Assembly (NCBI RefSeq): GCF_002855575.1
Contig: NZ_PKRQ01000006.1
Coordinates: 1 to 64,000 of the forward strand
Reading direction: 5' to 3'
Length of the DNA: 64,000 nucleotides
Origin: Tabrizicola sp. TH137
GTDB lineage: Bacteria > Pseudomonadota > Alphaproteobacteria > Rhodobacterales > Rhodobacteraceae
Shown here: positions 1-64,000 of the stretch, piece by piece
How positions within the stretch are numbered: the stretch's first letter is position 1
Layout: each line of letters starts with the position of its first letter
The notes under the pieces: generated by a model
Told to the model about the DNA's origin: nothing
Databases searched by the model: none
What the model saw: only the letters and a program-made list of their open reading frames with translations
Position numbers and translations under genes: made by a program

Positions 1-361
<361 letters not shown>

Positions 362-1558
362 ATGCCGAACACGCTCCCCCCCTTCGCGCGCCGGATGGAC
401 ATGGTCCGCCCCTCCGCCATCCGCGATCTCCTCGCCCTCGGGGCCGACCCGTCGATCCTCTCCTTCGGCGGCGGCTATCCCGATGCCGCGCTCTTCCCGC
501 GCGACCTCCTGCAAGGCGTCTTCCGCGACGCCATTGCCGATCCCTCCGGCGATCCGCTGCAATATGCCCCCTCCGACGGCCTGCCACGCCTCCGCGCCCA
601 GATCGCCGCCCTGATGACGGCTGATGGCACCCCCACCACCCCTGACGAGGTGCTCATCCTGCAAGGCTCCCAGCAGGGGCTCGACTTCGCGGCGAAGATG
701 CTGGTGAACCCCGGCGAGACGATCCTCGTCGAAGACCCCACCTTCCTCGGCGCGCTGATCGCCTTCGCCCCGGCCCAGCCCCGCTACGCCGCCATCCCGA
801 TGGACGCGGAGGGCATGGATCTCGACGCTCTGGAAAGGACGCTCGCGGAAACCCCCGATGCCCGCCTTCTCTACACCGTGCCCGATTTCCAGAACCCGAC
901 CGGGGCCACCCTCTCCCTCCCCCGCCGCCACCGGCTGATCGACCTCGCCAACCGCCACGACCTGATCCTGCTGGAGGATACCCCCTACCGCCACATACGC
1001 TTCGCAGGCGACAGCCTGCCCACGCTGAAATCCCTCGATACCGAAGGCCGCGTCATCCATCTGGGCAGTTTCTCCAAGATCCTCGTCCCCGCGCTCCGCC
1101 TCGGCTGGGCCGTGGCCGCGCCCCCGCTCCTCGAACGGCTCTCGCTCCTCAAGGTCGCGGCCGATACCCAGACCTCCACCCTCAACATGGCCGCCACCTC
1201 GCTCTTCCTCGACCGCCACGACCTCCAGGCCCATATCGCCACCCTGCGCGCCGCCTATCGCCGGAAGAAAGAGGTGATGCTCGACGCCATCCGCCAGCAT
1301 TTCCCGCAAGAGGTGACGGTGACCGATCCCGATGGCGGGCTCTTCACCTGGGCGCGCTTTCCCGAAGGCTTCGACGCCACCGCCTTCCTGCGCGACCATG
1401 CACTTCCCGAGGCGCGCGTGGCCTATGTCCCGGGCGGGACCTTCTTTGCCACGCATCCCCGCCCCAATCACGCCCGGATCAACTTCTCCGCCCAATCCGA
1501 AGACCGCATCCGCCAGGGCATCGCCGCCCTCGGCGCCTGCCTGAAGGATCATCTGTGA
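362..1558 (+). CDS. PLP-dependent aminotransferase, 2-aminoadipate/MocR-like class I
   Basis: A 398-residue fold-type I aminotransferase. The N-terminus (MDMVRPSAIRDLL, then SFGGGYPD) matches the family of lysine/2-aminoadipate and aromatic aminotransferases related to the MocR C-terminal domain. The likely Schiff-base lysine is Lys239 in GSFSK. The YTVPDFQNPTG segment (171-181) is the usual cofactor/substrate loop. There is no N-terminal helix-turn-helix, so it is an enzyme rather than a MocR regulator. The true substrate cannot be told from sequence. The stop overlaps the next start (TGATG), so the two genes are probably co-translated. The upstream region is corrupted, so its promoter cannot be judged, but the N-terminus looks complete. 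Confidence 0.85.
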   Translation: MPNTLPPFARRMDMVRPSAIRDLLALGADPSILSFGGGYPDAALFPRDLLQGVFRDAIADPSGDPLQYAPSDGLPRLRAQIAALMTADGTPTTPDEVLILQGSQQGLDFAAKMLVNPGETILVEDPTFLGALIAFAPAQPRYAAIPMDAEGMDLDALERTLAETPDARLLYTVPDFQNPTGATLSLPRRHRLIDLANRHDLILLEDTPYRHIRFAGDSLPTLKSLDTEGRVIHLGSFSKILVPALRLGWAVAAPPLLERLSLLKVAADTQTSTLNMAATSLFLDRHDLQAHIATLRAAYRRKKEVMLDAIRQHFPQEVTVTDPDGGLFTWARFPEGFDATAFLRDHALPEARVAYVPGGTFFATHPRPNHARINFSAQSEDRIRQGIAALGACLKDHL

Positions 1559-2247
1559 TGGCCGACCCCCAGCACCACGTCACCCTGCACCGCAGCAGCC
1601 TTCCCCCGGCCCCCGATCTTTCCGACTGGGGCGCGATCCCCGTCGCCGTGGCGGTGGATTGCGTCCCCGGCGCGCACCAGATCGACCCGGCCATCCGCCC
1701 CCTGCGCCCGGCAGGACAGCAGCCCCGCCTCACGGGCCGCGCCGTCACCGTGGACTGTCACGCCCCGGATTTCGGCGCGGTGCTGCACGCGCTCGATCTC
1801 GTGCAACGGGGCGAGGTTCTGGTCATTGCCGCCCGCGGCCACCGCGACCATGCCATGATCGGCGATATCCTGTCCGGCCATCTGCGCGACAAGGGCGCGG
1901 CGGGCGTCATCGTCGATGGCGCGATCCGCGACACGGGAACCCTCGGCCGCTGGGACGATTTCGCCGCCTTCGCCCGCCACGTCACTCCCTGCGGTCCGAC
2001 CGGGGCCGAGGCAGGCGGCGTGAACGGTCCCGTCGCCTTCGGCGGCATCACCATTCATCCGGGCGACCTCATCCTCGGCGATGATGACGGCCTCGTCTGC
2101 CTGCCGCCCGAGACATGGCAGACGGGCCTCGCCCCCGCCCGCGCCAAACTCGCGCTGGAAGAGCGGTGGACGGAAGCCCTCCGCAGCGGCACGGCGACCA
2201 AGGCCTTCGGCCTGCCCGCGCCCTTCCGGGGGCGCGGCACCCCGTAG
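1558..2247 (+). CDS. RraA-like / HMG aldolase family protein
   Basis: A 229-residue protein of the RraA-like fold, which includes 4-hydroxy-4-methyl-2-oxoglutarate/oxaloacetate aldolases and the RNase E regulator RraA. The family hallmark is visible as GDILSGHLRDKGAAG followed by VIVDGAIRD (around residues 102-126), where the Gly/Asp/Arg residues bind metal and substrate. It starts at the ATG that overlaps the aminotransferase stop; a GTG one codon earlier is an alternative. Coupling to an aminotransferase suggests a catabolic role on a 2-oxo acid, which is an inference. A hairpin of the GGATGGGCG family begins at the stop codon. Confidence 0.8.
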   Translation: MADPQHHVTLHRSSLPPAPDLSDWGAIPVAVAVDCVPGAHQIDPAIRPLRPAGQQPRLTGRAVTVDCHAPDFGAVLHALDLVQRGEVLVIAARGHRDHAMIGDILSGHLRDKGAAGVIVDGAIRDTGTLGRWDDFAAFARHVTPCGPTGAEAGGVNGPVAFGGITIHPGDLILGDDDGLVCLPPETWQTGLAPARAKLALEERWTEALRSGTATKAFGLPAPFRGRGTP

Positions 2248-2268
2248 GATGGGCGATACCGCCCATCC
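2247..2268. repeat. Hairpin of the GGATGGGCG family (terminator-like)
   Basis: A perfect 9-bp stem, GGATGGGCG/CGCCCATCC, with loop ATAC. It sits between the convergent ends of the RraA-like gene and mraY. The same stem with loop CAAT recurs at 20787-20808, and a close variant is at 20821-20842. There is no T-run, so it may be a REP-type palindrome as much as a terminator. Confidence 0.7.
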
Positions 2269-2276
2269 CGCGATCC

Positions 2277-3359
2277 TCACCGCACCTTCAGCGTCGCCAG
2301 CCCGATCAGCGCCAGGATCAGCGAGATGATCCAGAACCGGATCACGATCTGCGGCTCGGCCCAGCCCTTCTTCTCGAAATGATGGTGGATCGGCGCCATC
2401 AGGAAGACGCGTTTCCCGGTCCGCTTGAAATAGGCGACCTGGATGATCACGCTCATCGCCTCGACGACGAACAGCCCGCCCACGATGGCCAGCACGATCT
2501 CATGCTTGGTGCAGACGGCAATCGCCCCCAGCGCGCCCCCCAGCGCCAGCGACCCGGTATCGCCCATGAACACCGCCGCCGGCGGCGCGTTGTACCACAG
2601 GAAGCCCATGCCCCCCCCGAACAGCGCCGCGCAGAAGATCAGCAACTCCCCTGTGCCGGGCACGAAATGCACGCCCAGATATTCGGTGTAATTCGCATTC
2701 CCCACCACATAGGCGATCACCCCGAATGTGCCGGCCGCGATCATCACCGGCATGATGGCAAGGCCATCCAGACCATCCGTCAGGTTCACCGCATTGGCCG
2801 CCCCCACGATCACCACCATGCCGAAGGGGATGAAGAACCACCACAGGTTCAGCAGAAGGTCCTTGAAGAAGGGAAAGGCAAGCTGATGGGTCAGGTCGCC
2901 GGGATGAAAGCTCGACGCCGCATAAGAGGCCAGCGCCGCGATCACCAGCCCCGCGCCAAAGCGCACCTTCCCCGGCACGCCCTTGGTGTTCTGCTTCGTG
3001 ACCTTCGCATAATCATCGGCAAAGCCGATCAACCCGAAGGCCAGCGTCACCAGAAGCACGATCCAGACATAAGGATTGTCCCACCGCGCCCAAAGCAGCG
3101 TGGACACCATCAGCGCCGACAGGATCAACAGCCCCCCCATCGTCGGCGTCCCCGCCTTGGCGAAATGGCTCTGCGGCCCGTCATCGCGGATCGGCTGGCC
3201 CTTCTTCTGCTTGCGGCGCAGGAAATCAATCAGCGGCCGCCCGAAGACGAAACCGAAGATCAGCGCGGTGAGGAAGGCCCCCCCCGCCCGCACCGTCTGA
3301 TAGCGGAACAGGTTGAACACGTCGCCCCCGTCCGAAAAGGCGCTCAGCCAGTAGAACAT
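2277..3359 (-). CDS. mraY: Phospho-N-acetylmuramoyl-pentapeptide transferase
   Basis: MraY transfers phospho-MurNAc-pentapeptide to undecaprenyl phosphate to form lipid I at the cytoplasmic membrane. The 360-residue product has the full polytopic pattern and all family signatures: [40 protein letters not shown] and [11 protein letters not shown], which carry the catalytic aspartates and the histidine motif. Its ATG overlaps the murF stop by one base (TGATG), indicating translational coupling. In most alphaproteobacteria murD and ftsW follow. Here the cluster ends at mraY and meets a convergent aminotransferase/RraA pair. Confidence 0.98.
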
Positions 3360-4801
3360 CAGTCCGTCCCCTTGTTCTTGGGCGCCACCGCCTGCCCCAG
3401 TTTGCGCAGGCCGTCAACGACCTGACTGACCTTGGACCCCTTCGATCCCTTCACCAGCACGATATCCCCGGCGTCGATGATCGACCGCGCCCGCGGCGCA
3501 AGCTCTGCCGCCGTCTCCACCCACTCGCCGCGCTGCGCCCGTGGCAGCACCTGCCACAGCGCCTTCATCCGCGGCCCGACGCAATGGATCACCGCCACCC
3601 GCTCCAGCCCCGGATGCCGCGCGATGGCGGCATGCAACTCGGCCTCGCGCGGCCCCAGTTCCAGCATGTCGCCCAGCACCGCGATCCGCCGCCCCGTCGC
3701 CAGCCGCCCGATGCCGTTCTCCGGCTCCGCCGCGATCAGCACATCCAGCGCCGCCGCAAGGCTGGCCGGATTGGCATTGAAGGCATCGTCGATCAGGTCA
3801 AACCCCGTCTCCTCCAGCGTATCCATCACGATCCGCTCGCGCGTCCCGCGCCCAGCCGGCGGCGACCAGCGCCCGATGTCGCAGGCCGCAATCGCCGCAT
3901 CGCAGCCCAGAGCCTCGGCCACCGCCAGCGCGCCAAGGGCATTGGCCGCGAAATGCCGCCCCGGCGACAGCACCTTGAACAGCAGCGGCTCGCCGCCCCG
4001 CACCGCCCGCACCACCGTCGCCCCGTCCGACAGGCTGACCGACTGGATGCGCCAATCCGCGGCTTCCGACGCACCAAAGCCCACCACCCGCGCACCCACC
4101 GCCTCGGCCTTTGCCCGCAGGATCGGCGCGGTCTCGATATCGGCGTTCAGCACCGCCACGCCCCCCGGCCGCAAACCGTCAAGGATCGACGCCTTCTCCC
4201 GCGCGATACCTTCCACGCTCTCGAAGGCCTCCAGATGCGCCGGCGCCACCGTCGTCACCATCGCCACATCCAGATCGGCCATCCGTGCCAGCGGCGCGAT
4301 CTCGCCGGGATGGTTCATCCCGATCTCGATCACCGCGAATTCCGTCTCCTCCGGCATCCGCGCCAGCGTCAGGGGCACGCCCCAATGGTTGTTGTAACTC
4401 GCCTCCGCCGCATGGACGCGCCCCTGCCCGCCCAGCACCGCGCGCAGCATCTCCTTCGTCGATGTCTTGCCGACCGATCCGGTGATCCCCACCACCTTTG
4501 CCCGCGTCCGCGCCCGCGCCGCCCGGCCCAGATCCTCCAGCGCGCGCAGCACATCCGGCACCACCAGAAGCGGCGCATCCGCCGCCACCCCCTCGGGGAT
4601 GCGCGACACCAGCGCCGCCGCCGCCCCCTTCTCCAGCGCCGCCGCCACGAAATCATGCCCGTCGCGCAGATCCTTCAGCGCCACGAACAATTCGCCCGCC
4701 CGCAGGGTCCGCGTGTCGATCGACACCCCCGTCGCAGACCAGGCCCGCGTGACCCGCCCCCCCGTCGCCCGCGCCGCATCCTCGGACCGCCACAGCACCA
4801 T
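3359..4801 (-). CDS. murF: UDP-N-acetylmuramoyl-tripeptide--D-alanyl-D-alanine ligase
   Basis: MurF adds D-Ala-D-Ala to UDP-MurNAc-tripeptide in the cytoplasm. The 480-residue product has the Mur ligase layout: an N-terminal substrate domain, the ATP loop [13 protein letters not shown], then the central [12 protein letters not shown] and [10 protein letters not shown] motifs, and a C-terminal domain with [11 protein letters not shown]. It lies between murE and mraY, and both junctions are one-base TGATG overlaps, so the genes are probably translated in series from one mRNA. Confidence 0.97.
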
Positions 4802-6282
4802 CAGATCACCCCGTCCAGCGCCGCAACCGCGATGCTCGCCTGTTCCACATCGTCGAAAGGATAGACATCGCCCTTGATGATCTGCCCCGTCTCATGCCCC
4901 TTTCCCGCGATCAGCAGCGCATCGCCCGGGCCCAGCGCATCCACCCCGCGCAAGATGGCCTCCGCCCGGTCGCCCACCTCATTCGCCTCGGGGCAGGCTT
5001 GCAAAATCTCGGCACGGATGACCTCGGGCTCCTCGCTGCGCGGGTTGTCGTCTGTCACGAACAGAACATCGGCAAACTCCCGCGCCGCCGCCCCCATCAG
5101 CGGGCGCTTCAACCGGTCCCGGTCCCCGCCCGCCCCAAAGACGATGACGATCCGCCCCATCACATGCGGGCGCAGCGCCTTCAATGCCGTCGCAATCGCA
5201 TCCGGCGTATGGGCGTAATCGACAAAGACCGCCGCCCCATTCGCCCGCGTCGCGGCCAGTTGCATCCGGCCCCGCACCCCCGTCAGCTTCGGCAGCACGC
5301 CAAAGACCGCCGCAGGCTCCTCGCCCGCCGCGATCACCAGCCCCGCCGCCAGCGCCACATTCTCCGCCTGAAACCCGCCGATCAGCGCCAGCTTCACCTG
5401 ATGCGCCTGCACCCCCTGCCAGACGAAACGCACCTCCTGCCCCGTCGCCTCGGCCCTCTGCCCCGTGATCCGCAGATCGCAACCGGCCCCATGCCCCACG
5501 GTCAGCACCCGCTGCCCCCGCGCCCGCGCCACCTCGGCCATCCGCGCGCCGTTCGGATCGTTCAGGTTCACCACCGCCACGCCGTCATCGGGGAGCACCC
5601 GCCCGAACAGCTCTGCCTTGGCGGCGAAATAGGCCTCCATCGTGCCGTGATAATCCAGATGATCCTGCGTGAAATTGGTGAAGCCCGCCGCCGCCAGCCG
5701 CACCCCGTCCATCCGCCGCTGGTCAAGACCATGGGACGAGGCTTCCATCGCCGCATGGGTCACCCCCGCCGCCACCGCCTGCGCCAGCATCGCATGCAGG
5801 GTTATCGCATCCGGCGTGGTGTGGGACGACGGCGCCGACCAGGCCCCCTCCACCCCCGTCGTGCCGATATTGATCGCCTCATGCCCCAGCGCGGCCCAGA
5901 TCTGCCGGGTGAAGGTGGCGACGGATGTCTTGCCATTGGTCCCGGTGACGGCAACCATCACCCCCGGCTGCGCCCCGAACCACAGGGCCGCTGCCCCCGA
6001 CAGGGCCGCCCGCGCATCCTCCGCCACCACCAGCGCCGCCCCCGATCCGGCCAGCGCCTCGCCCGCGATCCGCGCGCCCGCCGCATCCGTCAGAACCGCC
6101 GCCGCACCCATCCGCAGCGCCGGCCCGATGAACTCCGCCCCATGCAGCCGCGCGCCGGGCAGGGCGGCAAACAGAAAGCCGGGCTTCACCGCCCGGCTGT
6201 CCACCGTCACGCCCGAAAGCACCGGGTCCGCGCCCCCCCGCGCCGTCAGGCCGAGTTCCGACAGTTTCTTCGCCCCGGCCAT
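4801..6282 (-). CDS. murE: UDP-N-acetylmuramoyl-L-alanyl-D-glutamate--2,6-diaminopimelate ligase
   Basis: MurE adds the third stem-peptide residue. The 493-residue product shows the ATP loop VTGTNGKTSVATF, the TTPDA segment and, decisively, DDNPRSEEP. The DNPR motif selects meso-diaminopimelate rather than lysine, as expected for a Gram-negative wall. The carbamoylated-lysine region is present in the central domain. The gene ends by overlapping the murF start and begins 18 nt after ftsI. Confidence 0.97.
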   Translation of the reverse strand: MAGAKKLSELGLTARGGADPVLSGVTVDSRAVKPGFLFAALPGARLHGAEFIGPALRMGAAAVLTDAAGARIAGEALAGSGAALVVAEDARAALSGAAALWFGAQPGVMVAVTGTNGKTSVATFTRQIWAALGHEAINIGTTGVEGAWSAPSSHTTPDAITLHAMLAQAVAAGVTHAAMEASSHGLDQRRMDGVRLAAAGFTNFTQDHLDYHGTMEAYFAAKAELFGRVLPDDGVAVVNLNDPNGARMAEVARARGQRVLTVGHGAGCDLRITGQRAEATGQEVRFVWQGVQAHQVKLALIGGFQAENVALAAGLVIAAGEEPAAVFGVLPKLTGVRGRMQLAATRANGAAVFVDYAHTPDAIATALKALRPHVMGRIVIVFGAGGDRDRLKRPLMGAAAREFADVLFVTDDNPRSEEPEVIRAEILQACPEANEVGDRAEAILRGVDALGPGDALLIAGKGHETGQIIKGDVYPFDDVEQASIAVAALDGVI

Positions 6283-6300
6283 CTGCCCCAGACCCCCGCC

Positions 6301-8088
6301 TCAGTTCGAGACGGCTGTTAGCTCATCCACCGGCGGGGGTTCAACCACCGGTCGCAACCCCATCAGCGGGGCCGTGCGCCGGATGATCTCGCCCGCCACC
6401 GGCACCGCCGTCCAGCCCGCCGTCCGGCGCGGCTCGCTGCCCGAGGTTTCCACCGGCTCGTCCAGCGTCACGACAAGCACATATTTCGGATTGTCCGCCG
6501 GAAACAGGCTGGCGAAGGTGTTCACCACCTTGTCGGTGTCATAGCCGCCCTGCGCATTGGGCTTTTCCGCCGTCCCGGTCTTGCCCGCCACCTGATAGCC
6601 CGGCACATCGCCCAGCGTCGCCGTCCCCTCGCCCACCACGCGCCGCAACATGCGGATGGACGCCGCCGCCGTCTGCTCCGACATGACGCGCGGCCCGTTC
6701 TGCGGCACGCCGCCCTGCAACAGCGTCGGCTTCACCATCACCCCGCCATTGGCAATCGCCGCATAGGCCACCGCCAGATGCATCGGGCTGGCCGAAATGC
6801 CATGCCCATAGCTCGTGGTGATCGTGGTGATGTCGGGCCAGCGTTTCGGCACGATGGGCCGCGCCCCCGGCGCCTCCACCAGTTCGATGGTCGTCGGCTC
6901 AAAGAACCCCAGCGACTGGAAGAACGCCGCCTGCCGCTCCGCCCCGATCATCAGCGCAAGGTTCGCCGTGCCGACATTGGACGACTTCACGATCACATCC
7001 TCGACCGACAGCAGCGGACCATAGTTCTTGTTCTGGAATTCCTTGATGGTGAACCGGCCCCAACGCTTGGGCGCATTGGCATCCACCATCGTATCCATCT
7101 CCACCAGCCCCTGCTCAAGCGCATTGGCCACGGTAAAAATCTTGAAGGTGGACCCCAGCTCATACACCCCCTGCACCGCACGGTTGAACAGCGGGCTATC
7201 CCCGGGATCGCCTTTCACAAGCGGATTGGGCCGGTCATTCGGATCGAAGGCCGGCAGCGAGGCCAGCGACAGGATCTCCCCCGTCCGCACATCCATCAGG
7301 ATCGCCGCCGCCCCCTTGGCGTTCAGCATCGTCTTGCCGGTGGCCAGCACCTCTTCAATCGTCGCCTGCAAGGTCAGGTCGATGGACAGCGCCAAGGGCG
7401 TGCCCGACTGCGCCGGATCGCGCAGCCGCGCATCCAGCGCCTTCTCGATCCCCGCCGTCCCGATCACCTCCGCCGAAGACACGCCCTCGGCCCCGAAACT
7501 CGCCCCGCCCAGCACATGCGCCGCCAACTGCCCATTGGGATAAAGCCGCATCTCGCGCGGCCCGAACAAAAGCCCTGGATCGCCGATCTCATGCACCCGC
7601 TGCATCTGCTCGGGGCTCATCACCCGCCGGATCCACAGGAAGGACCGCCCGTCGGTCAGCCGCCGTTCCAGCGCCACAGGGTCGATCTCGGGGAAGATCT
7701 TCGCCAATTCCCGCGCCACCCGGCCCGGATCGACCATGTCCCGCGGCTGCGCATAAAGCGCATAGGTCTGCATGTTGGTCGCCAGAATCCGCCCGTTGCG
7801 ATCCGTGATATCGGCCCGCGTCGCCACGATCTCGGCCCCCGCCGCCGCCGTGCGCGGCTCCATCGGCTCGGTCGCGGCCAAGAGCCCCATCCGCGCCCCG
7901 ATGGTGGCAAAGGCCGCAAGGAACCCCAGGCTCAGGAACAGAAGCCGCACCTCCGCCCGCGCGCGGGACTTGTCGCGAATCTCCTCATGCCGCAGGCGCA
8001 GGTTCTCGCGCTCGATCGTATCGGGATTCTCGCCCTTCTGACGGGCCGAAAGGATGCGGGCCAGCGGGCGCAGGGGTGTGCGGATCAT
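6301..8088 (-). CDS. ftsI: Peptidoglycan D,D-transpeptidase (PBP3)
   Basis: The septal transpeptidase. A 595-residue class B PBP with a cytoplasmic N-terminus, one membrane anchor near residues 48-72, a pedestal domain and a C-terminal penicillin-binding domain. The active-site motifs are intact: STFK at 313-316 (Ser313 nucleophile), SSN at 369-371 and KTGT at 503-506. It overlaps ftsL by four bases (ATGA), the usual dcw arrangement. It acts in the divisome with FtsW, FtsL, FtsB and FtsQ. Confidence 0.97.
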   Translation of the reverse strand: MIRTPLRPLARILSARQKGENPDTIERENLRLRHEEIRDKSRARAEVRLLFLSLGFLAAFATIGARMGLLAATEPMEPRTAAAGAEIVATRADITDRNGRILATNMQTYALYAQPRDMVDPGRVARELAKIFPEIDPVALERRLTDGRSFLWIRRVMSPEQMQRVHEIGDPGLLFGPREMRLYPNGQLAAHVLGGASFGAEGVSSAEVIGTAGIEKALDARLRDPAQSGTPLALSIDLTLQATIEEVLATGKTMLNAKGAAAILMDVRTGEILSLASLPAFDPNDRPNPLVKGDPGDSPLFNRAVQGVYELGSTFKIFTVANALEQGLVEMDTMVDANAPKRWGRFTIKEFQNKNYGPLLSVEDVIVKSSNVGTANLALMIGAERQAAFFQSLGFFEPTTIELVEAPGARPIVPKRWPDITTITTSYGHGISASPMHLAVAYAAIANGGVMVKPTLLQGGVPQNGPRVMSEQTAAASIRMLRRVVGEGTATLGDVPGYQVAGKTGTAEKPNAQGGYDTDKVVNTFASLFPADNPKYVLVVTLDEPVETSGSEPRRTAGWTAVPVAGEIIRRTAPLMGLRPVVEPPPVDELTAVSN

Positions 8089-8495
8089 GGGAATTGTCCG
8101 TCAACAGGGGAAGGGGCGATCTCCGCCCCGGTCAGGGGATCGGTCTGTCCGGTCACCGAAACCGGCGCGTCGATATCGGGAAAACCCTCCATCCCGGGCA
8201 GGATGGTCGGCGCCGGATAGGTCACCTGCGCCGCCGCCCCGAACTGCACCGGTTCCAGCGGCAAGAGACCCAGCCGGTCGAAATTCAGCGTCGCCAGCTC
8301 GCGCAGCCGCTCCGGCCGGTTCAGATAGGCCCATTCCGCCCGTTGCAGCGTCAGCGCCTCGCGCAAGGACGCGATCTCGTTCTGCAATTTCGTCATCTCG
8401 CGCAGCGCCGCCTGGGTGGCGTAATTCTCGCGATAGGCCCAGAAGGCCAGCCCCATCACGGCCAGGAAGGAAAAGACGAAAAACACCGGGCGCAT
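8085..8495 (-). CDS. ftsL: Cell division protein FtsL
   Basis: A 136-residue bitopic protein with a membrane segment at the extreme N-terminus (about residues 3-22), followed by a coiled-coil stretch (about 27-60, with MTKLQNEIASLREAL). It then has the alphaproteobacterial FtsL block LNRPERLRELATLNFDRLGLL and a proline-rich tail. FtsL joins FtsB and FtsQ and activates FtsWI. Position (between rsmH and ftsI), size and topology support the call; sequence identity in this family is weak. It overlaps both neighbours (TGATG with rsmH, ATGA with ftsI). Confidence 0.9.
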   Translation of the reverse strand: MRPVFFVFSFLAVMGLAFWAYRENYATQAALREMTKLQNEIASLREALTLQRAEWAYLNRPERLRELATLNFDRLGLLPLEPVQFGAAAQVTYPAPTILPGMEGFPDIDAPVSVTGQTDPLTGAEIAPSPVDGQFP

Positions 8496-9499
8496 CAGCG
8501 GCGTCCTTTCTTCGGTTGAAACTCGGGCAGGCCCAGCGCGGCAGGCGCGATCCGGGCCGCAGGCACCGCCGTCCGCCGCGCCACGCGCAGCTTGGCACTG
8601 CGGGCGCGCGGATTGGCGGCCAGTTCCGCCGCATCCGGCCCCACCGCCTTTCGGGTGATCATCTCGAACCGCGCCGCACTGTCGGCCCGCGCGGGCGCAT
8701 AGCGGTTGGCATTCGCCTCCGCCCCGCTGGCGATCTGGAAGAACCGCTTCACGATCCGGTCCTCAAGGCTGTGAAACGTCACCACCGCCAGCCGCCCGCC
8801 GGGCTTCAGCGCCCGCTCCGCCGCCTGCAACCCTTCGGCCAGACTGTCGAACTCCGTGTTCACCGCAATCCGGATCGCCTGGAAACTCCGCGTCGCCGGA
8901 TGGCTCTGTCCCGGCTTCGGGCGCGGCAGGCATTTCGCCACGATCTCGGCCAGCCGCAGCGTCGTGGTGATCTGCTCCACCGCCCGCGCCTCCACGATGG
9001 CCCGCGCGATCCGCCCCGAGGCCCGCTCCTCGCCGTAATGATAAAGGATATCCGCCAGCAGCCCCTCACCCGCCGAATTCACCAGATCGGCGGCACTCTC
9101 CCCCTCCTGGCTCATCCGCATGTCCAGAGGCCCGTCCTTCTGGAAGGAAAAACCCCGCTCCGCCCGATCAAGCTGCATCGACGACACGCCCAGATCCAGC
9201 ACGACCCCGTCCAGCGGCCCGTCCGCATGGGCGTCAAGCTCTGCGAAGTTCCCCGCCACCAGCCGAAGCCGGTCGCCATAGGCCCCCGCCCAGTCCGCCG
9301 CCATCTGCAAGGCCAGCGGGTCGCGGTCCACCCCCGTCACCCGCGCCGCCCCCGCCTCCAGAAGCCCCCGCGCATAGCCGCCCGCACCGAAAGTGCCGTC
9401 CAGCCAGTTGCCCTCCACCGGGGCAACCGCCGCCAGCAACGGGCCCAGGAGCACCGGGATATGGGGGATGCGACCGATCTCCTGATCGCGGGCGGCCAA
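8495..9499 (-). CDS. rsmH: 16S rRNA (cytosine(1402)-N4)-methyltransferase
   Basis: RsmH (MraW) N4-methylates C1402 in the ribosomal P site using SAM. The 334-residue product has the SAM loop [12 protein letters not shown], followed by VDLDLGVSS-type motifs ([13 protein letters not shown]) and the conserved [15 protein letters not shown]. No ATG or GTG is available near the conserved N-terminus ([10 protein letters not shown]). The start is therefore TTG at 9499-9497, three bases after the mraZ stop. It is supported by a strong GGAGGTG ribosome-binding site lying inside the last codons of mraZ. Confidence 0.95.
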
Positions 9500-9502
9500 G
9501 GC

Positions 9503-10009
9503 TCACACCTCCGGCAGGTCGCCCAACAGCGACAGGATGTCCATGTCCTCCGGCAGCGCCGCCAGATCGGCCTCGGCCGCGCCCAGGATATCGTCCTCGT
9601 AGATATCGGCCTTCCAGAGCTGGAACGTGTCCAGCGACCCGGCCAGCACCGCCTCGCCGCCCTCCGATGCCGTCATCCCGATCTTCTCGCGCACCTTCGG
9701 CGGCAGCACGATCCGCCCGTCATCGTCGATCTCCACCGTCGCCGACAGGGTGATCATGTTGCGCTCAAGGATGCGCCGCTCGCGCGACCCGATGGGTTTC
9801 CTGCGGATCATCGCCTCAAGGCGCTGCGCGCCCGCGATCGTATAGCATTCCGCGAATTTCCGGCGCTCGTCACCATAGACGATCACGATGCGCTTGCGGG
9901 GGCTGTCAGGGTCTCCGGCCTCCAGAACACGGCGAAAGGCCGCCGGGATCAACACCCGCGCCTTACCGTCCACCTTCTGGGTGAACTCGCCTCTGAACGC
10001 CTCCGACAT
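9503..10009 (-). CDS. mraZ: Transcriptional regulator MraZ
   Basis: First gene of the dcw operon. MraZ has two SpoVT/AbrB-like domains, assembles as a ring and usually represses its own operon. The 168-residue product has both half-repeats, with the second DxxGR motif visible as [27 protein letters not shown]-type ribosome-binding site sits just upstream of the ATG. The region ahead of it contains a terminated leader RNA (10082-10293), so expression is probably set both by initiation and by read-through of that terminator. Confidence 0.96.
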   Translation of the reverse strand: MSEAFRGEFTQKVDGKARVLIPAAFRRVLEAGDPDSPRKRIVIVYGDERRKFAECYTIAGAQRLEAMIRRKPIGSRERRILERNMITLSATVEIDDDGRIVLPPKVREKIGMTASEGGEAVLAGSLDTFQLWKADIYEDDILGAAEADLAALPEDMDILSLLGDLPEV

Positions 10010-10779
10010 GGGCCTTCCGGCCTCCTCGCGCAGCTTGTTTGCCCTGCTCCGTCAGGCCCCTGCCCGGAAATCCGGGCCCTTAAACGGAAACGGCGGACCG
10101 AGCTGCTGCCACTGCTCGATCCGCCGCCTGTCCCATCGCTGGGCGTCCAGCTACGCGCGCCACCTGGGGGAGATGTCTGCTCGCTCGCGCGCCGGATCTC
10201 TGGTTTCGATGAAGGCGGGGCCTGTATGAAGCCTGCTTTCGCCTGTTCGGGGTCTTGTGCCGCCCCTGCTTTCGTTTTCCCGTCCTCATCGTCGTGAACA
10301 TTAGATGCCACGGGATTTCCCCCCACGCAACGGGAATTTTTGGGACGAAGCGGGCATATCTTGTTTCAGCCCCCAGGACCGCACAGCATCTTGTAGAGTT
10401 ATCCACAGGCCAGAGCCAACAGATTGGCCTCTATTCCTCAAATGATCACAATATCTAGTGATGGCTTGTGATGGCCGCGGTCTCCCACGCGATCCCAAGT
10501 TTTTTTCGGGCCGCAGCCGGACAGGGCCAAAAACTCCATCCGGACGGGTCGGATCACGCCCGGAAGGGCCGGATTCCGCCCCGGGAACCACTCTATCCCA
10601 CGTTTTCCCGCTTCATTGATTCGGCGCAAGGCACGGTCCCGAACCGTCCCACCCGATCCCGCGCCAAGGGCGCAGGTCCTGCGGCGCGGGCCTCATCCCG
10701 CCGCGCCGCCACTCTGGCCGGCGCCTGGGCAGGCGCATGGGCAGGCCCAGTCCGGGGCCGGGCGCCGCCCGCCGTGCCG
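10010..10779. other. 770-bp intergenic region upstream of mraZ with a perfect DnaA box
   Basis: Besides the leader RNA, this gap holds an AT-richer stretch (about 10380-10480) with one perfect DnaA box, TTATCCACA, at 10399-10407. It also has a weak hairpin followed by T5 on the minus strand near 10545-10520. No open frame here has convincing codon structure or recognisable protein similarity. I looked for RNase P RNA, which sits upstream of mraZ in some relatives, and did not find its conserved core. Confidence 0.6.
10082..10293 (-). ncRNA. upsM: Probable UpsM-type sRNA in the mraZ 5' leader
   Basis: In Rhodobacter sphaeroides the 5' leader of mraZ is mostly terminated to give the abundant ~206-nt sRNA UpsM. 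Here the minus strand has a -10-like TCTAAT at 10305-10300 with a weak TTGCGT (10330-10325, 19-bp spacer). That predicts a transcript start near 10293, about 280 nt ahead of mraZ. A strong intrinsic terminator follows: a stem GGCGGA/TCCGCC enclosing CGAGC/GCTCG (10126-10091), then TTTCCGTTT (10090-10082). The implied RNA is about 210 nt. The call rests on position, size and terminator, not on sequence alignment. Confidence 0.6.
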
Positions 10780-10983
10780 TCAGTTCTGCAAGGGATGGCA
10801 GATCGGCTGGCCCGCCGCGTCAAAGCCCGCGACCACGCATTCCGATCCGTCCGACAGGATCAGCACCGTGCCGATGGCGATGGCCGCCGTCGAGGCCCTG
10901 CCGCCGCCGCCCTTCTTCTTCTCGATCTCCTGCGGCGCAATCAGGGCTGCCACATCCGGGACGGGGGGAAGTTCAAAGCTCAT
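10780..10983 (-). CDS. Small conserved-type protein of unknown function
   Basis: A 67-residue protein beginning MSFELPPVPDVAALIAPQEIEKKKGGGG and ending in a hydrophobic beta-rich part (IAIGTVLILSDGSECVVAGFDAAGQPICH). The start at 10983 is chosen because upstream codons in the same frame translate an intergenic repeat. No signal peptide or membrane segment is evident, and I do not recognise a family. The polar KKKGGGG linker between an acidic N-terminus and the beta-rich C-terminus suggests a folded C-terminal half of about 40 residues. Confidence 0.5.
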   Translation of the reverse strand: MSFELPPVPDVAALIAPQEIEKKKGGGGRASTAAIAIGTVLILSDGSECVVAGFDAAGQPICHPLQN

Positions 10984-11071
10984 GCGCGGGCCTTTCCGGT
11001 GCCGGGCGGCAGAGCGCCGCCCTCCCCGAGATGGGAAGCGCCGCGCCCTCCGTCCAGACCCTCTGCACGGG

Positions 11072-11160
11072 CGCACCGTTAACCATAAGTCCGCCCCGAT
11101 CTCTGCCGGGATTTGTATGTACACTTTGCGGCACAGAATGCGGCACGGAACACGGCACAG
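11072..11160. repeat. 89-bp dispersed intergenic repeat, copy A, with three 12-bp iterons
   Basis: This 89-bp segment aligns without gaps to 43711-43799 at 74 of 89 positions, including a fully identical 28-bp core around TTTGTATGTACACTTTGCGG. Both copies carry TTAACCAT near the left end. Both end in three units spaced 12 bp apart, GCGGCACNN-type (GCGGCACAG, GCGGCACGG, ACGGCACAG). Copy A lies between the small unknown gene and apbC. It could be a protein-binding site, a promoter-like module or a mobile-element remnant; I cannot assign it. Confidence 0.75.
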
Positions 11161-11198
11161 CCGTTTTCGCCCAAACCCCCGTTCCGGCTGGAAAATCC

Positions 11199-12275
11199 TT
11201 ACGCCATCCCGCCCGCGATCAACCCCCGCGCCAACCGCGCATAGGCCTCCGCCTCCGGCGCATCCGTCGCCGCGATGGGCGTTCCCGCATCCCCCGCCAT
11301 CCGCACCGAAAGCGCCAGCGGCAATTCCCCCAGGAAGGGCAGGCCCAGCTTGGCCGCCTCCGCCTTCACCCCGCCATGGCCGAAGATCTGCGTCTCATGC
11401 CCGCAATTGGGGCAGCAGAAGGTGGACATGTTCTCGATCAGCCCCAGCACCGGCACCTTCAATTTGCTGAACATGTCCAGCGCTTTGCGCGCATCCAGCA
11501 GCGCCACATCCTGCGGCGTCGAAACCACCAGCGCGCCCGTCAACTGCGTCCGCTGCGCCAGCGACAACTGGATATCGCCCGTCCCCGGCGGCAGGTCGAT
11601 GATCAGGATGTCCAGCTTCCCCCAGGCCACCTGCCCCAGCAATTGCTGCAAGGCCCCCATGATCATCGGCCCCCGCCAGATGACCGCCTCATCCTCCTTC
11701 AGCATCAGCCCGATCGACATCATGGTCACGCCATGTGCCTGCAAAGGCTCGATGATCTTGCCATCCGGGCTGGCCGGCCGCTTCGAAACCCCCATCATCC
11801 GCGGCTGGCTAGGCCCATAGATATCGGCATCCAGCAACCCCACCTTCCGCCCCTGCCGCGCCAGCGCCACGGCAAGGTTCGACGACACGGTGGATTTCCC
11901 CACGCCGCCCTTCCCGCTCGCCACCGCGATGATCCGGTCCACCCCCGAAACCTTCTGCGGCCCGCCCTGCTGCGGCGTCGGATGCTGCCCGATCTTCAAG
12001 GTCGGCGGCGCGGCAGGCTTCGCCGCCGGACCATGCGCCGTCATCACCACCTGCACCGTTTCCACCCCGGCCAGCCGCTTCACCGCCGCCTCCGCCGCCG
12101 CCGGCACCGGGCCCAGGGCGCGGGCCGCCTCGGGGCTCTCCGCCTCGATGACAAAGCGCACCAGACCGCCCTCAACCGTTAGCGCACGAATCAGATCGCG
12201 GGACACAAGATCCCCCCCGCCGGGCAGGCCGACCCCGGAAAGCGCCCGCAGGATTTCCTCTTTCGTAACCGTCAT
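11199..12275 (-). CDS. apbC: Iron-sulfur cluster carrier protein ApbC/Mrp family
   Basis: A P-loop ATPase that binds a 4Fe-4S cluster between two subunits and passes it to target proteins. The 358-residue product has an N-terminal MIP18/DUF59-like domain (residues 1-80) and the deviant Walker [10 protein letters not shown] (121-129). It also has the CxxC cluster ligands in FCCPNCGHE. The start at 12275 has a clear GGAG ribosome-binding site; an upstream in-frame codon does not. It is monocistronic and divergent from the DUF1127/sRNA operon. Confidence 0.93.
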
Positions 12276-12535
12276 GCGTTCTTCTCCTGCCCAAGCTTTC
12301 GGCAAACCTCGTCATCTTTTCGGCACTCGGCAAGACCGAGTTGACCAATTGCTCAGGTTTTCAGCGAAACCTCTGAAATTAATGACGTTTCCGTGACAAT
12401 CAGCCATGCGATTGCTGCATGGCAGCATTGCAGGCCCGGTCTATTGTGCAGGTGCAGCATATGCCCCATGTTTCCGGTAACAGCGCGACAGAACGTTGTC
12501 CTGACAACAGATGTAACAAACTGAGGCTGATCGAA
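12276..12535. promoter_or_regulatory. Divergent promoter region with a sigma-32-like promoter for the DUF1127/sRNA operon
   Basis: On the plus strand TTGTGC (12444-12449), a 14-bp spacer and CCCCATGT (12464-12471) match the heat-shock sigma factor pattern, in which the -10 is CCCCATNT. This places the transcript start near 12478, about 57 nt before the DUF1127 ATG. Rhodobacter CcsR operons are known to depend on RpoHI/RpoHII, so the match is meaningful. A 7-bp inverted repeat, GCCATGC/GCATGGC, lies at 12403-12423 and might be an operator or hairpin. The apbC promoter was not resolved. Confidence 0.55.
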
Positions 12536-12751
12536 ATGGCTTATGTCAACTCTTCCCGCGCCGCGTCCTTCTCGCTGGCTGACCGCATCTCTGGCTTCCT
12601 GGCCCAGTTCAAGGTGCAGATGGCTCGCCGCGCCGTGTACAACCAGACCGTCCGCGAACTGGTGCAACTGACCGATCGCGAACTGGCCGATCTCGGCATC
12701 GCCCGGGTCGATATCCCCACCGTGGCGCGCGAAGCCGCCTACGGAAAGTAA
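12536..12751 (+). CDS. DUF1127 small RNA-associated protein, CcaF1-like
   Basis: A 71-residue protein with a basic N-terminal half and a C-terminal DUF1127 domain (RELVQLTDRELADLGIARVD). The ATG at 12536 is preferred over an in-frame upstream codon because conservation starts there and it lies downstream of the predicted transcript start. In Rhodobacter sphaeroides the equivalent gene (RSP_6037, CcaF1) is the first gene of the CcsR1-4 sRNA operon, and its protein affects sRNA maturation and turnover. The same arrangement here, with CCUCCUCCC hairpins starting ten bases after the stop, supports the same role. Confidence 0.88.
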   Translation: MAYVNSSRAASFSLADRISGFLAQFKVQMARRAVYNQTVRELVQLTDRELADLGIARVDIPTVAREAAYGK

Positions 12752-12756
12752 GTTTC

Positions 12757-12829
12757 TTGCTGAACCCCACCTCCTCCCGGGGTTCATAGCAAAAGCGGCG
12801 GCGCTTCTCCTCCTCCCTGGCGCCGCCGC
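12757..12829 (+). ncRNA. CcsR/cuckoo-type sRNA unit 1 (two CCUCCUCCC-loop hairpins)
   Basis: Hairpin 1 (12761-12786) has the 8-bp stem TGAACCCC/GGGGTTCA and loop ACCTCCTCCC. Hairpin 2 (12795-12829) has a perfect 10-bp stem GCGGCGGCGC/GCGCCGCCGC with the loop TTCTCCTCCTCCCTG. The loop is complementary to Shine-Dalgarno sequences. Paired hairpins with this loop define the cuckoo RNA family, of which CcsR1-4 in Rhodobacter are members. The unit starts right after the DUF1127 stop, so it is expected to be processed from the same transcript. Confidence 0.85.
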
Positions 12830-12875
12830 ACTTTGATCCGGAAGCCGCGCTCCAGCGTATGCTTCCCAGACAGAT

Positions 12876-12947
12876 CCGAAGTCCCCCTCCTCCTCCCTGG
12901 GGACACGGAAAAGCGGCGGTTCCGCTCCTCCTCCCAGGAACCGCCGC
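12876..12947 (+). ncRNA. CcsR/cuckoo-type sRNA unit 2
   Basis: Hairpin 3 (12881-12904) has stem GTCCCC/GGGGAC and loop CTCCTCCTCCCT, extended below by CCG/CGG. Hairpin 4 (12913-12947) has a perfect 11-bp stem GCGGCGGTTCC/GGAACCGCCGC and loop GCTCCTCCTCCCA. The weak-then-strong hairpin order is repeated in each following unit. A 46-nt spacer separates it from unit 1. Confidence 0.85.
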
Positions 12948-12983
12948 ACCAAATTCCGGGGCCAAGACCCCAACGGCGTGCGA

Positions 12984-13052
12984 CAGGCCCCCTCCTCCTC
13001 CCTGGGGCCATCGGACCAGCGGCGACCCCCTCCTCCTCCCTGGGGTCGCCGC
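12984..13052 (+). ncRNA. CcsR/cuckoo-type sRNA unit 3
   Basis: Hairpin 5 (12986-13009) has stem GGCCCC/GGGGCC with loop CTCCTCCTCCCT. Hairpin 6 (13019-13052) has a perfect 11-bp stem GCGGCGACCCC/GGGGTCGCCGC and the same loop. The leader CAACGGCGTGCGACAGGCC is shared almost unchanged with unit 4, showing recent tandem duplication of about 107 bp. Confidence 0.85.
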
Positions 13053-13090
13053 ACCAAGTTTCGGGGCCAAAAGGCCCCAACGGCGTGCGA

Positions 13091-13161
13091 CAGGCCCTCC
13101 TCCTCCTCCCTGAGGGCCATCGGACCAGCGGCGGTTCCCACCTCCTCCCGGGAACCGCCGC
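13091..13161 (+). ncRNA. CcsR/cuckoo-type sRNA unit 4
   Basis: Hairpin 7 (13093-13118) has stem GGCCCT/AGGGCC with loop CCTCCTCCTCCCTG. Hairpin 8 (13128-13161) has a perfect 12-bp stem GCGGCGGTTCCC/GGGAACCGCCGC with loop ACCTCCTCCC. Compensatory changes relative to unit 3 (ACCCC/GGGGT versus TTCCC/GGGAA) preserve pairing, which argues that the RNA structure is under selection. Confidence 0.85.
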
Positions 13162-13194
13162 TCCCCGATCTCGCAAGCCGCAGCCAGGTTCGGA

Positions 13195-13264
13195 CCCGGC
13201 CATCCCCTCCTCCCTCGGCCGGGACGAAGACGCGACCCGGCCTTCCCCTCCTCCCTTGGCCGGG
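13195..13264 (+). ncRNA. CcsR/cuckoo-type sRNA unit 5
   Basis: Hairpin 9 (13195-13223) and hairpin 10 (13236-13264) share the 7-bp stem CCCGGCC/GGCCGGG, with 15-nt loops ATCCCCTCCTCCCTC and TTCCCCTCCTCCCTT. The two hairpins are near copies of each other and differ from units 1-4 in lacking the long GCGGCG stem, so this unit may be a diverged or partly duplicated member. Confidence 0.75.
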
Positions 13265-13275
13265 ACGCCTGCAAG

Positions 13276-13304
13276 CGGCGGCGCCCCTCCCTCGGGCGCC
13301 GCCG
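13276..13304 (+). terminator. Terminal hairpin of the CcsR-like array
   Basis: An 11-bp perfect stem CGGCGGCGCCC/GGGCGCCGCCG with the short 7-nt loop CTCCCTC. It has the family stem but only a remnant of the loop motif, and is followed by TTCTGCATT rather than a clear T-run. It is the last structure before the benE-type gene and probably ends the transcript, or is a half-copy of an sRNA unit. Confidence 0.5.
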
Positions 13305-13380
13305 TTCTGCATTCCGCGGCTTGCATCCCCCCCGCCCCCCGCCGATAGTCCCCGCCGAACGCACCCATCCGGCAGGCCCG

Positions 13381-14523
13381 ATGCGCCCCTCCCTTCTGTC
13401 CGCCGCCCTTGTCGCCGCCCTCGTCGGCTATGGCTCCACCATTGCCCTCGTCCTCGCTGCGGCCCAGGCACTGGGCGCAACGCCCGCACAGACCGCAAGC
13501 TGGGTGATGGGCGTCTGCTTCGCCAAGGCGCTTGGCAGCGCCCTCCTCTCCAGCCTCTACCGCGTGCCGGTCGTGCTGGCCTGGTCCACCCCCGGCGCGG
13601 CCCTGATCGCGGCGTCGTCAGGCTATGACATGGCCGAAGGCGTGGCGGCCTTCCTGCTGGCGGGCCTGCTGATCGCCGCCACGGGCCTGATCCGCCCCCT
13701 CGGCACGCTGGTCGGCAAGATCCCGGACGGCATCGCCGCCGCCATGCTGGCCGGCGTCCTGCTGCCTTTCGTCCTGAAAGGCGCAGGCGCAGCGCAGGCC
13801 GCCCCCCTGCTCGTCGCCCCGATGGTCGCGCTCTTTGCCCTTGTCCGGCTCAAGAACCCCGCCATGGCCGTCCTTGCCGCCCTGGCCGCAGGCCTCGCCA
13901 CCGCCTTCGCCAGCGGTGCGGCACTTCTGCCGCTCCTGCCCCCCATTCCGCCCACACCCACCCTCATCACACCCGAATTCCACTGGGCCGCCCTCATCGG
14001 CCTCGGCCTGCCGCTCTACCTCGTCACCATGGCCTCGCAGAACCTGCCCGGCTTCGCCACAATGCGCGCCGCAGGCTATGAGCCGCCCGTCGCCCCGGCC
14101 CTGACGGTCACCGGCCTGATCTCGGCCGCCACCGCCCTGATCGGCGCGCATACGGTGAACATGGCCGCGATCACGGCGGCCATCTGCATGGGCGATGACG
14201 TGCATCCCGACCGGGCACAGCGCTGGAAGGTCGGTCTGGCCTATGCGGGTGTCTGGGTGATCCTCGGCCTCACCGGGCCCGTCGTCATCGCGATCCTCGC
14301 CGCCCTGCCCCCCGCCCTGATGACCGCGCTGGTGGCGCTGGCGCTGCTCGGCCCCCTGACGGGCGCGCTGACCGGGGCCTTCGCCGCCCCCGACCAGCGT
14401 TTTGCCGCCACGATGACCCTTGCCGTCACCGGCGCGGGCGTGGCCTTCGCGGGCATCGGCGCGGCCTTCTGGGGGCTGCTGGCGGGCCTCGCGATCTGGG
14501 CCCTTGAACACCGCGCGCGCTGA
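13381..14523 (+). CDS. BenE-family benzoate/H+ symporter
   Basis: A 380-residue inner-membrane transporter of about 11-12 hydrophobic segments. The conserved STPGAALIAASSGY block near residues 63-77 and the EFHWAALIGLGLPLYLVTMASQN segment place it in the BenE family, whose members import benzoate-like aromatic acids with protons. The ATG at 13381 begins directly with the first membrane helix; upstream codons belong to the sRNA array. No aromatic catabolic genes flank it, so the substrate is uncertain. Confidence 0.85.
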   Translation: MRPSLLSAALVAALVGYGSTIALVLAAAQALGATPAQTASWVMGVCFAKALGSALLSSLYRVPVVLAWSTPGAALIAASSGYDMAEGVAAFLLAGLLIAATGLIRPLGTLVGKIPDGIAAAMLAGVLLPFVLKGAGAAQAAPLLVAPMVALFALVRLKNPAMAVLAALAAGLATAFASGAALLPLLPPIPPTPTLITPEFHWAALIGLGLPLYLVTMASQNLPGFATMRAAGYEPPVAPALTVTGLISAATALIGAHTVNMAAITAAICMGDDVHPDRAQRWKVGLAYAGVWVILGLTGPVVIAILAALPPALMTALVALALLGPLTGALTGAFAAPDQRFAATMTLAVTGAGVAFAGIGAAFWGLLAGLAIWALEHRAR

Positions 14524-14640
14524 CGATTTCTGACGCAGAAATCGCCCCGATTTCTGCCCGCAGAAAACGCATGGCAAGCGCAACGCTGCATCCCGATTTC
14601 TGCGCGCAGAAATCGCCGCGTTTCCTGCGTCAGGAAACGC
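14524..14640. repeat. Cluster of four related palindromes between convergent genes
   Basis: Three units of the type CGATTTCTG-N-CAGAAATCG occur at 14524-14544, 14548-14569 (imperfect) and 14594-14615 (perfect, self-complementary), then GCGTTTCCTG/CAGGAAACGC with loop CGT at 14618-14640. They begin at the benE-type stop codon and end 15 bp before the uvrD stop. They may serve as bidirectional terminators, but the repetition of one sequence suggests a REP-like element. Confidence 0.75.
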
Positions 14641-14655
14641 TCCCCCCCGCGCGCC

Positions 14656-17079
14656 TCAGAACGGCACCTCATCCGCGTCATCGGCATCCACGACAAAGCC
14701 CGCCACGACCTTCTTGATCCCGGCCTTGGAGAAGTCGATCTCCAGCTTGCCCCCTTCGATCCCGATGACGATCCCATAGCCGAACTTGCGGTGGAACACC
14801 CGGTCCCCTTCGGCAAAAGCCGGCACCGCCGTCGCGTCGATCACCACCCCCCTCGCCTCGCGCGGCTGCGACACGCCCCGCGTCTGCACCCGGTCCTGCA
14901 TCCGCTTCCATCCCGGCGAGTTATAGACATCCGCCTTCGCCACCCGCTCATCCATCGCGGAGGACACCGCATAGGGCGCCGCCGCGCCAAAGCCCCCGCC
15001 ATAAAGCCCGGGCGGCGTCAGCACCTCGACATGCGCCGCCGGCAATTCGTCGATGAAGCGGCTGGGCAACTGGCTCTGCCATTGCCCATAGACCCGGCGG
15101 TTCGAGGCGAAGGAGATGGTGCAGAGCTCCTCTGCCCGCGTGATCCCCACATAGGCCAGCCGCCGCTCTTCCTCCAACCCCTTCAACCCGCTTTCGTCCA
15201 TCGACCGCTGGCTGGGGAACAGCCCATCCTCCCAGCCCGGCAGGAACACCACCGGGAATTCCAGCCCCTTGGCGGCATGCAGCGTCATGATCGACACCTT
15301 CTCGCCCGCCTCCTCCGTCTCGTTGTCCATGATCAACGCGACATGTTCCAGGAAACCTTGCAGATTGTCGAACTGCTCCAGCGCCTTGACGAGTTCCTTC
15401 AGGTTCTCCAGCCGCCCCGGCGCCTCGGGCGTCTTGTCGTTCTGCCACATCTCCGTGTAGCCCGACTCCTCCAAAATCATCTCGGCCAGCCGGACATGAT
15501 CCATCGCGGGCGCAACCGCCGCGATCGGTTCCAGCACATCATCGTCGCCCGCTACCCGCACCGTCTCGCGCGTCAGCGCGTGCCAGCGGTCGATCCCCTC
15601 CACGAAGGCGCGCAACTGCCCCGCGCCCTTGCCGCCGATCCCGCCATGGGCCAGCAGTTCCCGCGCGCCCTCATGCAGCGACACCCCCGCCAGCCGCGCC
15701 GCGCGCTGGATATCCGCCTGCGCCTTGTCGCCCAGCCCGCGCTTGGGGACATTCACCACCCGCTCGAAGGCCAGATCATCCTCGGGCGAAACCGCCAGCC
15801 GGAAATAGGCCATCGCATCGCGGATCTCCTGCCGCTCATAGAACCTCGGCCCGCCGATCACCCGATAGGGCAGCCCGATGGTCAGGAACCGGTCCTCGAA
15901 GGCCCGCATCTGATGGCTCGCCCGCACCAGAATCGCCTGCCCGTCCAGCCCGACAGGGTCCAACCCCCGCCCGCCGCGCAGCAGCGCCTCGATCTCTTCC
16001 CCGATCCAGCGCGCCTCTTCCTCACCATCCCAATGGCCGATCAGACGGACCTTTTCGCCCTCCTTCACATCCGTCCACAGCGTCTTGCCCAACCGCCCGG
16101 CATTCCCCGCAATCACGCCCGAGGCGGCGGCAAGGATATGCGGGGTGGACCGGTAGTTCTGCTCCAGCCGCACCACATGGGCACCGGGGAAATCCTTCTC
16201 GAAGCGCAGGATATTGCCCACCTCCGCGCCCCGCCAGCCATAGATCGACTGGTCATCATCCCCCACACAGCAGATGTTGCGATGCGCCTGCGCCAGAAGC
16301 CGCAGCCACAGATACTGGCAGACGTTGGTGTCCTGATACTCGTCCACCAGAATGTAGCGGAACCACCGCTGATACTGCGCCAGCACATCGGGATGGGTCT
16401 GAAAGATCACCACGCAATGCAGCAGCAGATCGCCGAAATCGCAGGCGTTCAGCGTCCGCAACCGCTCCTGATACTGCGCGTAAAGCTCCGTCCCGCGATT
16501 GGCGTAGCCGCCCGCCTCGCCGGACGGCACCCGCTCCGGCGTCAGGGCGCGGTTCTTCCAGCCATCGATCATCCCCGCCAGCATCCGCGCAGGCCAGCGC
16601 TTCTCGTCGATATTCGCCGCCACGATCAACTGCTTCAGCAGCCGGATCTGGTCATCCGTATCCAGAATGGTGAAGTTCGACTTCAACCCCACCAATTCCG
16701 CATGCCGCCGCAGGATCTTGACCGACAGCGAATGGAAGGTGCCCATCCAGGGCATCCCCTCCGCCACCTCGCCCAGCATCCGCCCCACGCGCAGCTTCAT
16801 CTCCCGCGCGGCCTTGTTGGTAAAGGTCACCGACAGGATCTCGTTCGGCCGCGCCTTGCCCATCCGCAACAGATGCACGATCCGCGCCGTCAGCGCCTTG
16901 GTCTTGCCCGTCCCGGCGCCCGCCAGCATCAGCACCGGGCCATCCAGCGCCTCCACCGCCTCGCGCTGCGCGGGGTTCAGGTCATCCAGGTATGGCGCAG
17001 GCCGCGCCGCCATCATGGCCCGCTGCGACAGCGGCACCACCGCCGCCTCTGCCCCTGCTTCGTCATCCCAACCATTCAT
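14656..17079 (-). CDS. uvrD: ATP-dependent DNA helicase UvrD/PcrA
   Basis: A superfamily 1A 3'-5' helicase acting in nucleotide excision and mismatch repair. The 807-residue product has Q motif LNPAQREAV, Walker A GAGTGKT, Walker B LVDEYQDTN, motif III DDDQSIYGWRGA and motif V TLHAAKGLEF. The C-terminal tail (RVFHRKFGYGIVIGIEGGK) is the PcrA/UvrD RNA-polymerase-binding Tudor-like domain. The start at 17079 is chosen because the family N-terminus begins there. A perfect SOS box lies 38 bp upstream. Confidence 0.95.
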   Translation of the reverse strand: MNGWDDEAGAEAAVVPLSQRAMMAARPAPYLDDLNPAQREAVEALDGPVLMLAGAGTGKTKALTARIVHLLRMGKARPNEILSVTFTNKAAREMKLRVGRMLGEVAEGMPWMGTFHSLSVKILRRHAELVGLKSNFTILDTDDQIRLLKQLIVAANIDEKRWPARMLAGMIDGWKNRALTPERVPSGEAGGYANRGTELYAQYQERLRTLNACDFGDLLLHCVVIFQTHPDVLAQYQRWFRYILVDEYQDTNVCQYLWLRLLAQAHRNICCVGDDDQSIYGWRGAEVGNILRFEKDFPGAHVVRLEQNYRSTPHILAAASGVIAGNAGRLGKTLWTDVKEGEKVRLIGHWDGEEEARWIGEEIEALLRGGRGLDPVGLDGQAILVRASHQMRAFEDRFLTIGLPYRVIGGPRFYERQEIRDAMAYFRLAVSPEDDLAFERVVNVPKRGLGDKAQADIQRAARLAGVSLHEGARELLAHGGIGGKGAGQLRAFVEGIDRWHALTRETVRVAGDDDVLEPIAAVAPAMDHVRLAEMILEESGYTEMWQNDKTPEAPGRLENLKELVKALEQFDNLQGFLEHVALIMDNETEEAGEKVSIMTLHAAKGLEFPVVFLPGWEDGLFPSQRSMDESGLKGLEEERRLAYVGITRAEELCTISFASNRRVYGQWQSQLPSRFIDELPAAHVEVLTPPGLYGGGFGAAAPYAVSSAMDERVAKADVYNSPGWKRMQDRVQTRGVSQPREARGVVIDATAVPAFAEGDRVFHRKFGYGIVIGIEGGKLEIDFSKAGIKKVVAGFVVDADDADEVPF

Positions 17080-17116
17080 GCGCGAAACCCTAGCGCCATC
17101 GGCGGCAAAGGAAAAG

Positions 17117-17131
17117 GTTCCGCAAATGTTC
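17117..17131. promoter_or_regulatory. LexA (SOS) box upstream of uvrD
   Basis: GTTC-CGCAAAT-GTTC, an exact match to GTTC-N7-GTTC, the LexA operator described in Rhodobacter and other alphaproteobacteria. It lies 38 bp from the uvrD start, where LexA would block the promoter. DNA damage would be expected to raise helicase expression. Confidence 0.8.
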
Positions 17132-17188
17132 CGGCGCAACTTTTCCTGTCCGCGCCGCCCACCCGCTTTGCAGCCGCAAAGCCATCCC

Positions 17189-17214
17189 TGCATATTTCGC
17201 AAAATTTGCATATT
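17189..17214. promoter_or_regulatory. Candidate operator with TGCATATT direct repeats, pyc promoter region
   Basis: TGCATATT occurs at 17189-17196 and again at 17207-17214, flanking TCGCAAAATT, in an AT-rich pocket between divergent uvrD and pyc. The combination of TTTCGCAAA and TTTGCATA elements resembles sites of short-chain acyl-CoA regulators (ScfR/RamB type), which control anaplerotic genes in related bacteria. The resemblance is partial and the assignment is a guess. Confidence 0.35.
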
Positions 17215-17333
17215 GCGCCGGTCGCCGCCCTTGCGCTGCATTGCAGCAGGCCTAGAGTGACCCGGTCTGGCCCGGCCCCCGCACCCGGAGCAGACGAAAA
17301 GCCCGCCTGACCTGCCGATATCCGGAGAGAGTG

Positions 17334-20300
17334 ATGCCAGAGTTCCGCAAGATCCTCGTCGCCAATCGGGGCGAGATCGCCATCCGCGTGATGCGCGCCG
17401 CCAATGAGATGGGCAAGAAGACCGTCGCCGTCTTCGCCGAAGAAGACAAGCTGTCCCTCCACCGCTTCAAGGCCGACGAAGCCTATCGCATCGGCGAGGG
17501 CCTCTCGCCCGTCGGCGCCTATCTCTCGATCCCGGAAATCATCCGCGTGGCCAAGATGTCGGGGGCGGATGCCATCCATCCCGGCTATGGCCTTCTCTCC
17601 GAAAACCCCGATTTCGTCGAAGCCTGCGATCAGGCCGGCATCACCTTCATCGGCCCCCGCGCCGAAACCATGCGCGCCTTGGGCGACAAGGCCTCCGCCC
17701 GCCGCGTGGCGATCGAGGCGGGCGTCCCCGTCATCCCGGCGACCGAAGTGCTGGGCGATGACATGGCCCTCATCAAGAAACAGGCCGCCGACGTGGGCTA
17801 TCCCCTGATGCTCAAGGCAAGCTGGGGCGGCGGCGGGCGCGGCATGCGCCCGATCCTGTCGGAAGACGAGCTTGAATCGAAGGTCCGCGAAGGCCGGCGC
17901 GAGGCCGAGGCCGCCTTCGGCAATGGCGAAGGCTATCTCGAAAAGATGATCCAGCGCGCCCGCCATGTCGAAGTGCAGATCCTCGGCGACAAGCAGGGCA
18001 ATGTCTGGCACCTCTGGGAACGGGATTGCACCGTGCAGCGCCGCAACCAGAAGGTCGTCGAACGCGCCCCCGCCCCCTACCTGACGCAGGCCCAGCGCGA
18101 AGAGGTCTGCGACATGGCCAAGCGCATCACCCAGCATGTCGATTACGAATGCGCGGGCACCGTGGAATTCCTGATGGATATGGACACGGGCAAGTTCTAC
18201 TTCATCGAGGTGAACCCCCGCGTGCAGGTCGAACATACCGTGACCGAAGAGGTCACGGGGATCGACATCGTCCAGGCCCAGATCCTGATCGAGGAAGGCA
18301 AGTCGCTGGCCGAAGCGACCGGCGTTCCCTCACAGGCCGATGTCAAACTCAACGGCCACGCCCTGCAATGCCGGGTGACGACCGAAGACCCGCTCAACAA
18401 CTTCATCCCCGATTACGGGCGGCTGACCGCCTACCGCTCCGCAACCGGGAACGGCATCCGGCTGGACGGCGGCACCGCCTATGCGGGCGGCGTCATCACC
18501 CGCTATTACGACTCGCTGCTGGTGAAGGTCACGGCCCATGCCCAGACGCCGGAAAAGGCCATCGCGCGGATGGACCGCGCCCTGCGCGAATTCCGCATCC
18601 GCGGGGTGGCCACGAACATCGAATTCGTCATCAACCTCCTGAAACACCCCACCTTCCTCGATGACAGCTACACCACCAAGTTCATCGACACGACGCCCGA
18701 GCTTTTCGCCTTCAAGAAACGCCGCGACCGGGCCACGAAGATCCTCACCTATATCGCCGACATCACGGTGAACGGGCATCCCGAAACCGTCGGCCGCCCC
18801 AAACCCCCGGCCGAGGCGAAGATGCCAAAGCCGCCAAAGCTCCTGACCGAAACGCCCGCCACCGGCACCCGCAACCTGCTAGAACAGAAGGGCCCGCAGG
18901 CCGTGGCCGACTGGATGAAGGCGCAGAAGAAGGTCCTCATCACCGACACCACCATGCGCGACGGCCACCAGTCGCTCCTCGCCACCCGGATGCGCTCCAT
19001 CGACATGGTCCGCGTGGCCCCCGCCTATGCCGCCAACCTGCCGCAGCTCTTCTCGGTCGAATGCTGGGGCGGCGCCACCTTCGACGTGGCCTACCGCTTC
19101 CTCCAGGAATGCCCCTGGCAGCGCCTGCGCGACCTGCGCGCCGCCATGCCCAACCTGATGACCCAGATGCTGCTGCGCGCCTCGAACGGCGTCGGCTACA
19201 CCAACTATCCCGACAATGTCGTCCGCGCCTTCGTCCTTCAGGCCGCCAAGACGGGCGTCGATGTCTTCCGCGTCTTCGACAGCCTCAACTGGGTCGAAAA
19301 CATGCGCGTCGCCATGGATGCGGTGATCGAGGCGAACAAGGTCTGCGAAGGCACGATCTGCTATACCGGCGACATGCTCGATCCGAACAGGTCCAAATAT
19401 GACCTGAAATACTATGTGGACCGCGCCAAGGAACTGAAATCCGCAGGCGCCCATGTGCTGGGCCTCAAGGACATGGCCGGGCTTCTGAAACCCGCCTCCG
19501 CCCGCCTCCTCGTCAAGACGCTGAAACAGGAAATCGGCCTTCCGGTCCATTTCCACACCCATGACACCTCGGGTGCGGCGGCCGCCACCATCCTCGCCGC
19601 CTGCGATGCGGGCGTGGATGCCGTGGATGCCGCGATGGATGCCTTCTCGGGCGGCACCTCGCAGCCCTGCCTCGGCTCCATCGTCGAGGCGCTCCGCCAC
19701 ACCGACCGTGATACCGGGCTCGACATCAAGGCGATCCGCGAGATTTCCAACTACTGGGAACATGTCCGCGTGCAATATGCCGCCTTCGAATCCGGCCTGC
19801 CCGCCCCGGCCTCCGAAGTCTATCTGCACGAAATGCCCGGCGGCCAGTTCACCAACCTCAAGGCGCAGGCCCGCTCCCTCGGGCTCGAGGAACGCTGGCC
19901 CGAGGTCGCGCAGGCCTATGCCGACGCGAACCAGATGTTCGGCGATATCGTCAAGGTCACGCCTTCGTCCAAGGTCGTGGGTGACATGGCCCTGATGATG
20001 GTGGCCCAGGGCCTGACCCGCGCGCAGGTCGAAGACCCCAATACCGATGTGGCCTTCCCCGACTCCGTCGTGGACATGCTCAAGGGCAATCTCGGCCAAC
20101 CCCATGGCGGCTGGCCCGACGGCATCCTGAAAAAGGTGCTGAAGGGCGAAAAACCCCTCACCGAACGCCCCGGCAAGACCCTGCCCCCCGTCGATCTGGA
20201 AGAAACGCGGGCCAAGCTTTCCGCCGAACTCGGCGGCAAGGCGGTGGATGACGAGGATCTCAACGGCTACCTCATGTATCCCAAGGTCTTCCTCGATTAC

Positions 20301-20777
20301 ATGGGCCGCCACCGCCTCTACGGCCCGGTGCGCGCCCTGCCGACGAAGATCTTCTTCTACGGCATGGAACCCGGCGAAGAGATCACGGCCGAGATCGACC
20401 CCGGCAAGCAGCTTGAAATCCGTCTGCAAGCCGTGGGCGAAACGACCGAGGATGGCGAGGTCCGCGTCTTCTTCGAACTCAACGGCCAGCCCCGCGTGAT
20501 CCGCGTGCCGAACCGCGCCGTGAAGGCCAAGACGGCAGCACGGCCCAAGGCGCAGGACGGCAACCCCGCCCATATCGGCGCGCCGATGCCCGGCTCCATC
20601 GCCTCCGTGGCTGTCACCGTCGGCTCCAAGGTCCGCGCGGGCGACCTCCTGCTCACGATCGAGGCGATGAAGATGGAAACGGGCCTCCATGCCGACCGCG
20701 AGGCGGTGGTGAAGGCGCTCCATGTCCATGCCGGCAGCCAGATCGAGGCGAAGGACCTGCTGATCGAACTGGAATGA
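17334..20777 (+). CDS. pyc: Pyruvate carboxylase
   Basis: Single-chain biotin enzyme that makes oxaloacetate from pyruvate, bicarbonate and ATP. The 1147-residue product has the biotin carboxylase domain first (ILVANRGEIAIRV, HPGYGLLSENPDF, EVNPRVQVEHTVTEEVTG; about 1-460). The carboxyltransferase TIM barrel follows (from about 535, TTMRDGHQSLLATRMR, VECWGGATFDVAYRFL), then the central allosteric/PYC_OADA part. The C-terminal biotinyl domain carries Lys1113 in EAMKMET. ATG at 17334 follows a GGAGAG ribosome-binding site; a GTG one codon earlier is the alternative. Length is typical for the alpha4 form. Confidence 0.98.
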   Translation: MPEFRKILVANRGEIAIRVMRAANEMGKKTVAVFAEEDKLSLHRFKADEAYRIGEGLSPVGAYLSIPEIIRVAKMSGADAIHPGYGLLSENPDFVEACDQAGITFIGPRAETMRALGDKASARRVAIEAGVPVIPATEVLGDDMALIKKQAADVGYPLMLKASWGGGGRGMRPILSEDELESKVREGRREAEAAFGNGEGYLEKMIQRARHVEVQILGDKQGNVWHLWERDCTVQRRNQKVVERAPAPYLTQAQREEVCDMAKRITQHVDYECAGTVEFLMDMDTGKFYFIEVNPRVQVEHTVTEEVTGIDIVQAQILIEEGKSLAEATGVPSQADVKLNGHALQCRVTTEDPLNNFIPDYGRLTAYRSATGNGIRLDGGTAYAGGVITRYYDSLLVKVTAHAQTPEKAIARMDRALREFRIRGVATNIEFVINLLKHPTFLDDSYTTKFIDTTPELFAFKKRRDRATKILTYIADITVNGHPETVGRPKPPAEAKMPKPPKLLTETPATGTRNLLEQKGPQAVADWMKAQKKVLITDTTMRDGHQSLLATRMRSIDMVRVAPAYAANLPQLFSVECWGGATFDVAYRFLQECPWQRLRDLRAAMPNLMTQMLLRASNGVGYTNYPDNVVRAFVLQAAKTGVDVFRVFDSLNWVENMRVAMDAVIEANKVCEGTICYTGDMLDPNRSKYDLKYYVDRAKELKSAGAHVLGLKDMAGLLKPASARLLVKTLKQEIGLPVHFHTHDTSGAAAATILAACDAGVDAVDAAMDAFSGGTSQPCLGSIVEALRHTDRDTGLDIKAIREISNYWEHVRVQYAAFESGLPAPASEVYLHEMPGGQFTNLKAQARSLGLEERWPEVAQAYADANQMFGDIVKVTPSSKVVGDMALMMVAQGLTRAQVEDPNTDVAFPDSVVDMLKGNLGQPHGGWPDGILKKVLKGEKPLTERPGKTLPPVDLEETRAKLSAELGGKAVDDEDLNGYLMYPKVFLDYMGRHRLYGPVRALPTKIFFYGMEPGEEITAEIDPGKQLEIRLQAVGETTEDGEVRVFFELNGQPRVIRVPNRAVKAKTAARPKAQDGNPAHIGAPMPGSIASVAVTVGSKVRAGDLLLTIEAMKMETGLHADREAVVKALHVHAGSQIEAKDLLIELE

Positions 20778-20786
20778 TCCCGCACG

Positions 20787-20842
20787 GGATGGGCGCAATC
20801 GCCCATCCTACCCCCCCGGAGGATGGGCAGGCCTGCCCATCC
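20787..20842. repeat. Two GGATGGGC-family hairpins after pyc
   Basis: The first (20787-20808) has stem GGATGGGCG/CGCCCATCC with loop CAAT, the same stem as at 2247-2268. The second (20821-20842) is a 22-bp perfect palindrome whose arms begin GGATGGGCAGG. They lie between convergent pyc and the unknown gene at 20877-21341 and may terminate both, although no T-run follows. Confidence 0.75.
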
Positions 20843-20876
20843 CTTCCGCCGCAGCACAGGATGGCGACCCCGCCCC

Positions 20877-21341
20877 TCAGGCGCGGCGGAAGTCCATGAT
20901 CCAGTTCACTTCCCAGCTTTCCCCGCCATCCGGCGAAAAGGCCTGTTGCCAGCGCGGCCCCTCCGCCGTCTGCCGCCATTCGAATTCCACAAGGATGGGC
21001 AGCCCCTGAAAGCTGTCCTCCGCCCGGAACCGTCCGACGCCTTCGACAAAGCGCCCCTTCACCGGCACGTCCAGCATATGGGGGTTCCGCCCGTCCACCC
21101 ACCAGATCGCCCACAGCCCGCTCGCCGGATCGAAGGTCCGCAGGGCCAGCGCCCGATACTCTCCCCCCGGCAGGTGCAGCAGATTGTCCTCAACATTGCC
21201 CAGCCCGCCCATCACCCGCTGCATCCGGCTGGTCCCGGAGAACTCCTCCCAATCCTGCGCCCCCGCCAGCCGCGTGCCCAGCCGCCGGTGCCGCACCGTC
21301 CAGGACCCTTCCTCGAAATCGAAATCCGCCCGCCCGTCCAT
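20877..21341 (-). CDS. Conserved hypothetical protein, DUF1579-like, with upstream SOS box
   Basis: A 154-residue soluble protein beginning MDGRADFDFEEGSWTVRHRRL, with repeated aromatic beta-strand motifs (GSWTV, LWAIWWVDGR, FEWRQTAEGPRWQQAFSPDGG, WEVNWIMDF). The pattern is that of small lipocalin/THAP4-like or DUF1579-type barrels. There is no signal peptide. The family function is not known to me. A perfect GTTC-N7-GTTC site lies 47 bp upstream of the start on the coding strand, so the gene may belong to the SOS regulon, which is unusual for this kind of protein. Confidence 0.75.
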   Translation of the reverse strand: MDGRADFDFEEGSWTVRHRRLGTRLAGAQDWEEFSGTSRMQRVMGGLGNVEDNLLHLPGGEYRALALRTFDPASGLWAIWWVDGRNPHMLDVPVKGRFVEGVGRFRAEDSFQGLPILVEFEWRQTAEGPRWQQAFSPDGGESWEVNWIMDFRRA

Positions 21342-21387
21342 GCCACCCTCCCTCGCCAGACCTGCGGACAGTCTGCCACGAAGGCGG

Positions 21388-21402
21388 GAACATTAGAAGA
21401 AC
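21388..21402. promoter_or_regulatory. LexA (SOS) box upstream of the unknown gene at 20877-21341
   Basis: On the plus strand GAAC-ATTAGAA-GAAC, which reads GTTC-TTCTAAT-GTTC on the coding (minus) strand. It is an exact alphaproteobacterial LexA consensus within promoter distance of the start at 21341. Confidence 0.7.
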
Positions 21403-21499
21403 ATTTATCGGCGCGCCCGCACGCCCCGCCGCGCGGCCTCCTGCGGCCCTCGGCCGAACCGGGGGCAGGGAAAAACTTTGCCCTGCCGCAAATTACCCC

Positions 21500-21528
21500 T
21501 TGCGGCCCCCGGAAATGCGCAATAAATC
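21500..21528 (+). promoter_or_regulatory. Promoter of the first tRNA-Gly
   Basis: TTGCGG (21500-21505), a 17-bp spacer and TAAATC (21523-21528). The predicted start falls about 10 bp before the tRNA 5' end. Confidence 0.5.
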
Positions 21529-21545
21529 CCCCTCGTCCAACCGGC

Positions 21546-21620
21546 GCGGGCGTAGCTCAGGGGTAGAGCATAACCTTGCCAAGGTTAGGGTCGTGAGTTC
21601 GAATCTCATCGCCCGCTCCA
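21546..21620 (+). tRNA. tRNA-Gly(GCC), copy 1
   Basis: A 75-nt cloverleaf including encoded CCA. The acceptor stem is GCGGGCG/CGCCCGC with discriminator T. The D arm is GCTC...GAGC, the anticodon stem-loop AACCTTGCCAAGGTT has anticodon GCC, and the T arm is GTGAGTTCGAATCTCAT. It is identical to the copy at 21730-21804. Confidence 0.98.
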
Positions 21621-21637
21621 GTCGGACCAAGGCAAAG

Positions 21638-21660
21638 GGCCGCCCTCCGGGGCGGCCTTT
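21638..21660 (+). terminator. Intrinsic terminator after the first tRNA-Gly
   Basis: Stem GGCCGCCC/GGGCGGCC with loop TCCG, followed by TTTCGCATT. It separates the two tRNA-Gly genes into independent units. Confidence 0.7.
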
Positions 21661-21687
21661 CGCATTGGGCCCTGTCCGATTTTCCCC

Positions 21688-21716
21688 TTGCACCCGCCCC
21701 CGCCCCGCACTATCAC
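21688..21716 (+). promoter_or_regulatory. Promoter of the second tRNA-Gly
   Basis: TTGCAC (21688-21693), 17-bp spacer, TATCAC (21711-21716), placing the start about 7 bp before the tRNA. Confidence 0.55.
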
Positions 21717-21729
21717 CCCGCCACGGAGT

Positions 21730-21804
21730 GCGGGCGTAGCTCAGGGGTAGAGCATAACCTTGCCAAGGTTAGGGTCGTGAGTTCGAATCTCATCGCCCGC
21801 TCCA
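21730..21804 (+). tRNA. tRNA-Gly(GCC), copy 2
   Basis: Identical in all 75 positions to the copy 184 bp upstream, with anticodon GCC and encoded CCA. The flanking sequences differ, so only the tRNA itself is duplicated or kept identical by gene conversion. Confidence 0.98.
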
Positions 21805-21915
21805 GTCTTCCAGCGCAGATGTCAGGCAATACCGGGCCAACGGCCCGCTCCTCGGCCTGTCTCAACGCCGAAAAAGGGGGCACCGCCCCCTTCCCCTGCC
21901 TTCCTGACGAAAGGA

Positions 21916-22254
21916 TCACTCCAGGCGCAGCTTCGCGCTGCCATGCGTGCCGTCGTCGCGGTTGAAGGCCATCACGGCCAGCCCGTCCTCGACCGACATC
22001 AGCGCCTCGCCCTCCACCCGGTCGGAACAGGTCAGCGGAAAGCCCACCGCCGCCCCGGCCTTCGACGGATGGGCGTAAAGCCCCTCGCAGACCCAGCCAT
22101 GCACGCTTTCCACGCGCACCTCGAGCCCCTCGCCCGAGGCTGCGGGAACCATCGCGATGGCCCCCCAGCGCGACATGACCTCGCCCGCCGCGACCGGTCC
22201 CACACCTGCCGCGAAAGCTGCGCCTGCGCACAGCAACTTCATGAAATGCTTCAT
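21916..22254 (-). CDS. Secreted hypothetical protein
   Basis: A 112-residue protein with a typical Sec signal peptide (MKHFMKLLCAGAAFAAGVGPVAAGE, cleavage likely after AAA/VAA near residue 23). The mature part has two cysteines (in GWVCEGLY and PLTCSDRV) that could form a disulfide. The start at 22254 is chosen for the signal peptide. I do not recognise a domain. It lies alone between tRNA-Gly and a response regulator. Confidence 0.7.
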   Translation of the reverse strand: MKHFMKLLCAGAAFAAGVGPVAAGEVMSRWGAIAMVPAASGEGLEVRVESVHGWVCEGLYAHPSKAGAAVGFPLTCSDRVEGEALMSVEDGLAVMAFNRDDGTHGSAKLRLE

Positions 22255-22378
22255 GTCCTGTCCTTGCTCGCCTTCACCCTCCCGGCGCCTCACCGGGGGA
22301 CTGCGGGGCGTTCTGCCCTCTCTTTGTGGCACCAGCAGGGCATGACCTTGGCCCGCCCGTCAAGCGCCGCCGTGGCAC

Positions 22379-23386
22379 CTAATGCAAGGTGGCGGAAATC
22401 CGCCCCCCCGGCGCGCCCGAATAGGGCAATCCCGGCGGCAGCGTCTCCCAGGCGCCCATCGGCATCAGCGGCACCGCCGCATCCAGCCGCATCCGCACCC
22501 GCTGCAACAGACGCCCGGCCGATGCGCCGATCAGCGGCGCCCGCACCGGCGGCCCCGCCGCCACATCCGGCGGCGGCAGGCCCAGCGCGCGATAGGCGGC
22601 CCACATCGGCCCGCGCGCCGCCGCCAGCGCCACCTGCAATTCCTCCCGCTCCACCCATTGGCCGCGTTCGAGGATGGCGATGAAATCGCCCGATCCCGCA
22701 TAGGCCATGTGGAAGCGCAGCCCCGACAGATGCTGGATCACCATCGCCGCCGCTTCCGACACGAAGTCGCAATATTCCAGCCGGTCCATATGGGCATAGG
22801 CCCAGGGCGCATTGCGCAGCCGGAACCCCATGCCCACCGTCCCCGGCAGGCCCGCCCAGCCCAGACCCAGCAGATGGTTCTCCAGCGCAAGGAAATCCAC
22901 CAGTCCCACATCCGATCCCGGCAGGACCGGGTCCTCGAAGCGGAAGGCGAAATCCGGCTGGTCCCGCAGGCTGCCGATATCGGCCGCCAGCGCCGCCGCC
23001 CGGTTCCGCTCTTCAAGAACCTGCGCCACCATCGACAGCCGCGCCCCCAGTTCCAACCGGTCGAGCGGCTTGTGCAGGAACTCGTTCGCCCCCGCCGCAA
23101 GCGCCCCCTTCACCCGGTCCCGCGCCTGCACGGACGAGAGCATGATGATCGGCGTGTTCCGATGCAGTTCCGTCGCCCGCAGCGCCGCGCAAAGCGCCGT
23201 ACCATCCATGCCGGGCATCTCCATGTCCAGCAGCAGAACATCGGCCAACAGCGCCCCCTCCTGCGCCAGCGTCGCCGCCTCGCGCGGATCGCCGAAGGTG
23301 CGGATCGCCGCCGGATTCAGCTCGCGCAGATACTCCGTCAGGATCGACAGGAAGATCGGGTCGTCATCGACACAGACAATGCGCAT
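22379..23386 (-). CDS. Response regulator with an uncharacterised C-terminal output domain
   Basis: A 335-residue two-component response regulator. The N-terminal receiver domain (about 1-125) is complete: acidic pocket Asp7-Asp9, phospho-acceptor Asp54 in LLLDMEMPG, Ser84 and Lys106 in HKPLDR. The remaining 200 residues do not match a DNA-binding, GGDEF or HD-GYP output domain that I can recognise. They contain a hydrophobic, globular-looking segment and a loose C-terminus. A GGAGG ribosome-binding site supports the start at 23386. No histidine kinase is adjacent, so the partner is unknown. Confidence 0.8.
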   Translation of the reverse strand: MRIVCVDDDPIFLSILTEYLRELNPAAIRTFGDPREAATLAQEGALLADVLLLDMEMPGMDGTALCAALRATELHRNTPIIMLSSVQARDRVKGALAAGANEFLHKPLDRLELGARLSMVAQVLEERNRAAALAADIGSLRDQPDFAFRFEDPVLPGSDVGLVDFLALENHLLGLGWAGLPGTVGMGFRLRNAPWAYAHMDRLEYCDFVSEAAAMVIQHLSGLRFHMAYAGSGDFIAILERGQWVEREELQVALAAARGPMWAAYRALGLPPPDVAAGPPVRAPLIGASAGRLLQRVRMRLDAAVPLMPMGAWETLPPGLPYSGAPGGRISATLH

Positions 23387-23558
23387 CGCGGGGCCTCCGG
23401 TCCCGGCCAAATTCCGGGGTCATCCGAAAGAGCAAGACGGCAGGGAAAATTCGCGTTTAAGGCGCTGACGGAAAGTTTACCCTCCCGCAACCCCGCAAAT
23501 CGCACAACCAAAGGCAGAATCCATCACGCAGCAGGCACTTTTTCGCTCACAAACTTGC

Positions 23559-23573
23559 GAATGCTTCTCATTC
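23559..23573. promoter_or_regulatory. Fur-family (Fur/Mur) box upstream of the metal ABC transporter
   Basis: The inverted repeat GAATG-CTTCT-CATTC reads ATGAGAAGCATT on the other strand, close to classical Fur boxes (ATGAGAATCATT). It lies about 85 bp before the substrate-binding-protein gene. In alphaproteobacteria sitABCD-type operons are repressed by the Fur homologue Mur with manganese, so it probably senses Mn or Fe. Confidence 0.5.
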
Positions 23574-23656
23574 CCGTTGACTTCTGAGAACGGTTCGCAC
23601 ATCTTTGCCTTACAGAGCGTAAACCCACCCTCGCACCGCAACGAAAGCCGATTGCC

Positions 23657-24598
23657 ATGATCGACCGCCGCTCCCTGCTTGGATGCTTCGCCCTCGCCCC
23701 CTTCGCAGGCACCCCCGCCCTGGCCGCCAGTGCCACCCCCACCATCGTCACCACCACCGGCATGATCGCCGATGCCGCCCGCCGCCTGTCCGGCCTGCCC
23801 GTGCAGGCGCTGATGGGTCCGGGGATGGATCCGCACGGCCATCGCCCCACCCGCACCGACATTCTCGCCCTCTCGCGCGCCGATGTCATCCTCTGGCACG
23901 GCCTCAACCTCGAGGCGCAGTTCACCGAGGTGCTTCAGGATCTCGCCCGCAAGACCACCGTCGCGGCCGTGGCCGAAACCCTGCCGCGCGACCGGCTGAT
24001 GGCCGATCCCGAATATGCGGACCGCCCCGATCCGCATGTCTGGTTCGATCCGCGCCTCTGGTCCGATGTCGTCCGCGCCGTGGATGCCGCGCTCACCGGG
24101 GCAGGCGTGGACACGGCAGACAATGCCGCCACCTATCTCGAAGAGATCGCGCAGCTTGACGTCTATGCCCGCCAGTCCCTCGCCACCGTGCCGGAACGCC
24201 AGCGCATCCTCGTCACCGCCCATGACGCCTTCGCCTATTTCGGCCGCGCCTATGGCTGGCGGGTGGAGGGGATCCAGGGCATCTCCACTGAATCCGAAGC
24301 CGGCCTCGCCCGGATCGAGGAACTGGTCACCCTGATCGTCGAAAATGAAATCCCGGCGGTCTTCGTCGAAAGCTCCGTGTCCGACCGCTCCATCCGCGCC
24401 CTGATCGAAGGGGCGGGCGCACGCGGCCACAATGTCACCATCGGGGCGGAACTCTTCTCCGATGCGATGGGTCCGGATGGCACCTATGAAGGCACCTATC
24501 CCGGGATGATCGACCACAACATCACCGCCATCGCCCGCGCCCTCGGCGGGGACGCCCCCGAACGCGGGATGGCGGGGCGGCTCAATGCAGGAACGTAA
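23657..24598 (+). CDS. Metal ABC transporter substrate-binding protein (TroA/SitA-like)
   Basis: Periplasmic cluster A-I binding protein for Mn, Zn or Fe, 313 residues. A signal peptide covers about residues 1-24. The metal ligands of the family are visible: His in GMDPHGHRPT, His in DPHVWFDP, Glu/Asp in the C-terminal lobe, and the TAHDAFAYFGRAYG block. There is no histidine-rich loop, which is common in ZnuA proteins, so a manganese or iron role (SitA/MntC type) is favoured; this is inference. First gene of a four-gene operon behind a Fur-like box. Confidence 0.9.
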   Translation: MIDRRSLLGCFALAPFAGTPALAASATPTIVTTTGMIADAARRLSGLPVQALMGPGMDPHGHRPTRTDILALSRADVILWHGLNLEAQFTEVLQDLARKTTVAAVAETLPRDRLMADPEYADRPDPHVWFDPRLWSDVVRAVDAALTGAGVDTADNAATYLEEIAQLDVYARQSLATVPERQRILVTAHDAFAYFGRAYGWRVEGIQGISTESEAGLARIEELVTLIVENEIPAVFVESSVSDRSIRALIEGAGARGHNVTIGAELFSDAMGPDGTYEGTYPGMIDHNITAIARALGGDAPERGMAGRLNAGT

Positions 24599-24607
24599 CA
24601 CAGGCAC

Positions 24608-25369
24608 ATGATGGCGGGCCCAACCCCAATCCCCATGCCGGAAACGGCACTCGCCATCTCAGGCCTGACCGTGGCCTACGGTTCAGTCCCCGTAGTCGCC
24701 ACGGTCAGTGCCCGGTTTCCCAAAGGGTCGATGACCGCCGTCATCGGCCCCAACGGCGCGGGAAAATCCACGCTGCTCAAGGCCGCGCTCGGCCTCATCC
24801 CCGCCGTGACGGGTGAGGTGCGCGCCTTCGGCGACCCGGTCGCCCGCGCCATGCCCCGCATCGCCTATGTCCCCCAGCGCGCCGCCGTGGACTGGGAATT
24901 CCCCGCCCGCGTCATCGACGTGGTGCAGATGGGCCTCTATCGCCGCCTCGGCCTTTTCGGCCGCCTCACCCCCGGCCTCAGGGCGCAGGCAATGGCCCAG
25001 CTCGACCGCCTCGGCATGGCCGATTTCGCCACCCGCCAGATCGGCGCCCTCTCGGGGGGCCAGCAGCAGCGCGTCTTCCTCGCCCGCGCCCTGGCGCAAG
25101 AGGCGGATCTCGTGATCCTCGACGAACCCTTCGCCGGCGTCGATGCCGCGACCGAGGCCGCGATCATCGCCGTCCTGCACGGGCTGCGCGCTGAAGGCCG
25201 CACCGTCATCGCCGTGCATCACGACCTTTCCACCGTCCCGGCCTATTTCGACCGCGTGCTGCTGCTGAACCGCCGCGTCATCGCCGAAGGCGCGACCGCC
25301 GCCACCTTCCGCCGCGCCGTGGTGGCCGAGGCCTATGGTCACCAGCTTCTGACCGCCATCCCCGCCTGA
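24608..25369 (+). CDS. Metal ABC transporter ATP-binding protein
   Basis: A 253-residue ABC ATPase with Walker A GPNGAGKST, Q-loop, signature LSGGQQQRVFLARAL and Walker B LVILDEPFAGVD, followed by the switch histidine in VHHDLS. It pairs with the two permeases downstream. It starts 9 bp after the binding-protein gene; a second ATG one codon in is an equal alternative. Confidence 0.95.
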   Translation: MMAGPTPIPMPETALAISGLTVAYGSVPVVATVSARFPKGSMTAVIGPNGAGKSTLLKAALGLIPAVTGEVRAFGDPVARAMPRIAYVPQRAAVDWEFPARVIDVVQMGLYRRLGLFGRLTPGLRAQAMAQLDRLGMADFATRQIGALSGGQQQRVFLARALAQEADLVILDEPFAGVDAATEAAIIAVLHGLRAEGRTVIAVHHDLSTVPAYFDRVLLLNRRVIAEGATAATFRRAVVAEAYGHQLLTAIPA

Positions 25370-25401
25370 CGCCACGGGAAGGAATCGGCCCCGGCCTCCA
25401 G

Positions 25402-26328
25402 ATGCTTGACACGGTCCTCAACGCCCTGATCCTCAACGCCGGCTACAATGCCGCCCTCGTCGGCATCGGCGCGGCGCTGCTCGGGCTTGCGGCGGGCTGC
25501 ATCGGGGCCTTCGTGACGCTGCGCCGCCGCGCGCTCACCTCCGATGCCATGGCCCATGCCACCCTGCCCGGCATCGCGTTGGCCTTCCTCGTCATGGCCG
25601 CCGCCGGGGGCGACGGGCGCAACCTGGCGGGCCTCATGCTCGGCGCGGGCCTCTCCGCCGCGCTGGGGCTGATCTGGCTCGACCGGCTGTCCCGTACCCG
25701 CCTGCCCGAGGATGCCGCCATCGGCGCGACCCTCTCCACCTTCTACGGCGCAGGCATCCTGCTGCTGACCGTGATCCAGAACCTCGCCCTCGGCCGCCCC
25801 GCCGGGCTCGACTCGGTGCTGCTGGGTTCGACGGCGGGAATGCTGCGGGGGGATGCGATCATCCTCGCCCTCGGGGCGGCGGTCACGCTCTGCCTTCTGT
25901 TCATCCTGCGCCGCCCGCTGATCATGACCGCCTTCGACCCCGGCCATGCGCGGCTGATGGGGGTGAACACCGCCCTGATGGACCGCGCGCTGCTCCTCCT
26001 CACCCTGGCCTGCGTCCTCCTCGGCCTGCATGTGGTGGGGCTTATCCTGATCGTGGCGCTGCTCATCCTCCCCGCCCTCGCCGCCCGGCTCTGGTCCGAC
26101 CGGATGGAGACGGTCGCCCTCCTCGCCGGGGCCATCGGCGCCCTGGCCGGCTATCTCGGCGCGGCGCTTTCCGTCGCCCTGCCCGACCTGCCCACCGGCC
26201 CGGCCATCGTCATGATCACCTTCACCCTCTTCGCCGCCTCGGCCCTCGTCGCCCCCGGCAAGGGCCTGCTCGCCCAGGCCGCCGCACGCGCCCGCCTGCG
26301 CCGCGCCCTGCCAACGGGGCCAAACTGA
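25402..26328 (+). CDS. Metal ABC transporter permease, subunit 1
   Basis: A 308-residue ABC-3 family permease with about 8-9 membrane helices. The cytoplasmic coupling region is recognisable around DPGHARLMGVN. It is followed by a second, related permease, which is the SitC/SitD (two-permease) arrangement rather than the single-permease ZnuB layout. The stop lies inside a 14-bp tandem duplication shared with the next start. Confidence 0.92.
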   Translation: MLDTVLNALILNAGYNAALVGIGAALLGLAAGCIGAFVTLRRRALTSDAMAHATLPGIALAFLVMAAAGGDGRNLAGLMLGAGLSAALGLIWLDRLSRTRLPEDAAIGATLSTFYGAGILLLTVIQNLALGRPAGLDSVLLGSTAGMLRGDAIILALGAAVTLCLLFILRRPLIMTAFDPGHARLMGVNTALMDRALLLLTLACVLLGLHVVGLILIVALLILPALAARLWSDRMETVALLAGAIGALAGYLGAALSVALPDLPTGPAIVMITFTLFAASALVAPGKGLLAQAAARARLRRALPTGPN

Positions 26329-26344
26329 TGGGGCCAAACTGATG
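26317..26344 (+). repeat. 14-bp tandem duplication at the permease-permease junction
   Basis: GGGCCAAACTGATG occurs twice in direct succession. The first copy holds the stop of the first permease (TGA at 26326-26328), the second holds the ATG of the next (26342). Without the duplication, stop and start would overlap as TGATG. With it they are 13 bp apart, and a four-codon frame (ATG GGG CCA AAC, then TGA) lies between. Confidence 0.9.
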
Positions 26345-27262
26345 GGCGCCGAATTCGTCCCCCTCACCCTGCCGCCGCTGGTCATCGCGACCCTCGCCGC
26401 ACTCGCATGTGCCGCGCCGGGCAACTTCCTGCTCCTGCGCCGCCAGGCGCTGCTCGGCGATGCCATCTCGCATGTCGTCCTGCCCGGTCTCGTCGCGGCC
26501 TTCCTCCTCACCGGCTCCACCGCCCCGCCCGTGATGCTGGCCGGCGCCCTCGCCGCCGCCGCCCTCTCCGCCCTGATGATCGAGGCGATCCGGCGCAGCA
26601 CCAATGCCGATCCCGGCGCGGCCATGGGGGCCACCTTCACCACCATGTTCGCAGGCGGGGTGCTGCTCCTTGAACTCTCCGGCGCCTCCGGCACCCATCT
26701 GGACGTGGACCACGCCCTCTATGGCTCGCTCGAGGCGCTGATCTGGCTCGACGCGACCGGCTGGTCCTCGCTGCTCGATCCCGCGGCACTGGCGGGCCTG
26801 CCCCCGGAACTGCCGCAGCTCGCCCTCATCACCGCCGCCGTGCTGGCGACCATCGCCCTGCTCTGGCGCCCGCTCACCATCGCCACTTTCGACGAAGGAT
26901 TCGCCGCCACCCAGGGCATCCCCGTCCGCCTCCTCTCCGCCGCGCTGACCGGCCTCACCGCCCTGGCCGCCGTCGCGGCCTTCTCCGCCGTGGGGTCGAT
27001 CCTGACCATCGCCATGCTCGTCTGCCCCCCCGCCACCGCGCGGCTGCTGACCGACAGCCTGCCGCGCCAGGTCGGCCTCTCGCTGCTCTGCGCCGCCGCC
27101 GCCGCGATCCTCGGCACCCTTGCGGCGGGCTACCTGCCCCTCGCCCTCGGCCTTCCCTTCGCCGTCTCGGCAGCGGGCGCCATCGCCGCCACCTCCGGCC
27201 TATTCCTCGCCCTCGCCGCCACCTTCGGCCCGCGCCGCCATCCCCTGCAAGGCGCCGCCTGA
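26342..27262 (+). CDS. Metal ABC transporter permease, subunit 2
   Basis: A 306-residue ABC-3 permease related to the previous gene, again with about 8-9 helices and the coupling motif FDEGFAATQGIP. Last gene of the metal operon. hisB begins 64 bp later, preceded by a TATAAG -10-like element, so it is probably a separate unit. Confidence 0.92.
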   Translation: MGAEFVPLTLPPLVIATLAALACAAPGNFLLLRRQALLGDAISHVVLPGLVAAFLLTGSTAPPVMLAGALAAAALSALMIEAIRRSTNADPGAAMGATFTTMFAGGVLLLELSGASGTHLDVDHALYGSLEALIWLDATGWSSLLDPAALAGLPPELPQLALITAAVLATIALLWRPLTIATFDEGFAATQGIPVRLLSAALTGLTALAAVAAFSAVGSILTIAMLVCPPATARLLTDSLPRQVGLSLLCAAAAAILGTLAAGYLPLALGLPFAVSAAGAIAATSGLFLALAATFGPRRHPLQGAA

Positions 27263-27326
27263 GCCGCCCGCTTCCCAAAGCCCGCCCCAGCCCATATAAG
27301 GCCCCGACACCTGACGGAGCCCCCCG

Positions 27327-27914
27327 ATGCGCAAGGCCGAAATCCACCGCCAGACCGCCGAAACCGAAATCGCCGTCACCGTCGCGCTCGACGGGACGGG
27401 GAGCTATGACAATCACAGCGGCGTCGGCTTCTTCGACCACATGCTGGACCAGCTCGCCCGCCACTCCCTCATCGACCTGACGGTCAAGGCCGATGGCGAC
27501 CTGCATGTCGATGACCACCACACCGTCGAGGATTGCGGCATCGCGCTGGGCCAGGCCCTCGCCGCCGCGCTGGGCGACAAGCGCGGCATCCGCCGCTATG
27601 GCCATTTCGTCCTGGCCATGGACGATGCGCAGGTCGCCTGCGCGCTCGACCTGTCGGGGCGGCCCTTCCTGGTCTGGAACCTGCCCTTCCCGACCCAGAA
27701 GATCGGCAGCTTCGACACCGAGCTTGTGCGCGAATTCTTCCAGGCGCTGGCCACCCATGGCGGGATCACCCTGCATCTGGACCTCGTCCATGGCGTGAAC
27801 AGCCATCACATCGCCGAAGCCGCCTTCAAGGCCGTCGCCCGCGCCCTGCGCATGGCGGTAGAGCCTGACCCGCGGCTGGGCAACGCGCTGCCCTCCACCA
27901 AGGGCGCGCTCTGA
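27327..27914 (+). CDS. hisB: Imidazoleglycerol-phosphate dehydratase
   Basis: HisB catalyses the sixth step of histidine synthesis. The 195-residue product has the two conserved metal-binding histidine motifs, [16 protein letters not shown] and [18 protein letters not shown], and the [12 protein letters not shown]-type N-terminal block. It is the monofunctional form, without the phosphatase domain. It forms a unit with hisH, separated by a cluster of hairpins. Confidence 0.98.
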
Positions 27915-27925
27915 TCCGCAGGCCG

Positions 27926-28028
27926 CGAAGAATTTTCACCCGAAAATTCTTCGCCCCCCGCCCCCCGAAGAATTTTCGCCGAAAACTCTTCTCCCCCCTC
28001 CCGAAGAATTTTCGCCGAAAATTCTTCG
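27926..28028. repeat. Three tandem palindromes in the hisB-hisH spacer
   Basis: Three copies of CGAAGAATTTTC/GAAAATTCTTCG: 27926-27953 (12-bp stem, loop ACCC), 27966-27992 (two mismatches, loop GCC) and 28002-28028 (loop GCC). They are AT-rich against a very GC-rich background and lie within a presumed operon. They could be transcription-attenuating hairpins, mRNA processing or stability elements, or REP-type mobile palindromes. Confidence 0.8.
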
Positions 28029-28047
28029 TCCCCGCCGGAGCCCCGCC

Positions 28048-28686
28048 ATGCCCCTGACCGTCCTCGTCGATTACGACAGCGGCAATCTCCATTCCGCCGA
28101 AAAGGCCTTCCAGCGCATGGCGCAAGAGGTGGGCGGGGGCGACATCCTGGTGACCTCGCGCCCCGAGGATGTCACCCGCGCCGATCGGATCGTCCTGCCC
28201 GGCGACGGGGCCTTCCCGGCCTGCCGCCGCGCGCTCGGCAGCTATGGCGGGCTGTTCGAGGCGATCTCCGAAGGCGTGGCACAGGGCAAGCCCTTCCTCG
28301 GCATCTGCGTCGGCATGCAGATGCTGGCGACCTGGGGGCGGGAATACGAAGACACGCCCGGGTTTGACTGGATCGGCGGCGAAGTCACCCGCATCACCCC
28401 GGCCGATCCGGCGCTGAAAGTGCCGCATATGGGCTGGAACGACCTGATCCTCGACCGCCCGCATCCAGTGCTGGCGGGCATCGCCACGGGCGATCACGCC
28501 TATTTCGTCCACAGCTACCAGTTCCGCGTCGCCGACCCGGCCCATCGCCTCGCCCATGTGGATTACGCAGGCGACATCACCGCCATCGTCGGGCGCGACA
28601 CGATCATCGGTACCCAGTTCCACCCCGAGAAATCGCAGGCCATGGGCCTGCGGCTGATCGGCAATTTCCTCCGCTGGGCCCCCTGA
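28048..28686 (+). CDS. hisH: Imidazole glycerol phosphate synthase, glutaminase subunit
   Basis: Glutamine amidotransferase (class I) that supplies ammonia to HisF. The 212-residue product has the nucleophile Cys87 in GICVGMQML and the His192/Glu194 dyad in TQFHPEKSQ. The oxyanion and substrate-contact elements are normal. Its partner hisF lies 5 kb downstream. Confidence 0.97.
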   Translation: MPLTVLVDYDSGNLHSAEKAFQRMAQEVGGGDILVTSRPEDVTRADRIVLPGDGAFPACRRALGSYGGLFEAISEGVAQGKPFLGICVGMQMLATWGREYEDTPGFDWIGGEVTRITPADPALKVPHMGWNDLILDRPHPVLAGIATGDHAYFVHSYQFRVADPAHRLAHVDYAGDITAIVGRDTIIGTQFHPEKSQAMGLRLIGNFLRWAP

Positions 28687-28811
28687 CGCCCGACATCGGC
28701 ACGGCAGGCGACCGGCCCCTGTTGGGCCGGCGGCCCGCAGCACAGCGCCCTTGCCGGAACAGCCCCGGCGGCGCATGCTGGGCGCTGGTTATGCGAGTGA
28801 AGAGGTTCCCC

Positions 28812-29114
28812 ATGGCACGCGTCCCCCCGCCCGCCGTCCCGGCGTTTCTGCTGGTGCTTGCAGCCTGCGCCTCGCCCGCGCCGGAATTCTTCGGCGCCGC
28901 CCGGACCGAGGTCACGGTCGAGGGCCGCAGCTTCACCATCTTCCGGGATGAAAACCGCGTGCAGGTCATCCGCCACGGCCATGCCGGCCCTGCCGAACGC
29001 CGCGCCATTCCCGATCTGATGCTGGTCGCCGTCCAGCGCGCCACCGGCTGCATGCCCGTCGCCAGCAGCTTTCAGGGCGACAGCGGCGAAAGGCGCGGCC
29101 GGATCAGCTGCTGA
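28812..29114 (+). CDS. Small predicted lipoprotein
   Basis: A 100-residue protein with a signal sequence and a lipobox (LAAC, cysteine near residue 19). The mature part contains a short beta-rich domain (RTEVTVEGRSFTIFRDENRVQVIRHG) and two more cysteines, which could pair. The ATG at 28812 follows an AGAGG ribosome-binding site; an ATG seven codons earlier is possible. Its 3' end overlaps the convergent DMT transporter gene by 11 bp. Function unknown. Confidence 0.7.
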   Translation: MARVPPPAVPAFLLVLAACASPAPEFFGAARTEVTVEGRSFTIFRDENRVQVIRHGHAGPAERRAIPDLMLVAVQRATGCMPVASSFQGDSGERRGRISC

Positions 29115-29988
29115 TCCGGCGCAGCCATGCCCCGGCCCGCCCGTCAATGGCGACAAGGCCCAGCCCGATCAGCCCCGCGCCGACCAGATGCCGCGCCTCC
29201 AGCCTTTCGCCCAGCACAGCCACCCCCAGCCCCACCGCCACCGCCGGGATCAGAAAGGTCACAAGCTGCACATTCACCGCCCCCACCGCCGAAAACAGCC
29301 GGAAGAAGATCGCATAGGCCAGCCCCGTGGACAGCACCGCCAGCCCCGCCACCGCCGCCCATTCCACCGCTCCCGCCGACACCCCCTCCCAGACCCGCAG
29401 CCCCAGCACCACGGGCAAAAGCAGCACCGCCGCGCTCAGGCATTGCCCGAAGGCCGCCGCCATCGGCGCGATCCCCATCCGCCACAAGCGCCGCCCCCAG
29501 ACCGAGGCCAAGGCATAGCACCCCGCCGCAGCAAGGCACAGGAGCTTGGCCCAACCCTCCCCCTCTCCCGCGCCGCCCATCATCACCGCCACCCCGGCCA
29601 GCCCGACCAGCAGCCCGATCACGCGCCCCGGCCCCGGCCTTTCACCCGCCAGCAGGAACAGCGCCAGCACCGTCATCAGCGGGGTCATCGCATTCAGGAT
29701 CGCGGCCACCCCACCCCCGATCTGCCCCTGCGCCAGCGCGAAAAAGGTGAAAGGCAGCGCATTGTTCAGCAGTCCCATCACCGCAACCGCCCGCCATTCG
29801 ATCCAGCCCTGCGGCAGCGCCACCCCCGCCGCCCGCAGCATCAGGCCCAGAACGACCGCCCCGCCCGCCACCCGGCACCAGACCACCGCCAGCGGCGGCA
29901 TCCCCCGCAGCGCCAGTTCGACAAAGAAGAACGACCCGCCCCACAGCACCGCCAGCACCATGAGCAAGCCCCAGTTGCGCCCACCCAT
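29104..29988 (-). CDS. DMT superfamily transporter, EamA type
   Basis: A 294-residue inner-membrane protein with ten predicted helices arranged as two EamA repeats. It starts MGGRNWGLLMVLAVLWGGSFF, typical of metabolite exporters of the drug/metabolite transporter superfamily. The substrate cannot be inferred. It lies opposite to the his genes. Confidence 0.9.
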   Translation of the reverse strand: MGGRNWGLLMVLAVLWGGSFFFVELALRGMPPLAVVWCRVAGGAVVLGLMLRAAGVALPQGWIEWRAVAVMGLLNNALPFTFFALAQGQIGGGVAAILNAMTPLMTVLALFLLAGERPGPGRVIGLLVGLAGVAVMMGGAGEGEGWAKLLCLAAAGCYALASVWGRRLWRMGIAPMAAAFGQCLSAAVLLLPVVLGLRVWEGVSAGAVEWAAVAGLAVLSTGLAYAIFFRLFSAVGAVNVQLVTFLIPAVAVGLGVAVLGERLEARHLVGAGLIGLGLVAIDGRAGAWLRRISS

Positions 29989-30087
29989 CCCCGCCCCTCC
30001 GGCATGTGAAAAGGGGGCGCAAGGCCCGCGCCCCGCACCCCCCTTATCCTGCCCGGCCCGCAGAGGCGACCCGAGGCTTGCGCCTTG

Positions 30088-30483
30088 TCACTCTACCCGC
30101 GTCCAGGTCCCGCCGTCGCGGCAGATGCCCAGCACGCAACCCTTCACCGAAAGGCCATCGCCCTGCAACACCATGTAGGAATTATAGGTCTTGTCCCGAT
30201 CCGGCGACCAGACCTTGCCATCCTCGTAATTGCCATCGCCCGAGGCCATCATGTCCCAGACGATCTGCTTGCCCACATTGGGGCTCTCGACCTCGGCCCC
30301 GGCACTGTCAAAGGCCTTGATCAGCGTGCCGCAAAAGGCCGGCCCGCAGGGCTTGATCTCGATATGGCCGAAATTGCCATTGTCATCCGGCTTGGTCTTC
30401 CAGACCCCTTCCACCGGATCGGCCGCCTGTGCCGCCCCCGCCAGGCCCAAGCCCAGCACCACCGCCATCACCATCCGCTTCAT
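30088..30483 (-). CDS. DUF2147 family secreted protein
   Basis: A 131-residue periplasmic protein with a signal peptide (cleavage near AQAAD at 20-22). The DUF2147 core is present: PVEGVWKTKPDDNGNFGHIE near the N-terminus, CGPAFCGTLI, and YNSYMVLQGDGLSVKGCV near the C-terminus. Four cysteines could form two disulfides. The family is widespread in proteobacteria and lacks an established activity. Confidence 0.9.
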   Translation of the reverse strand: MKRMVMAVVLGLGLAGAAQAADPVEGVWKTKPDDNGNFGHIEIKPCGPAFCGTLIKAFDSAGAEVESPNVGKQIVWDMMASGDGNYEDGKVWSPDRDKTYNSYMVLQGDGLSVKGCVLGICRDGGTWTRVE

Positions 30484-30633
30484 CGGGCAACTCCTCCCAG
30501 ATACGCCTCGAACCTCGGGCCATCATCGCAAAGCCCCGCTGCCGATCAAGCCTGACGTTGGGTCGCGCCGCCCCTTGCCCTGCCCGCCGCCCCATGCCAA
30601 AGCCCCGGACAGAGCAATTGCAGGTTCCCGCCC

Positions 30634-31356
30634 ATGATCCTCTACCCCGCCATCGACCTGAAAGACGGCCAATGCGTCCGCCTTCTGCGCGGCGAGATGT
30701 CCGCCGCGACCGTCTTCGGCGACGACCCCGCCGCCCAGGCCGCGAAGTTCGAGGCAGCGGGCTGCGACTGGCTCCATCTCGTCGATCTGAACGGCGCCTT
30801 TGCCGGAACGCCGGTCAATGCCGCTGCGGTGGAGGCAATCCTCGCCCGCGTCACCGTCCCGGCCCAGCTCGGCGGCGGCATCCGCGACATGGCCACCATC
30901 GCCATGTGGCTTGAAAAGGGCCTCGCCCGCGTCATCCTCGGCACCGTGGCGGTCGAGAACCCCGCCCTCGTGCGCGAGGCCGCCCGCGCCTTCCCCGGCC
31001 GTGTCGCCGTCGGCATCGACGCCCGCAAGGGCCGCGTCGCCACCAAGGGTTGGGCCGAAGAGACGGATGTCATGGCCACCGACCTGGCCCGCAGCTTCGA
31101 GGATGCCGGGGTCGCCGCCCTGATCTACACCGATATCGACCGCGACGGGGCCATGGGCGGCCCGAACATCGAGGCGACCGAGGCGCTGGCCCGCGCGGTG
31201 ACCATCCCCGTCATCGCCAGCGGTGGCGTCAGCCGGATGGAGGACCTCATCGCCCTGCGCGACACCGGCATCATCGCCGGGGCCATCTCCGGCCGCGCGC
31301 TCTATGACGGCGCGATCGACCTCGCGGCGGCGCTCGCCGCGCTCAAGGCCAGCTAA
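30634..31356 (+). CDS. hisA: ProFAR isomerase
   Basis: HisA, a TIM barrel catalysing the Amadori rearrangement of ProFAR to PRFAR. The 240-residue product shows the duplicated half-barrel signature: the catalytic Asp8 in PAIDLKDG, and [15 protein letters not shown] with the second catalytic Asp. Phosphate-binding GGGIRD and ASGGVS loops are present. Located between hisH and hisF but separated from both by unrelated minus-strand genes. Confidence 0.97.
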
Positions 31357-31462
31357 GGGGCGCCGCCCCCCCCGCAGCGACAGCAGGACAATTCCCATCC
31401 CGCCGCGCAAAGGCCCCCAGATGACCCGCGACAACCGCCCCCGAAGCCGCTAACCTGCCGCC

Positions 31463-31744
31463 ATGCGTGTCGCCTATCTCGTTCTCGGTGTCCTCCTGCT
31501 GCTCTGCCTTCTCCCGGTCCTCCTGGCCGCGGCGGCTGTGCTCATCGCCCGCGCGGCGGGATGCATCCCCGAAGGCATGACCTTCACCACCTGCCGCATC
31601 CTCGGCACCGACTGGGCCGAGGCGCTCACCACCTCGCTCACCCTGCACTGGCTGGGCCTCTTCACCCTGCCCATCGCCGCCGCGCTGGCCGCGCTCCTCC
31701 TCCTCCTCGCCCTGATCGACCTCCTCCGCCGCCTGTTCCGGTAA
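31463..31744 (+). CDS. Small membrane protein
   Basis: A 93-residue protein with a long N-terminal hydrophobic segment (about 3-32), a short polar loop containing two cysteines (GCIPEGMTFTTCRIL) and a second hydrophobic segment (about 62-88) ending RRLFR. The loop is probably periplasmic. No family recognised. It follows hisA by 106 bp and may be co-transcribed. Confidence 0.65.
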   Translation: MRVAYLVLGVLLLLCLLPVLLAAAAVLIARAAGCIPEGMTFTTCRILGTDWAEALTTSLTLHWLGLFTLPIAAALAALLLLLALIDLLRRLFR

Positions 31745-31749
31745 CGGGC

Positions 31750-32661
31750 TCACCCCCAGGGCGCAGGACCGGCAAGCTCCACCTGCCCGAAGACATTTTC
31801 CCGATGCCAGCGCAGGTTGTCCGGATGGGGATGATACCGCGCCTCCGCAGGCAGCAGCAGCCGCCCGCCCGGATGGATCAGCCGGTCCACCACCTCGCCC
31901 GGCACCTTGTTTCGCGAGACGAGCACTGTTCCATCCGCCGCAACGGAGATCAGCCCCCGGTCGAACATCCAATGCAGGGTCCCGGACAGCGCTAGGCCGT
32001 TGCGAACGGAATCGCTCCCGCGATGCTCGACCGGGCGGATATGCGCAGCCTGCACCTCCGGCCGTCCGCCGCCGTTGCGCAGGCGCAACCCCGAAATCGC
32101 ACAGCGGTAGTCATAGGCCGCGCGCACCTTCCGCCGGAAGGCCACGTCGCGATAGGGCCTACTCAGCAGTCGCTCGATCACGGGCCGGTCAAAGGGCGCG
32201 GCCTCATCGTCCCAACCGCCCTCATAGCGCCGCGCCTCAACTGTTTCGAGGTCCGCAGGCAACCCCTCCGCCACAATCGCGGCGAACTCGGCCTCCGGCA
32301 GGCGCCGCACGGCCAGTTGCTGCGCGCCCCCCGACTTGACGCTGCCATCCTCTGCCATGAGGGCGGCCTCCCAGGCCCGCCCCTTATGCAGACGCGGCAC
32401 CTCCTTGTCGAAGGGAAGAAAGGTTCCCGGTTCGATCAGGGCCAGGTAGCGCCCGGTCTCACCGGGTTTCGGGATTACCTGCTGGATCCGGGCCACAGCA
32501 AAATAGCCGCGCGGACCGGCCTTCACCGGCTCGTAATAGATGACCCAATCCCCGATGCCCTCCTCGACAGCCTTAAGGTAGGCCTTGGGAAAGTCATAGC
32601 GGCTGTCCGGTTCATCGTCATAGATCGAGTCCGCCTTGTGAAGCAGAACGAGCTTGGTCAT
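31750..32661 (-). CDS. HNH endonuclease with N-terminal PUA/EVE-like domain
   Basis: A 303-residue protein. The C-terminal nuclease is clear: Cys187 in YDYRCAISG, His207 in QAAHIRP, Asn221 in RNGLALS and His230 in LHWMFDRGLI form the HNH signature (residues about 180-240). The N-terminal half contains GDWVIYYEPVKAG and GYFAVARIQQVIP, resembling the PUA/EVE-like base-reading domains of modification-dependent restriction enzymes. That part is an inference. The start at 32661 is chosen over an upstream codon because MTKLVLLHKADSIYDDE begins the folded domain. No methyltransferase is adjacent, so it is not a classical restriction-modification pair. Confidence 0.75.
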   Translation of the reverse strand: MTKLVLLHKADSIYDDEPDSRYDFPKAYLKAVEEGIGDWVIYYEPVKAGPRGYFAVARIQQVIPKPGETGRYLALIEPGTFLPFDKEVPRLHKGRAWEAALMAEDGSVKSGGAQQLAVRRLPEAEFAAIVAEGLPADLETVEARRYEGGWDDEAAPFDRPVIERLLSRPYRDVAFRRKVRAAYDYRCAISGLRLRNGGGRPEVQAAHIRPVEHRGSDSVRNGLALSGTLHWMFDRGLISVAADGTVLVSRNKVPGEVVDRLIHPGGRLLLPAEARYHPHPDNLRWHRENVFGQVELAGPAPWG

Positions 32662-32739
32662 CTTCCCCGGTTTCCAGCAATTCAGCGACACTTTCCCGGC
32701 ATCCTAGGCGCGATCCCATCGCCACGCCAGGCCACCGCG

Positions 32740-33675
32740 TCACCCCCGCGCTGCCCTCCACAGCAGCGACAGCCACAGCCCCAACCCCAGCGCCCCGGTC
32801 GCCAGCGCCACCGGCACATTCACCGCAACCCCGCCAAGGATGACCCAGCCCGGCACCACCAGCAGCGTGGTCGTCAAAGGGGCAAGCCCGAAGGCCAGAC
32901 AGCGCAGCCAGGGCAGCGGCGGGCCGAACAGGCCCGGCCCGGCCCCCCTCGCCCCGGCCTCGGGCCTGGCCGCCCTCCCCCCGCCCCGCCCCAGCCGGAC
33001 CATCGCCCAGACTGTCACCGCCACCATCCCCGGCCCGGCCAGCCGCAGCGGTGACGGGGTCAGCACCGTGCCCACAATCCACAGCGCCGCCACGCCCCCC
33101 GGCATCAGCCACAGCCACCACCGCCCGCGCGGCAGGGTCGGCAGCCGCGTCAGCACCCCAAGCGCCAGCCCCGCCCCGATCCCGCCCAGCCCCAGATAGG
33201 CGCCCACTCCGGCAAACCCGGCCAGCGCCTTGCCCTCCAGCGGCCAGTAGAGCCCCCAGACCGCCCCGAACAGCCCCAGCGCCAGCATCCCCGCCACCTG
33301 CCGCCCGATCCCGCCGCGCGCCAGCGCCAGACCGCCCGCCAGCACACAAAGCCCGCTCACCACGGCGTGCCACGCCAAGGGCGTCCAGACCAGTTGCAGG
33401 GGAAAGGCCTCATACATCGTCCCCACCACCGCCCCCTCGATCTGGAACCCCAGCAGCGCCCCGCCCAGAAAGGCCGCCCGCCATCCCCCGATCCCGGACC
33501 AGATCACCGTCGACAGCGCCGCCCCGGCCGCCACCGCATAGGCCAGCCATGTGACCCCGATCTCTAAAAGCCGCAGCTCCGGCGCGGGCGTCGTCCAGAA
33601 CAGGTTCTCCCCCGCCCAGACCGCGATCCAACCCAGCGCAAGCGACGCCAGCAGATAGACCCCGGCCTCCCGCAT
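32740..33675 (-). CDS. Polytopic membrane protein of unknown function
   Basis: A 311-residue protein with about nine hydrophobic segments and short Trp-rich loops (LFWTTPAPELR, WTPLAWHAVV, WGLYWPLEGKALAG). No catalytic motif is apparent. The start at 33675 follows a G-rich ribosome-binding site. It is divergent from hisF. Its segment 32873-32948 is duplicated at the corrupted start of the window, which I regard as a technical copy. Confidence 0.7.
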   Translation of the reverse strand: MREAGVYLLASLALGWIAVWAGENLFWTTPAPELRLLEIGVTWLAYAVAAGAALSTVIWSGIGGWRAAFLGGALLGFQIEGAVVGTMYEAFPLQLVWTPLAWHAVVSGLCVLAGGLALARGGIGRQVAGMLALGLFGAVWGLYWPLEGKALAGFAGVGAYLGLGGIGAGLALGVLTRLPTLPRGRWWLWLMPGGVAALWIVGTVLTPSPLRLAGPGMVAVTVWAMVRLGRGGGRAARPEAGARGAGPGLFGPPLPWLRCLAFGLAPLTTTLLVVPGWVILGGVAVNVPVALATGALGLGLWLSLLWRAARG

Positions 33676-33749
33676 CGCACCCCCCCTGCAACCCACTGGC
33701 CCTTTCTGCCCCGCAAGGGTAGAAGGCCGCAATCCTCCCGGTGGCGCCC

Positions 33750-34511
33750 ATGCTCAAGACCCGCATCATCCCCTGCCTCGACGTGGCCGATGGCCGCGTG
33801 GTGAAAGGCGTCAACTTCGTCGACCTCCGCGATGCCGGCGACCCGGTCGAGGCCGCCCGCGCCTATGACGCCGCCGGGGCGGATGAGCTTTGCTTCCTCG
33901 ACATCCACGCCACCCATGAAAACCGCGGCACGATGTTCGACCTCGTCACCCGCACGGCGGAACAGTGCTTCATGCCGCTCACCGTCGGCGGCGGCGTCCG
34001 CACGCCCGAAGACGTGCGCGCCCTCCTCCTTGCCGGGGCCGACAAGGTCAGCTTCAACTCCGCCGCCGTGGCCGATCCCGATGTCGTCGCCCGCAGCGCC
34101 GACCGCTTCGGATCGCAATGCATCGTCGTCGCCATCGACGCCAAGACCGTCTCTCCCGGCAGATGGGAGATTTTCACCCATGGCGGGCGCAAACCCACCG
34201 GCATCGACGCGGTCGCTTTCGCCCGCACCGTGGCGGCAAAGGGCGCAGGTGAAATCCTCCTCACCTCGATGGACCGTGACGGCACAAGGGCAGGTTTCAA
34301 CCTTCCCCTCACCCGCGCCATCGTCGATGCCGTTCCCATTCCGGTCATCGCCTCAGGGGGGGTCGGCACGCTCGACCACCTTGTCGAAGGCGTCACCATC
34401 GGCGGGGCCTCCGCCGTTCTCGCCGCCTCCATCTTCCATTTCGGCGATTACACCATCCGCCAGGCCAAGGATCACATGGCCGCCGCCGGCATCCCGATGA
34501 GGCTGACATGA
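33750..34511 (+). CDS. hisF: Imidazole glycerol phosphate synthase, cyclase subunit
   Basis: HisF barrel that closes the imidazole ring with ammonia delivered by HisH. The 253-residue product carries the catalytic Asp11 in [15 protein letters not shown] and Asp in [11 protein letters not shown], plus phosphate loops VGGGVRT and ASGGVG. ATG at 33750 is preferred; an in-frame GTG three codons upstream exists. The stop overlaps hisE by four bases (ATGA). Confidence 0.97.
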
Positions 34512-34819
34512 CCCCCCTCCACCGTCTCGCCGCGACGATCCAGTCCCGCAAGGGGGCCGATCCCGAAAACTCCTGGACGGCCAAGCTCCTCTCCAAGGGC
34601 CCCGAGAAATGCGCCGAGAAATTCGGCGAAGAGGCCGTCGAAGCCATCATCGAGGCCGTGAAGGGCGACCGCGACCGCCTCACGGCCGAGGCGGCCGATG
34701 TCCTCTACCACCTCCTCGTCATGCTCGCCGCCCGCGACGTGACGCTGGACGAGGTGCTGGCCGAACTCGCCCGCCGCGAGGGCCAGTCGGGCCTTGCCGA
34801 AAAGGCCGCACGGGGCTGA
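34508..34819 (+). CDS. hisE: Phosphoribosyl-ATP pyrophosphatase
   Basis: HisE, an all-alpha MazG-like pyrophosphatase performing the second step of histidine synthesis. The 103-residue product has the signature [21 protein letters not shown] and the second acidic motif [13 protein letters not shown], whose Glu/Asp residues bind magnesium. It is not fused to HisI, as is usual in alphaproteobacteria. Translationally coupled to hisF. Confidence 0.97.
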
Positions 34820-35065
34820 CCCCGCCCCCCTGGGGAAGGGGTCCGGCCCCGCTTGTGCCATCGCAAAAACGATGGACCGCCGCCACGGCTTGCCCCTAAA
34901 CTCCGCCATCGGTGGCCCCGCAGCCACGGACAGCCGGCACGGCAAGATGGAGAAGGCCCGCGTGACCCACCCGCCTCCCGTCCCGGCCAAACGACGCCCC
35001 CTCCCTCCGCCACCGGATCGCGCGCGCCCCGCTGCGCCACCGGCCAGCAGAAAGGACCCCGTCCC

Positions 35066-35929
35066 ATGGCAGACACATCCCCGACCGCCGCGCCGATCTG
35101 GCTGCGCGCCCTGCAATTCCCCCTGACCCGGCTGATCGTTCTGGGCGGGGGGCTCTTCTACTTCATGGGCTGGACCGAAAGCCGCCTCATCCTCGCGAAA
35201 GAGAACCCCGCCCTCGGCGCCCTCATCGCCCTCGCCCTCGGCCTGGTCGCCATCCTCCTCTACATCGCCTGGGGCCGCATCATCGAACGGCGCGAGGTGA
35301 CCGAAGTCTCCACCCCCGGCGCGGGCCGCGAATTCGGCATCGGCCTGCTGATCGGGGTCGGCCTCTACAGCGCCTGCGTCCTGATCCTCTGGCTCATGGG
35401 CATCTATCAGGTGCAGGGCCTGAACCCGGTCACCTTCATGATCCCGGCCATCGCCATGGCCATCAAATCCGGCATCTTCGAGGAACTGGTCTTCCGCGGC
35501 GTGCTCTTCAAATCGCTGGAGGACATGGCCGGAAGCTGGATCGCCATCGTCATCTCCTCCGCGGTCTTCGGCTTCCTCCACCTGCTCAATCCCGACGGCA
35601 GCTTCCTCGGCGCCCTCTTCATCAGCATCGAGGCCGGGCTGCTTCTGGCCGCCGCCTATCTCGTCACCCGCCGCCTCTGGATCTGCATCGGCTTCCACAT
35701 CGGCTGGAACTATGTCCAATCGGCGCTCTATTCGGGCATCGTCTCGGGCGGCGTCGCCGAACCCGGCCTGCTGCAAGTCAACATCGACGGCCCCACGATC
35801 CTGACCGGCGGCACCTTCGGCATGGAACAGTCGATCCTCGCGCTCGTCTTCTGCACCCTGACCGGGGTGATCCTGCTGATGATGGCGATGCAGAAGGGGA
35901 ATCTGAAATCCCCGCCCTGGTCCCGCTAG
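35066..35929 (+). CDS. CPBP family intramembrane glutamic endopeptidase
   Basis: A 287-residue protein with about eight membrane helices. The CPBP (Rce1-like/ABI) motifs are intact: EExxxR at 139-144 in FEELVFRGVLF, His172 in FGFLHLLNP and His211 in FHIGWNY. The ATG at 35066 is chosen because the 70 upstream codons are proline/arginine-rich non-coding sequence. Members process prenylated or hydrophobic peptides, or act in bacteriocin immunity; the substrate here is unknown. The 246-bp gap after hisE shows only GC-rich hairpins. Confidence 0.9.
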   Translation: MADTSPTAAPIWLRALQFPLTRLIVLGGGLFYFMGWTESRLILAKENPALGALIALALGLVAILLYIAWGRIIERREVTEVSTPGAGREFGIGLLIGVGLYSACVLILWLMGIYQVQGLNPVTFMIPAIAMAIKSGIFEELVFRGVLFKSLEDMAGSWIAIVISSAVFGFLHLLNPDGSFLGALFISIEAGLLLAAAYLVTRRLWICIGFHIGWNYVQSALYSGIVSGGVAEPGLLQVNIDGPTILTGGTFGMEQSILALVFCTLTGVILLMMAMQKGNLKSPPWSR

Positions 35930-35937
35930 GAACGCAC

Positions 35938-35970
35938 GGCATCCCGGCCCCGTCTCGGGATCGGGATGCC
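35938..35970. terminator. Bidirectional hairpin between convergent genes
   Basis: Stem GGCATCCC/GGGATGCC enclosing a GC-rich loop with a secondary CCCG/CGGG pairing. It lies between the CPBP gene stop and the end of the CoA-binding protein gene. Confidence 0.5.
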
Positions 35971-35972
35971 CC

Positions 35973-36386
35973 TCACATCCCCAGCCGCGGCATCTCGATC
36001 GCCGGGCAGCGGTCCATCACCGCCGCCACGCCCGCCGCCCGCGCCCGCGCCGCCGCCGCCTCATCCACCACGCCAAGCTGCATCCACACCGCCTTCAGCC
36101 CCGGCAGAACCGCCAGCGCCTCATCCACCACCGCGCCCGCCTCTTCGCTGCGCCGGAAGATGTCCACCATATCCACCCCCCCGCCGATCTCGGCCAGCGA
36201 GGCGCGCACCACCTCGCCCAGCGCCATCTCCCCCGCCTGCCCCGGATTGACCGGGATCACCCGGAACCCCCTGCCCTTCAGAAAGGCCGCCACCCGATGG
36301 CTCGGCCGCTCCGGCTTCGGCGACCAGCCGACAACGGCAATCGTCCGCACCTCGCGCAGCAGATGGCGGATATCCTCATCGGTCAT
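35973..36386 (-). CDS. CoA-binding protein, YccU-like
   Basis: A 137-residue Rossmann-fold CoA-binding domain protein. The N-terminal VRTIAVVGWSPKPERPSHRVA contains the nucleotide-binding glycine and the SxxxxRPS motif. VIPVNP and VDMVDIFRRSEE follow as in the succinyl-CoA-synthetase-like CoA-binding domain. A strong ribosome-binding site (TGGAGGTG) precedes the ATG. The biological role of this family is not settled. Confidence 0.9.
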   Translation of the reverse strand: MTDEDIRHLLREVRTIAVVGWSPKPERPSHRVAAFLKGRGFRVIPVNPGQAGEMALGEVVRASLAEIGGGVDMVDIFRRSEEAGAVVDEALAVLPGLKAVWMQLGVVDEAAAARARAAGVAAVMDRCPAIEMPRLGM

Positions 36387-36401
36387 GGCTCACCTCCAAT
36401 G

Positions 36402-36494
36402 AAAAAGGCGCCCGGGCCTCTGCGGCCGGGCGCCAAGTCGCGGAACGAGGGACAGTGAACGAGACACGGGTGTTCCGAACCCGCTCCCTGTCCT
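36402..36494 (-). ncRNA. Candidate heat-shock-type sRNA with intrinsic terminator
   Basis: On the minus strand a sigma-32-like promoter (CTTAAA, 12-bp gap, CCATCTA at 36507-36501) predicts a start near 36494. The RNA would begin with a hairpin (36493-36450) with outer stem GGACAG/CTGTCC and inner stem GAG-CGGGT/ACCCG-CTC. It would end at a terminator with stem GGCGCCCGG/CCGGGCGCC (36434-36407) followed by T5 (36406-36402). Length is about 93 nt, with no open frame. The terminator could alternatively end the rlmB transcript. RpoH-dependent sRNAs of this size (for example StsR) occur in Rhodobacter; identity is not shown. Confidence 0.5.
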
Positions 36495-36566
36495 GTGACA
36501 TAGATGGCGCAGTCCGGGATTTAAGACCTGTTCCCGCATTCGTGAACACCGCCTTCTCTTGAACGC

Positions 36567-37355
36567 CTATCTCTGCGACGCCGCATAAAGCCCCACCGCC
36601 GCCGCGTTCGACACGTTCAGCGACCCGAAAGCCCCGGCAAAGGGAATGCGCGCGATCACGTCACAGGTCTCGCGCGTCTTGTCCCGCAGCCCCGGCCCTT
36701 CCGCCCCGAGGACCAGCCCCACGGGCCGCGTCCCGACCGAGGCGATGGCCTCCGCCAAGGGGACCGTCCCGTCGCCATCCAGCCCGATCAGGACAAACCC
36801 CATCTCCTTCAATTCCACCATCGCATCGGCCAGGTTCGTCACCCGCAGATAGGGCTGCCGCTCCAGCGCCCCGCTCGCCGTCTTGGCCAGCGCCCCGGTC
36901 TCCGGCGCGGAATGGTGGCGCGGCGCGATCACCGCCCGCGCGCCGAACACCTCCGCCGACCGCAGCACCGCCCCCACGTTGTGCGGGTCCGTCACCCGGT
37001 CCAGCAGCACCACCAAGGGCGCCCCCGCGCCCGAGATTGCCACATCGGCCAGCTTGCCCCAGTTCAGCGGCCGCGCCTCCAGCGCCGCGCCCTGATGCAC
37101 CGATCCCTCGTCGATGGGCACATCGAACTTGCGCGGATCGACAATCTCCGCCTCCATCCCGCTTTCGGCAATCGCCGCCTCCAACCGGTCATGGGCGTTC
37201 TTCGTCACCACCAGCCGCAGCTTTTCACGGGCCGGGTTCACCAGCGCATCCCGCACCGCATGGATGCCGAACAGCCAGACCGTCTCCTTCGCCTCGGCCC
37301 GCTTCGCGCGTTCCTTGTCGATCACCCAGGTCGGTTTCTTGGCCCCGGTCTTCAT
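36567..37355 (-). CDS. rlmB: 23S rRNA (guanosine-2'-O)-methyltransferase, TrmH/RlmB family
   Basis: A SPOUT methyltransferase of 262 residues. It has a basic N-terminal region, an L30e-like substrate-binding domain (about 25-100, FGIHAVRDAL) and the knotted SpoU domain. SpoU motifs are present: DRVTDPHNVGAVLRSAE, LVLGAEGPGLRDKT and SLNVSNAAAVGLYA. The start at 37355 has a purine-rich ribosome-binding site. It is divergent from tRNA-Tyr, a common arrangement in this family of bacteria. The precise target (G2251) is inferred from the family. Confidence 0.92.
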   Translation of the reverse strand: MKTGAKKPTWVIDKERAKRAEAKETVWLFGIHAVRDALVNPAREKLRLVVTKNAHDRLEAAIAESGMEAEIVDPRKFDVPIDEGSVHQGAALEARPLNWGKLADVAISGAGAPLVVLLDRVTDPHNVGAVLRSAEVFGARAVIAPRHHSAPETGALAKTASGALERQPYLRVTNLADAMVELKEMGFVLIGLDGDGTVPLAEAIASVGTRPVGLVLGAEGPGLRDKTRETCDVIARIPFAGAFGSLNVSNAAAVGLYAASQR

Positions 37356-37436
37356 GCCCGCATCCCCTTCTCGCCTCCCCCCATCCATGTCCCCCGAACC
37401 GCCCCGGATGCAAGCCACAAATCCCCGCTTTCCACC

Positions 37437-37465
37437 TTGACGCCCCTTCCCCCCTCGGCTATCCC
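37437..37465 (+). promoter_or_regulatory. Promoter of tRNA-Tyr
   Basis: TTGACG (37437-37442), 17-bp spacer, TATCCC (37460-37465), about 12 bp before the tRNA 5' end. Confidence 0.6.
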
Positions 37466-37477
37466 CCGCCTCGCGTC

Positions 37478-37561
37478 GGGCGACGAGCTGCAAGGTGCGG
37501 CAGCGGACTGTAACTCCGCCGGGGAGACCCATGCCTGGTTCGATTCCAGGGTCGCCCACCA
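37478..37561 (+). tRNA. tRNA-Tyr(GTA)
   Basis: 84 nt including encoded CCA. The acceptor stem is GGGCGAC/GTCGCCC with discriminator A. The anticodon stem-loop GCGGA-CTGTAAC-TCCGC has anticodon GTA, followed by a long class II variable arm and the T arm CCTGGTTCGATTCCAGG. Confidence 0.97.
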
Positions 37562-37584
37562 CTCCCCCCAATCACTCACCGTGC

Positions 37585-37968
37585 TCAGGGCCGCACCACC
37601 GTCAGGTCGCAGCCATTGCTGTCGATCCCCTGGAACGACCGCCCGCCCGGATCGGCAACCAGCAGCGCCTCGGTCGGCAACTGCCCCTCCCAGGACGTCT
37701 GCACCCGCAGGTTCGACCGCTCCATCTGCGCCGCGAACTGCCCCCGCTCGCCCAGATTGTTGGTGATGATGCCGAAATACTCCCCCCGCGCCCGCTCGGC
37801 CACCTCGGCCTCCGCCAAGATGGTGATCGCGCCGAAATGGCTCTGCGGCGGGCAAACCGCCGTGATCCGCCACGCCCCCTCGATCGACGGGACACAGCCC
37901 GCCAGCCCGGCCCCGACCACAGCCCCCAGAAACGCGCCCACTGCGCCGCGCCCAGATCCCATTTCCAT
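37585..37968 (-). CDS. Predicted lipoprotein
   Basis: A 127-residue protein with a lipoprotein signal (GAVVGAGLAGCVPS, lipid-attachment Cys25). The mature domain begins SIEGAWRITAVCPPQSHFGAITILAEAE and is rich in short beta strands, with a probable disulfide between Cys39 and Cys120. The start at 37968 follows a G-run ribosome-binding site. No known family recognised. Confidence 0.7.
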   Translation of the reverse strand: MEMGSGRGAVGAFLGAVVGAGLAGCVPSIEGAWRITAVCPPQSHFGAITILAEAEVAERARGEYFGIITNNLGERGQFAAQMERSNLRVQTSWEGQLPTEALLVADPGGRSFQGIDSNGCDLTVVRP

Positions 37969-38085
37969 CCCCCCCGTTCCGCGCCCCCAAGGGCCGCGCC
38001 CTCGGCGAAAGCCTGTCACAGCCGACCCCGCCCCCGCAATTCCCCTGTCGCCCCGCCGCGCATCCTCTGCTACTCCTGCCCCATC

Positions 38086-38880
38086 ATGACCCAAGACGCC
38101 TCCTTCCGCTTCACCCATGCCATCACCCGCCGCCCCGCGGCCTCCATCATCCAGGGCCTGCGCGCCGTCGATACCGGCACGCCCGACCTTGCCACGATGC
38201 AGGCCCATCATGCGGCCTATATCGCCACCCTCCGCGCCACCGGCGCCACGGTGATCGAACTGCCCGCCCTCGACGCCTATCCCGACTCGGTCTTCGTCGA
38301 AGACACCGCCCTCTGCCTGCCCCAGGGCGCCATCATCATGCGCCCCGGTGCCCCCACCCGGCTGGGCGAGGCGGCCGAGATGGAACCCCATCTCCGCGCC
38401 CTCTACAGCACCATCGCCCGCATCGAAGGCCCCGGCACCATCGAAGGCGGCGATATCCTCGTGACGGGGCGCGAAATCCTCGTCGGCCAATCCGCCCGCA
38501 CCGATGCCGCCGGCATCGCCGAACTGCGCGCCATCGTCACCCCTTGGGGCCATGCCCTGCGCGAGGTGCACACCCCCCCCGGCGTCCTGCATTTCAAGAC
38601 CGACTGCTCGCTTCTGGATGCCGATACGATCCTCTCCACCGAACGCCTCTCCGCCTCGGGCTGCTTCGACGGCTATACCGTCATCCACACCGCACCGGGC
38701 GAAGAGGCCGCCGCCAACACCATCCGCTTCAACGACGTGGTGCTGATGCCCGCAGGCTTCCCCGGCACGAAGCAGCGCATCGAACGGGCGGGCTTCTCCG
38801 TGGTGGAAATCGGCAATTCCGAATGCGCGAAACTCGACGGCGGCATGTCCTGCCTGTCGCTCCGCTTCACCCCCTCCTGA
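38086..38880 (+). CDS. Dimethylarginine dimethylaminohydrolase-type amidinotransferase-fold enzyme
   Basis: A 264-residue member of the guanidine-modifying (pentein) superfamily. Conserved features are FVEDTALCLPQ, the EGGDILVTGREILVG block, a catalytic His in the HFKTDCS region, and the nucleophile Cys256 in DGGMSCLSLRF. These match DDAH, which splits methylated arginines to citrulline and methylamines. Ornithine-forming or arginine deiminase activity cannot be excluded. The ATG at 38086 begins the conserved domain; the preceding 100 bp show no coding pattern. Confidence 0.85.
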   Translation: MTQDASFRFTHAITRRPAASIIQGLRAVDTGTPDLATMQAHHAAYIATLRATGATVIELPALDAYPDSVFVEDTALCLPQGAIIMRPGAPTRLGEAAEMEPHLRALYSTIARIEGPGTIEGGDILVTGREILVGQSARTDAAGIAELRAIVTPWGHALREVHTPPGVLHFKTDCSLLDADTILSTERLSASGCFDGYTVIHTAPGEEAAANTIRFNDVVLMPAGFPGTKQRIERAGFSVVEIGNSECAKLDGGMSCLSLRFTPS

Positions 38881-38899
38881 TCGCCGAAGGCGTTCCGCG

Positions 38900-39883
38900 T
38901 TGCCCGCGTTCAACATCCTCTGCATCGGTCAGGCGGGGCGGCTGCAATACGAAGCCGTCCTCCTCGCCGCCTCCCTGCGGAAACACGCGCCGGGCTTCCG
39001 GGGCCGCCTTCTGATCGCCACCCCGCGCCCCGGCCCGCTCTGGGGGGCCGAAAACCCCCAGATCACCGATCCCGCGACCCTCGCCCTCCTCCAGGATCTC
39101 GGGGCCGAGGTCATCCCCTTCGACAGCCGCGCCTTCGGCGCCCGCTACCCCCATGGCAACAAGATCGAGGCGCTGGCCCATATCCCCGACGCGCCCTTCC
39201 TCTTCCTCGATACAGACACGATCATCACCGGCGACATCGCCACCCTGTCACCGGATTTCACCCGCCCCTCCGCCTCGATGAAACGCGAAGGCACCTGGCC
39301 GCAGATCGAACTCTACGGCCCCGGTTACTCCGACATCTGGCGCAGCCTCTACACCCGCTTCGGCCTCGATTTCGACACCAGCCTCGACCTGACGCAGCCC
39401 GATGAATACTGGCAGCGCTACCTCTATTTCAACGCCGGCTGGTTCCTGCATGAAAGCCCCCGCCGCTTCGGCGCGCTCTTCCTGAAATACGCCACCGAGA
39501 TCGCGGCAAATCCCGGCCCCGAACTGGCCTGCCAATCCCTCGACCCCTGGCTCGACCAGGTGGCGCTGCCCCTCGTGATCCACGCCCTCGGCGGCGGCCG
39601 CCCCGGCCCCGATCTCGCCGGGCTGGATGGCGGGCTCACCTGCCACTGGCGCATCCTGCCCCTCTTCTTCGCCCGCGAAAGCGATCAGGCCGTCGCCGCC
39701 ATGGAACAGGCCGCCGCCGACCCGAAGGTGAAGCAGGTCCTCACCCAATACCCGCCCTTCCGGAAGATGCTCTACAAGGGACAGGGCCAGGAAGTCCGCG
39801 CCCTCTTCGACCGCACCAACCTCCCCCGCAAGGAACAGGCCCTCCGCAACGCCATCAAGCGCGCGGGGCTCTGGGTGCGCTAG
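38900..39883 (+). CDS. GT-A fold glycosyltransferase-like protein
   Basis: A 327-residue protein with a Rossmann-like start (FNILCIGQAGRLQYEAVLL) and a DxD-type motif in FLFLDTDTIITGD (about residues 98-110), as in nucleotide-diphospho-sugar transferases. YFNAGWFL is the usual acceptor-side motif. There is no ATG or GTG near the conserved N-terminus. The best start is TTG at 38900, with GAAGG 9-10 bases upstream. No signal peptide. The sugar donor is unknown, and it follows the DDAH-type gene by 19 bp. Confidence 0.75.
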   Translation: MPAFNILCIGQAGRLQYEAVLLAASLRKHAPGFRGRLLIATPRPGPLWGAENPQITDPATLALLQDLGAEVIPFDSRAFGARYPHGNKIEALAHIPDAPFLFLDTDTIITGDIATLSPDFTRPSASMKREGTWPQIELYGPGYSDIWRSLYTRFGLDFDTSLDLTQPDEYWQRYLYFNAGWFLHESPRRFGALFLKYATEIAANPGPELACQSLDPWLDQVALPLVIHALGGGRPGPDLAGLDGGLTCHWRILPLFFARESDQAVAAMEQAAADPKVKQVLTQYPPFRKMLYKGQGQEVRALFDRTNLPRKEQALRNAIKRAGLWVR

Positions 39884-39971
39884 GCAGCGCCTCGCGTCAG
39901 TGTCGAACGGCACCTCCCCCGAAGACCCGCGCTGCTAGCCTGACCCTCGCAATAACAGCGGGGACAGGACC

Positions 39972-40439
39972 ATGCGGAACGAAGATCTCAACCCGATCAT
40001 CGGCGCGGCCGGGGAATTCGACGAACACATTCTTGAAATCATCGCGATCGAAGACGCGCCCGCGCTCTGGGCGGTCCGCTTCGAGCATCTGGACATCCTC
40101 ATCGTCAATCTCCCCGAGGAAGACCTGATCGGCTTCAGCGCCGTCATCGACGTCCCTGAAACGGCCGATCTCCTCTCCCTCTACACGGCCATGCTGGCCG
40201 CCAACGGGCTCTGGCGCAGCAGCGGCGGCCTGCGCTTCGCGCTTCGCCCCGACAGCGGCGGAGTCGAACTGTCCATGATCCTTGCCGCCGTCGATCTCAC
40301 CCCCCGCCTCATCGCCGACTGCTGCGTCGCGCTCGCCGGCCATACGGCAAGCTGGGCGCTCCTCCTCGCCGGGAACCTGCCCGCACCGGATGGCGCGACC
40401 ATGCCGCCGGAATTCGACCCTTCCCTCATGCGCCTGTGA
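39972..40439 (+). CDS. CesT-like (type III secretion) chaperone
   Basis: A 155-residue, strongly acidic protein. The central pattern (LLSLYTAMLAANGLWRSSGG, FALRPDSGGVELSMILAAVDL, then a C-terminal helix with ASWALLLAG) has the alpha-beta-beta-beta-alpha layout of class I type III chaperones (CesT/SycE family). Such chaperones are usually encoded directly before their effector. Here a kinase-domain gene starts 11 bp after the stop. There is no type III apparatus in this window. The call is by pattern and context and needs profile confirmation. Confidence 0.6.
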   Translation: MRNEDLNPIIGAAGEFDEHILEIIAIEDAPALWAVRFEHLDILIVNLPEEDLIGFSAVIDVPETADLLSLYTAMLAANGLWRSSGGLRFALRPDSGGVELSMILAAVDLTPRLIADCCVALAGHTASWALLLAGNLPAPDGATMPPEFDPSLMRL

Positions 40440-40450
40440 AGGACCACGCC

Positions 40451-42268
40451 ATGTCTTTGACCATCACGCAAAACACCAAGCTCAGCGACATCAAGGATTT
40501 TCTCGAAACGCAGAGATCCGGCAAGGATGTTCTCGCGCGCAAGGACGATGAGGGCAACACCGTCCTCTACACGCGCGGAACCTCCGGCAAGGATTTCTTC
40601 CGCAACATCAAGGATCGGCTCCGCTCTGAAGGCGAGGGCGAGCACAGGGGCACCAAATTCGAAAAGAAGCGCGAACTGGCGACCGAGACCCTTGCGAAAT
40701 TCATCGGAACCGTGGGCCAGGAGGTCCAGGAGAAGTTTTCACAGCTCGACAGCAAGAACATCACGAAGAACCGTAACGGCGAATTACAACAGTGGAACCT
40801 CGGCGCGCCCGTTTCGGAACTCTGGGCCAGCGCCAAGGAACTCGTCGGCGCGATGGCGGATAAGGGCATCGCCTCGAACTCTGGGTCCATGCAACGGCTT
40901 CTCTCCAATCTCGACTCGCTCACCACTCGGGTCACCAAACTGATCGAAGCCAACATGAACGTGATCGAGACGGTCCCGGACCTCCAGCCGAACAGGAACG
41001 AGCAAATCGAAGGCTCCCGCGTGCTCCCATTCACGCTGGAGAATAAGGAATTGACCGTCGACGCCCCCAATCTGCTGATAAACGACACCGTGTTTAAACC
41101 CGAGAACGTCATGGGCATGGGCAGTTTCGGTGCTGTGGTCCGCTACACGTCCGAGGACGGCAAAACCACCTTGGCCGTCAAGTTGCCCAATAAAGGCGGC
41201 ATATCCGACGAGACCCTGCCAGAGAACCAGAGCAAGAAGGCGGCGCTCGAACTTTACAACACCAGCCGGATGATGGAGCAGAACCCGAATGCCGTGGGCT
41301 TCACCAGCCATGTCGAACTTGAAGGCGGCTACGTCGCCCTGATCGGCGACCTGATGCCGAACGGAAACATCGACACTCTTGCCAAGGAAGTCCGGCAACT
41401 GAGGGAAGACGGAGTTATCGGCGATTTCGAACACAGGATCATCAGCCTTACCGTCCTGAAGGACGCAGCAACGGGCCTCGCCATGATCAACGGCAAGGGA
41501 CTGACCCACGGCGATGTAAAGGCGCCCAACATGATGCTGTCCGGCGACGGAACGACCGTGCTGATCGACCTTGGCGACGGCATCGAGACATCCCGGATCG
41601 CACCCGACTACCATGGACTCGCCCAAAACGTGGATTACGGCGCACCTGAATTCGGGCAAATGAAGGACGAGGCGGAGGTCAGAAAGAAAAAGACGCTCGA
41701 GAACGAATACAAAACGATGGACGGTTTCGTCACACAGATCTTCCATTCCCTCGGCAAGGTGTTCAATTCCCTCGACTTGCAAAAAAAGACGCGTGTGCAT
41801 GAAGACTTCATTTCAAACCTGTCTGACATCAAGAACCGGCTGGAGAAACCGGCCCCTCGTTTGGCAAACTCCGATCTCAAGGTGGGGGCGTCATTCGACA
41901 CTTTCGGTCTCGGATCGGCGGGTCTGGAATTCTTTCTGGGCGGACGCCTCACCCAGAATAACAACACGGGACAAGATGCCCCCTTCATCAATAAATGGGT
42001 ACAGTCGGGTACCAATGCGATTGGTCCGGGCGGTCTGCGCGAAAGCACCGGTCGCACGGATCTGGATAACTTCCTGAACGGTATGCTCAGCTCGGATCCG
42101 AACAAGCGCCTCACCCCCTCACAGGTGCGCGACCATGACATCATGAACCATACCGCGATCGGCAGCGACGAGGCGCGCAAACTGATCCTCGCCATCAAGA
42201 GCGGCAAATCGTCCGACATCGAAGATGCGATCCTTGCCCTCCGCATGAATCACGTCGTGACCGACTGA
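40451..42268 (+). CDS. Protein-kinase-domain protein, possible secreted effector
   Basis: A 605-residue protein. Residues 1-200 are a polar helical region starting MSLTITQNTKLSDIKDFLET, without signal peptide or membrane segment. A eukaryotic-type kinase domain follows: glycine loop GMGSFGAVV (222-230), Lys244 in LAVKLP, catalytic loop LTHGDVKAPN (Asp355, Lys357, Asn360) and DLG Asp373. The C-lobe ends near residue 580. The ATG at 40451 has a GAAGGA ribosome-binding site; an overlapping GTG (40436) is the alternative. The gene has TTA and ATA codons and clearly lower GC than its neighbours, suggesting horizontal transfer. With the chaperone-like gene it resembles an effector/chaperone pair. 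Confidence 0.8.
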   Translation: MSLTITQNTKLSDIKDFLETQRSGKDVLARKDDEGNTVLYTRGTSGKDFFRNIKDRLRSEGEGEHRGTKFEKKRELATETLAKFIGTVGQEVQEKFSQLDSKNITKNRNGELQQWNLGAPVSELWASAKELVGAMADKGIASNSGSMQRLLSNLDSLTTRVTKLIEANMNVIETVPDLQPNRNEQIEGSRVLPFTLENKELTVDAPNLLINDTVFKPENVMGMGSFGAVVRYTSEDGKTTLAVKLPNKGGISDETLPENQSKKAALELYNTSRMMEQNPNAVGFTSHVELEGGYVALIGDLMPNGNIDTLAKEVRQLREDGVIGDFEHRIISLTVLKDAATGLAMINGKGLTHGDVKAPNMMLSGDGTTVLIDLGDGIETSRIAPDYHGLAQNVDYGAPEFGQMKDEAEVRKKKTLENEYKTMDGFVTQIFHSLGKVFNSLDLQKKTRVHEDFISNLSDIKNRLEKPAPRLANSDLKVGASFDTFGLGSAGLEFFLGGRLTQNNNTGQDAPFINKWVQSGTNAIGPGGLRESTGRTDLDNFLNGMLSSDPNKRLTPSQVRDHDIMNHTAIGSDEARKLILAIKSGKSSDIEDAILALRMNHVVTD

Positions 42269-42287
42269 CGCCCAGCCCTTCCCCACC

Positions 42288-42313
42288 AGCCCTTCCCCTC
42301 CCGCGGGGAAGGG
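42288..42313. terminator. Hairpin between the kinase gene and the LysE-family gene
   Basis: Stem GCCCTTCCCC/GGGGAAGGGC (10 bp) with loop TCCCGC, located between convergent stops. No T-run on either side; probably a bidirectional terminator. Confidence 0.5.
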
Positions 42314-42318
42314 CCGTC

Positions 42319-42918
42319 TCACATCTCCATCCCCACCACCGGGATCAACGACAGCACCAGAAGCCCCGCCATCCCCCAGTTGAACAGGCGCAGCCGCCCC
42401 GGCCCCTCCAGCCAGCGCCGCAACCCCTGCCCCGCCGCCGCCCAGACCGCGACCGACGGCAGGTTGACCAGCGCAAAGACCCCCGCCACCGCCGCATAAG
42501 CCCCGACCGAAGGCTCCGGCACATAGGCCGCCACCGCGCCCAGCGCCATCGCCCAGGCCTTCGGGTTCACCCATTGAAACGCCGCCGCCTGAAAAAAGGT
42601 CATCGGCCGCCCCCCGGCCTTGCCCGCCCCCGGCGCCCCCGCCTGCGCGATCTTCCAGGCCAGCCACAGCATATACCCCACCGCCGCGACCTTCAGCCCG
42701 GTCAGCGCCAGCGGATGCGCCAGAAACACCCCCGCCACCCCCAGCCCCACCAGAAACACCATCACCGAATGGCCGATGGAAATGCCCAGCATATGCGGCA
42801 CCGTCCGCCGCAGCCCGAAATTCACCCCCGAGGCCAGGAGCATCATGTTGTTCGGCCCCGGCGTGACCGAGGTGACGAAGGCAAAGCCCAGAAGGGCAAG
42901 GAAAAGCTCATATGTCAT
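42319..42918 (-). CDS. LysE/RhtB family amino-acid exporter
   Basis: A 199-residue inner-membrane exporter with about six helices. The N-terminal signature FAFVTSVTPGPNNMMLLASGVNFG is diagnostic of the LysE/RhtB family, and FQWVNPKAWAMALGA is the second conserved block. The start at 42918 (ATG) is preferred over a TTG two codons earlier. It is divergent from an Lrp-type regulator with a 72-bp shared promoter region, which is the standard pairing of an exporter and its regulator. Confidence 0.93.
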   Translation of the reverse strand: MTYELFLALLGFAFVTSVTPGPNNMMLLASGVNFGLRRTVPHMLGISIGHSVMVFLVGLGVAGVFLAHPLALTGLKVAAVGYMLWLAWKIAQAGAPGAGKAGGRPMTFFQAAAFQWVNPKAWAMALGAVAAYVPEPSVGAYAAVAGVFALVNLPSVAVWAAAGQGLRRWLEGPGRLRLFNWGMAGLLVLSLIPVVGMEM

Positions 42919-42990
42919 GCGCAATTCCTAGCACCCAAGCCGCGCTGCGGGATTGCAAATGCAGCGCCACAGGCGCATCCTGCACAACAA

Positions 42991-43443
42991 ATGACGAAGA
43001 TAGATGCCATAAACGCCCGCATATTGCGCGAACTCCGGCAGGACGGCCGGGTCAGCAACCTGATCCTCGCCGAACGGGTCGGGCTCTCTCCCTCCGCCTG
43101 TCTCCGCCGGGTGCAAGAGATGGAAAGGACCGGCCTCATCAAGGGCTATCGCGCCGTGCTCGACCCCGCACAGCTCGGCATCGGCTTCACAGCCTATGTC
43201 ACCGTCGGCCTCAACACCCATACCAAGGCATCGCAAGAGGCCTTCGAACGCGCCATCTCCCGCGCCCCGCAGGTCACCGAATGCCACAACATCACCGGCA
43301 CGGTGGAATATCTCCTGCGCGTCGAATGCACCGATCTCGCCGCCTACAAGCATTGGCATACCGAGGTGCTCGGCACCCTGCCGCAGGTGCAATCCATCAC
43401 CACCTTCGTCGTCATGGGCAGCCCCAAGGACGACCGCGCCTGA
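42991..43443 (+). CDS. Lrp/AsnC family transcriptional regulator
   Basis: A 150-residue regulator. An N-terminal helix-turn-helix (about 8-55, RILRELRQDGRVSNLILAERVGLSPSACLRRVQ) is followed by the RAM ligand-binding domain (CHNITGTVEYLLRVECTDL). It is divergently transcribed from the LysE-type exporter and probably controls it in response to an amino acid, as ArgP- or Lrp-type systems do for LysE. The start at 42991 begins exactly at the family N-terminus. Confidence 0.93.
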   Translation: MTKIDAINARILRELRQDGRVSNLILAERVGLSPSACLRRVQEMERTGLIKGYRAVLDPAQLGIGFTAYVTVGLNTHTKASQEAFERAISRAPQVTECHNITGTVEYLLRVECTDLAAYKHWHTEVLGTLPQVQSITTFVVMGSPKDDRA

Positions 43444-44066
43444 CGCCTGCCCCCAAGGCCCGACCCTGCGCCGCAATCCGGGCTCACGCCAAATCCCATC
43501 CCCTCCCGCTCAAGCTCGCATTAAGGTTAACGCGCCCGCCCCTTCATCTTGGCCCAAATACTCACAGCCCGGCCTGCCACCCCGCGCAAGGCCGGGCCGC
43601 AATGCTCCACCCCCAGCCCGGACGATGGAACAAGGGCTCCCCCTCCCCACCCGAACCACTGCCGCAGAGACCGGCCCCAACGAGGCAACGGCATCGCCCC
43701 TGTGCAGCAGCGCACCCTTAACCATGTCTCCCCGCCCCACTCTGCCCGGATTTGTATGTACACTTTGCGGCACAGTTTGCGGCACAGGTCACGGCACAGC
43801 CCCTCCCGGCCAAACCCTTGCCCTGACGGAAAAACCCCTCACGGCAGCCCCGCCGCCTTCCCCCCCGTCCTCCCGCTCCCTCCCCCGCCCCGCGCCCGGA
43901 TACAGGCGCGACGGCTGGCACAATCCCCCGGCCCGGGCCACAGCAGAACGCCGTTTCGCAAACCCTTGGAAAACGGGATGAATTCTCTCTTCTTCCTGCC
44001 CCCCCTTCACAGCCCGTCCGCCTTCCCCTACCCTCCGCCCCGCAACAATCCTTGGGAGGGGAACCG
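43444..44066. other. 623-bp intergenic region between the Lrp-type gene and metY
   Basis: No gene is supported here. The region holds copy B of the 89-bp repeat (43711-43799), a TTAAGGTTAACG element near 43522 and GC-rich hairpins. I looked for a SAM-type riboswitch before metY and could not identify a convincing one. Confidence 0.6.
43711..43799. repeat. 89-bp dispersed intergenic repeat, copy B
   Basis: Same length as 11072-11160 and alignable without gaps at 74 of 89 positions. The identical core runs GGATTTGTATGTACACTTT and onward into the first GCGGCACAG iteron. The three 12-bp iterons are GCGGCACAG, GCGGCACAG and ACGGCACAG. The copy lies about 270 bp upstream of metY. Confidence 0.75.
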
Positions 44067-45359
44067 ATGTCCGACGACCGCCAGCTAGCCTTCGAGACGC
44101 TCCAGATCCACGCGGGCACCGCCCCCGATCCCGCCACCGGCGCCCGGCAGGTGCCGATCTACCAGACCACCGCGTACGTCTTCCGCGACGCCGACCACGC
44201 CGCCAAACTCTTCAACCTTCAGGAAGTGGGCTACATCTATTCCCGCCTGACCAACCCCACCGTCTCGGCACTGGCCAACCGCGTCTGCGCGCTGGAAGGC
44301 GGCGCCGGGGCCATCTGCTGCTCCTCCGGCCATGCCGCCCAGATCATGGCGCTTTTCCCGCTGATGGGGCCGGGGCGGAACATCATCGCCTCCACCCGCC
44401 TCTATGGCGGCACGATGACCCAGTTCAGCCAGACCATCAAACGCTTCGGCTGGTCCACCAAATTCGTCGATTTCGACGACCTCGCCGCGATCGAGGCCGC
44501 CGTCGATGACGACACCCGCGCCATCTTCTGCGAATCCATCGCGAATCCGGGGGGTTACATCACCGATCTCGATGCCGTGGCCAAGGTCGCCGACAAGGTC
44601 GGTCTTCCCCTGATCGTGGATAACACCTCGGCCAGCCCCTATCTCTGCCGCCCCATCGAACATGGCGCGACGCTGGTGGTGCATTCCGCCACCAAATACC
44701 TTACCGGCAACGGCACCGTCACCGGCGGCATCGTGGTGGATTCGGGCAAGTTCGACTGGTCCAAGTCGGGCAAGTTCCCCTCGCTCTCGGAACCCGAACC
44801 CGCCTATCACGGGCTCGCCTTCCACCCCGCCCTCGGCCCGATGGCCTTCACCTTCCACTCCATCGCCGTCGGCCTGCGCGACCTCGGCATGACGATGAAC
44901 CCGCAGGGCGCGCATTACACCCTGATGGGCATCGAAACCCTCTCCCTCCGCATGGACAAGCATGTCGAGAACGCCCGCAAGGTCGCGGAATGGCTGGAGA
45001 AAGACCCCCGCATCGACTATGTCACCTATGCGGGCCTGCCCTCCTCGCCCTATCACCACCGCGTGGCGCGCATCTGCCCCAAAGGGGCGGGCGCGCTTTT
45101 CACCTTCGCGGTCAAGGGCGGCTATGACGCCTGCGTGAAACTGATCGACAACGTCAAGCTCTTCTCCCATGTGGCGAACCTCGGCGACACGCGCTCGCTC
45201 ATCATCCACTCGGCCTCCACCACCCACCGCCAGTTGACCGAAGAGCAGCAGATCAAATCCGGTGCCGCGCCCAATGTCGTCCGCGTCTCCATCGGGATCG
45301 AGAATGCCGATGACATCATCGCCGATCTCGATCAGGCGCTGGCCAAGGCAACCGCCTGA
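44067..45359 (+). CDS. metY: O-acetylhomoserine sulfhydrylase (aminocarboxypropyltransferase)
   Basis: A PLP enzyme of the Cys/Met metabolism family that makes homocysteine from O-acetylhomoserine and sulfide. The 430-residue product has VPIYQTTAYVFRD at the N-terminus, YSRLTNPT, the PLP lysine Lys210 in HSATKYLTG, and the long insertion around KFPSLSEPEPAYHGL that is typical of this subgroup rather than of cystathionine synthases. ATG at 44067 follows GGGAGGGG. Promoter not identified. Confidence 0.93.
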   Translation: MSDDRQLAFETLQIHAGTAPDPATGARQVPIYQTTAYVFRDADHAAKLFNLQEVGYIYSRLTNPTVSALANRVCALEGGAGAICCSSGHAAQIMALFPLMGPGRNIIASTRLYGGTMTQFSQTIKRFGWSTKFVDFDDLAAIEAAVDDDTRAIFCESIANPGGYITDLDAVAKVADKVGLPLIVDNTSASPYLCRPIEHGATLVVHSATKYLTGNGTVTGGIVVDSGKFDWSKSGKFPSLSEPEPAYHGLAFHPALGPMAFTFHSIAVGLRDLGMTMNPQGAHYTLMGIETLSLRMDKHVENARKVAEWLEKDPRIDYVTYAGLPSSPYHHRVARICPKGAGALFTFAVKGGYDACVKLIDNVKLFSHVANLGDTRSLIIHSASTTHRQLTEEQQIKSGAAPNVVRVSIGIENADDIIADLDQALAKATA

Positions 45360-45367
45360 TCCGCAAC

Positions 45368-45395
45368 GAAAAAGGGGCGCCCGGCCGGGCGCCCC
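45368..45395. terminator. Intrinsic terminator between metY and the SIMPL gene
   Basis: A perfect self-complementary hairpin with arms GGGGCGCCCGG/CCGGGCGCCCC (45374-45395), bordered on the left by an A-run that gives T5 on the minus strand. It fits a terminator for the minus-strand SIMPL gene and may also stop metY transcription. Confidence 0.75.
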
Positions 45396-45415
45396 TCCTG
45401 CCTTGGCGATCCGCC

Positions 45416-46117
45416 TTACTGCGCGATTTCCCAGGTCACCGTGACCGAGGCCGACACCCCGACCTCGCCGCCCTCCACCGGCACCGGCGCCTCGGCCAGC
45501 GCAGCCTCCATCCGGTACATCGGCATCGGCGGCATGAAGCCGCTCTCGCTGATCGACACGATCCGCCCCAGCCCCACGCCCGCCGCCCCGGTCAGCAACT
45601 CCGCCCGCGCCCGCGCCTTGGCGACCGCCGCCTTGCGCGCCTCGTCCATCGCGGGTTCCGGCTCGGCCAGCCCGAAGCTGATCCCGTTCAGCGTATTGGC
45701 CCCGTCCGTGATCGCCGCATCCAGCACCTCGCCCAGCTTCGGCAGGTCGCGCACCCGGATCTGCAACACATTCGTCGCCACATAGCCCTGGATCACCGGC
45801 ATCGACGACCCGTCACTGTTCGACCAGTTGGGATTGAGGTTCAGGGTCGAGGTCTGGATATCCCGATCCTCCACCCCCGCCGCCTTCACCCGGTCCAGCA
45901 CCGCCGTCAGCGCCGACGTATTGGCAGCCATCGCCTCGGCCGCCGTCTCGCCCTGCGTCGTCACGCCAAGGCTGACCGTGGCAAGGTCCGGTGCCGCCGT
46001 CACCGTGCCCTCGCCGGTCACCGTGATGGTGGCCGGGGCCGTCTCGGCCAGCACCGGCACGGGCAGGGCCACAGCCGCAAGCGCCCCCGAAAGGAAAACC
46101 GCCGAAAGAACGCGCAT
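45416..46117 (-). CDS. SIMPL domain (DUF541) periplasmic protein
   Basis: A 233-residue secreted protein with a signal peptide (MRVLSAVFLSGALAAVALPVPVLAE, cleavage near residue 25). The mature start TITVTGEGTVTAAPDLATVSLGV and the later ADLPKLG/NGISFGL pattern are characteristic of the SIMPL (DUF541) family, including BP26 of Brucella. These proteins form oligomeric rings in the periplasm; their role is unclear. The ATG at 46117 has TGGAG at ideal spacing, unlike the GTG three codons upstream. Confidence 0.92.
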   Translation of the reverse strand: MRVLSAVFLSGALAAVALPVPVLAETAPATITVTGEGTVTAAPDLATVSLGVTTQGETAAEAMAANTSALTAVLDRVKAAGVEDRDIQTSTLNLNPNWSNSDGSSMPVIQGYVATNVLQIRVRDLPKLGEVLDAAITDGANTLNGISFGLAEPEPAMDEARKAAVAKARARAELLTGAAGVGLGRIVSISESGFMPPMPMYRMEAALAEAPVPVEGGEVGVSASVTVTWEIAQ

Positions 46118-46285
46118 GATGAACACTCCAATGATGCGATTTCTGCATTTTCCACCCGTCCGGGGCGGGCCGTCCAGTCAGGATATCGTGTCCTTGCCTT
46201 TCCTTCGGCAAAAAGCTGCTGTAGAGAATTGCACAACCTCGGCCTGTCATTCCCGCCGTGCCGCAAGCTGTGCTAGACCCGCGCC

Positions 46286-49200
46286 ATGAAGCCGAATTTC
46301 GCCCTGCACTTCACCGATGACAGCATCGCGCTCCTGCACCGCACCCGGCGTGGCTGGGTCGAAATCGGCACCACTCCCTTCGCCGTCGATGATCTCCCCG
46401 CCGCCCTCGCCACCCTGCGCGAAAAGGCCGAGGCGCTGGAACCCGCAGGCATCACGACCAAGCTCGTCATCCCCAATTCCCAGATAAAATATCTGGAAAT
46501 CGCCGCCCCCGGCCCCGATGCCGCCAAGCGCCGCGCCCAGATCGCGGCCGGTCTGGAAGGCCAGACCCCCTATGACGTCTCCGATCTCGTCTGGGATCAC
46601 TGGGGCAAGGGGCCGACCGTTCAGGTCGCCGTCCTCGCCCGCGAAACGCTGGACGAGGCGGAAGGTTTCGCCGCCGCCAACGGCTTCAACCCGGTCTCCT
46701 TCGTGGCCATCCCCGATGATGCGGCCTATGGCGGCGAACCCTGGTTCGGCCCCTCCAGCCATGCCGCGACGATCCTGAAACCCGGCGAGAAGGTGGATCG
46801 TGACCAGGATCCGATCCGCCTCGCCGCCGCCCCCTTCCCCGCCGCAACCGGCGACGCGGACCCCGAACCGGCGCCCGAACCCGCCCCGGAACCCGAGGCG
46901 CAGGCTGCGCCCGAACCGCAGGCCGAACCCCAGGCCGAACCGGAACCCGCCGAGGCCGCGACAGCCGAAGCCCAGCCCGAACCGACACCTGCACTGACCC
47001 CGGAACCGCCGCCCGCAGCCGAAGCCGCCCCCGAAGCGCAGGCTGAACCACTGCCCGAAGCCGCCCCCGAAACGCAGCCGGAACCGCAGCCCGAACCGGC
47101 CACCGCGCCGCTGGCCGAGGAACCCGCCCCGGCCCCGCTGCGCGTGCTCCAGGACGATCTCGCCGGGCTGATCCGGCCCGAAACCTCGCTCTCCGAAAGC
47201 CCGGTCGATCCCGCCGCCATCGCCGCGACCCTCGCCCCGAGCGAAGCGCCCGCGCCATCCTCTGTCCTTGCCGGCACCATTCCCGACATGGACGAGGCGC
47301 CGATGGCCATCGACGTGGCGGAAGAGACAATCGACGACACGCGCAGCCGCCGCCCGGCAACCTCCGTCCTCATCGACCCCTCGGTCGAAGACGACCTTCC
47401 GCCGCTGCCCTCGGGCGCGGCGCTCTCGGCCTATAACCGGCGCGGCAGCGATGCCGCGGTCGATCTGCCGTCCTCGGCTCCGGCCATGGCCGACCGCATG
47501 TCGCCGCGCGCCGCGCCGGTCGCCGCCGCAGCAGCAGCCCCCGCCCGCAAGGAAGGCAAGGCCGAACGCCCCGCAGGCGTCCGCCCGCCGCCGAAATTCA
47601 GCTATGAAACCCCCGGCGAGAAACCCGCCGCCACCGCCCCCAAGGCGCTGCGCGGCCTCGGCGCGCTGGTCACCGCCCCCTCGATCCCGGGTGGCCGCAA
47701 GGCCAAGGTCGTGGCCCCCGTCGCCACCGCCACCGCTGCTGCCGCAGCCGCCACGGCCACCACTGCCGCCGCCGCCACCACCACGGCAAAGCGCCCCGCC
47801 GGGCTCGGCACCCGCCCGATGCCCGTTCGCGGCAAGCCGCGCCATCTGGGCCTGATCCTGACCGGCCTTCTGCTGATCATGCTCGCCCTCGCGGCTGCGC
47901 TCTCCACCTATTACGTAAGCTGGCGCGACCAGGGCAACGAAGCGGTGACCGATGTCGCCGCCGCAGACCCTGCCGCCGCAGGGGCCGCCGATCCCGCCTC
48001 AGATCCCGCCACCGATCCCGCCTTCGCGGAAGAGGCGATCCCCGCCCCGGAGGACGAGATGCTCGCCGATCTCGTCGATCCGGCCGAGGTCGCAACCACC
48101 CCCGAAGACGAAGCCGCCGCCGATGGCGTGGTGATGGAGGCGATCGACCCCAACGCCACCCTCCCCGCCAGCACCGCACCAGAAACGGCGACCGCCGCCG
48201 CACCGCCCGCCGAACCCGCCCCGCAGACGACCGTGGTCGCAGGCGATCCGGCCCGCACCGCCCCCAGCAGCGAACCGCAGGACGAGATTTTCCTCGCCGC
48301 CGCCGACAGCGCGCCGCGCACCGTCGATCCCGTGGCCCTGCCCCTGCCTGCCGCGCAGGGCGATCCGCCGCCTGCGGCACAACTGCCGCCGCCGCCCTTC
48401 GGCACCATGTATCAATTCGACGAAAACGGTCTGATCCGTGCCACGCCCGAGGGGATCGTCACCCCCGAGGGCGTTCTGCTTACCGCCGGTCCGCCGCCCC
48501 GCCTGCCGCCCGAACGCCCCGCCTCCATCGCCGAAGCCGCCGCCGCCGCCGCGATCGACGCCGCCCTCGCCGCCCGCAACGCGGCGGAACCGGGCGCCGC
48601 GCCGCCCGCCACGGGCGAAGATTTCGTCATCCCCGCCGATCCGGCGCTGGCCGACAACCGCCCGCTGGCGCGTCCCGCCAACCTCGTCCCCGCGCCGCAG
48701 CCGACCGAAACCGCGACCGACGATGATGCCGCCCTCTCGCCGGAACTGGCCTCGCGCCTTGCCGGCGTCCGCCCGGCCGCCCGCCCCGACACGCTCGCCG
48801 CCGAAGCCGTGGCCTCCGGCCTGATCGCGCCCGCCACCGCCTCGAACAATGGCAGCCTCGCGCTGGTCGCCCCCGAAGGTGCCGTTTCGCCGCTCGGCCT
48901 CGCCATCTCGCGCCGCCCCGCCGCCCGTCCCGAAGACATGAACCGCGCCGTGGAAGAGGCCGTCGCCGCCGCGATCCGCCAGCTCGACCCGGTCCCCGAG
49001 GATGACGCCCCCTACGCGGTCGAGGAGAACGAACCCGAAGTCGCCGCCGTCGCCCCGCGCATTCCCAGTTCGGCCAACGTGGCCCAGCAGGCCACCGTCC
49101 GCAACGCCATCGACCTGCGCGACATCAACCTGATCGGCGTCTATGGCACCTCCGCCGAACGCTACGCCCTCGTGCGCAACCCCAACGGCCGCTACGTGAA

Positions 49201-49312
49201 GGTCGAAGTGGGCGACCGGCTCGATGGCGGCCGCGTCGCGGCCATCACCGCCTCGGAACTGCGCTATGAGAAGCGCGGGCGGATGGTGGTGCTGGAACTG
49301 CCCAACAGCTAA
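46286..49312 (+). CDS. Large Ala/Pro/Glu-rich membrane protein, PilM/GspL-like N-terminus
   Basis: A 1008-residue protein. Residues 1-165 look like an actin-like PilM/GspL domain (LHFTDDSIALLHRTRRGW, KLVIPNSQIKYLEI, GLEGQTPYDVSDLVWDH). A long low-complexity Pro/Glu/Ala linker follows (about 185-515), then a single membrane helix (about 520-545, LILTGLLLIMLALAAAL). A second disordered region leads to a C-terminal domain (about 930-1008, INLIGVYGTSAERYALVRNPNGRYVKVEVGD) resembling PilP/GspC periplasmic homology regions. No pilus or type II secretion genes are nearby. The fusion-like layout suggests an envelope-spanning scaffold; function unknown. Confidence 0.75.
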   Translation: MKPNFALHFTDDSIALLHRTRRGWVEIGTTPFAVDDLPAALATLREKAEALEPAGITTKLVIPNSQIKYLEIAAPGPDAAKRRAQIAAGLEGQTPYDVSDLVWDHWGKGPTVQVAVLARETLDEAEGFAAANGFNPVSFVAIPDDAAYGGEPWFGPSSHAATILKPGEKVDRDQDPIRLAAAPFPAATGDADPEPAPEPAPEPEAQAAPEPQAEPQAEPEPAEAATAEAQPEPTPALTPEPPPAAEAAPEAQAEPLPEAAPETQPEPQPEPATAPLAEEPAPAPLRVLQDDLAGLIRPETSLSESPVDPAAIAATLAPSEAPAPSSVLAGTIPDMDEAPMAIDVAEETIDDTRSRRPATSVLIDPSVEDDLPPLPSGAALSAYNRRGSDAAVDLPSSAPAMADRMSPRAAPVAAAAAAPARKEGKAERPAGVRPPPKFSYETPGEKPAATAPKALRGLGALVTAPSIPGGRKAKVVAPVATATAAAAAATATTAAAATTTAKRPAGLGTRPMPVRGKPRHLGLILTGLLLIMLALAAALSTYYVSWRDQGNEAVTDVAAADPAAAGAADPASDPATDPAFAEEAIPAPEDEMLADLVDPAEVATTPEDEAAADGVVMEAIDPNATLPASTAPETATAAAPPAEPAPQTTVVAGDPARTAPSSEPQDEIFLAAADSAPRTVDPVALPLPAAQGDPPPAAQLPPPPFGTMYQFDENGLIRATPEGIVTPEGVLLTAGPPPRLPPERPASIAEAAAAAAIDAALAARNAAEPGAAPPATGEDFVIPADPALADNRPLARPANLVPAPQPTETATDDDAALSPELASRLAGVRPAARPDTLAAEAVASGLIAPATASNNGSLALVAPEGAVSPLGLAISRRPAARPEDMNRAVEEAVAAAIRQLDPVPEDDAPYAVEENEPEVAAVAPRIPSSANVAQQATVRNAIDLRDINLIGVYGTSAERYALVRNPNGRYVKVEVGDRLDGGRVAAITASELRYEKRGRMVVLELPNS

Positions 49313-49413
49313 CGGGCCGCGCGCGGCGCTTGCACGCGCCCCCCGCTTCGGCGCATCCTTGCCGCAATCGGCCCGTCAGCAGGCCATCACCGGGACAGCG
49401 CGAAGGAACCGCG

Positions 49414-51402
49414 ATGGAGGGACTCCTCCTCGAAGCCAGCATCTATCTTGCCGCCGCCGTTCTGGTCGTTCCGCTGGCGGTGCGCATCGGCCTCGGCTCG
49501 GTGCTGGGCTATCTGGCAGCAGGCATCCTTGTCGGCCCGGTCTTCGGCTTCGCCGGGGCCGATACCGCCGATCTCCAGCATTTCGCCGAATTCGGCGTCG
49601 TGCTGATGCTCTTCCTCATCGGGCTGGAACTGGAACCAAAGACGCTCTGGGACATGCGCCACCGCCTGCTCGGCCTCGGCGGGCTTCAGGTCCTGCTGAC
49701 CACCATCGCCATCGCCGCCGCCCTCGTCTGGCTCGGCCTCGTCTGGCAGGTGGCGCTGACGCTCGGGATGATCCTGTCGCTCTCCTCCACCGCCATCGTC
49801 CTCCAGACGCTGTCAGAGAAAAGCCTGATGCGCACCGCCGGCGGGCGGGCCTCCTTCTCGGTGCTGCTGACGCAGGATATCGCCGTCATCCCGATGCTGG
49901 CCTTCCTGCCGCTTCTCGCCCTGCCCGCCATCCTCGGCCCCACCGCCGATCAGTTCGGCATCACCAATGGCGAGGTGGAAGAGGCCGCCCATGGCGCCGA
50001 AAGCGCCGCCGAACCCCTGCTGACCCTGGTGGAACAACTGCCCAACTGGGCCGTCACCGGCCTGACCCTCGCCATCGTGGCGGGCATCGTGCTGGCCGGC
50101 CATTTCCTGTCGCGCCCGGTCTTCCGCTTCGTCCACGCCTCGCGCCTGCCCGAGATGTCCACCTTCATCTCCCTCCTCATCGTGCTGGGCATCGCCTTCC
50201 TCATGATGCTGGTGGGACTTTCCCCCGCGCTCGGCACCTTCGTCGCGGGCGTGGTGCTGGCCAATTCGGAATTCCGCCACCAGATCGAGGCCGATATCAA
50301 ACCCTTCAAGGGCCTGCTCCTCGGCCTCTTCTTCATGACCGTGGGCATCGGCATCGACACGCGCACCCTCTTCGGCCAGCCGGTCACCATCCTTGGCCTG
50401 ACCATCGCCCTGATCGCGGTCAAGGCCGCCATCCTCTACCTCCTCGCCCTGCTCTTCAGACTGCGCAACCATGACCGCTGGCTCTTCACCCTCGGCCTCG
50501 CCCAAGCCGGGGAATTCGGCTTCGTCCTCGTGTCCTTCGCGCGCCAGCAAGGCATCCTCTCCATCGGCCATGGCCAGACGACCCTCCTCGTCATCTCGCT
50601 TTCGATGCTGCTCACCCCCGCGCTCTTCATCGCCTATGAACGCCTCGCCCGCCGCCTGCGCCCCCGCACCCCCAGCCAGACCCCGGACGAGATCGACGAG
50701 AAGGGCCGCGTCCTCATCGCGGGCATCGGCCGCTTCGGTCAGGTGGTCAACCGCCTCGTCCGCATGTCGGGCCTCACCACCACCGTCCTCGACAGCGACA
50801 TGGCCACGATCGAAACCATGCGCCGCTTCGGGGTGAAGGGCTTCTTCGGCGATCCCTCCAACCCCGCCCTGCTGCACGCCGCCGGGCTGATGGAGGCCGC
50901 CATCCTCGTCGTCGCCGTCGATGACCGCGACAATGCCAACCGCATCGTCCGCTATGCCCGCGCCGAACGCCCCGACCTGCACATCGTCGCCCGCGCCCGC
51001 GACCGCGTGCATGTCTATGAACTCTATCAGGCCGGGGCGAATGACATCGTCCGCGAAACCTTCGACTCATCCATCCGCGCCGGCCGCTACGTGCTGGAAA
51101 ACATGGGCTTCACCGAATACGAGGCGGCGAAACTCTCGCAGACCTATTTCAAGGTGGACCGCGCCGCCATGCGCGATCTGGCCGAACTCTGGGTTCCCGG
51201 CCAGCCCGTCCACCTCAACGACGCCTATGTCGAACGCGCCAAGCAACTCGACCGCGATCTGGAAACCGCCTTGATCGACGAATTGCACGAAACCAATCCG
51301 ATGGCGGGCGAGGATGTCCCCGCCCCCTACACCGAAACCCGCGCGGAAGAGGCCGAAGAGGACGCCCTCGCCGACCGTCCCGCACGCGGCGAAACCGCCT
51401 GA
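49414..51402 (+). CDS. Kef-type monovalent cation:proton antiporter (CPA2)
   Basis: A 662-residue protein with an N-terminal CPA2 exchanger domain of about 12-13 helices (residues 1-400; GYLAAGILVGP, FGVVLMLFLIGLEL, LAQAGEFGFVL). A cytoplasmic RCK/TrkA-N domain follows (from about 432, VLIAGIGRFGQVV) with NAD-binding glycines and a conserved acidic residue. Similar to KefB/KefC, which exchange potassium for protons under electrophile stress. No KefG/KefF-type ancillary gene is adjacent. ATG at 49414 is supported by GAAGGA. Confidence 0.92.
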   Translation: MEGLLLEASIYLAAAVLVVPLAVRIGLGSVLGYLAAGILVGPVFGFAGADTADLQHFAEFGVVLMLFLIGLELEPKTLWDMRHRLLGLGGLQVLLTTIAIAAALVWLGLVWQVALTLGMILSLSSTAIVLQTLSEKSLMRTAGGRASFSVLLTQDIAVIPMLAFLPLLALPAILGPTADQFGITNGEVEEAAHGAESAAEPLLTLVEQLPNWAVTGLTLAIVAGIVLAGHFLSRPVFRFVHASRLPEMSTFISLLIVLGIAFLMMLVGLSPALGTFVAGVVLANSEFRHQIEADIKPFKGLLLGLFFMTVGIGIDTRTLFGQPVTILGLTIALIAVKAAILYLLALLFRLRNHDRWLFTLGLAQAGEFGFVLVSFARQQGILSIGHGQTTLLVISLSMLLTPALFIAYERLARRLRPRTPSQTPDEIDEKGRVLIAGIGRFGQVVNRLVRMSGLTTTVLDSDMATIETMRRFGVKGFFGDPSNPALLHAAGLMEAAILVVAVDDRDNANRIVRYARAERPDLHIVARARDRVHVYELYQAGANDIVRETFDSSIRAGRYVLENMGFTEYEAAKLSQTYFKVDRAAMRDLAELWVPGQPVHLNDAYVERAKQLDRDLETALIDELHETNPMAGEDVPAPYTETRAEEAEEDALADRPARGETA

Positions 51403-51435
51403 CGGGGGGGCGCCGGAGGGGGCGCCGGTGGGGCC

Positions 51436-52452
51436 TCAGCCCCCCGACACGCCCGCCTCGGCAAAGGTCGCCATGCCCGACAGGCAGGCCACCGCCCCCT
51501 TCACCACGCCCAGGGCCAGCGCCGCCCCCGATCCTTCGCCCAGCCGCAGCCCCAGCGACAGCAGCGGCTCCTTGCCCAGCGCCGCCAGCAGCCGCGCATG
51601 GCCACCCTCCGCGCTCACATGCCCCGCCACGCAATGATCCAGCGCGCCGGGCGCCGCCTTTTCCAGCACCGCGGCCGAAGCCGTGCAGATGAACCCGTCC
51701 AGCACCACCGGCACCCGCTCCACCCGTGCCCGCGCGACGGCTCCGGCCATGGCGGCCAGCTCGCGCCCGCCAAGGCAGCGCAGCACCTCCAGCGGGTCGC
51801 CCAGCGCGGCCCGATGCAGCGAAAGCCCCCGCGCCACCGCCTCCGCCTTCCGCTTCAGCCCGGCATCGTCCACCCCCGTGCCACGCCCCACCCAGCCCAC
51901 CGGATCGCCCCCGAACAGCGCCGCCGCCAGCGCCGCTGCGGCCGTGGTGTTCCCGATCCCCATTTCCCCTGTCACCAGCAGGTCGGCCGATGCATCCACC
52001 GCCTCCCAGCCGCAGGCCAGCGCCGCCACGACCTCTGCCTCGCTCATCGCCGGACCGGCCGTGAAATCCACCGTCGGCCGGTCCAGGTCCAGCGCATGGA
52101 CCGCCATCTTCGCCCCGAAGGCGCGGCTCAACTGGTTGATCGCCGCCCCGCCATGCTGGAAATTCGCCACCATCTGCACGGTGACCTCGGCCGGAAACGC
52201 CGAAACCCCCTGCGCCACCACCCCGTGATTGCCCGCAAAGATCACCACCTGCGGCCGCTCGCAGCGCGGCTTCTCCACCCCCTGCCAGCCCGCGACCCAG
52301 ATCGCCAGATCCTCCAGCCGACCCAGCGCCCCCGGCGGCTTGGTCAACTGCCCGTTGCGCGCCCCCGCCGCCGCCAGCGCCCCCGCATCCGGCCCCGGCA
52401 GCCGCGACAGGATCGAACGGAAGTCGGAAAGCGTGGCAAAGGGCGCGGTCAT
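51436..52452 (-). CDS. cobT: Nicotinate-nucleotide--dimethylbenzimidazole phosphoribosyltransferase
   Basis: CobT makes alpha-ribazole phosphate for the lower ligand of cobalamin. The 338-residue product has the signature [31 protein letters not shown] and the catalytic glutamate Glu306 in [12 protein letters not shown]. It is divergent from cobS, with an 80-bp intergenic region that is too short for a cobalamin riboswitch. Confidence 0.96.
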
Positions 52453-52532
52453 CTGAGGTCTCTCATTGAAGGGTCTGCCCTGCTTGGCTACCTAAGGTGG
52501 GCGGCAATGACCAGCCGCGAAAGGACATATCC

Positions 52533-53318
52533 ATGACCAGCCGCGACACCGATGCCAAAGGGGCCGCCGGGATGGCCACCCATGCGCTCGACGATCTCGT
52601 CGCGGCCTTCGGCCTTCTGACCCGCCTGCCCCTGCCTGCACGCAGCTTCACCCCCAGCCCCCGCGCCGCCTGGGCCTGGCCGGTTGTGGGCGCCGTCCTC
52701 GGCGGGCTCTCCGCAGCCGCCGTATCCGCCGCGCTCTGGCTGGGCCTCGCCCCCGGCATCGCCGCCGCGCTGGCCCTGATCCTCACCGCGCTCCTGACCG
52801 GCGGCCTGCATGAAGACGGTCTCGCCGATACCGCCGACGGCCTCCTGGGCGGGCGCGACAAGGACCGCCGGCTCGAGATCATGAAGGACAGCCGCATCGG
52901 CAGCTATGGCGCGCTGGCCCTGATCCTCGTCACCCTGATCCGCTGGTCGGCGCTCGCCGCCCTCATCGCCGCAGGCCAGCACTGGGCCGCCCTCATCGCG
53001 GCGGGCGCCCTGTCCCGCGCCCCCATGGCGGTGCTGATCGCCACCCTGCCCAATGCACGCGGCGCCGGCCTGTCGCACCTCACCGGCCAGCCTCCGCGCC
53101 GCGCCGCGCTGGCCGCCTGCGGGATCGCCCTCACCCTCGCCCTCCTCGCCACCGGCGCGACAGTCCTCACCCTGGCGCTCGCCGCCGCCGCCACCACCGC
53201 CTTCCTCGCCCGCGCCGCAAAGGCCCGCATCGGCGGCCAGACCGGCGACATCCTCGGCGCCAGTCAGCAACTGGCCGAGGCCGCCACCCTCGCCTTCGCC
53301 GCCGCACGGCTCGCCTGA
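52533..53318 (+). CDS. cobS: Adenosylcobinamide-GDP ribazoletransferase
   Basis: CobS, a polytopic membrane enzyme joining adenosylcobinamide-GDP with alpha-ribazole (phosphate) in the last steps of cobalamin synthesis. The 261-residue product has LLTRLPLP near the N-terminus and the diagnostic [18 protein letters not shown] with metal-binding acidic residues. ATG at 52533 follows a GAAAGGA ribosome-binding site. Confidence 0.96.
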
Positions 53319-53408
53319 TCCCTCCGCTTCCCGACCCCGCCCGGTCGGGAACGGAACAGACGCCGCCCCCGCCCCATGGCCCCTTGGCGCCACGGGCAGG
53401 AGGATGGA

Positions 53409-54278
53409 ATGCGCTACGGTCTCGGCATGGTTCTGGTGATTGCGGCCGGGCTCCTGTGGTCCACCCAGGGCCTGATCTTCCGCCAGATCGAAGAGGCCGG
53501 CACCTGGGCCACGCTCTTCTGGCGCTCCGCAGGCATGATCCCGGTCCTGCTCGGCTTCCTCATCTGGCGCGCGGGCGGCTCGCCCCTGCCCGCCATCCGC
53601 GCCGTCGGCCTGCCCGGCGCGCTGGGGGGCCTCGGCCTCGTGGTCGCCTTCGCCGGCGCCATCTACTCGATCCAGTCCACCACCATCGCCAATGCCGTCT
53701 TCCTCTTCGCCGCCTCCCCCTTCCTCACCGCCCTCATCGGCTGGGCAGTCCTCGGTGAAAGGGTCCGGGCCGAGACATGGGCCGCCATGGCCGTCGCCCT
53801 CACCGGCATTTTCGTGATGGTCCGGGGCGATCTCTCCGGCGGGGCCATGGCGGGCAACATCGCGGCCCTCCTCTCGGCCCTCGGCTTCGCCGTCTTCACC
53901 GTCACCCTGCGCTGGGGCAAGGTCTCCGACAGCCTGCCCTCCGTCCTGCTTGGCGGGCTCTTCTCCCTCCTCACCGGGGCAGTCATCGCGGGCCAGATGG
54001 GCCAGACGCTGGCCGTCCCCGCCCCCGATGCGCTCTGGGCCATGGCGATGGGGGCCATCACCCTCTCGGGCGGGATGGTGCTCTACGAACTCGGCAGCCG
54101 CGTCGTGCCCGCCGCCGAATCCGCGCTCCTGTCGAATATCGAGGTGATGCTCGCGCCCCTCTGGGTCTGGCTCTTCCTCAACGAAACCGCCAGCACCGCC
54201 ACCTTCCTCGGCGGCGCGATCCTGCTCGTGGCCGTCACGATGAACGGCATCTCCGGCGCCCGCCGCGCCACCGCCTGA
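53409..54278 (+). CDS. DMT superfamily transporter, EamA type
   Basis: A 289-residue protein with ten helices in two EamA repeats (GLLWSTQGLIFRQIE, AVLGERVRAETWAA and LLSNIEVMLAPLWVWLFLNE are family-typical). Start at 53409 is supported by AGGAGG. It is not closely similar to the DMT gene at 29104-29988. Substrate unknown. Confidence 0.9.
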   Translation: MRYGLGMVLVIAAGLLWSTQGLIFRQIEEAGTWATLFWRSAGMIPVLLGFLIWRAGGSPLPAIRAVGLPGALGGLGLVVAFAGAIYSIQSTTIANAVFLFAASPFLTALIGWAVLGERVRAETWAAMAVALTGIFVMVRGDLSGGAMAGNIAALLSALGFAVFTVTLRWGKVSDSLPSVLLGGLFSLLTGAVIAGQMGQTLAVPAPDALWAMAMGAITLSGGMVLYELGSRVVPAAESALLSNIEVMLAPLWVWLFLNETASTATFLGGAILLVAVTMNGISGARRATA

Positions 54279-54317
54279 TCCGCCCCCTCGCCTGCCCCCC
54301 TGGCCTGATCCACCCCC

Positions 54318-54341
54318 TTGACCGTCTCTCAATTGAGAGAC
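54318..54341 (+). promoter_or_regulatory. Promoter/operator of the toxin-antitoxin operon
   Basis: TTGACC (54318-54323) is a good -35. It is immediately followed by the perfect 18-bp palindrome GTCTCTCAATTGAGAGAC (54324-54341), occupying the spacer of the promoter. The -10 (around CACCAT) is weak. Such a palindrome is where a RelB/ribbon-helix-helix antitoxin would bind to autoregulate. Confidence 0.65.
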
Positions 54342-54373
54342 ACCATCCCCCCATCCGGGAAGGGAGAGCCACG

Positions 54374-54679
54374 ATGCCCGCCAACACCACCATGCTCCAC
54401 ATCCGCATCGACGAGGATGTGAAGACCCGCGCCGCCGCCGCGCTCGAAGGCGTGGGTCTCACCCTGTCAGACGCCGTCCGCATCCTCCTCACCCGCGTCG
54501 CCAACGAAGGCGGCCTGCCCCCCGGCCTGACGGTGACCGAGGAAACCCACGACCAATGGTTCCGCCGCAAGGTGCAAGAGGCGCTTGACAGCGACCGCCC
54601 CCTGATCCCCCATGACGAGGTGATGAGTGACATGCGTGCCCTGATAGATGCCAAGCGCAAGGCCAGACTGGACGGATGA
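54374..54679 (+). CDS. RelB/DinJ family antitoxin
   Basis: A 101-residue protein. The N-terminal ribbon-helix-helix (TTMLHIRIDEDVKTRAAAALEGVGLTLSDAVRILLTRV, about 5-42) matches RelB/DinJ. The C-terminal part (DQWFRRKVQEALDS and the basic tail) would wrap the toxin. It starts 33 bp after the palindromic operator, with a GGGAGAG ribosome-binding site. Its 3' end overlaps the toxin gene by 32 bp. Confidence 0.9.
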   Translation: MPANTTMLHIRIDEDVKTRAAAALEGVGLTLSDAVRILLTRVANEGGLPPGLTVTEETHDQWFRRKVQEALDSDRPLIPHDEVMSDMRALIDAKRKARLDG

Positions 54680-54929
54680 GGCAAGGCAGGACCTCGCCGC
54701 CATCATCGCCTATATCGCCGCCGACAATCCCGCCGCCGCCGATGCCTTCCTGGACCGGATCATCGACCGCACGGACAGCCTCCCCCACCATCCCCACGCC
54801 TTCCGCAAAGGCCGCCTTCCCGGCACGCGCGAGATGGTCCTCCACCCGCATTACATCCTCGTCTATGCTCCCCGCGCGGACGGGATCCTCATCCTCCGCC
54901 TCCTCCACAGCGCGCGCAACTGGCCCTGA
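54648..54929 (+). CDS. RelE/ParE family toxin
   Basis: A 93-residue toxin. WTDEARQDLAAIIAYIAADNPAAADAFLDRI, RKGRLPGTREMVLHPHYILVYAP and the C-terminal ILRLLHSARNWP are typical of the ParE/RelE superfamily. The conserved Arg/His pattern at the end suggests the ParE-like (gyrase-targeting) branch, though RelE-type mRNA cleavage cannot be excluded. It is translationally overlapped with the antitoxin, ensuring antitoxin is made first. Confidence 0.9.
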   Translation: MPSARPDWTDEARQDLAAIIAYIAADNPAAADAFLDRIIDRTDSLPHHPHAFRKGRLPGTREMVLHPHYILVYAPRADGILILRLLHSARNWP

Positions 54930-54935
54930 CCCGCC

Positions 54936-55808
54936 CTAGCGGTGCCGCCGGAAGAACCGCGACCGGGCATAAAGCTCTTCCAGCCGCTTCAGCCGCCCCT
55001 CCGTCGCCTCCCATGTCCGGTCCTGCACCGAGGCCAGCAGCGTCTCCACCAGAACCAGCAGCGACACCGTCGAATCCCACGCGCTCGGCGCCTCGATATG
55101 GCAGGCCAGCACATGCCGCGCATGGGCGGCAGCGGGCGACATCCAGCGGTCCGTCACCAGCACCACCTCCGCCCCCTGCTCCACCGCCATCTCGGTCAGT
55201 TGCAGCACCGAATTCTCATAGCGGCGGATATCGAACACCACCAGCACATCCCCCCGCGCCATGTCCAGCAGCGCGGGCGGCCAGGTGTTCGACATCCCCG
55301 ACAGCAGCGTCACATTCGGGCGCACATTCTTCATCAGCGTTACAAAATACTCCGCCATCGCATGGGTGATCCGCCCCCCCATCGCAAAGACCCGCCGCCC
55401 CGGATCGGCCAAGAGCGCCGCCGCCGCATCAAACTCCGCATGGTCGATCTGCCCCAGCGTCGCCTGAAGGTTCGCCACCACCGCATCGGCAAAACGGTTC
55501 AGGATATGCGTATCCGGCACCCCGCCCGCCCAGCGGTCATGCTTGGCCAAAGGCGACACCAGCATCGCCTCCACCTCGCTGCGCAGCGCGTGCTGGTAAT
55601 CCGGATATCCCTTGAACCCCAGCTTCTGGCACAGCCGCACCACCGTCGGGTTGGACACGCCCGAGGCCCGCGCCAGTTCCGCAATCGACCCCAGCGCCGC
55701 CATCGGATAATGCGTCAGGATATGGCTGGCCAACTGCCGCTCCGCCCGCGTCAACTCGCCCATCGCGGCGCGCATCCGCTCTTCGATCGTCTCGGCGACA
55801 GCCATCAT
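54936..55808 (-). CDS. MurR/RpiR family transcriptional regulator
   Basis: A 290-residue regulator. An N-terminal HTH_6 domain (about 1-80, LTRAERQLASHIL, SIAELARASGVSNPTVVRLCQKLGFKGYPDYQ) is followed by a SIS domain (about 125-260, RVFAMGGRITHAMAEYF, GDVLVVFDIRRYENSV) that normally binds a phosphosugar-like effector. Start at 55808, or 55805 one codon later. It is divergent from the amidohydrolase/TRAP genes and is the likely local regulator of the catabolic cluster. Confidence 0.93.
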   Translation of the reverse strand: MMAVAETIEERMRAAMGELTRAERQLASHILTHYPMAALGSIAELARASGVSNPTVVRLCQKLGFKGYPDYQHALRSEVEAMLVSPLAKHDRWAGGVPDTHILNRFADAVVANLQATLGQIDHAEFDAAAALLADPGRRVFAMGGRITHAMAEYFVTLMKNVRPNVTLLSGMSNTWPPALLDMARGDVLVVFDIRRYENSVLQLTEMAVEQGAEVVLVTDRWMSPAAAHARHVLACHIEAPSAWDSTVSLLVLVETLLASVQDRTWEATEGRLKRLEELYARSRFFRRHR

Positions 55809-55886
55809 TCGGCCCCTTCCGCTTCGGGATGCACAGCCTTCGGGCAACCGGCCTCCAGCCTGCCGAATCCCCCCGCAACCGCGGCA

Positions 55887-55932
55887 CAGAAAAAATTGTA
55901 ACAGAAATTCCCGCGCAGAAAAATTCTTGACA
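55887..55932. promoter_or_regulatory. CAGAAA direct repeats and -35 element between rpiR-type gene and amidohydrolase
   Basis: CAGAAA followed by A/T-rich bases occurs three times at near-helical spacing (55887, 55902, 55916) in an AT-rich pocket, and is followed by TTGACA (55927-55932) on the plus strand. The repeats are candidates for RpiR-type operator half-sites. No good -10 was found. Confidence 0.4.
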
Positions 55933-55987
55933 GACAGCGCGGGCGCAGAGGACGCTGGCCCAAAGACAACAGGGGGATTCCTCGCGC

Positions 55988-56767
55988 ATGACCGCGAGCC
56001 GCAACCAGGACAGGACGGGTTTCCCGCCCGTGATCGAGAACGCCTCCGCCCAGGGGCGGATCGTCCTCGTCTGCGAACATGCCTCCAACCGCATCCCCCC
56101 CCGCTGGGGCGATCTCGGCCTGTCCGAGGCCCAGCGCCGCGCCCATATCGCCTGGGATCCCGGCGCGCTGGGGCTGGCGCGCGGCCTTGCCCGCCATCTC
56201 GACGCCGTCCTCGTCCATGCCCCCGTCTCGCGCCTCGTCTATGACTGCAACCGCGCGCCCGACATGGCCGGGGCCATGCCCGCCCGCTCGGAGATTCACG
56301 ACATCCCCGGCAATGCCACGATCACGCCCGAAGAACGCGCCGCCCGCACCGCCGAGATCTACATCCCCTTCCACGACGGCCTCCACGCCGTCCTGATGGA
56401 CCGCATCGCCCGCGGCCTCCACCCCGCGCTCATCACCATCCACAGCTTCACGCCCGTCTATTTCGGCAAGCCCCGCGCCGTGGAATTCGGCGTCATCCAC
56501 GATGCCGACGACACCCTCCCCCGCGCCATCCTGGCCGAGGCGCAGGCCCGCACCCGCCTCCGCGCCGAACTGAACGAACCCTATTCCGCCCGGGATGACG
56601 TGACCCACACGCTGCGCCTGCACGCCACGCCCTACGCCCTGCCCAATGCCATGCTGGAGGTTCGCAACGACCTCATCGCCACGCCCGAGGCGGAGGCCGC
56701 AATGGCCGCCACCCTCGCCCCCGTCCTCGCCGCCGCCATGGCCACCCTCACCCCCGAACCCGTGTGA
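55988..56767 (+). CDS. N-formylglutamate amidohydrolase family protein
   Basis: A 259-residue metal-dependent amidohydrolase (FGase family, HutG type 2). VLVCEHASNRIPPRWG carries the first metal ligands, HIAWDPGA follows, and the TIHSFTPVYFGKPR block is the second conserved motif. In histidine degradation the enzyme releases glutamate from N-formylglutamate. Here it sits with a TRAP transporter and a glutamine-synthetase-like ligase and no hut genes, so it may cleave another N-acyl or gamma-glutamyl compound. The stop overlaps the next start (GTGA). Confidence 0.88.
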   Translation: MTASRNQDRTGFPPVIENASAQGRIVLVCEHASNRIPPRWGDLGLSEAQRRAHIAWDPGALGLARGLARHLDAVLVHAPVSRLVYDCNRAPDMAGAMPARSEIHDIPGNATITPEERAARTAEIYIPFHDGLHAVLMDRIARGLHPALITIHSFTPVYFGKPRAVEFGVIHDADDTLPRAILAEAQARTRLRAELNEPYSARDDVTHTLRLHATPYALPNAMLEVRNDLIATPEAEAAMAATLAPVLAAAMATLTPEPV

Positions 56768-57339
56768 CCCGCACCATGCCCCGCTTCGTCATTGGCTTCG
56801 TCAGACTGGTGGACCGCCTCAATTACGGGGTCGGCCGCTTCGCCATGTATCTGCTCTTCGTCCTGATGGCGGTGCTGATGTGGTCCTCGCTCTCGAAGGC
56901 CTTCTTCACGCCCTCGCTCTGGACGCTGGAAATGGCGCAATTCGTGATGGTGGCCTATTACATCCTCGGCGGCCCCTATGCGATGCAGAACGAGGCGCAT
57001 GTCCGCATGGACCTCTTCTATGCCAAGCAATCCCCCGTCCGCCGCGCCTGGTGGGACGGCTTCACCGTCTTCGCCCTGATCTTCTATCTCGGCGTGATGA
57101 TCTGGGGCGCGGCCGAAAGCCTCGGCTATTCGCTCGGCATCCGCTGGACCGATCCGGAAACCTCCTTCCTCGGCTGGTCCTGGCCGCAGATCGGCCGGCT
57201 GGAACGCAGCCCCACCGCCTGGCGGCCCTATCTCTGGCCCATCAAGCTGGTGATGCTCACCGGCTTCGTCCTGATGCTGCTCCAGGCGCTCTCGGCCCTC
57301 GCGAAAGACATCGCCACCATCCGCGGAGAGACGATCTGA
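56764..57339 (+). CDS. TRAP transporter small permease (DctQ type)
   Basis: A 191-residue protein with four helices, the standard small subunit. Conserved positions include MWSSLSKAFF, ALWTLEMAQFVMVAYYILGG and the final helix before ALSALAKDI. The start is either the GTG overlapping the previous stop (56764) or ATG at 56776; neither has a strong ribosome-binding site. The stop overlaps the large permease start (TGATG). Confidence 0.9.
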   Translation: MTRTMPRFVIGFVRLVDRLNYGVGRFAMYLLFVLMAVLMWSSLSKAFFTPSLWTLEMAQFVMVAYYILGGPYAMQNEAHVRMDLFYAKQSPVRRAWWDGFTVFALIFYLGVMIWGAAESLGYSLGIRWTDPETSFLGWSWPQIGRLERSPTAWRPYLWPIKLVMLTGFVLMLLQALSALAKDIATIRGETI

Positions 57340-58682
57340 TGTCCTACGAAATGATCGCGGGGCTGATGTTCTCCACCATGCTCCTCATGATGATGACGGG
57401 GCAGCGGGTCTTCGGCATCATCGGCTTCGTCGCCGTTCTTGCCGCCATGGCGCTCTGGGGCACGGGCGGGCATACGATGGGCTTCTCGGCCTCGATGAAG
57501 CTGATGAAATGGTATCCGCTCCTGTCGCTGCCCATGTTCGTCTTCATGGGCTATATCATGAGCGAAAGCCGCCTCGCCGATGATCTCTACCGCATGTTCC
57601 ATGTCTGGTTCGGCCCCATTCCCGGGGGTCTCGCCATCGGCACCATCCTCCTGATGGTCCTCATCTCCGCGATGAACGGCCTTTCCGTCGCGGGCATGGC
57701 CATCGGATCGACCATCGCGCTGCCTGAACTCCTCCGCCGCGGCTATCAGAAGGAAATGGTGACGGGGGTTATCCAGGCCGGTTCCTCCCTCGGCATCCTG
57801 ATCCCGCCCTCCGTCGTGCTGGTCCTCTACGCCATGATCGCCCGCGCCCCTGTGTCCGAGCTTTGGCTGGCCGGCGTCATCCCCGGCCTGATGATGGCCG
57901 CGCTCTTCATCCTCTACGTGGCGATCCGCTGCCGCCTGCAACCCAGCCTCGGCCCCGCCATGGGCCCCGAGGAACGCGCCACCATCACCCGCGCCGACAA
58001 GCTCCACGCCCTGCGCGCGGGCGCCCTGCCCTTCATCATCTTCTTCGCGATGATGTTCCCCTTCATCTATGGCTGGACCTCGCTCGTCGAAAGCTCGGTC
58101 ATCGGCGTGGCCGCGACGGTCGCCGCCGCTGTCCTCAAGGGCCGGATGAACGGCCAGGTCTTCGAAACCGCCACCCGCAACACGCTCTTCATCTCCTGCA
58201 TGTTCATGTGGGTCATCCTGGCCGCGCTGGCCTTCGGCGCGGTCTTCGACGGGCTCGGCGCCGTGAAGGCCATCGAAAGCCTCTTTGTCGAACGGCTCGG
58301 CTTTGGCCCCTGGACGATCCTGATCCTGATGCAGCTCAGCTTCCTCCTCATGGGCATGTTCCTCGACGACACGGCCATGCTCGTGATCGTCGCGCCCCTT
58401 TACGTGCCGCTGGTGGCCACGCTCGACCTCGGCATCCCGCCCGAGGATGTGCTGATCTGGTATGGCGTCCTCTACACGATCACCTGCCAGATCGCCTATC
58501 TGACGCCCCCCTTCGGCTACAACCTCTTCCTGATGCGCGCCTTCGCGCCCCCGGAAATCACGATGGGCGACATCTACCGCTCCGTCGTGCCCTTCGTGCT
58601 GGTGATGGTGCTCGCCCTTGCCGTGATCATGGTCTTTCCCGAAATCGCGCTCTGGCTGCCCAACTTGATCTATCCGAACTGA
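57339..58682 (+). CDS. TRAP transporter large permease (DctM type)
   Basis: A 447-residue membrane protein of about 12-13 helices with the DctM signatures: LLSLPMFVFMGYIMSES, GSSLGILIPPSVVLVLYAMI and the C-terminal TPPFGYNLFLMRA. ATG at 57339 lies within TGATG, with GGAGAG upstream. It forms the transport channel with the small subunit, driven by a sodium gradient in known members. Confidence 0.95.
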   Translation: MSYEMIAGLMFSTMLLMMMTGQRVFGIIGFVAVLAAMALWGTGGHTMGFSASMKLMKWYPLLSLPMFVFMGYIMSESRLADDLYRMFHVWFGPIPGGLAIGTILLMVLISAMNGLSVAGMAIGSTIALPELLRRGYQKEMVTGVIQAGSSLGILIPPSVVLVLYAMIARAPVSELWLAGVIPGLMMAALFILYVAIRCRLQPSLGPAMGPEERATITRADKLHALRAGALPFIIFFAMMFPFIYGWTSLVESSVIGVAATVAAAVLKGRMNGQVFETATRNTLFISCMFMWVILAALAFGAVFDGLGAVKAIESLFVERLGFGPWTILILMQLSFLLMGMFLDDTAMLVIVAPLYVPLVATLDLGIPPEDVLIWYGVLYTITCQIAYLTPPFGYNLFLMRAFAPPEITMGDIYRSVVPFVLVMVLALAVIMVFPEIALWLPNLIYPN

Positions 58683-58690
58683 CACAAAGA

Positions 58691-58708
58691 TGCGGGGCCG
58701 ACCCCGCA
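58691..58708 (+). other. Hairpin between TRAP permease and binding-protein genes
   Basis: Stem TGCGGGG/CCCCGCA with loop CCGA, 22 bp ahead of the binding-protein start. In many transport operons such a hairpin stabilises the binding-protein mRNA, giving more binding protein than permease. Confidence 0.45.
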
Positions 58709-58729
58709 CCCAACCTGGAGGCTGACACC

Positions 58730-59767
58730 ATGACGACTTCAAGACGTTCCTTCCTCACCAAGGGCGCTTTGGCCGGGGCTGCCACCCTCGCCGCACCCGC
58801 CGTGGTGCAGGCGCAGGCGCCGATCAAGTGGCGCATGCAGACCTATGCCGGGGCGGCCCTTGGCGAACAGGTCGTCAAGCCCGCCGTCGATGCATTCAAC
58901 CGCATCGCGCAGGGCCAGATGGAAATCGAACTCTTCTACGCCGACCAACTCGTCCCCACGGCCGAGCTTTTCCAGGCGATGCAGGCCGGCACCATCGACT
59001 GCGTGCAGTCCGATGACGACTCGATGGCCTCGCCGACCGAGGTCACCGTGTTCGGCGGCTACTTCCCGCTCGGCCTGCGCTACTCGCTCGACGTGCCCGC
59101 GCTCTTCAACAAATACGGGTTGAAGCAGATCTGGGAAGAGGAATATGCCGCCGTCGGGGTCAAGCACATCTCCGCCGGCGCCTGGGACCCCTGCCACTTC
59201 GCCACCAAGGACCCGATCAACTCCCTCGCCGATCTTCAGGGCAAGCGCGTCTTCACCTTCCCGACCGCAGGCCGCTTCCTCACGCAATTCGGCGTCGTCC
59301 CCGTCACCCTGCCCTGGGAAGACATCGAGGTCGCCATGCAGACGGGCGAACTTGACGGCATCGCATGGTCCGGCATCACCGAGGTCTATACCGTGGGCTG
59401 GTCCAACGTGACCAACTACTTCCTCACCAACAACATCTCGGGCGCCTGGATCGGCCATTTCTTCGCCAATATGGACCGCTGGAACGAACTGCCGCCGCAT
59501 CTTCAGGAACTGCTGGCGACCTGTTTCGAGCAGTCCCACTACTACCGCCAGCACTGGTACTGGGCGGGCGAGGCCGATCTCCGCATCAACGGCGGCAAGC
59601 TGCAACTGACCACCATCCCGGACGAGGAATGGAAGACCGTCGAAGCCGCCGCCCAGGTCTTCTGGGACGAAATCGCCGCGGAATCCGAGGTAAAGGCCAA
59701 GGTCGTCTCGATCATCAAGCAGTATAACGACGTCATGGTGAAGGCCGGACGTCCCTACCGCTTCTGA
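58730..59767 (+). CDS. TRAP transporter substrate-binding protein (DctP type)
   Basis: A 345-residue periplasmic protein with a Tat signal (SRRSFLTKGALAGAATLAAPAVVQAQA). The mature domain begins IKWRMQTYAGA. The conserved arginine region that usually grips a carboxylate is GKRVFTFPTAGRFL (about 165-178), and several Trp residues (ITEVYTVGWSNVTNYF, QHWYWAGEADL) line the likely pocket. A start at 58730 follows CTGGAGG. The substrate is unknown; context suggests a nitrogen compound. Confidence 0.93.
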   Translation: MTTSRRSFLTKGALAGAATLAAPAVVQAQAPIKWRMQTYAGAALGEQVVKPAVDAFNRIAQGQMEIELFYADQLVPTAELFQAMQAGTIDCVQSDDDSMASPTEVTVFGGYFPLGLRYSLDVPALFNKYGLKQIWEEEYAAVGVKHISAGAWDPCHFATKDPINSLADLQGKRVFTFPTAGRFLTQFGVVPVTLPWEDIEVAMQTGELDGIAWSGITEVYTVGWSNVTNYFLTNNISGAWIGHFFANMDRWNELPPHLQELLATCFEQSHYYRQHWYWAGEADLRINGGKLQLTTIPDEEWKTVEAAAQVFWDEIAAESEVKAKVVSIIKQYNDVMVKAGRPYRF

Positions 59768-59774
59768 CCCGGGC

Positions 59775-59800
59775 GCGGGGGGCGGCTGTCCGCCCCCCGC
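59775..59800 (+). terminator. Hairpin terminator after the TRAP operon
   Basis: An 11-bp perfect stem GCGGGGGGCGG/CCGCCCCCCGC with loop CTGT, 7 bp after the binding-protein stop. No T-run follows. It marks the end of the TRAP unit, since a new promoter follows. Confidence 0.6.
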
Positions 59801-59826
59801 ATCCCCGCATCGCCCCCCGGCCACCG

Positions 59827-59855
59827 TTGCAAGGGGCGGCGCGCGAAGATATGAT
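59827..59855 (+). promoter_or_regulatory. Strong sigma-70-like promoter of the ligase/dehydrogenase operon
   Basis: TTGCAA (59827-59832), an exact 17-bp spacer and TATGAT (59850-59855) form the best sigma-70-type promoter in the window. The start would be near 59862, giving an untranslated leader of about 230 nt. That leader contains a GCTGACC/GGTCAGC hairpin around 60013-60042. The 59768-60095 gap otherwise holds no convincing gene. Confidence 0.7.
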
Positions 59856-60095
59856 CAAATTCTGTCAGGTCGGCATCCGGCCCAGCCCTGACGCAGTGAG
59901 GATGTCCATGCCCACGGACCTGCCCACCCTCCCCCCGCGCGGCGATTGCTGGCCGCGCAAGCCCGAATTCGGCGGCGCCCGCTGCGCCCCCCCGCCTGCG
60001 GGGCGCGGCTGACCCCCGGCAGAGGCCGAGGTCAGCCCCCCGTTCCCCGGCCCCGCCAAGGGGCCATGACGACCGTTTCAAGGATGAGGCCCCAG

Positions 60096-61463
60096 ATGCC
60101 CGGAACCATGACTCTCGAAGCCCTGAAAGAAGCCGTCGCCCGCGGCGAGATCGACACCGTCCTTGTCGCCGCCATCGACATGCAGGGCCGCCTGATGGGC
60201 AAACGCTTCCACGCCGCCTTCTTCGTGAATGGCGGGCACAAGGAAACCCATTGCTGCAACTACCTCCTCGCCGTGGACATGGAGATGACCACTGTCCCCG
60301 GCTACAAGACCGCCGGCTGGGAACAGGGCTATGGCGATTACGTCATGAAACCCGACCTCGCCACCCTGCGCCCGCTCCCCTGGCTGCCCGGCACCGCGCT
60401 CTGCCTTGCCGACCTCCTCGACCACCACACGCATGAGGAAGTGTCGGTCTCCCCCCGCGCCATCCTGAAACGTCAGGTCGCCCGCGCCCGCGCCATGGGC
60501 TTCGATCCGATGATGGCCACGGAGCTTGAATTCTACATCTTCGAAAACGCCTACGAAAACCTGCGCGATCAAGGCTTTGCCAATCTCAAGCCGATCAGCA
60601 GCTATAACGAGGATTACCACATCTTCCAGACCACCAAGGAAGAGTCGCTCATGCGCGACGTCCGCAACCACCTCTATGGCGCAGGCATCCCCATCGAGAA
60701 CACGAAAGGCGAGGCCGACTCTGGCCAGCACGAAGTGAACTACCGCTATTCCGATGCGCTGGATACGGCGGACAACCACGTCATCGTCAAACAGGGCGTG
60801 AAGGAAATCGCGCATCTGAAAGGCAAGTCCGTCACCTTCATGGCCAAGTATGACCACCGCAAGGCCGGCTCCTCCTCCCATGTCCACCAGTCGCTCTGGA
60901 CGCTGGACGGCAAACCCGCCTTCTATGACGAGGCCGACGAACACGGCATGTCCGCCACGATGAAGCACTTCCTCGCAGGCCAGCTTGCCCATGCGCAGGA
61001 AATCACCGCCTTCCTCGCGCCTTACGTCAACAGCTACAAACGTTTCTGCATCGGCCTCTTCGCGCCGACAAAGGCCGTCTGGAGCGCGGACAACCGCACC
61101 GCAGGCTTCCGCGTCTGCGGCGAACATACCAAGGCCGTCCGTGTCGAATGCCGCATCCCCGGCTCCGACGTGAACCCCTATCTCTGCTGCGCGGCGCTTC
61201 TGGCGGCGGGCCTTGCGGGGATCGAGAACAAGCTCGAACTGGAACCCGAAATGAAGGGCGACATGTATGCCGCCCGAAACGCCCGCGAAATCCCGAAAAC
61301 CCTCCGCGCCGCCGCCGATCTGCTGCTCGGCTCCTCGATGCTGCGCGCGGCCTTCGGCGACGACGTGGTCGAACATTACCACCACGCCGCGCAATGGGAG
61401 ATCTCGGAAACCGACCGCGTCGTGACCGATTTCGAACTCCAGCGCCTTCTGGAACGCGCTTAA
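60096..61463 (+). CDS. Glutamine-synthetase-like gamma-glutamyl ligase
   Basis: A 455-residue member of the GS superfamily, in the branch of gamma-glutamylpolyamine/amine synthetases (PuuA, GlnA3/GlnA4, IpuC) rather than assimilatory GlnA. Features are DMQGRLMGKRF near the N-terminus, ATELEFYIFE with metal-binding glutamates, QHEVNYRY, KYDHRKAGSSSHVHQSLW with the ATP/metal histidine, and NRTAGFRVCGEH/RVECRIPGSDVNPYL. Several ATGs are possible (60066, 60084, 60096, 60108). 60096 is chosen for the purine-rich ATGAGG upstream. It probably adds glutamate to an amine using ATP. Confidence 0.9.
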   Translation: MPGTMTLEALKEAVARGEIDTVLVAAIDMQGRLMGKRFHAAFFVNGGHKETHCCNYLLAVDMEMTTVPGYKTAGWEQGYGDYVMKPDLATLRPLPWLPGTALCLADLLDHHTHEEVSVSPRAILKRQVARARAMGFDPMMATELEFYIFENAYENLRDQGFANLKPISSYNEDYHIFQTTKEESLMRDVRNHLYGAGIPIENTKGEADSGQHEVNYRYSDALDTADNHVIVKQGVKEIAHLKGKSVTFMAKYDHRKAGSSSHVHQSLWTLDGKPAFYDEADEHGMSATMKHFLAGQLAHAQEITAFLAPYVNSYKRFCIGLFAPTKAVWSADNRTAGFRVCGEHTKAVRVECRIPGSDVNPYLCCAALLAAGLAGIENKLELEPEMKGDMYAARNAREIPKTLRAAADLLLGSSMLRAAFGDDVVEHYHHAAQWEISETDRVVTDFELQRLLERA

Positions 61464-61533
61464 CGTAGGGCGGGGGTCTCCCCGCCTTCCCCGAACGAAG
61501 GGCGGGCCAGCCCCGCCGCAACAGGTGATGCAT

Positions 61534-62913
61534 ATGAAACCCATCCAACTCATCTCGCCGGTCGATGGATCGGTCTATCTCGAACGCCTGCCCCTCTCCC
61601 GCGACGCGGCCTTCGCCGCCGTCGCCCGCGCCAAATCCGCGCAAAAGGCCTGGGCCGCCAGGCCGCTCGAAGACCGCATCGCGCTGGTCAAGGCCGGGGT
61701 GAAGAAGCTGAACGAAATGTCCGCCGTGGTGGTCGAGGAACTCGCCTGGCAGATGGGCCGCCCCACCCGCTTCGGCGGCGAATTCGGCGGCGTCAACGCC
61801 CGCACCGACTACATGTCCGACATCGCCGCCCAGACCCTCGCCCCCCTGATGGTCGAAGACAGCGACAGCTTCCGCCGCTACCTCGCGCGCGAACCTGTCG
61901 GCGTCGTCTTCATCGTGGCCCCGTGGAACTACCCCTACCTCACCACGATCAACACCCTCGTCCCCGCCCTCATCGCCGGGAATACCGTGGTCCTGAAACA
62001 CGCCTCCCAGACCATGAAGGTCGGCGAACGCCTGGCCGAGGCCTTCCATGCCGCTGGCATCCCCGAAGATGTCTTCCAGAACGTCGTTCTCGACCACGCC
62101 ACGACCGAGGCGCTCATCGCCGCCCGCTCCTTCGGCTTCGTCAACTTCACCGGCTCGGTGGGCGGCGGTGTGGCCATGGAAAAGGCCGCCGCAGGCACCT
62201 TCACGCCGCTCGGCCTCGAACTCGGCGGCAAGGACCCCGGCTATGTCCGCCACGATGCCAATCTCGACGTGGCGGTGGACGTGCTGATGGATGGCGCGAT
62301 GTACAATGCGGGCCAGTGCTGCTGCGGCATCGAACGGGTCTATGTCCACGAATCCCTCTTCGACGCCTTCGTCGAAAAATCCGTGGCATGGGTCGGCCAG
62401 CTCAAACTCGGCAACCCCTTCGACGCCTCCACCACGCTCGGCCCGATGGCCAACAAGCGCTTCGCCGCCGTCCTCCGCGACCAGATCGCCGAAGCCGTCG
62501 CCAAAGGCGCCAAGCCCCTGCTCGATCCCAAACACTTCACCGCCGATGACGGCGGCGCCTATCTCGCGCCCCAGATCCTCGTCAATGTCGATCACTCCAT
62601 GCGCGTGATGACCGAGGAATCCTTCGGTCCCGTCGTCGGCATCATGAAGGTCAAGGATGACGAAGAGGCCGTCCGCCTGATGAACGACTCCCCCTATGGC
62701 CTCACCGCCTCGGTCTGGACGCAGGATTACGAGACCGCGCAGGCCATCGGCCAGCGCATCGAAACCGGCACCGTCTTCATGAACCGCGCCGATTACCTCG
62801 ACCCCGCGCTCTGCTGGACAGGGTGCAAGGACACGGGCCGTGGCGGCAGCCTCTCCTATCTCGGCTTCCACTCCGTGACCCGCCCGAAATCCTATCACCT
62901 CAAGAAGGTCTGA
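61534..62913 (+). CDS. NAD(P)-dependent aldehyde dehydrogenase
   Basis: A 459-residue ALDH. APWNYPY at 129-135 is the cofactor-binding N motif, FTGSVGGG the Rossmann loop, Glu229 in LELGGKDP the general base and Cys263 in AGQCCCGIERV the probable nucleophile. C-terminal EESFGPVVGIM is normal. ATG at 61534 follows AGGTG; two in-frame codons upstream are alternatives. It would oxidise the aldehyde formed by the downstream alcohol dehydrogenase. Hairpins of the GGCGGGG/CCCCGCC type lie between it and the ligase gene. Confidence 0.95.
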   Translation: MKPIQLISPVDGSVYLERLPLSRDAAFAAVARAKSAQKAWAARPLEDRIALVKAGVKKLNEMSAVVVEELAWQMGRPTRFGGEFGGVNARTDYMSDIAAQTLAPLMVEDSDSFRRYLAREPVGVVFIVAPWNYPYLTTINTLVPALIAGNTVVLKHASQTMKVGERLAEAFHAAGIPEDVFQNVVLDHATTEALIAARSFGFVNFTGSVGGGVAMEKAAAGTFTPLGLELGGKDPGYVRHDANLDVAVDVLMDGAMYNAGQCCCGIERVYVHESLFDAFVEKSVAWVGQLKLGNPFDASTTLGPMANKRFAAVLRDQIAEAVAKGAKPLLDPKHFTADDGGAYLAPQILVNVDHSMRVMTEESFGPVVGIMKVKDDEEAVRLMNDSPYGLTASVWTQDYETAQAIGQRIETGTVFMNRADYLDPALCWTGCKDTGRGGSLSYLGFHSVTRPKSYHLKKV

Positions 62914-62918
62914 CCGAC

Positions 62919-64000
62919 ATGACCCACAACGTTCCCAACCGGAACTGGTCCTACCCCACCGCCATCAAATTCGGCGTGGGCCGCATTGCGGAACTGGCCG
63001 AACATTGCGCGGCGGCAGGGATCAAGAAACCCCTCTTCGTCACCGACAAGGCGCTCGCTTCCCTCCCGATCACGGCCGAGGCCGTGGCGGTCCTTTCCAA
63101 GGCCGGGCTGGGCACCGCCGTCTTCTCCGAGGTGGACCCCAACCCGAACGAAGGCAACATGGAAGCCGGCATCAAGGTCTATCTCGCCGGCAACCATGAC
63201 GGCGTGATCTGCTTCGGCGGTGGCTCGGCCCTCGACCTCGGCAAGATGATCGCCCTCATGGCGCATCAGCGCGCCGATCTCTCGGTCTGGGATCTCGAAG
63301 ATATCGACGACTGGTACACCCGCGCCGATGCCGCAAAGATCGCCCCCATCGTCGCCGTCCCCACCACCGCAGGCACCGGGTCCGAAGTGGGCCGCGCCGG
63401 GGTTCTCACGAACTCCGCCACCCACAAGAAGAAGATCATCTTCCACCCCAAGCTCATGCCCGCCGTCACCATCTGCGACCCGGCCCTGACCGTGGGAATG
63501 CCCAAGTTCATCACCGCAGGCACCGGCATGGATGCGCTGGCGCACTGCCTTGAGGCCTTCTGTTCCCCCTTCTACCACCCGATGTCCCAGGGCATCGCGC
63601 TGGAAGGGATGCGGCTCGTCTTCGAAAACCTGCCCACCGCCTATGGCGACCCCACCAACCTCGAGGCCCGCGCCCATATGATGTCCGCCGCCGCCATGGG
63701 GGCCGTGGCCTTCCAGAAAGGCCTGGGCGCGATCCACTCCCTCTCCCACCCCGTGGGCGCGGTTTACAACACCCATCACGGCACGACGAACGCGGTCGTG
63801 ATGCCCATGGTGCTGGATTTCAACCGCCCCGCGATTGAAGCCCGCATCGAAAAGGCCGCCGCCTATATCGGCATCAGTGGGGGTTTCGACGGCTTCCGCA
63901 AGGCGGTGATGGACCTTCGCGCCACGCTCAACATCCCGGCCAACCTGACCGCGATGGGGGTGGACCCCGCGCGTCTGGACGAGTTGACCGAGATGGCGCT
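62919..64000 (+). CDS. Iron-containing alcohol dehydrogenase (3' end outside window)
   Basis: The first 360 residues of a group III (Fe-type) ADH; the gene runs past the window edge. The NAD-binding GGGSALDLGK (100-109) and VPTTAGTGSEV (148-157) motifs are clear. The metal ligands correspond to Asp205, His209, His273 and His287, with the same spacing as FucO. It starts 5 bp after the ALDH stop, so the two form a unit. The likely role is oxidation of an alcohol group on the ligase product or on a free amino alcohol. Confidence 0.95.
   Translation, partial: MTHNVPNRNWSYPTAIKFGVGRIAELAEHCAAAGIKKPLFVTDKALASLPITAEAVAVLSKAGLGTAVFSEVDPNPNEGNMEAGIKVYLAGNHDGVICFGGGSALDLGKMIALMAHQRADLSVWDLEDIDDWYTRADAAKIAPIVAVPTTAGTGSEVGRAGVLTNSATHKKKIIFHPKLMPAVTICDPALTVGMPKFITAGTGMDALAHCLEAFCSPFYHPMSQGIALEGMRLVFENLPTAYGDPTNLEARAHMMSAAAMGAVAFQKGLGAIHSLSHPVGAVYNTHHGTTNAVVMPMVLDFNRPAIEARIEKAAAYIGISGGFDGFRKAVMDLRATLNIPANLTAMGVDPARLDELTEMA

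Follow-up and report, generated by a model that had tools for sequence, protein, structure and literature searches.

The window analysed here, a stretch of DNA 64,000 nucleotides in length, contains a conserved ccaF1-CcsR operon of ordinary size, i.e., a gene for a DUF1127 protein followed by cuckoo RNAs, an arrangement known in the literature as the CIN1 locus (PMC10253847). Operons of this type are already known, and the array in the window is one more example, and a well-preserved one. We consider it very probable that this ccaF1-CcsR operon produces an RpoH-type transcript, that this transcript is processed by RNase E, and that the resulting CCUCCUCCC loops repress leaders that contain GGGAGGAG. 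The form of the loops suggests that they serve to mask the ribosome-binding sites of certain messages; most likely, processed small RNAs (sRNAs) induced under stress would use them to occlude the extended Shine-Dalgarno (SD) sites (GGGAGGAG) of a limited set of genes. The sequences themselves show the anatomy of the locus, its conservation, the covariation of its stems, the conservation of its promoter region, and candidate target sites; transcription, processing, stress induction, and repression are features that we infer for this locus from its relatives. Two points that go beyond the known operon type are worth keeping, namely a three-hairpin module at the end of the array and a PhaR-type site upstream of ccaF1.

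Anatomy and family identity of the locus

The features of the locus, with their coordinates in the window and their strand, are as follows.

12415..12425, + strand: CTGCATGGCAG palindrome, candidate operator matching CTGCNNNGCAG (sequence match to a published PhaR-binding sequence)
12444..12472, + strand: candidate RpoH-like promoter, TTGTGC (12444-12449), 14 nt, CCCCATGTT (12464-12472) (leader alignment)
12536..12751, + strand: ccaF1-like gene for a 71-aa DUF1127 protein (PF06568, 45.8 bits, cut-off 23.3)
12761..12786, + strand: hairpin 1, unit 1, weak, 8 bp, CCTCCTCCC loop (script; CcsR1 match 12752-12834)
12795..12829, + strand: hairpin 2, unit 1, strong, 10 bp, CCTCCTCCC loop (script; CcsR1 match)
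12840..12866, + strand: spacer hairpin without the motif, 6 bp (script)
12881..12904, + strand: hairpin 3, unit 2, weak, 6 bp, CCTCCTCCC loop (script; CcsR1 match 12873-12952)
12913..12947, + strand: hairpin 4, unit 2, strong, 11 bp, CCTCCTCCC loop (script; CcsR1 match)
12958..12971, + strand: spacer hairpin without the motif, 4 bp (computed folds)
12986..13009, + strand: hairpin 5, unit 3, weak, 6 bp, CCTCCTCCC loop (script; CcsR1 match 12976-13057)
13019..13052, + strand: hairpin 6, unit 3, strong, 11 bp, CCTCCTCCC loop (script; CcsR1 match)
13063..13078, + strand: spacer hairpin without the motif, 6 bp (script)
13093..13118, + strand: hairpin 7, unit 4, weak, 7 bp, CCTCCTCCC loop (script; CcsR1 match 13083-13166)
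13127..13162, + strand: hairpin 8, unit 4, strong, 13 bp, CCTCCTCCC loop (script; CcsR1 match)
13195..13223, + strand: hairpin 9, end module, weak, 7 bp, CCTCCTCCC loop (script; ar14 match 13186-13310 below cut-off)
13236..13264, + strand: hairpin 10, end module, weak, 7 bp, CCTCCTCCC loop (script)
13276..13304, + strand: hairpin 11, end module, strong, 11 bp, CTCCCTC loop, then TTCTGC (script; position of the terminator in siblings)

A preliminary description of this DNA had reported eleven perfect hairpins, ten of them with the motif in the loop, and a script recovered exactly these: eleven uninterrupted Watson-Crick stems of 6-13 bp span 12761-13304, and ten of the hairpins hold CCTCCTCCC (hence CTCCTCCC) in their loops, starting at 12770, 12809, 12889, 12927, 12994, 13032, 13102, 13141, 13206, and 13247, while the loop of the eleventh (13276-13304) has only CTCCCTC. 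Both motif and structure lie far beyond what shuffled sequences produce. The 9-mer CCTCCTCCC occurs 11 times in the window, always on the + strand (10 copies in the array and one at 60871), against a chance expectation with a mean of 2.8 and a maximum of 7 in 100 shuffles; when the ten motifs were held fixed and the remainder was shuffled, ten stems of at least 6 bp arose in none of 2000 shuffles. The fold of 12752-13310, at -297.5 kcal/mol, is 71 kcal/mol below the mean of 100 dinucleotide shuffles (-226.8, sd 6.6; z = -10.7). Spacer hairpins without the motif separate the units of the array. With regard to layout, the weak/strong pairs described previously were found for four units, but the supposed fifth pair consists of two similar 7-bp hairpins (hairpins 9 and 10, 13195-13223 and 13236-13264, with 33 of 41 aligned columns identical); the array is better read as four weak-strong pairs plus a weak-weak-strong end module, in which hairpin 11 is the strong member.

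The proposal that CcsR-like RNAs follow a DUF1127 gene was borne out by the 45.8-bit DUF1127 match, by unit 1, and by matches throughout the genus. Units 1 to 4 scored 99.7, 55.5, 54.4, and 42.3 bits, respectively, with the Rfam CcsR1 model (RF02791), which has a curated cut-off of 65.3 bits; the covariance model thus supports unit 1, while units 2-4 are matches below the cut-off. A CcsR1 match over the cut-off was present in 17 of 19 genus genomes (the host's own included) and a match at E <= 0.01 in 18 of the 19; G009 has a single weak match only. In a spread of 61 genomes from the family, searched with stricter filters, just 23 matched at E <= 1e-9 and 5 exceeded the cut-off, so the CcsR1 model does not cover the whole family. 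DUF1127 counterparts of 71-72 aa stand at 15 of 17 genus arrays; the exceptions in the script's output are G003 and G002, and one locus, L032, which may be the G003 contig, does encode a DUF1127 protein. Named Paragemmobacter species are among the closest relatives of the host (Paracoccaceae), the named relatives being Rhodobacter (Paragemmobacter) ruber, kunshanensis, and amnigenus and Gemmobacter (Paragemmobacter) straminiformis.

Within the host genome, a genome-wide search for paired motifs returned this array alone (5 matches), and the other DUF1127 genes were ruled out as array carriers, as all three lack CCTCCTCC within their loci of about 3 kb. A candidate second cuckoo locus at G000:C35:300246 (CcsR1, 22.5 bits) was rejected since it contains no CCTCCTCCC; inspected by eye, this weak match is presumably protein-coding sequence. 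Two further weak CcsR1 matches in the same genome (20.8 and 18.4 bits) were likewise accompanied by no CCTCCTCCC in the corresponding loci, L006 and L008.

The closest known system is the ccaF1-CcsR1-4 operon of Rhodobacter (Cereibacter) sphaeroides, with which the locus shares a gene for a 71-aa DUF1127 protein (PMC10253847 gives 71 aa as the length of R. sphaeroides CcaF1), tandem two-hairpin units with CCUCCUCCC loops downstream on the same strand, and, likely, an RpoH-type promoter region. By its published description, the R. sphaeroides operon has four CcsR units, whereas the window has four pairs and a three-hairpin end module, and units 2-4 of the window do not reach the CcsR1 cut-off. 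The R. sphaeroides operon is also drawn with a Rho-independent terminator, a feature that we did not treat as family-defining, whereas the window has no intact T-tailed terminator: no terminator-like site was called in 12300-13500, and the T tract after hairpin 11 is broken (TTCTGC). Siblings with the end module have a tail of four to five T residues after their last hairpin. Read-through past the broken T tract (13276-13310) toward a benE-like gene starting near 13381 is possible. For the R. sphaeroides operon, the literature describes an RpoHI/RpoHII promoter (given specifically in PMC10253847), co-transcription, and processing by RNase E and CcaF1 (PMC10253847, PMC8625941, PMC8307010, PMC7866481). 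In the window, an RpoH-type promoter would probably drive a single transcript that begins near 12480 and runs across ccaF1 and the entire array; if the locus behaves as in R. sphaeroides, RNase E would cut the 3' UTR into sRNAs of two hairpins each (three at the end), with the DUF1127 protein helping RNase E in this cutting and PNPase trimming the sRNAs. The CCUCCUCCC of each loop would pair with mRNAs whose SD sequence is extended to GGGAGGAG, and this pairing would hide the SD site from the ribosome and hence lower translation.

Loops with CCUCCUCCC on variable stems are also shared with alpha-r14/NfeR1 (SmelA075, RF02344), found in Sinorhizobium and relatives, which has three hairpins, as does the end module of the window (PMC10746234, PMC3927594); the cited study describes NfeR1 as Hfq-independent, whereas PMC7866481 describes CcsR1-4 as Hfq-dependent. 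However, the Rfam ar14 model (curated cut-off 58.8 bits) stayed below its cut-off throughout the window, with best scores of 50.8 (unit 1), 42.5, and 36.0 (end module); the end module passes the cut-off of neither CcsR1 nor ar14. None of the eight sibling loci scanned exceeded the ar14 cut-off either, with 42-53 bits for six of the eight end modules and 46-56 bits for unit 1; the model does not discriminate, because unit 1 of the siblings also scores. With all scores below the cut-off and unit 1 scoring alike, we do not take the end module for a true alpha-r14 RNA on the strength of this model. The locus further shares with the cuckoo RNA family an arrangement of adjacent hairpins, all with CCUCCUCCC, beside DUF1127 genes; this family, with adjacent CCUCCUCCC hairpins near DUF1127 genes, was reportedly described by Reinkensmeier and Giegerich in 2015.

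Array size, unit descent, and stem covariation among relatives

The 17 genus arrays (three of which, in G012, G013, and G014, run into a contig end) show the same order and hold 6-15 exact motif loops each. Among the best 80 of 109 named loci, several of which are the same contigs as genus genomes, so that the two surveys overlap, motif loops range from 0 to 16 and ten is the commonest value (16 of 80); at least ten motifs were found in 29 loci, at least eight in 50, and none in two, with eight of the 80 having less than 1500 bases of downstream sequence. The ten-loop array of the window is ordinary in size, and relatives reach 16 loops; its earlier designation as expanded is therefore not upheld. 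The largest array among the best 80 of 109 named loci is that of L091, a Tabrizicola sp. MAG, with 16 motif copies after a DUF1127 gene. Eight other loci (L061, L066, L069, L073, L076, L087, L089, and L092), which belong to Pseudotabrizicola, Cypionkella, and Pseudorhodobacter, have a DUF1127 gene followed by a single CCTCCTCCC only, perhaps representing a one-hairpin paralogue. Contigs break within the array at the G013 and G014 loci (L011 and L010, respectively), and draft assemblies may therefore undercount units.

Among the 14 genus arrays with a visible end, the end module was judged present in nine (G000, G003, G004, G007, G008, G010, G011, G016, and G018) and absent in five (G001, G002, G006, G015, and G017); 

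Units 3 and 4 of the window are identical in 90 of 106 columns, and the differences in their stems are compensated, in agreement with what had been noted for these units. Two further points in the preliminary description, i.e., continuing amplification in this genome and the reading of the unlike last unit as evidence for it, are not supported by comparison with relatives, as the likeness between units 3 and 4 (0.86) does not exceed that to their best matches in other species (0.86 and 0.88) and as the end module is common to 9 of 14 complete genus arrays. In a script alignment of 43 middle units, restricted to genomes that have two or more of them (units in G015 and G016 escaped the pattern used), the nearest unit was in another genome for 37 units and within the same genome for the other 6. 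Descent in place thus holds for most units; unit 2 of the window, for example, is 0.95 alike to unit 2 of G007. Recent copies do occur in siblings, with likeness of 0.97 in G011, 0.95 in G013, and 0.98 in G014, and also in G016.

The inner pairs of the strong hairpins form in 166 of 200 cells, whereas 2000 column shuffles averaged 123.2 and never exceeded 137; the register is off in some rows, which reduces the observed count, and column shuffling keeps relatedness in. This set comprised 40 distinct inner sequences from the 17 genus arrays, anchored on the outer GCGGCG/CGCCGC. On these alignments, the stems are free to vary as long as they are paired, and the loops are fixed.

Candidate targets and rival explanations

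The pattern GGGAGGAG-N4-10-ATG has 30 matches in the host genome versus 6 for a backward control and 19 versus 4 in G004; two control SD types gave 15 matches (5 backward) and 18 matches (0 backward), so the excess over the backward pattern is a general property of SD sites. Computed duplex energies for the loop averaged -19.1 kcal/mol (range -17.0 to -24.9) with 14 GGGAGGAG leaders, compared to -9.3 kcal/mol (range -6.7 to -13.6) with 18 leaders that have the two other SD types, a difference that holds partly by construction because the candidates were picked for the GGGAGGAG 8-mer. Strong pairing to GGGAGGAG sites and weaker pairing to other SD types speaks for a limited set of targets. Among the candidates are ABC components (binding proteins, permeases, and an ATPase), a formaldehyde-activating-enzyme-like protein, and ribosomal protein S8, for which the GGGAGGAG site is identical in G004. 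Solute-uptake genes make up 6 of 13 Pfam-annotated GGGAGGAG genes in the host genome and 5 of 14 in G004, versus 2 of 9 and 2 of 14 in the two control sets; this enrichment (11/27 vs. 4/23) is not significant (Fisher one-sided p = 0.067, two-sided 0.12) and is suggestive only. These counts rest on a scan that took 18 of the 30 host matches (two rows overlap one site), 15 of the 19 G004 matches, and 12 of 15 and 16 of 18 control matches, leaving out matches with short or no open frames; proteins without a Pfam match (5, 1, 3, and 2, respectively) were left out of the counts, and DabA, a carbon transporter outside the ABC class, did not enter the uptake count.

One alternative is that the array is a general titrator, in which many loops that mimic the anti-Shine-Dalgarno of 16S rRNA act as a sponge that lowers translation globally under stress, with copy number itself being functional. 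Each transcript would carry ten motif loops, and the CCUCCU of the loop is also part of the conserved 16S 3' end; GGATCACCTCCTT matches at two places in the genome, candidate 16S 3' ends. A 16S 3'-end pattern with TTTCT had no match in the genome and a looser pattern had four, putatively 16S. However, pairing of the loop to the two other SD types is weak compared to GGGAGGAG leaders, whereas the 16S tail gives computed energies of -7.5 to -20.5 kcal/mol on these same control leaders, and loop number varies from 6 to 15 within one genus; we thus regard a general titrator as unlikely. A further view, that the array is a recently amplified, lineage-specific repeat under active duplication and with no settled function, could draw on the likeness of units 3 and 4 and on copy numbers that differ between relatives, but it is already disfavoured and has to be judged very improbable given that the nearest unit is typically in another genome, that the stems covary, and that the end module is common within the genus.

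It is also conceivable that the hairpins act mainly in cis, as a 3' UTR structure that stabilises or tunes ccaF1 mRNA and recruits CcaF1, with little activity in trans. The array lies 3' of ccaF1, the leader of ccaF1 itself pairs weakly with the loop (-6.0 kcal/mol, computed), and the effects of CcaF1, according to PMC8307010, include maturation and turnover of the co-transcript. Pure stabilisation, however, leaves an invariant loop on freely varying stems unexplained, and the same paper reports that CcsR1-4 target flhR mRNA, which makes a role largely in cis very unlikely. The literature supports trans action of such RNAs, given this report on flhR and the finding in Sinorhizobium that redundant CCUCCUCCC motifs of NfeR1 repress ntrB at its translation initiation region, as well as ABC-transporter mRNAs (PMC10746234). 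Repression in trans of a limited set of GGGAGGAG messages is the reading that we prefer.

The region upstream of ccaF1

The putative promoter is conserved: ATTGTGCA is identical in 15 of 15 aligned genus leaders and CCCCAT is present in 13 of 15, while 37 of the best 80 of 109 named loci have CCCCATNT in the 260 nt upstream, a raw count. TTGTGC-N14-CCCCATGTT resembles the RpoH consensus.

The palindrome upstream of this candidate promoter matches CTGCNNNGCAG, which PMC12542648 gives as the R. sphaeroides PhaR-binding sequence. CTGCNNNGCAG is found upstream of 15 of 17 genus arrays and, among the best 80 of 109 named loci, no more than 260 nt upstream in 48 (and absent in 32), versus 7 of 1304 control windows from the same loci, although these 48 loci are related and hence not independent. 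In the window itself the pattern is no rarer than chance (4 matches, 2.24 expected). The host genome encodes a PhaR-type protein (PF07879, 96 bits); among the openly accessible papers listed for the subject, no title or abstract dealt with a link of PhaR to DUF1127 or to a Rhodobacter sRNA. We tentatively propose, as a possibility somewhat short of an even chance, that PhaR, a repressor that binds PHB granules, sits on CTGCNNNGCAG some 110-135 bp ahead of ccaF1, so that CcsR RNAs would be released according to PHB state while RpoH contributes control by stress. If the palindrome is bound by PhaR, a stress RNA cluster would be linked to PHB storage, and the array would set uptake and central carbon genes by stored carbon as well as by stress. 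A second CTGCNNNGCAG match (CTGCATTGCAG) is located at 17236-17246, approximately 95 bp before an ORF at 17331-20777 that we take, by eye, to encode pyruvate carboxylase, and is possibly another PhaR-type site.
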